Source of the DNA: a virus
Reading direction: 5' to 3' (one strand)
Length of the DNA: 27,714 nt
Virus record (IMG/VR): IMGVR_UViG_3300006871_000123
Span: 1 to 27,714 of that record
Every line of letters begins with the position of its first letter. Position 1 is the stretch's first letter. The translations under genes were made by a program, and so were the position numbers. The notes beneath the pieces are model-generated. The model was not told the origin of the DNA. It saw only the letters and a program-made list of their open reading frames with translations, and searched no databases. This document shows positions 1 through 27,714 of this stretch, piece by piece.

Positions 1-672
1 GGCGGCACATCCGCCACTGGCACAGGCGACGGTGGACAAGGCAATCCGAGCCCGACGACTGCCGCGAGCGGCACCGATCCGCTCGCGGCCTTCCAGAACC
101 TGCTCAGTCGCTCCTCCGACGCCGCGGCGCTGGCGCGGCAACTCTTCGATGAGAACTACCGCTACCGCGAGCAACTGCGCGAGGCCCAGCGCCAGATCCC
201 CGCGCAAGGCACAGCGCTGCTCCCGCCCGAGCAGGCGCAGGCCTGGCAGCAGTACCAGCAGCTTGGGACACTCGCCGACGTGCAGCGTGCGCTCAAGGAG
301 CGCGAGACGGCACAGGGCGAGTTAACGACGCTCAAGCGGGATCTCGAGCTGCGCGATGTGGCGTCGGCTGCTGGCTATTCGCTCGACGTGCTCAGGACTC
401 TGGCCGGTGACCTGGCTTTTTCCGTCAAGGACGAACAGAAGGACGGGAAGCCCATCAAAGCCGTCTATGTCACGGTGGACGGCAAGGACCTCCCCGTCGA
501 CGTTTACGCTGCCGAGAAGTGGGCTGCGTTCCTGCCGGCGCTCAGGCCTACTCAAACGGGTGCGCCAGCGCTGGGCGCGACGAACCCGGCCGTCCGGCGC
601 GGTGATCCGCCTGTCGCGCGGTTCGACCCCAAGAATCCGCCACGGTTGTCCAGCATCGAGTGGAAGAAGTAA
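1..672 (+). CDS. Putative phage scaffolding protein, 5' end outside window
   Basis: The frame is open from the first base to the TAA at 670-672, giving 223 residues, so the true start lies left of the window. An internal GTG at 280 is in the middle of a continuous charged helical stretch and is not a credible start. The visible part has a Gly/Ser/Thr-rich segment (about residues 1-25), then a long Glu/Gln/Arg/Ala-rich probable coiled coil (about 40-120), and a compact C-terminal domain ending in a proline-rich basic tail (PPRLSSIEWKK). A charged coiled-coil protein directly before the major capsid gene is the usual position and style of a scaffold that guides procapsid assembly and is removed before DNA packaging. 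The role is inferred from position and composition; no protease motif was seen in the visible part. Confidence 0.7.
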   Translation, partial: GGTSATGTGDGGQGNPSPTTAASGTDPLAAFQNLLSRSSDAAALARQLFDENYRYREQLREAQRQIPAQGTALLPPEQAQAWQQYQQLGTLADVQRALKERETAQGELTTLKRDLELRDVASAAGYSLDVLRTLAGDLAFSVKDEQKDGKPIKAVYVTVDGKDLPVDVYAAEKWAAFLPALRPTQTGAPALGATNPAVRRGDPPVARFDPKNPPRLSSIEWKK

Positions 673-715
673 TCTCCGCTCACTGTAATCCCCCTACCAC
701 AAGGAGCCGATCCCC

Positions 716-1726
716 ATGGCTGTCTCAACCAATGCGCTGACGATGGCGCAGTACGCCATCATGAGCAACTCCCCGCTGGTCCAGGCCATCACCTACAGCC
801 TGATCCAGAACGGCAGTGTCATGGCCGACGACATCCCCTTCGTCGACAAACAGACCCTGATCGCCAACGGCGTCCGCTGGGAGGGCAACCTCCCGACGGT
901 CAACTGGTCGCAGATCAACGCCGAAGGCACCTCGACCTCGGGCACGCCGACGCCGTATCAGGAGCAGGCCTACATCATCCGCAACGTGATCGATGTGGAC
1001 AAGTTCCTGGTCTTGGACCAGAACCAGATCGTCGATCCGCGCGGCGCGCAAGTCGAGGCCTATCTCCGCGCTGTCACCTACGACTTCAACGACAAGTTCA
1101 TCAACAACAACCACGTCTCTGGCAACGCTAACGCGATCGTCGGGCTGCGCGGGCGCATCGACAGCGGCTCGACCTACGGCGTGCGAAGTGAGAACAAGAT
1201 CAACGCCAACGCGGTCGATCTCTCCTCGGGCGGCGTCTCGGCGACGAGCTTCGGCCAGTTCACGGAGTACGTCGACCAGTTGCTCTGGGCAGTCGACTCG
1301 CCAGAAGGCGAGGGGGTCGTGCTCTACTTGAACGAGGTCCTGAAGCGCCGCTGGGAGCGATACCTGCGTCAGTTCGCAGGTCAAGGCGGATTCAGCCAGG
1401 CCGAAGACCAGATGGGTCGCACCGTCTCGATGTACAAGGCCGCGCGCATCCGCGACATCGGCTACAAGAGCGATCAGAGCACGCGAATCGTCACGGTCAC
1501 CGAGGCCGCGACGGGCGCAGATGGATCGAGTGTGCATACCAGCCTGTACGCGGTCAACTATGGGACCACGCACTTCTTCGGCTGGCAGTACGGCCCGATC
1601 GGCGTGGAGGATATCGGCCTTTTGGAGGCCGGCTCGATCTACCGCACCTCGATCGACTGGGCTGGCGGCGTGATGAACGCTTCGAACCGATCGATCGGGC
1701 GCGTGTACGGCATCAAGCTCTCGTAA
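716..1726 (+). CDS. Major capsid protein (HK97-fold type)
   Basis: This 336-residue protein would form the icosahedral shell. The ATG at 716 follows a good AAGGAG ribosome-binding site at 701-706. Length, an Asn/Gln-rich N-terminal arm, an acidic/aromatic middle (YDFNDKFINNN about residue 122, and the helical stretch LNEVLKRRWERYLRQF about 203) and a C-terminal beta-rich part ending in SIGRVYGIKLS fit HK97-like capsid proteins of siphophages. Its place between a scaffold and small connector genes supports the call. There is no long N-terminal delta domain, consistent with a separate scaffold. It is followed at once by a large heptamer inverted repeat, which may set off its transcript from downstream genes. 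Assignment rests on recognition of the family style plus synteny. Confidence 0.85.
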   Translation: MAVSTNALTMAQYAIMSNSPLVQAITYSLIQNGSVMADDIPFVDKQTLIANGVRWEGNLPTVNWSQINAEGTSTSGTPTPYQEQAYIIRNVIDVDKFLVLDQNQIVDPRGAQVEAYLRAVTYDFNDKFINNNHVSGNANAIVGLRGRIDSGSTYGVRSENKINANAVDLSSGGVSATSFGQFTEYVDQLLWAVDSPEGEGVVLYLNEVLKRRWERYLRQFAGQGGFSQAEDQMGRTVSMYKAARIRDIGYKSDQSTRIVTVTEAATGADGSSVHTSLYAVNYGTTHFFGWQYGPIGVEDIGLLEAGSIYRTSIDWAGGVMNASNRSIGRVYGIKLS

Positions 1727-1732
1727 TAGGCC

Positions 1733-1858
1733 TCAGGTATCGGGTGTCTTCACAGGTGTCAGGTATCAGGTGTCGGGTATCAGGAGCAGTTTCCTCCTCC
1801 TGATACCCGAAACCCGAAACCCGGCACCCAGGACGATAGCCGATACCTGATACCCCCC
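1733..1858. repeat. RGGTRTC heptamer inverted repeat, copy 1
   Basis: Tandem 7-bp units (GGGTATC, AGGTATC, AGGTGTC types) on the left are followed by their complements (GATACCC, GATACCT) on the right. A perfect 14-bp stem is formed by 1773-1786 and 1797-1810 with a 10-nt loop, and the outer units can extend pairing. It fills the gap between the capsid gene and the next gene and ends just before the ribosome-binding site AAGGAGA of that gene. No coding potential was seen. Confidence 0.9.
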
Positions 1859-1873
1859 CAAGGAGACCATCCA

Positions 1874-2254
1874 ATGGCAACCGATGCCAAACTGGCTATG
1901 CAGGCGCTGGTCACCAAGACCGGCACGTTCAACTCGGCCGGCGTCGATCTCAAGGTTGGCGCGCCGCTGTTCGGCAACGTGCTCTGGGCGCGCATCCTCT
2001 ACCTGAACGCCAACACCTCGTCGGGCGCGGGCGCGGCCACCTTCCGCGTTACCGAGTCGGACGACAACAGCTCATTCACCGGGATCTACCAGCCAACCGA
2101 GTGCTCGCTCACCCTCGCGACCACGGCGATTAGCGGTGAAATCTATGTTCCCATCGTGACGAAGCACCGCTACGTGCGCCTGGAGCTGAGCGCGATCTCA
2201 GGCACCGGTGCCACGATCGACTATCAGGCCGACATCGTCGAGGCGCGGCCGTAA
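1874..2254 (+). CDS. Small head protein, possible capsid decoration protein
   Basis: This 126-residue protein starts at ATG 1874 after AAGGAGA at about 1860-1866. The sequence is rich in small and beta-forming residues, with a core pattern (PLFGNVLWARILYLNAN; TFRVTESDDNSSFTGIYQ; YVRLELSAISGTG) resembling the Bbp16-like small structural proteins that follow the capsid gene in several phages. It probably binds the capsid surface or stabilises the head. It is flanked on both sides by heptamer repeats, so it may be translated from a separately processed message. The decoration role is inferred from position and fold style; no catalytic motif is visible. Confidence 0.6.
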   Translation: MATDAKLAMQALVTKTGTFNSAGVDLKVGAPLFGNVLWARILYLNANTSSGAGAATFRVTESDDNSSFTGIYQPTECSLTLATTAISGEIYVPIVTKHRYVRLELSAISGTGATIDYQADIVEARP

Positions 2255-2262
2255 GACTGAAC

Positions 2263-2342
2263 GGGTGTCAGGTATCGGGTTCCGGGTATCGGGGGCCGGA
2301 ATCTGCCCCCCCCTGACACCTGACACCCGATACCTGATACCC
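2263..2342. repeat. RGGTRTC heptamer inverted repeat, copy 2
   Basis: The left arm carries units GGGTGTC, AGGTATC, GGGTTCC, GGGTATC and the right arm CCTGACA, CCTGACA, CCCGATA, CCTGATA. The arms can pair into a long hairpin with a G-rich/C-rich middle (GGGGGCCGGAATCTGCCCCC). It occupies the whole gap between the small head protein and the connector gene. Confidence 0.9.
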
Positions 2343-2370
2343 CATCACGATATCCGAGGGAATAGGGGCA

Positions 2371-2955
2371 ATGGCTATCCGATCCGGCATGACCAACCTC
2401 ATCGCACGCGTCAAATCGTTCTGTAACGGCGACACGACGCTGACGGATGACGACTATCAACAACTCCTCGACGACCATGCCATCGTCGTCGATAGCCTAC
2501 TCACGCCACGTGTGCCGTTCTACGTTGAGCATGTGAGCCCTTTCGAGAATTTGGAGGAGGGAAGCGCATGCAAGATTTACTACGGCTACAACACGCTCCT
2601 CGTCGAGAACACCGACTACACCGCCGACTATCAGCGCGGCATCTTCACGACACCGGCCGCCAACTACCGCGGACTGAGGGTGCTGGGCAAGGCGTACGAC
2701 ATCAACGCCGCGGCGGCGGACGGGTGGGAACACATCGCACAGCGCTACAGCACAGAGTTCGATTTCGGCACGCTGGGATGGAAATACGAGCGCAGCCAGC
2801 AGATCGACATGTGCCTGAAGATGGCCGCGCGCTATCGCAAGAAGGCCTGGGCCATCAGCCACACCGTCGAGCGCGGCGACACGCCACCGCTCGACGGCCG
2901 AGATTGGCGTGAGGATGTGAGAAGGCGTGAGAAGGCCGGCTACACGCAGGGATAA
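2371..2955 (+). CDS. Putative head-tail connector (adaptor) protein
   Basis: This 194-residue protein starts at ATG 2371, preceded by a purine-rich GAGGGAATAGGGG. The N-terminal part (about 1-45) is helical with an acidic segment TLTDDDYQQLLDDH. The middle is aromatic and beta-rich (YYGYNTLLVENTDYTADYQRG), and the C-terminal third is a charged helix ending in basic residues (WREDVRRREKAGY). Position after the capsid genes and before another small connector is that of gp6/adaptor-type proteins that attach to the portal ring. Its stop is only 3 nt from the next ATG, so the two are translationally linked. Function is inferred from synteny. Confidence 0.6.
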   Translation: MAIRSGMTNLIARVKSFCNGDTTLTDDDYQQLLDDHAIVVDSLLTPRVPFYVEHVSPFENLEEGSACKIYYGYNTLLVENTDYTADYQRGIFTTPAANYRGLRVLGKAYDINAAAADGWEHIAQRYSTEFDFGTLGWKYERSQQIDMCLKMAARYRKKAWAISHTVERGDTPPLDGRDWREDVRRREKAGYTQG

Positions 2956-2958
2956 ACG

Positions 2959-3414
2959 ATGGCGCTGCTCTCTGATGCGCAACTGAATAGCATGCGCGCG
3001 ACCCACGCCCTTGGGCTTGCCGTCGTCGGCGTCGGCGGCGCCTCCTGGACCGTCACGCGCTCATCGGGCGACGGAATCACTGGGCCGAAGACGAGCAGCG
3101 CAGCGGGCACTGTGTCGGGCTACGCCTATGAGGAACAGCCCGATAAGGTGCAACTTCTGCTGGCCGGCACGCGCGCGAGCGTTCAGCCCTGGCGCTTCGT
3201 GCTCGTCAGCGGCACCTTGCAGGCCGGCGACGCGATCACCTCAGTGGTCGATAGCACGATCCGCTTCACGGTCCAGCAGCCGCAGCCGGGCATGCTGTAT
3301 CCCACCGCGATTATCGAGCCGCTCGGGCCGCCTAGCAGCATCAGCGCCCCTGGCAGCGGCCCGATGCTCGACTTCAGTCAGGCCGGCAACAGCCAGTACC
3401 TCGGAGCAATCTAG
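2959..3414 (+). CDS. Putative head-tail stopper or head-completion protein
   Basis: A 151-residue beta-rich protein starting at ATG 2959, 3 nt after the preceding stop. A short helix (SDAQLNSMRATHALGL, residues 5-20) leads into alternating hydrophobic beta strands and a Pro/Ser/Gly-rich C-terminal tail. Size, order and composition match stopper or joining proteins that close the connector channel after packaging. No separate ribosome-binding site is clear, so coupling to the upstream gene is likely. The specific role is an inference from gene order. Confidence 0.55.
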   Translation: MALLSDAQLNSMRATHALGLAVVGVGGASWTVTRSSGDGITGPKTSSAAGTVSGYAYEEQPDKVQLLLAGTRASVQPWRFVLVSGTLQAGDAITSVVDSTIRFTVQQPQPGMLYPTAIIEPLGPPSSISAPGSGPMLDFSQAGNSQYLGAI

Positions 3415-3416
3415 CT

Positions 3417-6155
3417 ATGGCGATGAAGGTCAAAAATGGCGACGGCGCCGATGAATATCTAAAGACGAGTGGCGCAGGCACGTCAGGCGATCCGCGCGTC
3501 ACGCATCACAACGTCGATATGCTGCCTGCCGACCCGTTCGGCGCGAACGCGGATGCCGCTGTCGTCACCGATATCGCCGGCAGTATCAGCGGCAAACTAC
3601 GCGGGATCGTGACGCTGCTCGCGGCGCGCCTGCCTACCCTCGTCAGCGGACGCATGCCCGTCGACGGCTCGGGCGTGACTCAGCCCGTGAGCGCGGCGAG
3701 TCTGCCTCTACCCACGAACGCGGCGGCGGAACACACAGCGGCCAACAGCCCACATGCGGCCCGTCTCTCGGACGGCACGGCGTTCTATAAGGCGACGACG
3801 CCGAGTGATACACAACCTGTAAGCGTGGGCAGCCTCCCCCTCCCCACCGGAGCAGCGACCGAGGCGACGCTGGCCAATGTCGCTCAGGACGGCGCGGCCA
3901 TCACCGGGCAGAGCCTGGAAGCGGGCGGCAGTCACGTGCTGGGGTGGCTTGCAAGTATTCGTAAGGCGATCACCGATCGGCTGCCGGCTGCGCTTGTCGG
4001 CGGGCGACTCGACATCAATATCGGCGCATCCAGCGCGACCGTGCCTGTCAGCGGCACCATCACCGCAAATGCCGGCAGCGGCACGCTCGCGACCTCGACT
4101 GCTGACGGCCAGAACGCTGCCATCGGCGCGACCACGGATGCCGCAACTGCCAACACGGTCATTGGCCGCCTCAAACAACTCCTCAGCCGCTGGCCGGCCT
4201 CGCTCGGCCAGACAACCAGCGCGAACAGCCTCCCTGTCGTGCTGCCCTCCGATCAGACGGTGCCCATCAGCGGCACGATCAGTGTCACGGGCGCGGTCGA
4301 TACCGAACTCACCACAGGCGACCTGGACAGCGGAGCGGGCACGGACACACGCGCGGTCGTCGGTTTGGTTCTGGCGGCGAGCGGCGGCGGGCAACTCGCG
4401 CCGGGCGACAGCGCCAACGGCATGGACGTGGATGTGACCCGTGTCCCGTCCGACCCCTTCGGCGCGAATGCCGATGCCCTCGTAGCGGCTGGCGCTGCGG
4501 GGTCGATCTCGGCGAAGCTCCGGCGGGCGACACAGAGCCTGGAAGACCTCAAGACCGCGATCGTGCTAGCAGCCTCAAGCGCCCGCATCGGCAAGGTCAC
4601 GATCCGCAACAGCGCCGACAGCGCCGACATCGATCCGCTCGCCGAGTCGACCTTCACGGGCCGGATCGGCGAGGTGCAGGCCTCTCCGACCGCCAACACC
4701 GTGCTGGACCGCCTCAAGGCGCTCTTGACCGGCATCGTACTGGCCGCCGGCGACAGCCTCATCGGGCGCGTCAAGCTCTCCGATGGCACCACGGTGGCCA
4801 CCGTGCGCGACCTGGCGGCCAACGACGCGCTGAATGTCGCGATCGTGGACGCGAGCGGGGGTCAGATTACCTCGTTTGGTGGGGGCACGCAGTACGCGGA
4901 AGACGCAACGCATGTCTCTGGCGACCTCGGTACGATGGCGCTCACCGTGCGGAAAGACACGGCCGCGGCGACCGCGGGTACGGATGGCGACTACCAACCA
5001 CCTATCACCGACGCCAGCGGGCGACTGCATGTCAACGTCGGCGTGTCGGCGCTGCCGAGTGGCGCCGCGACTGAGACGACGCTCGGCGCGCGCCTCTCCG
5101 AATCAGACTTTGACACCAAGACCGGCAGCCTCACTGAGACGGCGCCGACCACTGACACGGCCAGCAGCGGACTGAACGGCCGCTTGCAGCGCATCGCGCA
5201 GCGCCTGACAACGCTCATCGGTCTACTACCCGCCGCGCTCGGCCAGACGACGAAGGCCAATAGCCTCCCCGTCGTGCTGCCGTCCGACTACCAAGCGCCG
5301 ATCCTGCCGACGAACACCACGCCGACGCTGACGAGCGTATCGAGCAACAACGCCGACATGCTCGCGGCCACCGACGTGAGCAATTATCGGAGCGGAACAC
5401 TCACGCTCACTGGCACATGGTCAGCCACCGTCAGCATCCAGGCCAGCACCGACGGCGGCACGACATGGATCACGCTGCATGCGTGGAATCTGGGCGCGGC
5501 GGTGTTTACGACCGGACCGACCAACAATAACTCCTATCTGTTTAGCCTCCCCGTAGGTGCGCAACTTCGCATCCGTACGACGAGTTACTCGAGCGGCACG
5601 GTAGCCGGAACGCTCGCGCTGTCGTCCATAACAACGCCGCTGGCCGATCTGTTTGCGATACTGGCGGTTTCTTCCAATAACTCCGACGGCCAGATCACAC
5701 ATCACCTGAACGATACGAACGCGAACGCGCGACCACTCGGAGTAAGCCCACATCTGTACGACGAGTCAGGATGGAACCGGCAGCGTGGCGTCGCCGCCCG
5801 CACGCTCCTCTCGTCCAGTGCCCGCACGACGACCACCAACAGCAGCGATCAAACGAACTACAACTGGCATGGCCTGCTGCTCGTCGTGGACGTGACGAGC
5901 GCCGGCACCGGCTCCATCACGCCGTCGATCCAGGTTAAGGACAGCATCAGCGGCAACTACAAAACCGTGTGGACCGCCGCCGCCGCCCTCACCGCCAACG
6001 GCACCTACGTCTACGCGCTGACTTCGCCCAAGCCGGACGCGGCGAGTTACACCGAGGTTGTCGGCCTGCTCGTGGGGCGCACATGGCGACTGGCGATGAC
6101 GCACAACAACGCCAACACAATCACCTACTCGGCCAGTGCCGATATGGTGCTGTAG
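3417..6155 (+). CDS. Large repeat-containing surface appendage protein
   Basis: This 912-residue protein starts at ATG 3417, 2 nt after the previous stop, with GGAG at about 3403 (an alternative ATG lies at 3423). It is very rich in Ala, Thr, Ser and Gly and contains duplicated motifs: DPFGANADA at about 39 and 347, GSISxKLR at 55 and 362, LGQTTxANSLPVVLPSD at 263 and 608, GAATExTL at 145 and 549, and TANTVxxRLKxLL at 244 and 425. The LGQTT-ANSLPVVLPSD type motif recurs in phage appendage proteins. A segment from about 487 to 541 (YAEDATHVSGDLGTMALTVR) is another recurring phage motif. The C-terminal 300 residues form two beta-rich modules, one with ASTDGGTTWITL as in carbohydrate-binding sandwiches. 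It is probably a fibrous virion surface protein; its place in the connector cassette suggests a head fibre. Confidence 0.6.
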   Translation: MAMKVKNGDGADEYLKTSGAGTSGDPRVTHHNVDMLPADPFGANADAAVVTDIAGSISGKLRGIVTLLAARLPTLVSGRMPVDGSGVTQPVSAASLPLPTNAAAEHTAANSPHAARLSDGTAFYKATTPSDTQPVSVGSLPLPTGAATEATLANVAQDGAAITGQSLEAGGSHVLGWLASIRKAITDRLPAALVGGRLDINIGASSATVPVSGTITANAGSGTLATSTADGQNAAIGATTDAATANTVIGRLKQLLSRWPASLGQTTSANSLPVVLPSDQTVPISGTISVTGAVDTELTTGDLDSGAGTDTRAVVGLVLAASGGGQLAPGDSANGMDVDVTRVPSDPFGANADALVAAGAAGSISAKLRRATQSLEDLKTAIVLAASSARIGKVTIRNSADSADIDPLAESTFTGRIGEVQASPTANTVLDRLKALLTGIVLAAGDSLIGRVKLSDGTTVATVRDLAANDALNVAIVDASGGQITSFGGGTQYAEDATHVSGDLGTMALTVRKDTAAATAGTDGDYQPPITDASGRLHVNVGVSALPSGAATETTLGARLSESDFDTKTGSLTETAPTTDTASSGLNGRLQRIAQRLTTLIGLLPAALGQTTKANSLPVVLPSDYQAPILPTNTTPTLTSVSSNNADMLAATDVSNYRSGTLTLTGTWSATVSIQASTDGGTTWITLHAWNLGAAVFTTGPTNNNSYLFSLPVGAQLRIRTTSYSSGTVAGTLALSSITTPLADLFAILAVSSNNSDGQITHHLNDTNANARPLGVSPHLYDESGWNRQRGVAARTLLSSSARTTTTNSSDQTNYNWHGLLLVVDVTSAGTGSITPSIQVKDSISGNYKTVWTAAAALTANGTYVYALTSPKPDAASYTEVVGLLVGRTWRLAMTHNNANTITYSASADMVL

Positions 6156-6164
6156 GAGGCAGAC

Positions 6165-7436
6165 GTGGACTATATCCGCGCCACTGACTACGCGACGCTG
6201 CAGGATGCGGCAAACGCGGCCGCCGCGACCGCGCACAAGCGGCTGTACGTCCCGACAGGTGTCTACGCCCCGCCCACCGGGCAGACGAGTGGGGAGTGGG
6301 TCAGAATCTACGCTGACGATGTGCATCTGATTGGCGACGGGCCGCACAAGACCATTCTTCAGTTCCCTGACAATCTGGCGCTCTCTGGTTCGCTCTACGG
6401 CATCCGCGTCTATGGCAAGCGGGCGCGCATCGAGGGGCTCTCGATCTCTGGCGGCGCGAATCCGAGCGGCGCGGCGAACATGTACGGCGTCTCGGTCACA
6501 TTCGGCGCTCGCGAATGGCAGCTTGCGGACATCGAGGTCGCCCAGATGTATGGCGCAGGGGTGGCTGGCGGCGCTTGCTTTGATTTCTACCAGCCGAGCG
6601 ATTTCGACGGCGGCTATCACAACGGCTTTGCCGAACGCCTCGTCGCACACGACAGCGCGGCCGCGTGCGGCTTTGTCATCAACAGCCAGGGCAGTACGTT
6701 TCGAGGCATTCGGGCTGTGAGTTGCGGCGATACGAGCAATCGACACGGCGTGTACATCCAGGGTGGATACAACACCTTCGAGCGCGGCTATGCGGAGCGG
6801 AGCGGGGGGTGGAACTGGCATGGGTATGCGGCGGTGCCGGAGCGCGCGGCGTCCTACAACCGCTATATCGCCTGTGAGAGCGTCGATCCCCTGACCGCAC
6901 ATTTTATCGCCACCTCAATCAATGCAGGATCGAACAACCCTGATGTGCCACCCGGCACGCCGCTCAATCGTGGGGTGATACTGGACGGGTTCGTCTTTCG
7001 TCGCACCGCCAACGGTCCCGCCTGTAGCGGCGTGGGTATCAACGTGCCGGGCATGCTGAACGGGTGTGTCTTCGAGGATGCGCTTGGGCGCGCGGATGCG
7101 TGGCTGGGCGGAAATGGGCCATTGAACATTAACAATTGCCTCTTCCGCATGACGACCATGCCGCCGAATGGGAATGTCATCGGGATGGTGCTGGCCAATG
7201 GGGCGATAGCCAGCGGCAATCAATTCGTCAATTGGCTCGTGGGGCCAGCCATTCGCCCAGACGGGCTCTCGCGTATCGAGGCGAATATGATCGACATGGC
7301 CGGGGGGGTCGGCATCTATGTCAACGGCCCGGATGTCGTCGCGCGTGATAACACGATTCGGCGGCGCGGTGGAACGGCGATCGGCTACACCGGCACGTAT
7401 CCCGGTGTGGATGTAGCCGATAACAAGATTGTCTGA
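6165..7436 (+). CDS. Right-handed beta-helix protein (pectate-lyase-like fold), tailspike or head-fibre type
   Basis: This 423-residue protein starts at GTG 6165; the AGGAGG ribosome-binding site at 6153-6158 overlaps the upstream stop region. An N-terminal segment, YATLQDAANAAAATAHKRLYVPTGVY (about residues 9-34), is the classic start of phage beta-helix proteins. It is followed by regularly spaced turns rich in Gly/Asn (RIEGLSISGG, FERGYAERSG, ISNCLF-like NINNCLF, VARDNTIRRRGG). These rungs resemble pectin-lyase-like proteins that bind or cleave polysaccharide. Catalytic residues cannot be assigned by eye. The gene follows the 912-residue appendage gene closely, so the two probably form one surface structure. 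It could be a tailspike, but the position among connector genes is unusual for one. Confidence 0.75.
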   Translation: MDYIRATDYATLQDAANAAAATAHKRLYVPTGVYAPPTGQTSGEWVRIYADDVHLIGDGPHKTILQFPDNLALSGSLYGIRVYGKRARIEGLSISGGANPSGAANMYGVSVTFGAREWQLADIEVAQMYGAGVAGGACFDFYQPSDFDGGYHNGFAERLVAHDSAAACGFVINSQGSTFRGIRAVSCGDTSNRHGVYIQGGYNTFERGYAERSGGWNWHGYAAVPERAASYNRYIACESVDPLTAHFIATSINAGSNNPDVPPGTPLNRGVILDGFVFRRTANGPACSGVGINVPGMLNGCVFEDALGRADAWLGGNGPLNINNCLFRMTTMPPNGNVIGMVLANGAIASGNQFVNWLVGPAIRPDGLSRIEANMIDMAGGVGIYVNGPDVVARDNTIRRRGGTAIGYTGTYPGVDVADNKIV

Positions 7437-7450
7437 GTGGAGCCAGCACC

Positions 7451-7681
7451 ATGAGTCGAAAAACCACACCACAACCCGCCTACCTCACCGTCCGCACCGT
7501 CCGCACCGATGATCCGCGGATCGCGCTCGACGAGCAGGACGAACGACACCCCGGTGGCTACGTCCACTTTGCCCACGACGGCCAGGCCCACGAAGTCGGC
7601 GACACGCCGCGCGTGCGCGAGTTGTGTGCTACTGGCGAGATCGAGATCGTGGAGAGCGAGGATGCAAACCGAGGGGTTTGA
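7451..7681 (+). CDS. Small hypothetical protein of the connector cassette
   Basis: A 76-residue acidic protein starting at ATG 7451, 14 nt after the previous stop, with only a weak GGAG upstream. It contains a short VRTVRTDD duplication produced by a repeated CCGCACCGT at about 7491-7506, then YVHFAHDGQAHEVGDTPRVR and an acidic tail. Small proteins with a Gly-containing beta hairpin and acidic end occur between connector genes in several siphophages, but no named family is recognised. Its 3' end overlaps the next gene by 20 nt, suggesting translational coupling. No function is assigned. Confidence 0.6.
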   Translation: MSRKTTPQPAYLTVRTVRTDDPRIALDEQDERHPGGYVHFAHDGQAHEVGDTPRVRELCATGEIEIVESEDANRGV

Positions 7682-8108
7682 GTCCATCTTCATAGACCTC
7701 GACGCGCTCGCGCCGCGCATCGTAGGCGGCGCCGTACGCGGCCTCATCGGCGCCGCCGATGAGCTGGCGGATGCGGCTCGGGGCAGCGGCGCCTATGAGG
7801 ACCAGAGCGGCGCGACCAGGGCCGGCACGACCGCCTATGTCGTAGGTGGGAACGTAGACGGCAGCGGAGCGCTCGCACGCGGGGCTGCGGAAGTGGCGGC
7901 ACGCAATCCCGGACACGAGTTCGTCGAGTCGATTGACGGCGGCGGCGAGAACGAGGTCGTCGTGGTGCTGACGGTCCCGACTGACTACGCCGACGATCTG
8001 GAGACAAAGAACGCCGGCGCGCATGCGTTCATCGGTCCAGCTATGACGAGCGGAGTCGGAGCGCTGCAAGCGGCAGCGCTGAGCGGCATCGCGCAGGAGC
8101 TATCTTGA
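7662..8108 (+). CDS. HK97 gp10-like head-tail joining / minor tail protein
   Basis: The chosen start is ATG 7662, preceded by GGAGAGCGAGG at 7651-7661; the open frame extends upstream to 7509 but that part shadows the preceding gene. The protein has 148 residues. An N-terminal helix is followed by an Ala-rich segment, a GATRAGTTAYVVGG beta strand region, a stretch with HEFVESIDGG, and a C-terminal VLTVPTDYADDLETKNAGAHAFIGPAM. Tyr-x-x-xLE near a conserved C-terminal Phe/Ile/Pro pattern is typical of HK97-gp10-like proteins that sit at the top of the tail. Position between connector genes and the tail terminator supports this. It ends 1 nt before the next ATG. Confidence 0.65.
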   Translation: MQTEGFESIFIDLDALAPRIVGGAVRGLIGAADELADAARGSGAYEDQSGATRAGTTAYVVGGNVDGSGALARGAAEVAARNPGHEFVESIDGGGENEVVVVLTVPTDYADDLETKNAGAHAFIGPAMTSGVGALQAAALSGIAQELS

Positions 8109-8109
8109 C

Positions 8110-8529
8110 ATGGCCGGAGTCGACGTCCAGGCACGAACTGCGGATGTCTTCGCGCGACTGAAAAGCCACAGCGCGGGCACGGCTGTACGCGCAGCGCTGG
8201 GCAACGGCGCGAACAGCGTCATCCCGGCTGAGGACCTGAAAGCCAAACCGCCACCCGCCACACCGTTTCTTGCGCTCCGGGGCGGCCCGGTCGCAGGGGC
8301 CGGGATCGAGATGCGCATCCCTATTTGGACCTGGTACCTCTACGACGATGTGCAGGCGGGCTACTGGCGCGTCAACGGCCTCATCCCACTGATCGAGCAA
8401 GCCTACCCCCCGCAGGCGGTCCCCTACGGGCGAATCCAGGTCGTCGCTATTGGCGGCGAGACATCGGACCCGGCGCTGAACGGATTACTCGTGCGGACCG
8501 TGCAGCTCGCGTATTACACGAGAGGCTGA
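8110..8529 (+). CDS. Putative tail terminator (tail completion) protein
   Basis: A 139-residue protein starting at ATG 8110, 1 nt after the previous stop. It begins with a helix (TADVFARLKSHSAGTAVRAAL), continues to the motif TPFLALRGGPVAG, then IEMRIPIWTWYLYDDVQAGYWRVNGLIPLIEQAY, and ends in a strand VRTVQLAYYTRG. The pattern of strand, helix and a final strand before the tail-tube gene matches tail terminators (gpU/gp17-like) that cap the finished tail tube and join it to the head. The call is from synteny and fold pattern; sequence identity to a named family is not certain. Confidence 0.6.
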   Translation: MAGVDVQARTADVFARLKSHSAGTAVRAALGNGANSVIPAEDLKAKPPPATPFLALRGGPVAGAGIEMRIPIWTWYLYDDVQAGYWRVNGLIPLIEQAYPPQAVPYGRIQVVAIGGETSDPALNGLLVRTVQLAYYTRG

Positions 8530-8533
8530 GACG

Positions 8534-8678
8534 GAGCGATAAAGCGCCTCTTAGCGGTAAAACGATAAAGCGTTAAAGCGTTAAAGCGCCTGAGATGCTG
8601 TACTGCGCCGATTGCTGACTGTTTTACCGTTTTGCGCTTTATCGCTTAGAAGCGCTTTACCGTTTTATCGCTTAAACA
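8534..8678. repeat. GNTAAAGC octamer inverted repeat, copy 1
   Basis: Eight-base units such as GATAAAGC, GTTAAAGC and GGTAAAAC on the left are answered by GCTTTATC, GCTTTACC and GTTTTATC on the right, so the two arms can pair over 30 or more bases with a few mismatches. It fills the 160-nt gap between the tail terminator and tail tube genes. The right arm ends just before the AGGAGA ribosome-binding site of the tail tube gene. Confidence 0.85.
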
Positions 8679-8689
8679 GGAGAACCATC

Positions 8690-9262
8690 ATGGCAGTCGG
8701 AAGCTACAAGATCTACGACCTCACCGCTGCTGCCTTCCAGAAGGATGGCGGTAGCGGCACGGTCACCGACGTGGCGCTGGAGTTCACGAACAAGGTCGAC
8801 CTCAAACCGGACGACGCGACGATCACCTTCGAGGGGGATGGGCAAACGAAGAAGGTCTTCATCACCACCGGGCTGACCGTCGAGTGCAGCCCCGACTCGC
8901 TGAACGTCGCCGCGATGGCCAGTCTCTTCAGTAAGAGCACGGTGACGACCGGGCTGCCGGCCAGCTACACCTCGGGCGTGTGGTTCGGCGAGGCGACGCA
9001 GACGGCGGGCAAGACGGCCGGCTTCTGGGTGGAGGCGAACGCGATCAAGGTCCTGAGTGGCGTCGAGTCGCAGGTCACGATCCGCATCTGGGTGCCACTC
9101 GGCACGCTGACGCTGGGGAATGCGCCCGGCGTCGAGACGAGCAAGAAAGCCGACAAGGTCATGCTGCGCCTCTCGGCCAGCCGCGCCACCAAGGACGTGG
9201 CCGGCAATGCGCTGCCGAGCGTGCCGACGGGCGGCGCGTACTACATCGTGCTCGAAAAATAG
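8690..9262 (+). CDS. Major tail tube protein
   Basis: The ATG at 8690 is preceded by CAGGAGAACC; the frame is also open back to 8612 inside the octamer repeat, which is judged an artefact. The product has 190 residues and is strongly beta-rich: an N-terminal YKIYDLTAAAF, a central DATITFEGDGQTKKVFITTG typical of tail-tube strands, and a C-terminal MLRLSASRATKDVAGN. Position immediately before the frameshifting chaperone and tape measure is diagnostic of the tube subunit in long non-contractile tails. No second sheath gene is present, which favours a siphophage. The gene is isolated by repeats on both sides (octamer upstream, heptamer downstream), which may allow separate control of this abundant product. 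Confidence 0.8.
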   Translation: MAVGSYKIYDLTAAAFQKDGGSGTVTDVALEFTNKVDLKPDDATITFEGDGQTKKVFITTGLTVECSPDSLNVAAMASLFSKSTVTTGLPASYTSGVWFGEATQTAGKTAGFWVEANAIKVLSGVESQVTIRIWVPLGTLTLGNAPGVETSKKADKVMLRLSASRATKDVAGNALPSVPTGGAYYIVLEK

Positions 9263-9267
9263 CTAGC

Positions 9268-9354
9268 TGGGTATCAGGTATCGGGTTTCGGGTATCAGGG
9301 GAAGGAATCTGTCCCCCCGTCCCCGCCACCCGATACCTGATACCCGATACCTGG
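9268..9354. repeat. RGGTRTC heptamer inverted repeat, copy 3
   Basis: A perfect 17-bp inverted repeat is formed by 9269-9285 (GGGTATCAGGTATCGGG) and 9329-9345 (its complement), separated by 43 nt that hold further repeat units. The last unit runs into CCTGGAG, which serves as the ribosome-binding site of the following chaperone gene, so repeat sequence supplies the translation signal. Confidence 0.92.
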
Positions 9355-9361
9355 AGCAGTT

Positions 9362-9841
9362 ATGGCCCGCGAAGCCACGTTGACCCTGTCGAACGGACAG
9401 ATCGCCCAGCTCAAAATGCCCAACCTCTACGCCCTCCTCGCGCAGGCAGGCCACATCCCGAATCCGATGATTGTGAGCGTGATTCGGCTCCTGGAGGGGA
9501 CGGACGCGCTGGAGGACCGCGGCGAGTACCAGAAACTCGCCGGGCTGCGCGATTACTACCGCGGGATGTACGAGGTGGCCGCGCTCTGCCTCGTCAGCCC
9601 AGTGCTGCGCCTGGACAGTGAGCCGGCCGCGGGGGAGATCGGCCCGGAGGATCTGGCCTTCCGCGATCTGACCGACATCTACTTTAGCTTCTTTTTTTCC
9701 CCGCCGCCCGACGGACACGCCCGCCTCCGAAGGGTGGAGTCTGCTGGGCACGGCAGTGAGGAGCCTGAGGGGGCTGCAGAATTTGCACGCGATGGCGCAG
9801 AGCTACCAGCAGCGTCCGAGCAGCCTGCTGGGGCTGACTGA
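9362..9841 (+). CDS. Tail assembly chaperone, short form (G-like)
   Basis: ATG 9362 follows GGAG at 9353-9356. The zero-frame product has 159 residues. Residues 1-112 look like a genuine folded protein: a short beta start (ATLTLSNGQIAQLKMPN), then helices including YALLAQAGHIPNP and LAGLRDYYRGMYEVAALCLVSPVL, ending in an acidic EDLAFRDLTDIYFSFFF. After residue 112 the zero frame becomes low-complexity Glu/Ala/Pro-rich sequence, while another frame carries conserved-looking sequence. Such a pair before the tape measure gene is the hallmark of lambda G/GT chaperones, which bind the tape measure protein and recruit tube subunits. The short form is the normal termination product. Confidence 0.8.
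   Translation: MAREATLTLSNGQIAQLKMPNLYALLAQAGHIPNPMIVSVIRLLEGTDALEDRGEYQKLAGLRDYYRGMYEVAALCLVSPVLRLDSEPAAGEIGPEDLAFRDLTDIYFSFFFSPPPDGHARLRRVESAGHGSEEPEGAAEFARDGAELPAASEQPAGAD
9689..9700 (+). other. Programmed ribosomal frameshift site (run of seven T, +1 or -2)
   Basis: Zero-frame codons here are TTC TTT TTT TCC (9689-9700), with T at 9692-9698. The downstream conserved frame opens only after a TGA at 9669-9671 and runs to 9938, and the T run is at the upstream edge of that window. The change from frame 2 to frame 0 requires +1 or -2 slippage; the -1 frame ends at a TGA at 9757-9759 and gives no sensible product. Phe-tRNA can re-pair with TTT in either shifted position. Confidence 0.7.
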
Positions 9842-9938
9842 CGACCCGTACGTCGCCTATTGCATTGACCAGGCGGTCCTCCTCGCCGGCTCGCACGCGA
9901 AGAGTGACGAGCCGAAGATCGTGCTGCCAATAGGATAA
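9699..9938 (+). CDS. Tail assembly chaperone frameshift extension (T-like, made as G-T fusion)
   Basis: This is the downstream segment of a fusion starting at 9362. Read from CCC at 9699 after a +1 slip, it adds 79 residues for a total of about 191 (192 if the slip is -2). The segment contains SLRGLQNLHAMAQSYQQRPS and then LTDDPYVAYCIDQAVLLAG. A Leu/Asp-Pro-Tyr-x-Ala-Tyr-Cys-x-Asp-x-Ala pattern is characteristic of the C-terminal part of gpG-T-type chaperones, which contacts the tube protein. No independent ribosome-binding site or good start codon occurs near the beginning; the GTG at 9756 is not preceded by one. It therefore depends on frameshifting. The segment ends just before a heptamer repeat. 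Confidence 0.72.
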   Translation, partial: PRRPTDTPASEGWSLLGTAVRSLRGLQNLHAMAQSYQQRPSSLLGLTDDPYVAYCIDQAVLLAGSHAKSDEPKIVLPIG

Positions 9939-9939
9939 G

Positions 9940-10019
9940 GGGGTATCAGGTCTCAGGTATCGGGTATCAGGAGGATCGGCCTCCGGCCCCGACACCCGAT
10001 ACCTGTTACCCGACACCTC
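9940..10019. repeat. RGGTRTC heptamer inverted repeat, copy 4
   Basis: Left units GGGTATC, AGGTCTC, AGGTATC, GGGTATC pair with right units GACACCC, GATACCT, GTTACCC, GACACCT around a GGATCGGCCTCC centre. The right end CCTCGGAG provides the GGAG ribosome-binding site of the tape measure gene. Confidence 0.9.
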
Positions 10020-10028
10020 GGAGTGGTT

Positions 10029-12923
10029 ATGGCCGGCGGCATAGAGGTCGGTAGCGCGTACTCGATCTACCGTCTCAACCTTCAATATCTCGGACAGGAC
10101 ACCGCCGCGGCCAAAGCGCAGATCCGCGAGCTGCAGGAGTTCGCGCAGCAGCAGGCCGCGCCGCAGATCCGGCTGCCCGCCCCCGCCGCACCAGCCAGCG
10201 GTGGGGGCGCTTCTCGTGGGGGCGACGCGGCAGCGCAGCTCGAGCGCGAGCAGAACGCCGCCTTGTCGCTCGCCCAGGCCAGAGCGCGCCTCGCACTCGT
10301 GGAAGGCGACGAGGCGCGCGCGCTCAGTGTCCTTCGAAACGCCCAAACCCAGAACACCGCCGCCAGTGAGCGCGCCATGCTCGGCGTCCAAACCCAGATC
10401 GCGCGGATCGAGAGCGGAAAAACGGCATTTCAGCAGTTCGGCGAGTCCGCGAAATCCTCCCTGCTCGGCATCGTCGGCCCAGCAGCAGCGGCGGGCGTGG
10501 CGATCGCCACCATCAAGAAGACGATCGACTCGTTCGGCGAGGCGATCAAGTTCAAGGCCGAGCTGGACGCGAGCAAAAAGTCGATCGATACGCTACTGCG
10601 CGGGGTGCGCGATAGCGGCGAGGTGTGGGCGGGCGCGGCGAAGTTCGCCAACGAGTACAAGCTCACGCAGGCGGAGACGACCGAGGCCATCCAGGCGTCT
10701 GTCCGCATTATTCGCAGCAGCAAGGCCCCGATCGAAGACATCCTTGGAGCGTTTGCACGTCTGAAGGTATTGGCTCCCGAGAAGACCTTCTCCGACGCCA
10801 GCCGCGCGCTCTCCGAGTTGCAGGCCGGCCAGGTCGTCAGCATCGAGCATCTCTTCAACGTGCCCCGCCGCGATGCGAACGCGATGAAGAAGGAGATCGA
10901 GGGCGGCGCGGATGCGGTCGTTGTGCTGAACAAATACCTGGACAAGACCGGCGTCACGATGGATGCGGTCAAAGCACAGACCACGGGCGCGATGGGAGCG
11001 ATGAAGGACCTGGCACAAGCGGAAGAGCGGCTCAAAATCGCCCAAGCCAACTTCGCGCAGGGACCAGGGCTGGCCATCCTGAACGAGCGCATCAGTGTCA
11101 CGGATGGGTTGACTCGGCTACTGACGGGCGACACGCAGCAGATGGGCCAGAGTTTCCAGCAGGCCGCACTGCAAGGGACCACCTCATTTCAGACGCTGCT
11201 CAGTGCGCTCGGTCCCATCGGCGGGGCCTTGCAGCAACTCGCCGATGCCGCGCACGCGCACCAGGCCGCCGCGCAGGGGGACGCCCAGCAGACCCAGCAG
11301 ACCGCCGCAGTCACCGCCCAGAGCACCGGTATCACCAGCACCTACACCAACACCATCAATTTGCAATCGCAGGCCATGATCGACGCGGCGGGCGCCACCG
11401 AGAAGCACCGGCAGGCCATCGCTGCACAAACCGACGCCTCCGTAGCGCAAATCGAGAAGACCCAGGCCAGTACAGAAGCGGCGAACGCCCTCGCACAGAT
11501 GCAGGCGGTCCTGGCGCGGCTCGCCGCTTCTGTGGCGGGCGGGCTGCTGAGTGACTCCCAGGCCGCGATTGTTCTGGCGAACGGATACGGGATCGCCTAC
11601 GGCAAGGCGCTGCAACTGATTGACGCCCAGGCGGCGCTGGCGCGTGCGACAGCACAGGTCGAACACCAGAAGTTCGTCAACGAGAACCGCGACGACCTGC
11701 GGGGAAGCCGCGCCAACGCACAGGCAGCCAAGCCGCTTTCGTCGGACTTCCTGGCTGACCAGAAGCGCCGAACGGACGAACTCCGTGATTCAGAGGTCGG
11801 CCTGGCCAAGGCGCGCGGGGAAACAGCGAAAGAGACCGCGCTCCTCAGGCAAGAGCAGAGCCAATACGCGAAAGGCTCGGCGGAATGGAACAAGATCGAG
11901 GCGCAGATCCTTGATACCGAGAAAAGTAAGGCAAAGAAAGGCGCCGGAGGCGCCGCGAAGCTCTCCGACCAGCAGCGACTCAATAACCAACTCCTCAACC
12001 AGCAAGAGAAGGCGGATCAGCAGTTCGAAGACGCGGCCCTTCGTCATCAAAAGGCGCTCCTCAAGATCGAGCGCGACTACCAGGAGAAGAGTTTACAGCA
12101 GCAAAAGGCCAACGAGATCTCGAAGCGTCGCTCCCGTTTTGATTTCTACAACGGCATTCAAGATCTGGATACCAAGAGCCAGCAGGCACTCTCCGCCGAA
12201 TACGAACAGGCGTTCGCCGAGAGCCAGCGGATCGCGCAGTCGGGTAATCACAAGCTGGCCTCGGAATACCTCAAGCTCCGCCAGGACCAGATCGCCGCCG
12301 ACAAGGACTACTACGCCAAGCGCAAGGAGATCGAGGAGAGTGACGCCTCGAAGGGCGAGAAGGCCGCGCAACTGAGGAAGCTCGACGACTTACGCGCGCT
12401 CCGCAAACAGGCCGAAGCGGAAGAACTGAAGCAGCTCCAAGAGGGCGGGGATGCGATCAACAACGAGCACGCCAAACAACTCCAGGACGAGGCCGATCAG
12501 TATGCCGAGCAGACTGGGAAGATCGAGACGGCGAACGCACGCAAGGCCGAGTCCACGATCCTCTCAGCCGAGCGAGGCAAGAAGAAGATCGACGAGGAAC
12601 GGCTGAGCGTCCAGGGCCTTGCTGGCGACTACGACAAGCTGGGCGTGGCCGCCCAGCGGCGCGGGCTTGCTTCTACTGGCGGAGCTTCTGCCTCAGCCCC
12701 AGACACCACCCCCCAGCAGCGCGCCCAGACGACCGCCGATGTGATGCGCGTGTTCGACGCCGCGGCGGTGGATGCGATTACCGCGCAGACGCAGATGCAA
12801 TCGGCGAAGTTCGACATGCTCGGCGGCAAGCTCGACGCGGTAGCAGTGCAGATCGGGACCGTGGCCGATCGGGTGGGCGCGGTCGAGCGGGCAGTGCGAT
12901 CGAGCGGACGGGCGATCTCCTAA
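10029..12923 (+). CDS. Tape measure protein
   Basis: The ATG at 10029 is chosen because GGAG at 10019-10022 is well spaced; a GTG at 10023 is too close to it. The protein has 964 residues and is the longest gene in the window. Gln/Ala/Arg-rich predicted coiled coil covers about residues 25-130. A hydrophobic Ala/Gly/Ile segment at 144-162 (SLLGIVGPAAAAGVAIA) resembles the membrane-active part of tape measures. A helical domain with IQASVRIIRSSKAPIEDILGAF follows, then long Lys/Glu/Gln-rich coiled coils (about 640-870). Tape measures set tail length by spanning the tube lumen at about 1.5 angstrom per residue, implying a tail near 145 nm. No peptidase or lytic domain was recognised. Placement after the frameshift chaperone confirms the call. 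Confidence 0.9.
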   Translation: MAGGIEVGSAYSIYRLNLQYLGQDTAAAKAQIRELQEFAQQQAAPQIRLPAPAAPASGGGASRGGDAAAQLEREQNAALSLAQARARLALVEGDEARALSVLRNAQTQNTAASERAMLGVQTQIARIESGKTAFQQFGESAKSSLLGIVGPAAAAGVAIATIKKTIDSFGEAIKFKAELDASKKSIDTLLRGVRDSGEVWAGAAKFANEYKLTQAETTEAIQASVRIIRSSKAPIEDILGAFARLKVLAPEKTFSDASRALSELQAGQVVSIEHLFNVPRRDANAMKKEIEGGADAVVVLNKYLDKTGVTMDAVKAQTTGAMGAMKDLAQAEERLKIAQANFAQGPGLAILNERISVTDGLTRLLTGDTQQMGQSFQQAALQGTTSFQTLLSALGPIGGALQQLADAAHAHQAAAQGDAQQTQQTAAVTAQSTGITSTYTNTINLQSQAMIDAAGATEKHRQAIAAQTDASVAQIEKTQASTEAANALAQMQAVLARLAASVAGGLLSDSQAAIVLANGYGIAYGKALQLIDAQAALARATAQVEHQKFVNENRDDLRGSRANAQAAKPLSSDFLADQKRRTDELRDSEVGLAKARGETAKETALLRQEQSQYAKGSAEWNKIEAQILDTEKSKAKKGAGGAAKLSDQQRLNNQLLNQQEKADQQFEDAALRHQKALLKIERDYQEKSLQQQKANEISKRRSRFDFYNGIQDLDTKSQQALSAEYEQAFAESQRIAQSGNHKLASEYLKLRQDQIAADKDYYAKRKEIEESDASKGEKAAQLRKLDDLRALRKQAEAEELKQLQEGGDAINNEHAKQLQDEADQYAEQTGKIETANARKAESTILSAERGKKKIDEERLSVQGLAGDYDKLGVAAQRRGLASTGGASASAPDTTPQQRAQTTADVMRVFDAAAVDAITAQTQMQSAKFDMLGGKLDAVAVQIGTVADRVGAVERAVRSSGRAIS

Positions 12924-13034
12924 GCGGTAGAGCGATAAAGCGCTAAAGCGATAAACCGGCTTTCGATCAAAGCCGTACCACATTGGCAGACGACGGTTTT
13001 AGCGTTCTGCGCTTTACCGTTTTATCGCTTAAGA
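12924..13034. repeat. GNTAAAGC octamer inverted repeat, copy 2
   Basis: Left units GGTAGAGC, GATAAAGC, GCTAAAGC, GATAAACC are matched by right units containing GTTTTAGC, GCTTTACC and GTTTTATC. An inner palindrome CGGCTTTCGATCAAAGCCG lies between them at about 12957-12975. The repeat fills the gap between the tape measure gene and the next tail gene and ends at the AGAGGG ribosome-binding site. Confidence 0.85.
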
Positions 13035-13041
13035 GGGACCA

Positions 13042-13428
13042 ATGCCGACTATCTCACTGAACGGGACCAGCTTCGCCGGCACGGTCTACGACCTCGACAG
13101 CGTGATCAAGGCGCCGACCGAGATGCCGAAATTGGAGGCGGAGAAGATCGGCCCCGTACTCGTCGGCGAGAACGGGGCACGCACCTATATCCAGTTCGGC
13201 CAGAAGAACAAATGGACGATCACCTGGAAGCGCGTCCCAGAAGCGACCAGGGCGGCGGTCAAGACCGTGTTCGATCTGACCACCACGTTTGCCTTCATCC
13301 ACCCCAACAGCACCACGTACACGGTCCAATGTGAGCCAGGTGATTACACGGAAGAGTGCGATAGCGCGGCGACGCTGCCGAACGGCACCTACTACTACAA
13401 CCTCACACTGGTGGTGCGACAGCCGTGA
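13042..13428 (+). CDS. Small tail protein, possibly distal-tail-like
   Basis: A 128-residue beta-rich protein starting at ATG 13042 after AGAGGG at about 13032-13037. It has strands ISLNGTSFAGTVYDL, TYIQFGQKNKWTITWKRVP and a C-terminal NGTYYYNLTLVVRQP with a helix VPEATRAAVKTVFDL between. Genes just after the tape measure usually encode the distal tail ring, and the strand-helix-strand layout could be a short version lacking a carbohydrate-binding domain. It is shorter than usual distal tail proteins, so this is tentative. Repeats flank it on both sides. Confidence 0.5.
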   Translation: MPTISLNGTSFAGTVYDLDSVIKAPTEMPKLEAEKIGPVLVGENGARTYIQFGQKNKWTITWKRVPEATRAAVKTVFDLTTTFAFIHPNSTTYTVQCEPGDYTEECDSAATLPNGTYYYNLTLVVRQP

Positions 13429-13429
13429 T

Positions 13430-13515
13430 AGGTATCAGGTCTCGGGTCTCGGGTCTCGGGTCTCAGAAACGAGACTCCGGCTCCCGGCACCTGACACCTG
13501 ATACCCGAGACCTGA
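13430..13515. repeat. RGGTRTC heptamer inverted repeat, copy 5
   Basis: Left units AGGTATC, AGGTCTC and three successive GGGTCTC are followed by right units ACCTGAC, ACCTGAT, ACCCGAG, ACCTGAT. The GGGTCTC variant matches GAGACCT/CCCGAGA variants in the right arm, so the change is compensated in part. The right arm ends 1 nt before the ATG of the next gene, leaving no standard ribosome-binding site other than repeat sequence. Confidence 0.9.
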
Positions 13516-13516
13516 T

Positions 13517-14992
13517 ATGAGTGTCAAGCTCGCCAGCAACAAGCTTGAGTGGTACCAGGGGGGCGCCTGGTACGACATTACCTCCTCCATGCTCGAGGGC
13601 GCCTCCGCCGAGATGGAGACGACCGGCAACCGCGCCAACGCGCTGGCGTTCGGCGAGGCAACCGAGCCGCGGGCGACGATCCCCGTCAAGGACGTGCTCT
13701 CCGCAGCCCCCTGGGAGAATATCCCGATCCGGCTGACTCCGACGCTGGATGGCTCGACGGCGCAGGTCTTCGGCGGGATCATCGTCAACCGCTCGCGAGA
13801 TGTGGCGTCGATGACGTTTGAGTGCGCGGGCTGGGCAGAGCTGATCCGGAAGACCAGCAAAAGTATCTACAGCCCCGCCTTCTATCGCCGGCCGGCCGCG
13901 ACGAAGACCACCGCGACGAGTATCGAGGACCCGAGCAGCGGCAGCTACGCAGGTGGCCTCACCAACTACACCTTCTGGCAGTGCGGCGGCCGGCCCTACG
14001 AACAGGCCGGCAGCTATCCCACGGCGACGTTTTATTACAGCTGCGACCAGGCCGTGCTGGCACCGACATGGAGCTGGCTCGCTGGAGAGGATGGCTGGGC
14101 CGAGCTGCTGAAGCTGGCGCAGGCCAGCGGGGGACAGGTTTACCAGGGACCGGACGGGGTCGTGCGCTACCGGCAGGTGCTGGGCGTTGCGGATCTCACG
14201 CCGGGCGCCAGCTTCGATGAGTCGACCTACAAAAGCATCGCCGAAAAAGCGGACACCGACCAGCGCTACACGAAGCTCACGTGCGCCTACATCCCGCGCG
14301 AGGCGAGGCCGCTACAAGAGGTCGTCAACGACTCAACTTTTCGTCTCGTGCATATCGGCGAGACCATCACCATCACGCTGGAGCCACAGTGGCCGCTCAA
14401 ATCCTTAGAGCAGGCATCTGCAGGTCAGCTCAAAGCGGACACGATCACCGCGGTCTACCTCGACTCGAATGTCGTCGCGCAGGGCGGCAGCGGCTACACG
14501 CATACGCTGGTGGTGGACGCGCAGAGGGTCACCATCACCATCACCAACACGAGCGGCAAACCGTTCGGCATCTATGGGATCAAACTGAACGGCGAGCCGA
14601 TTGTTGCTGGCGAGGCGGGCTCGGTCACCGTCGGCTCAGGCACCATCGTCGGCTCGGCGCTCGACGGCGATGCGGCCGTCTACATCCAGTCGGCGGAGGA
14701 TGGTGAGCGGCTGTGTCAGATGGCGCTGGCGTTCTACAACCTCACACGGCCGATCTACACGCTCACTGACGTGGCGCACGACCCGAGTCTGGATGTCGGT
14801 GACGTGATCAGCCTCACGAATGCGCGCTATGGGCTCTCAGGCGTCGCGTGCGTGCTGCTGTCCATCAAGCTGGACCACGCCGGCGTGGTGGGGGAGTACG
14901 AGGTCTCGCCAGTGACCGGGCTGCCGAAGGCCTCGGACTTCTACATCGTCGGCATCAACTACACCGGCCAGACGAAGCAACTCGGCTATTGA
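13517..14992 (+). CDS. Baseplate hub / tail-tip protein (tail-associated protein type)
   Basis: This 491-residue protein starts at ATG 13517, immediately after the heptamer repeat; there is only a weak GAG upstream. Residues 1-130 form a beta-rich domain (KLASNKLEWYQGGAWYDITS; ATIPVKDVL; VNRSRDVASMTFECAGWAEL) like the first domain of hub proteins. A central region has GWAELLKLAQASGGQVYQGP (about 195-214) and VVRYRQVLGVADLTPGASFDE, as in hub proteins where a strand-helix unit precedes a phage-D-like barrel. The C-terminal part (about 410-480) has LTDVAHDPSLDVGDVISLTN, a common hub motif. It probably forms the trimeric tip that meets the host surface. No peptidase domain was recognised. Confidence 0.65.
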   Translation: MSVKLASNKLEWYQGGAWYDITSSMLEGASAEMETTGNRANALAFGEATEPRATIPVKDVLSAAPWENIPIRLTPTLDGSTAQVFGGIIVNRSRDVASMTFECAGWAELIRKTSKSIYSPAFYRRPAATKTTATSIEDPSSGSYAGGLTNYTFWQCGGRPYEQAGSYPTATFYYSCDQAVLAPTWSWLAGEDGWAELLKLAQASGGQVYQGPDGVVRYRQVLGVADLTPGASFDESTYKSIAEKADTDQRYTKLTCAYIPREARPLQEVVNDSTFRLVHIGETITITLEPQWPLKSLEQASAGQLKADTITAVYLDSNVVAQGGSGYTHTLVVDAQRVTITITNTSGKPFGIYGIKLNGEPIVAGEAGSVTVGSGTIVGSALDGDAAVYIQSAEDGERLCQMALAFYNLTRPIYTLTDVAHDPSLDVGDVISLTNARYGLSGVACVLLSIKLDHAGVVGEYEVSPVTGLPKASDFYIVGINYTGQTKQLGY

Positions 14993-14993
14993 C

Positions 14994-15070
14994 GGGTATC
15001 AGGTATCGGGTGTCAGGTCCCAGGGATGGGACTCCGGCCCCCGATCCCCGATCCCCGATCCCTGACCCCT
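14994..15070. repeat. RGGTRTC heptamer inverted repeat, copy 6
   Basis: Left units GGGTATC, AGGTATC, GGGTGTC, AGGTCCC and right units CCCCGAT (three times) then CCCTGAC. It fills the gap after the hub gene and reaches the ATG of the next gene. The frame of that gene stays open back through the repeat to 15026, which is regarded as repeat-derived rather than coding. Confidence 0.9.
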
Positions 15071-16516
15071 ATGTCAATCGCCCTCCATCCCGTTCCAACC
15101 TTCTACGACAGCGTCGGCATGATCCTCTCCGCTGCGGATCTGCGCGCCATCCGCCGCAACGCCGCGATCGTGGATGGGCTGAGCTATCGGCAGATGCCGT
15201 GCTTTGACAGTTCGGCCGGCCTGGACACCTACACCGTCGGCTACTATCCGAGCTCACCGCCGTTTCGTATCTGGAACGGCTATTTCCGCTTCCGATCGGG
15301 CATGACCACGCTCACGATCGAGGGCTCAGCCACGCCGGCCGGGAGCGAGACGATTAAGGTGTTCCTGAACGGCTCAGGCACGGCCGCGGCGACCATCACG
15401 CCGACAAGCTCGTTCACACAGAACATCACCATCAGCGGCCTGGGCTACACCGATGGGCAGATCGTGCAAGTCGAGTTGCAGGTCCAGGGCAGCGCCTCGA
15501 CCGCCACCGCGCGCTACGTGATCTACGATATCTACGCCAGCCCGATCTCGTTCGCCACCGCATGGCCAGGCGTGCCGACGTTCTCAGGCACCTACAGCGC
15601 GCTGAAGCTCAATCAGCTCTCTAACGCGGCGCAGTGGCTCTTCGATCGCATGGCGGCGACGCCGATCGTCCCCAACCTCATGATGCGCTATGCGCTCGGC
15701 AGTTTCGGGACGCTGCCGAACCTGCGCCCGCTCTGGTACGGGAGCGTGGGGCGCTACTTCTCGAATGACATCTTTCGCCTGTTCGGTGTCTACACGAACG
15801 TGACGGATGTGGCGCAGAAGCTCTATGTCTACATCAACGGCTCTCTCGCCTCAACCCTCGGCCCGTTCGGACCGGGCACGGCCACGATCTCCATTCCTGT
15901 CGCGCTGACTCACACACTCGGCACGCGCGTCGAGGCATCGGTCTGGGAGGAGACGATCACCCCTGGCGCAGTCCAGGCCGCCTGGAAGCAGAGCCGCTTT
16001 AGCCTCACCTACCGCTACTCGCAGGCCGATGGCTCTGGCTACCCCTACGCCACCATGCCCGCCGACTTTTCGCCGGCCGTGAATATCAGCGCGGCGACGC
16101 TCGACAGCCGCCTGAATGCGCTGGCCACCGTGCTGAACAATACGAAGACGCGGATCGATAACACGCCGAACATCTGGAATCGGGCGCGGGCGGTGCGTAG
16201 ATGGTTCGGCAAGAACGGCGAGGATACGCAGGGGGACTTTGACGCGCGGGCGCGGCCATTCTTCGCACGCCAGGGCTACCGCCTGGTGGTAAAGGGCAAG
16301 GGCGTGTCGATCGGCTTTGGGCCGATTACGGTGCCCTCTGACCCCCAGAAAGGCCCACAGTACGACGCGCACACCTACGGGAAGACCGAGAGCGTCATCG
16401 ACGGGGATAAGGTGGACACCAAGACCGTGTATCTCGACAGCATCGACGGCCTGGTGCCGGGCACGACCTACCAGCTGGTGGGGGATGTGCAGTACGCCGA
16501 GGAATTACTTTCGTAA
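15071..16516 (+). CDS. Large beta-rich tail-tip protein of unknown function
   Basis: A 481-residue protein with ATG at 15071; a possible upstream ATG at 15026 lies inside the repeat and is rejected. There is no clear ribosome-binding site. The first 30 residues are helical (ADLRAIRRNAAIVDGL); then come beta-sandwich-like segments with FRFRSGMTTLTIEGSATPAG and LYVYINGSLASTLGPFG. A helical stretch at about 350-400 contains LDSRLNALATVLNNTKTRI, a basic RAVRRWFGKNGEDTQGD, and a terminal VSIGFGPITVPSDPQKG. It lies between the hub and fibre genes, so a tail-tip or receptor-contact role is likely. No enzymatic motif was recognised. Stop and next ATG overlap by 1 nt (TAATG). Confidence 0.6.
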   Translation: MSIALHPVPTFYDSVGMILSAADLRAIRRNAAIVDGLSYRQMPCFDSSAGLDTYTVGYYPSSPPFRIWNGYFRFRSGMTTLTIEGSATPAGSETIKVFLNGSGTAAATITPTSSFTQNITISGLGYTDGQIVQVELQVQGSASTATARYVIYDIYASPISFATAWPGVPTFSGTYSALKLNQLSNAAQWLFDRMAATPIVPNLMMRYALGSFGTLPNLRPLWYGSVGRYFSNDIFRLFGVYTNVTDVAQKLYVYINGSLASTLGPFGPGTATISIPVALTHTLGTRVEASVWEETITPGAVQAAWKQSRFSLTYRYSQADGSGYPYATMPADFSPAVNISAATLDSRLNALATVLNNTKTRIDNTPNIWNRARAVRRWFGKNGEDTQGDFDARARPFFARQGYRLVVKGKGVSIGFGPITVPSDPQKGPQYDAHTYGKTESVIDGDKVDTKTVYLDSIDGLVPGTTYQLVGDVQYAEELLS

Positions 16517-17916
16517 TGCGTAAGAGCAAGCCAGTCACCCGCCTCGACATCAAGGCGCCCATCAGCGTCGGGTCGAGCACCATCGACACCGCTGACAGCC
16601 CCGCGCCGCCGGCGTACTCTTCGGTGCCGCCGCCCGATACGATCGTGCTCAGCACCTCGATCGTCTACAGCTCGGGCACGCCACTCGCACGCATCAGCGC
16701 GTCGTGGAACGCGCCCCCCGCCGCCGATCCGGCCATCACAAGCTACTACGTGCAATTCAGCACGTCCAGTAGCTTCGTAGACAGCCAGACGTCGACCTAC
16801 CCCGCACCAACCAACAGCCTGGCGATCGACGTCTTCAAGCCGCTGACGACCTACTACGTGCGCGTGGCCACCCGCGTGAACGGCGTACTCTCGGATTGGT
16901 CCCAGAGCGCCAACATCGTCACCGCGGCGGATCTCTCGGCGCCAGGGCTGCCCACGAGTGTGACGGCCGCATTCGTCAACGCAGGCGACCTGCTGATCAC
17001 CTGGACCAATCCGACCGACGCCAATTTCCGGGATGTCGAGATCAAGATCTATGAGTCGTCATCCAAGGTCACGCTCTACTGGACCAGCTACAGCGCAACC
17101 GAGCGATTCGTCTTTACGGCCGCGCTGAACGGCCAGGCGACGAGCTATGTCTATGATCCGTCGCTCTATGTCGAACTGCGCTCGCGCTCTTGGGGCGGCA
17201 TTTTCAGCGGCGTGGTGAGCGCGTCCGCAACCAAGGCCGTGCCTGCCACGCCGACGAGCATCAGCCACTCGTGGAGCGGGGACACGGGTACGGCCGGAGC
17301 GGACTGGACGATCTCTTGGGCCGCGGCTGCCGATGCGGCTGTCTACCGCCTGAGTATCAACGGCCTCACCGCGCGGATCATCGGCGGCACGCGCTACACC
17401 TACACGCTGAGTACCAATATCAGCGACAACACCAGCGCCGATCCGACGCTCTCCTATAGCCTCGTCGCCGTGGACGCGCTCGGCCAGGCCTCGACAGCCG
17501 CGACAGGCACGGCCACCAACGCCGCCCCCCCGACGCCAACGGTGACGCTCACGGCCGGCTTCTCGTTGCTCGTGGCGGTCATCGGCGGCACCAAGGCGGC
17601 CGATTTCGACGGGTACGAGTATGTGTTCAAGCTCGGCGGCGTCGCGCAGCGGACGCTCGTCTCGGCGGCCAGCGAGCAACAGTACGAGGTCACGAGCGAC
17701 GGATCGGGAAGCTGGACAGTCGAGGTTCGCCAGCGCGATGCCTTCGGCCAGTATTCGAGTGTCGTGGCGAGTAGCGCGGTCGTGGTGGACGCGCTCACGA
17801 TCGGCTACCTCCGAGCGCTCGCGAAGTACACCGACGACCTGGGGACAGCCTCAGCCACGCTGGACGCGCTCAAAGACGGGAATCTGGCAAGCGGGGGAGT
17901 GACCTACTCGGCGTAG
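16516..17916 (+). CDS. Tail-tip protein with fibronectin-type-III-like repeats
   Basis: This 466-residue protein begins at ATG 16516, overlapping the previous stop (TAATG). After a Pro/Ser/Thr-rich leader come at least three FN3-like modules: residues about 58-135 (ISASWNAPPAADPAITSYYV ending in LTTYYVRVATRVNG), about 145-240 (LLITWTNPTDANFRDVEIKI), and about 250-345 (WTISWAAAADAAVYRLSI). A fourth module, about 350-430, has EVRQRDAFGQYSS. FN3 arrays are usual in lambda gpJ-type tips and fibres that contact the cell. The C-terminal helix-like end (LRALAKYTDDLGTASATLDA) stops abruptly, and another fibre gene resumes after a reversed cassette, so this may be one half of a once-continuous tip protein. 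Confidence 0.7.
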   Translation: MRKSKPVTRLDIKAPISVGSSTIDTADSPAPPAYSSVPPPDTIVLSTSIVYSSGTPLARISASWNAPPAADPAITSYYVQFSTSSSFVDSQTSTYPAPTNSLAIDVFKPLTTYYVRVATRVNGVLSDWSQSANIVTAADLSAPGLPTSVTAAFVNAGDLLITWTNPTDANFRDVEIKIYESSSKVTLYWTSYSATERFVFTAALNGQATSYVYDPSLYVELRSRSWGGIFSGVVSASATKAVPATPTSISHSWSGDTGTAGADWTISWAAAADAAVYRLSINGLTARIIGGTRYTYTLSTNISDNTSADPTLSYSLVAVDALGQASTAATGTATNAAPPTPTVTLTAGFSLLVAVIGGTKAADFDGYEYVFKLGGVAQRTLVSAASEQQYEVTSDGSGSWTVEVRQRDAFGQYSSVVASSAVVVDALTIGYLRALAKYTDDLGTASATLDALKDGNLASGGVTYSA

Positions 17917-18325
17917 TGTGCGCAAGGCGCGAGGGCCAGTAGCGATGCCGGGGGAGGGGGCGTGGTAGGCAAATCAAATCTCTATCACCCGCCCCGATAC
18001 GATGCGCGCGAAGTTCTTGGATCGTATAGGGCTCGCCATTCGCGCTTTGATGCCACAGTGTGAGCGAGGAAGCCAGGAGGCGCTCTGGAAAGTCAATGCG
18101 CCGTGTATAAGAAGACAAGGCAAAGGCGAGAATAACACACTGGTGGGTATATTCGGTGAATTGCCCGTCAACAGTCGGGCCTCCGAACACGCGAACATCA
18201 TCGTCTGGGGCATTGTTGACCTTGATGAATCCCTCCGCTGTGCCGGTCACCGACAGCGTGAGTCCGCACAGAAAGACGGTACGATCGATGCCAAGCGAAA
18301 AATCAATCTCTGTCCAGTGCCTCAT
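17870..18325 (-). CDS. Hypothetical protein, second gene of reversed cassette
   Basis: The ATG at 18325 overlaps the stop of the upstream cassette gene (ATGA), so the two are coupled. The 151-residue frame reads naturally for the first 105 residues (WTEIDFSLGIDRTVFLCGL, then FGGPTVDGQFTEYTHQCVIL, and LWHQSANGEPYTIQELRA), suggestive of a small beta-rich fold. After that it becomes Arg/Pro/Leu-rich and runs 47 bases into the 3' end of the opposite tail gene. A second frame ends cleanly at 17974 with ARIVSGRVIEI; a one-base change in the CGCGCGC at about 18000-18010 would join them. No family is recognised. It may be a moron gene, expressed against the tail operon. Confidence 0.6.
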   Translation of the reverse strand: MRHWTEIDFSLGIDRTVFLCGLTLSVTGTAEGFIKVNNAPDDDVRVFGGPTVDGQFTEYTHQCVILAFALSSYTRRIDFPERLLASSLTLWHQSANGEPYTIQELRAHRIGAGDRDLICLPRPLPRHRYWPSRLAHTTPSRSLPRLPDSRL

Positions 18326-18612
18326 GGTAGCGTTGCTCCCTTCTCTCGGTCGTCAGCGTAGGACTGAAACAGATCGCCGAGTTGCATAACCGCAGCAACG
18401 AGGAGATCGAGCGCCTGCTGCGCATCCTCTGAGCGCATGAGCAGATCGCATGCCTCCATGTGCCGCTCAAAAAACTCGTGGCATTCGGGGGTGCGGCCTA
18501 GTGCGGGGCAATCTCTGAGCAGGATGTTGGCGGTCTCGATAAGCGCCGCATACATTCGGAGTTGGCTGCCACGACGCAGCCACCGCGCCGCTATCGTCTC
18601 TTCGTCGTCCAT
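18322..18612 (-). CDS. Small helical hypothetical protein, first gene of reversed cassette
   Basis: A 96-residue protein from ATG 18612 to TGA at 18322-18324. It is predicted to be all-helical (IAARWLRRGSQLRMYAALIE; HEFFERHMEACDLLMRSE; ALDLLVAAVMQLGDLFQSYA), acidic overall, with three Cys/His-containing turns but no zinc-motif spacing. No ribosome-binding site is seen; a promoter-like sequence lies so close upstream that the message may begin at the ATG. It lies on the opposite strand to the tail operon with lower local GC by eye than its neighbours. No family is recognised; helical proteins of this size in such cassettes are often lysogen-expressed, but that is inference. Confidence 0.65.
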   Translation of the reverse strand: MDDEETIAARWLRRGSQLRMYAALIETANILLRDCPALGRTPECHEFFERHMEACDLLMRSEDAQQALDLLVAAVMQLGDLFQSYADDREKGATLP

Positions 18613-18618
18613 AGACTC

Positions 18619-18645
18619 ATTCTAGCACACTGAGCTATCTGTGAA
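18619..18645 (-). promoter_or_regulatory. Predicted sigma-70-type promoter of reversed cassette
   Basis: On the minus strand the sequence reads TTCACA (18645-18640), 15 nt, then TAGAAT (18624-18619). Both hexamers match the consensus at five or so positions, though the spacer is short. Only 6 nt separate the -10 from the ATG at 18612, so transcription would start at or next to the start codon, giving a leaderless message. Confidence 0.4.
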
Positions 18646-20566
18646 ATTCTCAGATCTCCGCGACAACTTCGACGACAACACCCAAGCTGCGGCCTGGTCA
18701 GACTCCTATGCGCTCGGCAGCGCGACGAAGGCCGAGACAGGCGGGCAGGCCGTCTTTACGCTGCCATCCTCCACCGCCGGCACGCACGAGGCCGCCTATC
18801 TCAGCGGCGCAGCCTACGACCTCACGGGCGAGGCGGCGAGCGTGAATGTGCCGACGATGGTCGCGACGGGCGTGGCCGCCTACGCCTTCTTCCGCCTGCG
18901 GATCGACACGTCGAACTGGCTGGACTTCTTTCAGCAATCAGGCACGCTCTACTTCCGCAAGGTCGTCGCCGGCGTGACGACCAACCTGGCGAGCGTCAGC
19001 TATTCCAGCAGCACCCACCGCTGGTGGCGGATTCGCGAGGCATCGGGCACGATCTTCTTCGACACATCCACCAACGCCAGTGGCGGTGCCTCCTGGACCA
19101 ACCGCGCGAGCGTCGCCAATCCGTTCGACATCACCGCGCTCTTTGTCACCTTCGGCGCGGGCTGCGGGAATGTGGCCTCGCCCGGCTCGGCGAAATTCGA
19201 CGACTACAACGCCATCAATGGGTTGACCACCGCCTGGCACTGGACCAAGCAGCAGCGCCCGCTGATCGACCGCTACCGCACGCTGACGGCCGCCACGACG
19301 GGCGGGCAGTTCTATGTCGGGACCTCGACCGACGACAGCACCTACACCTGGTGGTCAGGCCCGCTTGCGGACGACGGTCGCACGCTGACGAGCCAATCAA
19401 GCGAGGTCGCGGCGCAGGCAATGGCGATCAACTTCGGTGCCGCCCAGCGCTTCGATCTGCCTTCGCAAACCGAAGCGCGCTTCGTCAAGGTCGGCCACCG
19501 CTCGATCGTGGCCGCGACGAGCTACCGCGTCGACGAGCTGTATGCCAGGCGGCTTATTCAGTCGGACGATATCGAAGCCGAGACGATTAAGGCGATCAAC
19601 ATCGCGGCGGGGACGATCACCGCCGACCGAATTACCGCAGCGTTCACAATCACCGGCAAGAAGATCCAGACGGCCGAGAGTGGCGCGCGGGTCGTGCTTT
19701 CGGGCGACACCTACGGTGGCCTCATCGGCTACAGCGCGAGCGACACCTATGATCCGTCTGCGGGGACGGGGACCTATCAGATCCTCTGGAAGCAGACAGA
19801 CGGAAAATTCTACTTCGGCGCCGGCGGGGGCATGCTCGACGCCACGGGCGTCAATTTAGATGCGACCTCGACCACGGCGCAATACATCCGCTGGGGCCGG
19901 ACTCTGGGGGCCTCGGATGCCGCGGCGGTCGGCGGAGCGTCGAGCGGCGGGCTGAACGAGCTTTTTCTCTCGGCGCGCACCTCGGGTGGGAACACCAGCC
20001 GCGTGTACATGGAGGTCGCCGACGGGACCTACCAGGCGTATCTCGACGAAGCGACTGCGACGTTCCGCGTCCAGGCCGACACCTCGGCATTCACCGGCAT
20101 CATCAGCGGAAGCGATCAGATCCGGTCGGCTGTGAGCGACGCAGGCACGACGACCGCAGTCGCGACCTTTGTTTCGCGCCACCGCACAAGCGGCACGGCA
20201 GCGGCCGGGCTCGGCTCGAAGCTGACCTTCCAGGCCGACAGCACGACCACACAGGACCGCGACCAGGCGCTCGTCCAGGCCGTTTGGGCGACGGCGACCG
20301 ACGCCAGCCGCAAGGCCCGGCTGCTGCTCTATGTCAGCGACACAGCGCTCAGGGAGGGGATGCGCATCGAGGCGAGTGGCTCGGCGCCGCTACTCGGCTT
20401 TTTCGGCGCGGCAGCGGTCGCACAGCAATCGATCGGCGCGGCAGCACCCGCAGGCGGAACGGGCACCGCGGCGGGGGGATGGGATACAGCCGCGCACCGG
20501 GACGCGGCAATCACGCTGTTGAACAACATCAGGACAGCTCTCCTCAACCTCGGATTGTCTGTCTAG
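18641..20566 (+). CDS. Tail fibre / tail-tip C-terminal-type protein
   Basis: A 641-residue protein from GTG 18641; no ribosome-binding site precedes it and an in-frame TAG lies at 18623-18625. The N-terminal part (1-195) looks like a lectin-like beta-sandwich (DNFDDNTQAAAWSDSYALG; WLDFFQQSGTLYFRKVVAG; KFDDYNAINGL). Residues about 300-370 read IKAINIAAGTITADRITAAF then GKKIQTAESGARVVLSGD, a pattern that precedes the C-terminal domain of many gpJ-like and fibre proteins. The remainder is beta-rich fibre-like sequence, ending in AAHRDAAITLLNNIRTALLN, a helical tip. It likely mediates host recognition. The missing translation signal and the cassette just upstream suggest either an alternative start mechanism or disruption. 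Confidence 0.65.
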   Translation: MKFSDLRDNFDDNTQAAAWSDSYALGSATKAETGGQAVFTLPSSTAGTHEAAYLSGAAYDLTGEAASVNVPTMVATGVAAYAFFRLRIDTSNWLDFFQQSGTLYFRKVVAGVTTNLASVSYSSSTHRWWRIREASGTIFFDTSTNASGGASWTNRASVANPFDITALFVTFGAGCGNVASPGSAKFDDYNAINGLTTAWHWTKQQRPLIDRYRTLTAATTGGQFYVGTSTDDSTYTWWSGPLADDGRTLTSQSSEVAAQAMAINFGAAQRFDLPSQTEARFVKVGHRSIVAATSYRVDELYARRLIQSDDIEAETIKAINIAAGTITADRITAAFTITGKKIQTAESGARVVLSGDTYGGLIGYSASDTYDPSAGTGTYQILWKQTDGKFYFGAGGGMLDATGVNLDATSTTAQYIRWGRTLGASDAAAVGGASSGGLNELFLSARTSGGNTSRVYMEVADGTYQAYLDEATATFRVQADTSAFTGIISGSDQIRSAVSDAGTTTAVATFVSRHRTSGTAAAGLGSKLTFQADSTTTQDRDQALVQAVWATATDASRKARLLLYVSDTALREGMRIEASGSAPLLGFFGAAAVAQQSIGAAAPAGGTGTAAGGWDTAAHRDAAITLLNNIRTALLNLGLSV

Positions 20567-20577
20567 GAGAAACGCCA

Positions 20578-20778
20578 GTGATCGAGCAGATACAAAAAGA
20601 ACTCGTCGCGCTCGAGCTCGAGCGCGACGAGTTCATCAAAGAAGTCAACCAAGAGATCGTCTTTCGGAATGGCCAAATCAGCGGCCTACGGCAACTCATG
20701 CAGAAGCTGCTGGCGCCAACAGAAAACGCCGGGCCGTCCAACTCCGAGGCTGAGGAACCCAGCGCGACACCGACCTAG
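20578..20778 (+). CDS. Small coiled-coil protein at end of tail operon
   Basis: The GTG at 20578 follows AGGAGAAACGCCA at 20565-20577, which fixes the start; the larger open frame extending to 20284 is a shadow of the fibre gene. The product is 66 residues: a charged helix (IEQIQKELVALELERDEFIK, then EIVFRNGQISGLRQLMQKLL) followed by a disordered Ser/Pro/Thr tail. Very short helical proteins follow fibre genes in several phages and may aid fibre assembly or be unrelated accessory proteins. Its stop overlaps the stop of the convergent minus-strand gene within CTAG at 20775-20778. Confidence 0.65.
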   Translation: MIEQIQKELVALELERDEFIKEVNQEIVFRNGQISGLRQLMQKLLAPTENAGPSNSEAEEPSATPT

Positions 20779-21251
20779 GTGCGGACGAGTAGCGGCAACC
20801 ACACACAGAACTCGCCCTGCGTGGCAATCGCCAGATCCGCCGCCTCACCATCCGGGTAGGCCTCGGCGAGCGCCGCATGGACCGTGCTGACAAGCGGCAG
20901 GCCCGCACTCGCGCAGCTGCTCCGCGCACTCAAGCGAACGACCATCGGGGCGCTCGCCGAGGCGACCGAAAGGCAGGCCACCACGTTGTCGCTATCTCGC
21001 CAATCGCAATTTCCGGGGGATGTCTCGGCACTGATGATCGTGAGTCGCGGATCGATAGCGATCCGTACTACGACATCGCCAGCAGCGGGATCGGTGCGGC
21101 GCGCGGTGATCGTGTAGTCGATCACCTCCCCTTGCCCGACTCGTGGTGCGCTCGCGGTGACCGAGAGGCTGATCGGGGCAGGCTGAGCACGCACCGCGCT
21201 GCCTAGTAGCAGCAGGGCGACGACGAAAACCAGGATTGTTCGCTGCTTCAT
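20775..21251 (-). CDS. Secreted DUF11-like single-domain protein
   Basis: The start is set at ATG 21251, with GGAGGA about 8 nt upstream; an in-frame ATG at 21266 overlaps that ribosome-binding site. The 158-residue protein opens with a signal peptide (KQRT, then ILVFVVALLLLGSAVRA, cleavage likely near AQP). The rest is a single beta-sandwich domain with VTASAPRVGQGEVIDYTITA and VVVRIAIDPRLTIISA, features of DUF11/conserved-repeat domains, which are common in Chloroflexota surface proteins. Four Cys residues after the signal could form disulfides. It is not obviously a virion protein; a secreted lysogenic-conversion product is possible. It converges on the tail operon and diverges from the gene at 21320. 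Confidence 0.65.
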   Translation of the reverse strand: MKQRTILVFVVALLLLGSAVRAQPAPISLSVTASAPRVGQGEVIDYTITARRTDPAAGDVVVRIAIDPRLTIISAETSPGNCDWRDSDNVVACLSVASASAPMVVRLSARSSCASAGLPLVSTVHAALAEAYPDGEAADLAIATQGEFCVWLPLLVRT

Positions 21252-21319
21252 TGGATGTTCCTCCACTCTTATGAGAGACCATCCTCTCGTGTTTGTTCAC
21301 TTCAGTAAAGGAGCCCATC

Positions 21320-21670
21320 ATGATCAGCCCCGCCAAAGTCCCCCACCCCTCGACGGGCACCTACGTCGTGCTCAATTTCACCCAGGCCGTCCCCTACCGC
21401 GCCTCCGACGGCTGGCTCTATTTCGCCTTGTTCGGCAAGCGCAAGCTCGGCAGTATGTGGGAACAGGGCGCGATGGTCTGGCGCTGGCGCCTCGGCGTGG
21501 TCGAGGATGTCTCGCCGCTGCTGCACGGCGCGCTGCCGAGCGCTCGGGGAAACGCCTACCCGGACACGCACCCGCAGATCAACTGCATGTGCATGATGGC
21601 AAACCAAGGGAATAATGACACTGACGGGTGCGATGTCTACTGGCTGCCGATGCCGAATTGCCGGGTGTAG
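21320..21670 (+). CDS. Hypothetical protein
   Basis: The ATG at 21320 follows AAAGGAGCCCATC at 21307-21319; the frame is open back to 21293 but that start lacks a signal. The product has 116 residues, with an aromatic-rich middle (YRASDGWLYFALFGKRKLG; MVWRWRLGVV) and a Cys-rich C-terminal end (NCMCMMANQGNNDTDGC, then PMPNCRV). No signal peptide, membrane helix or family motif is recognised. It stands alone on the plus strand between a divergent secreted-protein gene and a strong terminator-like hairpin. Its 18-nt leader including ATGAT is identical to that of the actin-like ATPase gene. Confidence 0.6.
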   Translation: MISPAKVPHPSTGTYVVLNFTQAVPYRASDGWLYFALFGKRKLGSMWEQGAMVWRWRLGVVEDVSPLLHGALPSARGNAYPDTHPQINCMCMMANQGNNDTDGCDVYWLPMPNCRV

Positions 21671-21738
21671 GGAGCGGCGGCGAGCGCATCGTGTGTCAGC
21701 ATTGATTCTCCCCAGGTAGCAAGGTGACAGGGTGACAC

Positions 21739-21775
21739 AGCGCGGCCCCGGTCCTCTGAGGACCGGGGCCGCGCT
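21739..21775. terminator. Perfect 17-bp GC-rich hairpin between convergent genes
   Basis: The arms 21739-21755 (AGCGCGGCCCCGGTCCT) and 21759-21775 are exact complements with a 3-nt loop CTG. It lies between the 3' ends of the plus gene at 21320 and the minus gene at 21780, so it probably ends transcripts from both sides. There is no T run on either strand, so termination would not be classical, and a structural or processing role is possible. Confidence 0.65.
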
Positions 21776-21779
21776 GATT

Positions 21780-22268
21780 CTAGGCTTCCACCGCAATCGG
21801 CGCCGGCGCGAGCTCGATCGTGTGCTCGTCCAGCCACTCGGAGAGCCAGCCGTCGAGCAGCCGCGCAGCCTCGCTCGTCTCGGGCATCATCCCATACCAG
21901 ACGCACGAGACAACCCACGACTCGATCGGCGGTATCACGCTAGGTCGCACATCGCGGTAGCTCAGGCCGCGCTCACGTGCGATGATGCCGAATAGGCAGT
22001 GCATGCTGGTCCGGCCGTCGAAATCGCCGCGTTGCACGGCGTCTCGCACGGCGGTGACCTCATGCGGCGCGCAGTCGGCAAGGACGGCCTGCAGGCTCTC
22101 GTGCGCAGCAGCGGTGCTCGGGACGAGGCGGCCCCGCATGGCGGCGAGCCGCTGAAAAGACGGGTGTTCCGCCACCGCTGGACAGGCCGCGAACGCTCGG
22201 ATGATGGCATCCTCCAGGCGATCGAGCGCGGCAGAGTCGAGACGAACCCGGAGCGTGATTGTGGACAT
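21780..22268 (-). CDS. Hypothetical protein, last gene of minus-strand operon
   Basis: ATG 22268 has AAAGGAG 6-7 nt upstream on the minus strand, so the longer frame to 22334 is rejected. The 162-residue product is mostly helical with an initial strand STITLRVRLDSAALDRLEDA. A region with MHCLFGIIARERGLSYRDVR and another with SEAARLLDGWLSEWLDEHTI are the best-defined helices; Trp and Cys are clustered around 127-133 (ESWVVSCVWYG). No recognised family. It is separated by 62 nt from the ribbon-helix-helix gene and followed by the hairpin at 21739-21775, so it is the probable operon end. Confidence 0.6.
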   Translation of the reverse strand: MSTITLRVRLDSAALDRLEDAIIRAFAACPAVAEHPSFQRLAAMRGRLVPSTAAAHESLQAVLADCAPHEVTAVRDAVQRGDFDGRTSMHCLFGIIARERGLSYRDVRPSVIPPIESWVVSCVWYGMMPETSEAARLLDGWLSEWLDEHTIELAPAPIAVEA

Positions 22269-22330
22269 GGGATCTCCTTTCTGATAGGACTCGAATAATA
22301 CGAATGCGCAGCAAATCGGGGAGGGTGCGA

Positions 22331-22696
22331 TCATACCTCGATCCCGACGCTCAGAAGCGGATCATCGCCCTCCACCGCTTCCTGGAAGTAGGTGCTAGTA
22401 GAGGGCTGTTGAACGTGTGTTGAACGTTCGTTGAACAACACTCCAAACAGCGCCGCTCGCAGACGTGCATCTGTGATTTTTCCCAGCACCGCACTGACCT
22501 CGTCTGCAAACGGCGATACGTCTGTCCCGGCGGCATGAAGCCCCAGGACAAGTAACGCGCGGGCGACAGACGAGGTGTCCCCTGCGCGATCACATCGATC
22601 GCGCAGGGCTTTGCTCAGCCGAAAACCAAGCCTATCATCGCGGCCCACGGACCCGGCTCCTTCTACCAAAGGGCGATCCGCCCGGACGATAGTCAT
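22331..22696 (-). CDS. Ribbon-helix-helix DNA-binding protein, ParR/StbB-like adaptor candidate
   Basis: ATG 22696 is chosen; the frame continues to 23056 but that part shadows the HNH gene. The 121-residue protein has a likely ribbon-helix-helix fold at 21-57: strand DRLGFRLS, helix KALRDRCDRAG, and helix SSVARALLVLGLHAAG. The rest (60-121) is helical then acidic, with VSAVLGKITDARLRAALFGV. In ParM/StbA-type segregation operons the gene after the actin-like ATPase commonly encodes an RHH adaptor that binds centromere repeats, and here the ATPase gene lies just upstream with only the HNH gene between. The start overlaps the 3' end of the HNH gene by 62 nt without a clear ribosome-binding site, implying coupling. 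Partition role is inferred. Confidence 0.6.
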   Translation of the reverse strand: MTIVRADRPLVEGAGSVGRDDRLGFRLSKALRDRCDRAGDTSSVARALLVLGLHAAGTDVSPFADEVSAVLGKITDARLRAALFGVLFNERSTHVQQPSTSTYFQEAVEGDDPLLSVGIEV

Positions 22697-23174
22697 AGGC
22701 GCCGTCGCACTTACGGCTATTGCATGTTCTGCAGAGCGGCTGGACGTTCTGTATGTCATCACGCGGGCCGAGCGGGTCGATATGGTCCATCGACAGGTTG
22801 CGCGGACTTCCACAAGCAAGGCAACGGTCATGGTAGTAGCGACACAATTCTCGCCACTTTTTAGGGGTGATCGAACCAAGCAACACCGGCAACTCCTGCG
22901 GAAGATCGTCTCGCCAGATGCGCGGATATGGCAGATCATGCACCTGGCAATAGCGCTTCCAGATGGGGCGCCAGCGCACACCAAGCTGGTACACCATATC
23001 CTGAAGCCGAGCATCAAGATCACCCGCGTTATTAAAGATCGATACCCCCACATCATACAGTTCGCTCAGGTCGTATCCTGTGGCTTCAAGGCCAAGCAGG
23101 AAGATAGCCTGTGCGGACTGGTCCGACAAATCGAATCGGGCGGCTATATCGATTATGGTTTGCTCCCCGTTCAC
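22635..23174 (-). CDS. HNH endonuclease with N-terminal helical domain shared with the RHH protein
   Basis: ATG 23174 overlaps the stop of the actin-like ATPase gene (ATGA at 23174-23171). The 179-residue protein has a C-terminal HNH module at about 108-160: Cys118 and Cys121 in CLAC, Asp-His at 130-131 in MDHIDPLG, Asn143 in QNVQPLC, and Cys148 and Cys151 in CRTC. These match the zinc-binding ribs and the beta-beta-alpha-metal active site, so activity is plausible. Residues 14-65 (SAQAIFLLGLEATGYDLS, DARLQDM) resemble residues 39-88 of the neighbouring RHH protein. Local GC looks lower than in the tail operon. It could be a homing nuclease that entered the partition operon, or a dedicated DNA-processing partner. 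Confidence 0.75.
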   Translation of the reverse strand: MNGEQTIIDIAARFDLSDQSAQAIFLLGLEATGYDLSELYDVGVSIFNNAGDLDARLQDMVYQLGVRWRPIWKRYCQVHDLPYPRIWRDDLPQELPVLLGSITPKKWRELCRYYHDRCLACGSPRNLSMDHIDPLGPRDDIQNVQPLCRTCNSRKCDGAYDYRPGGSPFGRRSRVRGPR

Positions 23175-24148
23175 TGCCCACCCCCGAGCCTTCTCGCCAG
23201 CCGTGCGTAGCCTCTGGCGATCGCGAGTTGCGGCTCGACAATGACCTCAGCCTGAGGGAAGCGCCGCGCTATCGCCTCGACGAGTTGCGGCACTTCCGCA
23301 CCCCCGCCGCCGATCAGCACGACATCCAGCCCCGCCCCACTCCCCCACGCCTCGACGAGGCGAGAGGCAAGCTGCTCCCCGTTCTCGATCAGCGGCCGAT
23401 CCCATCCCATCGGCAGTGCGGCGAGCCGGCCGCCCACGCGCAGCGCCCCGTCACGCACCGCCTTGTCGGCCTCGACCATCCCCAGTTCGCGATCGAACAT
23501 GGTGGCGAGCTGGCTACGGACCTGCGCGAGCGGCTTTGACGTGCCGAGCTGCCACGTGTCGAGACTGGCCGGCACGGGCACGAGGTTGCGGATGACGGCG
23601 ATATCGACCGTGAGATGGCCGATATCGACAATCCCCACCTTCCCGCTCTGTAGCGATGCGTCCCCCACGATGCGGCCGTTGTTGTCGAGCAAGAGGCTAT
23701 AAATCAAGCCCAAAGGCTCGGGGATGACCTTGATCACCTGATACGCCGTCGCCTCCCTGAGCCGCTCGCCCAGGCGCCGCGCAAGCTCGCCGTCCGTGGC
23801 CCACGACGCCGGGAGGCCCGTGACACAGATCCCGCTGGCCGCCCCGTCGAGGTAGCCGAAGCGGTCGAGCGCGCCCCGCAGCAAGGCGGGGATGAAGGCG
23901 GGGTCGGAGAGGCGCTGCTGGCTCAGGATCGTGGTGGGGCTGCCAGCCAGCAGCGCGTCGTCGCCCGTCCAGTAGCGCGTGCCGCCGATATCGACGCTCG
24001 CGGCCTGCGCCAGACCGCCAGCGACAGCGTGGCTAGATCTGGCGATCTGCGAGGGGAAGACGACAGCGGGCAGCTCGGCTCCTTGAGCTGTGATGACAAC
24101 ATATTTCACATATCCATGGCCGATATTAGGTCCATGCCCGGCTATCAT
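23171..24148 (-). CDS. ParM/StbA-family actin-like ATPase
   Basis: The ATG at 24148 follows AAAGGAGCCCATC, an excellent signal. The 325-residue protein has the actin-fold motifs in order: phosphate-1 NIGHGYVK (8-15), connect-1 VIPEPLGLIYS (141-151), phosphate-2 GIVDIGHLTVD (172-182), adenosine loop VVLIGGGGAEV (276-286), and a C-terminal EPQLAIARGY (305-314) typical of plasmid StbA/ParM proteins. The usual Asp at the start of phosphate-1 is Asn8. Such proteins polymerise with ATP and push or position DNA through an adaptor. It sits 12 nt downstream of the SH3b membrane gene and overlaps the HNH gene, so it belongs to the operon. A role in partition of a plasmid-like prophage or in positioning phage DNA is inferred. 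Confidence 0.85.
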   Translation of the reverse strand: MIAGHGPNIGHGYVKYVVITAQGAELPAVVFPSQIARSSHAVAGGLAQAASVDIGGTRYWTGDDALLAGSPTTILSQQRLSDPAFIPALLRGALDRFGYLDGAASGICVTGLPASWATDGELARRLGERLREATAYQVIKVIPEPLGLIYSLLLDNNGRIVGDASLQSGKVGIVDIGHLTVDIAVIRNLVPVPASLDTWQLGTSKPLAQVRSQLATMFDRELGMVEADKAVRDGALRVGGRLAALPMGWDRPLIENGEQLASRLVEAWGSGAGLDVVLIGGGGAEVPQLVEAIARRFPQAEVIVEPQLAIARGYARLARRLGGGQ

Positions 24149-24160
24149 GATGGGCTCCTT

Positions 24161-25189
24161 TCACTGTGTTGGCTTACTGATCGGCGTCTGATGCATCGAG
24201 TCCACGATCGCCTGATCTGTCATTTGATAGCGCCAATCGAACACGCCGTGAATCGGCGCATCAGCGGGCGCCGCCGTCGGCGTAACGAGGCCGCGCCGCA
24301 CCTCAGCCGCATGTTCCTCGGCGTGCCGCTCGGCGACCTCCTGGCTCAGGCATGACGCGCCCATAGCCGTGCCGATAATGCGCCCCGCGTCGTCCTTGAC
24401 CTGCACCACGACCTTGTACGGCGCGGCATCGCGCTCGGCAACCGTCTGGCATTCGTGTGGTGCTGAGGGCTGAGGGCTGAGGGCTGGAGGCTGGAAGAGT
24501 GGCGCCGGGGTCGGTTGCGCCGGCGCATCGGTCGGAGGCGCCAGATCCGGCAGACTGTCGAGACCGCACGGGTACCGGGTATCGGGGACCGGGTTCCGGG
24601 AGCCGGGCGCCTCCCCCGACACCTGACACCCGATACCTGACGCCCCCTCCGGCCAGCGCACCCACACCGCAGCACCGTTCGCGAGCCGGAGCTGCAGCCA
24701 GTCACGCGCGATGCGGGCGACGGGCACAAACCGCGTGCCGGACTCCAGCGCGGTGGCGCTCGACAGGTCGCGCGGGTCGAAATAGGCCACCGTCGCGGCG
24801 CCCAGCGGATAGCCGAACGGCGTGGCGACAGGGGAGGGCGCCGCCGTAGGTGCCCCGATCGGGGTGATAGACAGGGACACAGCCCCGTCTTGCGGGGAAG
24901 CCCCGATCCGGCTGATTCCGATGATCAGCACGAGCCCCAGCAGGAGCCCCGCCGCCACCGCCGCGGCGATGGCGCGTCGGCTGAGCGGCGCTGCCTTGCT
25001 CGCTGCCGGCGCTGACTGCTTCGGCGATGGCGGTAGGAAGGACGCGATCCGGCCATCTGGCGCAGGCAGCGCCGCGGCCTTCTCCGCTGGCGCTGTCTCA
25101 CCTTCTGTCAACCCCTCCCCATCAGGCGGAACCACCATCACGAAGCCGCGGGCATCGCGGTCGGCGTCAGTAAACTGTAGCGATGCCAT
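24161..25189 (-). CDS. Single-pass membrane protein with outer SH3b-like domain
   Basis: The start is ATG 25189, overlapping the upstream stop (TAATG); the frame open to 25264 is a shadow. The 342-residue protein has a Pro/Ala-rich cytoplasmic N-terminus, then one membrane helix at 73-92 (AIAAAVAAGLLLGLVLIIGI) preceded by SRR, so the C-terminus is outside. Residues about 132-180 (TRFVPVARIARDWLQLRLAN, then AAVWVRWP) fit a bacterial SH3 domain, which often binds cell wall. Residues 184-208 are encoded by a copy of the heptamer repeat, and 232-245 by GGGCTGA repeats; both are Pro/Ser-rich linkers. A final domain (250-342) has two Cys and a helix VAERHAEEHAAEVRRG. It could anchor the system at the envelope. 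Confidence 0.65.
   Translation of the reverse strand: MASLQFTDADRDARGFVMVVPPDGEGLTEGETAPAEKAAALPAPDGRIASFLPPSPKQSAPAASKAAPLSRRAIAAAVAAGLLLGLVLIIGISRIGASPQDGAVSLSITPIGAPTAAPSPVATPFGYPLGAATVAYFDPRDLSSATALESGTRFVPVARIARDWLQLRLANGAAVWVRWPEGASGIGCQVSGEAPGSRNPVPDTRYPCGLDSLPDLAPPTDAPAQPTPAPLFQPPALSPQPSAPHECQTVAERDAAPYKVVVQVKDDAGRIIGTAMGASCLSQEVAERHAEEHAAEVRRGLVTPTAAPADAPIHGVFDWRYQMTDQAIVDSMHQTPISKPTQ
24463..24495. repeat. GGGCTGA heptamer tract inside a coding sequence
   Basis: Three to four tandem units GGGCTGA lead into GGGCTGG and AGGCTGG. On the coding (minus) strand they give Leu-Ser-Pro-Gln-Pro-Ser-type linker residues. No inverted partner is adjacent. It lies in frame in the SH3b membrane protein gene. 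Confidence 0.7.
24571..24645. repeat. RGGTRTC heptamer inverted repeat, copy 7, inside a coding sequence
   Basis: Units GGGTATC, GGGGACC, GGGTTCC, GGGAGCC and then GACACCT, GACACCC, GATACCT repeat the architecture of the intergenic copies. Here the whole copy is in the open frame of the SH3b membrane protein and encodes a 25-residue linker between the SH3b-like domain and a Pro-rich stretch. It contains no stop codon in that frame. Confidence 0.85.
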
Positions 25190-26331
25190 TACGCCACCTC
25201 CCGTTCTGTCCAGCGCCACTGGCCGCGAATGTTCCCCTTCGTTATGACGCCGTCTTCCTCCCATTCCGCGAGTACGTCGCGCGCGGTGCGCTCCTCGACG
25301 CCAAGATGCGTGGCGAGTTTGCGCGCCGTTACGAATGGCTGCAACGCTTCAAATGCCGACTCGTACTCTTCCGCGTAGCGCGGCGCCCCGCGGCGCCCCG
25401 CGGCGGGGCGCCGCGGGGCGGAACGGGGAATTAACGCTTCTGGCGCTTGATTCTCGTCCACCACCTCACCCCGCAGGACAGGTGTACCGTTCACGAGTGC
25501 CGCGCGGATCTCTCCATAGCGCTGCGTAACGAGCGGATCGTTATAACTCGGCAGCGCATGCTCGAGTCGCGCATCCTCGTCGAGCGTGTCGGCGATGTCG
25601 AGCATCAATGCTCGCTCGGCCTCATGGAGCCCGATCAACATGCCGGCGACATATTCCCGCTGTTCGGCGGTCGCGCTGTCCAGGCCGGCCTTGAGGATAT
25701 TCAGCGCACGGCGATAGCTGGCCTTCGCGAGCGCGATGTCTTGCTTGTGCGTCATCTTGAGGCGTTCGACCTGGTGCGACTGCTGGACTTCCGTCAACCA
25801 AATGATCGGCGTGCCGTAGTTGCTGGACCAGGCCGGCACGACGACGAAAAAGATTGTGGTCATGGCAGTGAGCGCGTAGACCAACATCTCATCAGCGGTG
25901 ATCGGCCCAGTCGCGGGGTCGATGACACCGACTCGGCCACGCCACCAATTGACGAGGATGTAGAGCGTGAAGCCGACCAGAAGGAGGCAGGACCCACCCA
26001 GGAGCCAGAAGCCCCAAGCCGAGCGGCGGACCTCCTGAAGATACTGTGCCGCGGCGGTGTGGGGGAAAATCGCCGCACACAGTGCCGGCATGACCACAGC
26101 GCAGCAGAGCGCCAGGATGAGGGCGAAGGCGGCGAGGAAGCCGCCCGTAACGAGGGATTCGAGTGTTGCGGTGTTCTGTGGGCTCGTGAAGCTGGGCTTA
26201 ACGAAGCCCCAGAGCACCCATGCCCAAAAGCAGAACGCAGCGGCGAGCCCGAGATCGCCCGCGAACTGGACCAGGCCGCCCGAGCGGTTCGCGTGGCGGG
26301 CCTGGCGATAGGTGGCCTCTAGCGCATCCAA
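25189..26331 (-). CDS. Four-helix membrane protein with cytoplasmic C-terminal winged helix
   Basis: The start TTG 26331 is preferred because GGAGG lies 7 nt upstream; an in-frame GTG at 26415 has no signal and would add 28 low-complexity residues. In this numbering the 380-residue product has membrane helices at about 24-43, 62-88, 106-128 and 148-168. A charged helical region follows (YRRALNILKAGLDSATAEQR; YVAGMLIGLHEAERALMLDI), then an Arg/Pro/Gly linker (302-318) encoded by a perfect GC-rich palindrome. Residues about 327-377 form a winged-helix candidate: FVTARKLATHLGVEERTARD, then LAEWEEDGVITKGNIRGQWRW. Membrane helices plus a terminal DNA-binding domain suggest a membrane tether for DNA. 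It is translationally coupled to the SH3b gene. Family unknown. Confidence 0.7.
   Translation of the reverse strand: MDALEATYRQARHANRSGGLVQFAGDLGLAAAFCFWAWVLWGFVKPSFTSPQNTATLESLVTGGFLAAFALILALCCAVVMPALCAAIFPHTAAAQYLQEVRRSAWGFWLLGGSCLLLVGFTLYILVNWWRGRVGVIDPATGPITADEMLVYALTAMTTIFFVVVPAWSSNYGTPIIWLTEVQQSHQVERLKMTHKQDIALAKASYRRALNILKAGLDSATAEQREYVAGMLIGLHEAERALMLDIADTLDEDARLEHALPSYNDPLVTQRYGEIRAALVNGTPVLRGEVVDENQAPEALIPRSAPRRPAAGRRGAPRYAEEYESAFEALQPFVTARKLATHLGVEERTARDVLAEWEEDGVITKGNIRGQWRWTEREVA
25384..25420. repeat. Perfect 18-bp GC-only palindrome inside a coding sequence
   Basis: The arms 25384-25401 (CGCCCCGCGGCGCCCCGC) and 25403-25420 are exact complements separated by one base. Each arm itself contains a CGCCCCG direct repeat. 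It encodes the Arg/Pro/Gly-rich linker before the winged helix of the membrane protein. In RNA it would form an extremely stable hairpin on either strand. Confidence 0.85.
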
Positions 26332-26461
26332 GATAGCACCTCCGTTCGAGTTGTCGAGCAGCGGTGCTTTTGCTATGCTTGCACCGCCGCCATTGCTTCT
26401 ACCAATGGTGGCCACCGGCCAGGCGGAGCAGCACCGCGCTGGCCGGACCTGTCGAAACGCT

Positions 26462-26516
26462 GAACGACGAATCTTTTAACCTTCGTCGTTCGTCCTTCCG
26501 CCTTCTCCCTTCAATT
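26462..26516. repeat. TTCNNCN heptamer tract with 10-bp inverted repeat
   Basis: The inverted arms GAACGACGAA (26462-26471) and TTCGTCGTTC (26482-26491) are exact complements around TCTTTTAACC, and tandem 7-bp units TTCGTCG, TTCGTCC, TTCCGCC, TTCTCCC extend to 26509. The tract straddles the stop codon of the minus-strand gene 26476-26895 and encodes its last dozen residues. The remaining gap to 26331 shows nothing else convincing. Confidence 0.7.
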
Positions 26517-26895
26517 TCTCCCGATAGGCACGGAACTCCTGGAGCAGCGCCGCCCGCTGCGGCAGACTGAGTTCCGAGACACCCTCCAGCCAGGACATCA
26601 CGAACCCGTCCGACTCAGCCTCCCCTGCCGCTCCCAGCAACTGCAACCCGATCTCCCGCGCCTTGCCGACCGGAAGCTGGACGACCGGATTCGAGACGGC
26701 GAGCGAGACGAATGGCTGCCCGGTGTTGAGGCCGAGCCCGCTGGCGACCTCGATCTCGTCGTAGGACGGCGCGGCGAACGTAATTTCGAGAGCCTTCTGC
26801 GCGCGCCTGACGGCCTCGTGATGCGACCGACTCTGCGTGATGGCTTCGAGCTGCGCGCGGTAGTGCGTAGCCGCGCTGATGGGGTCGGTGTTCAT
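26476..26895 (-). CDS. Hypothetical protein with repeat-encoded C-terminus
   Basis: The ATG at 26895 follows AGGAGCATCGT and overlaps the upstream stop (ATGA at 26895-26892); the frame to 26922 is rejected. The 139-residue product is largely helical at both ends (HYRAQLEAITQSRSHHEAVR; QRAALLQEFRAYREKLKG) with a central beta-like part (FVSLAVSNPVVQLPVGKARE). The last residues, GEGGRTNDEG, are encoded by the heptamer tract at 26482-26509, with the stop codon also within it. No recognised family. It is the third visible full gene of the operon and separated by about 144 nt from the membrane protein gene, the largest gap between its complete genes. Confidence 0.6.
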   Translation of the reverse strand: MNTDPISAATHYRAQLEAITQSRSHHEAVRRAQKALEITFAAPSYDEIEVASGLGLNTGQPFVSLAVSNPVVQLPVGKAREIGLQLLGAAGEAESDGFVMSWLEGVSELSLPQRAALLQEFRAYREKLKGEGGRTNDEG

Positions 26896-27275
26896 ACGAT
26901 GCTCCTGTTCATCAGGTACCACCGCGAGAAACGCGGCGCGCGGAAGTGCCGCGAGCGCCGCGCAATGGAGCGATGCCGCGCCGAGTCCAACTCAGCCTCG
27001 ACGAGGCGCACCGAACTCTGCCCGGCTGGTCGCCTGAGCCTGCGCCAGTAGACGAGTTTCCAGATATCCCGGTCCGGCGGCGGATAGGGATCGTAGTCGT
27101 AGCTGTAATACTCGCGGAGCCAGTGAACGAGCGGCCAACAGGCGGTCACGGCGCGGCGGTTCTGCCCGATGCGGCCAGCGAAACGCTGGCGGTCGTAGCC
27201 CCAGTGGATGGTACAGCGCCCTATGGTCGTGTAGCCGCCGATCGGGCTCGTGTGGTGGCGCTTGAGCGGCCTCAT
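26892..27275 (-). CDS. Basic, aromatic-rich hypothetical protein
   Basis: ATG 27275 has GGAGGAGAAAAAGTC directly upstream and overlaps the previous stop (ATGA). The 127-residue product is rich in Arg, Tyr and Trp: PIGGYTTIGRCTIHWGYDRQ, WPLVHWLREYYSYDYDPYPP, DIWKLVYWRRLRR, and a basic end HFRAPRFSRWYLMNRSIV. The composition suggests nucleic-acid binding, but no motif is identified. No signal peptide or membrane helix is evident. Its coupled position in the small-protein cluster suggests shared expression with its neighbours. Confidence 0.55.
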   Translation of the reverse strand: MRPLKRHHTSPIGGYTTIGRCTIHWGYDRQRFAGRIGQNRRAVTACWPLVHWLREYYSYDYDPYPPPDRDIWKLVYWRRLRRPAGQSSVRLVEAELDSARHRSIARRSRHFRAPRFSRWYLMNRSIV

Positions 27276-27520
27276 GACTTTTTCTCCTCCACCGTAATCT
27301 CTAGCACGCGCAGCAGTTCGGCTACGCCCCGATGGTAGCCTCCCCATATCTCGTCTGAGATGTGAGAGCCCCTGCGCTCGCTCTCAACGTCCCCTTGCGG
27401 CGTGCTGTCGAGCAGCGCCCATGCCGCGCGTTCGATGGCCTCCAGCGCCTTACGGTGGCTCTCGGCGAGCGTGAGCAGGCCGAGCAGGCGCAAGTAGTCG
27501 TCGTAGGTGATTGTTTTCAA
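27272..27520 (-). CDS. Small helical hypothetical protein
   Basis: The start is TTG 27520, supported by GGAAGGAGTCAAC immediately upstream. The 82-residue product is predicted helical: YDDYLRLLGLLTLAESHRKA, ALEAIERAAWALLDS, a polar turn, and a final helix VAELLRVLEITVEE. The acidic helical build resembles many early phage small proteins, none specifically recognised. Its stop overlaps the next ATG (ATGA). An octamer repeat lies just upstream, separating it from the gene at the window edge. Confidence 0.6.
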   Translation of the reverse strand: MKTITYDDYLRLLGLLTLAESHRKALEAIERAAWALLDSTPQGDVESERRGSHISDEIWGGYHRGVAELLRVLEITVEEKKS

Positions 27521-27537
27521 GTTGACTCCTTCCTATA

Positions 27538-27592
27538 AGCGGCAGAGCGGTAGAACGGTAAAGCGTTGCTTTATCGCTTTAGCGTTTTAGCG
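27538..27592. repeat. GNTAAAGC octamer inverted repeat, copy 3
   Basis: Left units GGCAGAGC, GGTAGAAC, GGTAAAGC face right units GCTTTATC, GCTTTAGC, GTTTTAGC across GTT, giving a compact hairpin with few mismatches. It is the shortest copy. Its right end supplies the stop codon of the partial gene at the window edge. Confidence 0.85.
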
Positions 27593-27714
27593 TTTTTCCT
27601 GCTCCTTCCTCTCCACCAACAGCAGCGCATCGGCGTAGCCGCCCTGCCAGCGCGGATCGGCGGCGACGGAGAGCGCGATGCGCCGGCGCTCGACCTCCAT
27701 CTGCTGTTCATAGT
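27587..27714 (-). CDS. Hypothetical protein, 5' end outside window
   Basis: The minus-strand frame is open from the window edge to TAA at 27589-27587, giving about 42 residues of a C-terminus. It reads as a charged helix (YEQQMEVERRRIALSVAADP, then RWQGGYADALLLVERKEQ). The final codons and the stop lie in the octamer repeat, so the natural C-terminus has been set by repeat sequence. An ATG at about 27700 could serve as a start, but no ribosome-binding site can be judged at the edge. Function unknown; probably part of the same operon. Confidence 0.55.
   Translation of the reverse strand, partial: YEQQMEVERRRIALSVAADPRWQGGYADALLLVERKEQEKR

Follow-up and report, generated by a model that had tools for sequence, protein, structure and literature searches.

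It is already known that phages can carry a ParM-type ATPase together with a ribbon-helix-helix (RHH) adaptor. The Bacillus phage-plasmids B83 and IEBH and their relatives likewise combine an actin-like ATPase and an RHH-type adaptor gene in a siphophage, with iterons nearby, and the available excerpts of these reports mention no pair of a four-transmembrane (4-TM) winged-helix protein and a one-TM protein (PMC6669507, PMC8026635). The AlpAC-alpS system of the Corynebacterium prophage CGP3 also consists of an actin-like ATPase, a DNA-binding adaptor and repeats, and moves phage DNA towards the membrane; within the excerpts of the two papers no dedicated membrane DNA-binding protein is mentioned (PMC4446434, PMC5539076). 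The ParMRC system of plasmid R1 and pSK41 ParM share the ATPase family and the gene order ATPase-adaptor with the locus described here, and R1 ParR requires at least two 11-bp repeats (PMC9426499). In phage SPO1 a "partition protein" gene is likewise followed by a small overlapping gene (gp27.9/gp27.8), but gp27.9 is only about 27% identical to our ATPase over half of the protein and no such membrane genes are annotated alongside. We know of no membrane partners in the ParM operons of R1 and pSK41.

The window, by which we mean the whole stretch of 27,714 nucleotides that was analyzed, spans an entire IMG/VR record, a linear fragment that lacks the remainder of the genome. The initial annotation had placed a five-gene minus-strand operon with coupled starts between 21780 and 26331, and had proposed a membrane-tethered actin-like system for positioning or partition of DNA. 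The order of the five ORFs and their overlaps were borne out, but the region also takes in a sixth ORF (21780..22268, minus strand, 162 aa, strong Shine-Dalgarno sequence before its ATG) with weak relatives only, and the RHH-like gene itself occupies 22331-22648. The first gene, encoding the 4-TM protein memWH, ends in a stop codon that shares one base with the ATG of the one-TM gene; the TGA of the ATPase gene overlaps the GTG of the HNH gene, and the adaptor start lies 14 nt within the HNH gene. Of the six starts, only that of the HNH gene lacks a Shine-Dalgarno-like sequence in front of it. A promoter scan gave a weak sigma-70-like site directly before memWH, which is not evidence of function, and no tRNA or tmRNA was present in the window.

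The claim of a ParM/StbA-type ATPase is well founded at the level of sequence. The 325 aa product of 23171..24148 (minus strand) is actin-like by sequence (PF17989 above the cut-off, 3e-7) and matches PHROG 691, "partition protein", at 1.5e-27, as did 6/6 members of the subfamily, and the best solved match of the family profile was pSK41 ParM (3js6, 1.3e-4). Six relatives with 51-64% identity were found. The phosphate-2 (VDIGHLT) and adenosine (LIGGGG) motifs are retained. In R1 and pSK41 ParM the phosphate-1 residue is an Asp; here the phosphate-1 loop reads GPNIGHG with an Asn that is invariant in all six aligned members, and since the usual Asp is absent it is uncertain whether this ATPase hydrolyzes ATP.

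The putative adaptor (22331..22648, minus strand, 105 aa, GTG start) was described from an alignment of seven sequences and a structure model. It has an N-terminal DNA-binding pattern, a variable linker and a conserved C-terminal tail, DDPLLSVGIEV, with a VGIEV-like end. The sequence pattern and two predicted helices (12-21 and 24-38) fit the RHH fold that had been assigned to it, but fold and family searches for that fold gave no match, and comparison with the PDB by sequence and by fold returned nothing or weak unrelated entries. ATPase and adaptor occur together in each of the seven phages with this ATPase subfamily, the adaptor gene lying directly downstream of the ATPase gene; in the window the HNH gene intervenes, and in L114 it is fused to the ATPase gene. 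On the strength of this co-occurrence we regard the two as a ParM/ParR-type cassette.

The HNH endonuclease (22635..23174, minus strand) that the initial annotation counted among the working parts was readily recognized as such (PF01844, 1e-7, 32.3 bits against a cut-off of 21.4). It is absent from 5 of the 7 ATPase phages and lies between ATPase and adaptor genes only in the window, and because of this absence and the fusion in L114 we regard it as a variable insertion rather than a core part. The case for a working component, for instance a nuclease acting on competing DNA, is that two of the seven phages have an HNH at this junction of ATPase and adaptor, in one fused to the ATPase and in the other with an adaptor-like N-terminus; the N-terminal 60 or so residues of the HNH protein do resemble part of the adaptor (BLASTP E 2e-4; hhalign 5e-4, with a probability of only 31%). 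Given that five phages lack it and that its architecture differs between the two cases, we consider such a role improbable.

Tandem sites near the operon, which the initial annotation had proposed to look for, were found inside the adaptor gene itself. Three GTTCAAC heptamers, read in three different frames, follow each other at 11-bp spacing at 22408..22436 (minus strand). A 7-mer scan showed that this is the only array of its kind in the window, including the region upstream of the ATPase gene, and none was expected in shuffled sequences. Arrays are found at the matching place of the adaptor gene in four relatives (L108, L119, L113 and L114), taking the forms of four GTTCAAC copies, two GTAGGAC copies plus an inverted one, 12-bp inverted repeats and one palindromic pair; L114 has a single repeat pair only, and the adaptor genes of L110 and L115 have no array. 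When the adaptor genes were recoded with synonymous codons, the arrays of the window, L108 and L119 were reproduced in 0 of 2000 trials each, while that of L113 was reproduced in 118 of 2000 and is not clearly beyond chance.

The array thus looks like a candidate centromere within the adaptor gene. This location sets it apart from the described systems, as a parC-type centromere is usually found upstream of parM, as in R1 ParMRC (PMC9426499), the 24 alpS repeats of CGP3 occupy the promoter region ahead of the operon according to the excerpts (PMC4446434, PMC5539076), and the B83 excerpt places the iterons before the parM-like gene, within 165 bp of it (PMC6669507). The B83 arrangement lends some weight to a different explanation, in which the array is an autoregulatory operator or an internal block of transcription and the true centromere is formed by other repeats or lies outside the fragment. 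Autorepression is common among RHH proteins, R1 parC doubles as centromere and operator, and two relatives do without an array. The position about 210 bp into the adaptor gene, away from the operon start, speaks against an operator, and no similar array was found elsewhere in the window or in the L108 or L119 sequence, so we hold this explanation to be possible but rather unlikely. A literature search found no precedent for a centromere within a parR gene, which is weak evidence as the search matched irrelevant papers, nor, in the excerpts it returned, for an equivalent in parB. For type I systems there is a precedent, since one of the parS sites of B. subtilis sits within spo0J.

The other unusual feature of the operon is its membrane pair. 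As had been described, memWH (25189..26331, minus strand, 380 aa, TTG start after GGAGGTG with an alternative GTG start at 26415) has four hydrophobic helices (26-44, 71-89, 109-127 and 149-167) and a C-terminus modelled as a winged helix; it also has a long helical stretch. The model has the order H-H-H-E-E with pLDDT 81-86, and in Foldseek the C-terminus resembled IclR/MarR/ArsR-type domains with a probability near 1 but E values of only about 0.2-1. No Pfam or PHROG family was assigned to memWH, and scans of viral and genome contigs with the single protein returned nothing; relatives were detected only with a three-member alignment as query. Ten distant relatives were aligned, and four aligned relatives lack the winged helix. 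A role in defense was rejected, as the sole PADLOC hit was a weak one, between the winged-helix segment and a model of a Fic protein. The second protein (24161..25189, minus strand) does have the single TM helix ascribed to it (66-84), along with a Pro-rich extracytoplasmic part, but the SH3b-like domain found no support in Pfam, the bacterial SH3 model matching none of eight family members up to E 10, though a divergent domain of this type may be present. An in-frame heptad-repeat hairpin is present at 24560-24655 within the gene.

Relatives of the one-TM gene follow memWH in L089, L090, L101, L104, L117 and L118 and precede it in L108. A partition ATPase adjoins memWH in 4 of 11 phages: ParM in the window, L108 and L110, and ParA in L118. 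In L118 the genes for ParA and a DUF3102 protein immediately precede the pair, and five 8-bp iterons are found upstream. In the remaining 7 of 11, whose records are probably fragments, neither ParM nor ParA was detected. As no partition ATPase was detected in most relatives that carry the pair, memWH and the one-TM protein are a separable unit of their own. The genes thus do occur apart from one another in part, which the initial annotation had named as grounds for refutation, but one of these instances involves a second, unrelated partition system and so speaks in favor of a link. With ParM beside the pair in three phages and ParA and DUF3102 in one, a role as membrane tether is plausible, and we infer a membrane-linked way of holding phage DNA, as the pair's place beside a differing partition system suggests. 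Phage phi29 p16.7 has one TM helix and a homeodomain-like domain, an architecture unlike that of memWH. It works like the role proposed for memWH, being a phage membrane protein that the available excerpt ties to membrane-associated phage DNA replication and to MreB, a host actin (PMC4446434); no homology is claimed.

It is a real possibility, though not the one we favor, that the operon is a composite in which the membrane pair is merely co-transcribed with the partition cassette and does an unrelated job such as superinfection exclusion, envelope sensing or membrane-bound gene regulation. In G002, G006, G041, G042 and G050 the pair is present with no partition ATPase detected, in G043 and G044 memWH is present without either the one-TM gene or such an ATPase, and the four relatives devoid of the winged helix fit a composite as well. 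Yet the arrangement in L118 and the nearness of memWH to ParM in L108 and L110 speak for a connection, and the ATPase phages that lack memWH have other membrane or FtsK/HerA-like genes after the cassette. The latter genes could also indicate an apparatus for DNA translocation or conjugation, with an FtsK/HerA-type ATPase, an M23 peptidase and 4-TM proteins, that the window shows in part. FtsK/HerA-like ATPases adjoin memWH in L105, L107 and L110 and the ATPase/adaptor pair in L113, L115 and L091, and M23 peptidases occur in L110 and L114, but the window and the stretches of L108, L118 and L119 that were inspected showed no ATPase of this type, which makes a translocation apparatus highly improbable.

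Tyrosine recombinases are encoded in 12 of 26 records, nine of which have two apiece; several relatives thereby resemble B83, which according to the excerpt has two of the Xer type (PMC6669507). With the capsid alignment as query, only one of the genome contigs scanned gave a match, and it came from a Blastocatellia MAG. The assembly of this MAG had no match to the ATPase or memWH profiles; the heptad repeats may hint at a host among the Chloroflexota.

Our preferred reading, to which we give a probability of about 60%, is that the phage carries a type II (actin-type) cassette for partition or positioning and that this is coupled to a membrane module. The ParM/RHH-type part of the original proposal is well supported by the occurrence of the pair in seven phages, the conserved adaptor tail and the tandem candidate sites; the membrane tether is what we infer, and the HNH gene drops out of the core, having presumably inserted where ATPase and adaptor genes meet, as a mobile or homing-type element. 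In such a system dimers of the RHH-like adaptor would bind the 11-bp-spaced sites in their own gene, and the C-terminal tail would, by analogy with ParR, capture the ends of ParM-like ATPase filaments. Polymerization could then move circular or replicating phage DNA, so that copies are separated as in phage-plasmids, or DNA is pushed to the membrane as by AlpC of CGP3. Perhaps, and this is the least secure of the steps, memWH, with a one-TM partner that extends towards the wall, might keep either the adaptor complex or the DNA of the phage at the membrane.

What is new at this locus is the intragenic array and the membrane pair. Only tentatively do we go further and suggest a partition system that carries its centromere within the reading frame of its adaptor, adaptor specificity and site being inherited together, and in which a dedicated family of 4-TM DNA-binding proteins, serving both actin-type (ParM) and Walker-type (ParA) systems of phages, keeps the cargo at the membrane. 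If the array is the centromere, adaptor and DNA site would be inseparable and could be exchanged between phages with specificity kept, and the divergent arrays (GTTCAAC, GTAGGAC and GGTGACAGCACC) would be a natural series for studying site choice in an adaptor family. Should the membrane pair prove to be the tether, the question of how the envelope retains phage DNA would have a testable answer, and one common to two unrelated partition engines.

The window takes up the whole of a 27,714-bp IMG/VR record; as this is classed as linear, it is probably a genome fragment. Its first gene (716-1726) encodes the capsid protein (PHROG 212, major head protein), from which long plus-strand ORFs extend as far as 20566. 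Converging on these from the other strand is the operon, and the five genes claimed for it in the initial annotation are real: the ORFs were located in order on the minus strand, with coupled starts and a Shine-Dalgarno-like sequence ahead of five of the six starts in the operon. They encode a membrane winged-helix protein (memWH, 26331-25189), a one-TM protein (25189-24161), an actin-like ATPase (24148-23171), an HNH endonuclease (23174-22635, PF01844) and a small putative DNA-binding adaptor (22648-22331); a sixth ORF follows at 22268-21780. A secreted-looking DUF11-like protein is encoded on the operon's strand at 20775-21266, in the stretch that separates the operon from the tail genes, and comparable short secreted ORFs lie close to the same junction in the related phage loci L101 and L117.

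By PF17989 and PHROG 691 the ATPase is a member of the actin-like ParM group, and its family profile matches the solved structures of pSK41 ParM (3js6) and CorM. Six further members of the subfamily are about 51-64% identical, and Asn takes the place of Asp in the phosphate-1 loop of each of the six sequences aligned. For the adaptor, a family search gave no match and a fold search gave none naming its fold. Seven aligned adaptors have in common a strand-helix-helix pattern, followed by a linker that varies and a C-terminal tail whose last residues are VGIEV or similar; in the structure model, helices 12-21 and 24-38 have a pLDDT of 85-90 and are accompanied by two further helices, while the linker and tail are of low confidence. 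The HNH gene, previously counted as part of the system, is not core: it separates the ATPase and adaptor genes of the window, locus L114 (9872-11320) has a natural fusion with an HNH domain on the C-terminus of the ParM-like ATPase, and the other five phages of the ATPase set lack HNH. Since the N-terminal segment of the window HNH protein resembles the adaptor (pairwise BLASTP 2e-4; hhalign 5e-4, at only 31% probability), the gene may combine an HNH with an incomplete copy of that for the adaptor. We read the ATPase/adaptor junction as prone to insertions.

A search for tandem sites near the operon had been suggested, and an array not seen at that time turned up inside the adaptor gene, where it is the strongest new feature of the system. 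It reads GTTCAACGAAC GTTCAACACAC GTTCAACAGCC on the minus strand from 22436, just past the region encoding the helical domain. The period is 11 bp and the three heptamers are translated in three different frames (FN, ST and VQ), so that protein selection alone is no sufficient explanation. A scan of the window for exact 7-mers in either orientation that recur at spacings of 9-25, with three copies as the minimum, returned this array only (0 of 100 shuffles). The adaptor gene of locus L108, whose protein is 43% identical to that of the window, carries four copies of this heptamer, spaced by 11 bp, at the corresponding position and no others in 15 kb, and that of L119 has GTAGGAC, GTAGGAC and GTCCTAC at 11 bp, again in the same place, with no other copies in 17 kb. 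Two 24-bp palindromes built of 12-bp units are found in the adaptor gene of L113 and a single pair in that of L114, where GAC/GTC has become GAT/ATC with the symmetry kept at that position; no array was found in the adaptor genes of L110 and L115. When the adaptor gene was recoded synonymously, with codons drawn from each phage's own usage (that of its adaptor and ATPase genes; for L119, of the adaptor gene only), no draw out of 2000 reached the observed chain for the window, L108 or L119, and 118 of 2000 did so for L113; the exact-chain statistic is zero for L114, L110 and L115. ParR of plasmid R1 requires a minimum of two 11-bp repeats (PMC9426499). Most simply, the array can be read as the putative site of adaptor binding, i.e. 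a centromere or operator within the adaptor's own gene. In L115, six 9-bp repeats (TCACTCTAG/TTACTCTGG) lie at 2132-2190, 7.8 kb upstream of the ATPase, and are possibly an alternative centromere or origin.

The window also holds seven long hairpins of 7-bp periodic units (GGTATCAGGTATCGGG... / ...CCCGATACCTGATACC) at 1745-1835, 2255-2350, 9262-9358, 9935-10022, 13430-13520, 14988-15068 and, within the one-TM gene, 24560-24655. The tested hairpin pattern was absent from the other loci compared, except L001, which is window DNA; heptad repeats of this sort are reminiscent of Chloroflexota genomes. A second, 8-bp periodic family (AAGCGATA/GCGTTAAA) occurs at 8545-8680, 12915-12960 and 27560-27600.

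Besides its four TM segments the memWH protein has a long helical stretch, together with a winged helix predicted with good local confidence, which resembles IclR, MarR, ArsR and DtxR type domains (Foldseek; high probability, modest E-values). The SH3b-like domain proposed for its one-TM partner is unproven, as Pfam recognised no domain in eight family members. Of 173 related stretches from a capsid-based scan, 80 loci were retained, two of which (G002 and G006) have the one-TM gene behind memWH and lack ATPase, HNH and adaptor. Alignment-based scans added more memWH phages and the six further ATPase-subfamily members, including L108 (one-TM, memWH, ATPase, adaptor; no HNH) and L110 (ATPase, adaptor, an M23-peptidase gene, memWH, a 4-TM protein and an FtsK/HerA-like ATPase); in L113, L114, L115 and L119 other membrane or translocase-like genes come after ATPase and adaptor. 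In locus L118 (7788-11941) five 8-bp iterons CTTGTCAT lie upstream of ParA (PF13614, 4e-46), which is accompanied by a DUF3102 protein; the memWH and one-TM genes come immediately after these two. Judged by these gene orders, ATPase and adaptor form one unit and the membrane pair another; the two units can occur apart, and they are found together more than once. FtsK/HerA-like or P-loop ATPases with TM segments adjoin memWH or the ATPase/adaptor pair in six loci (L105 2407-3531, L107 4133-5251, L110 10753-12234, L113 12024-13451, L115 11265-12761 and L091 8921-10423), possibly as parts of a larger membrane DNA-handling module. One phage record (L091 7121-8613; G016:C1:23128-23883) combines ParA with a divergent ParM-like gene that has an RHH-like ORF downstream of it. 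Tyrosine recombinases were found in 12 of 26 related records, nine of which have two apiece.

The initial annotation was of the right kind in proposing a ParM/RHH-like partition or positioning system, given the ATPase family, the ATPase-adaptor pair and the arrays. It tied the parts together too closely, and its membrane link is plausible only: the membrane pair recurs next to two unrelated partition engines, the ParM type (three of eleven memWH phages) and ParA (one), but neither was detected within the records of the other seven. We regard this recurrence as pointing to a working link, short of proving one. Two precedents are AlpC, an actin-like protein that together with its adaptor transports prophage DNA, once excised, to the membrane and raises its copy number (PMC4446434), and ParM with RHH proteins in the phage-plasmids B83 and IEBH (PMC6669507, PMC8026635). 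By analogy with established systems, the adaptor would bind the array and its tail the ATPase filament, which would in turn move the DNA; more tentatively than any of these steps, memWH may anchor either the DNA or the complex to the membrane, its one-TM partner reaching outward.
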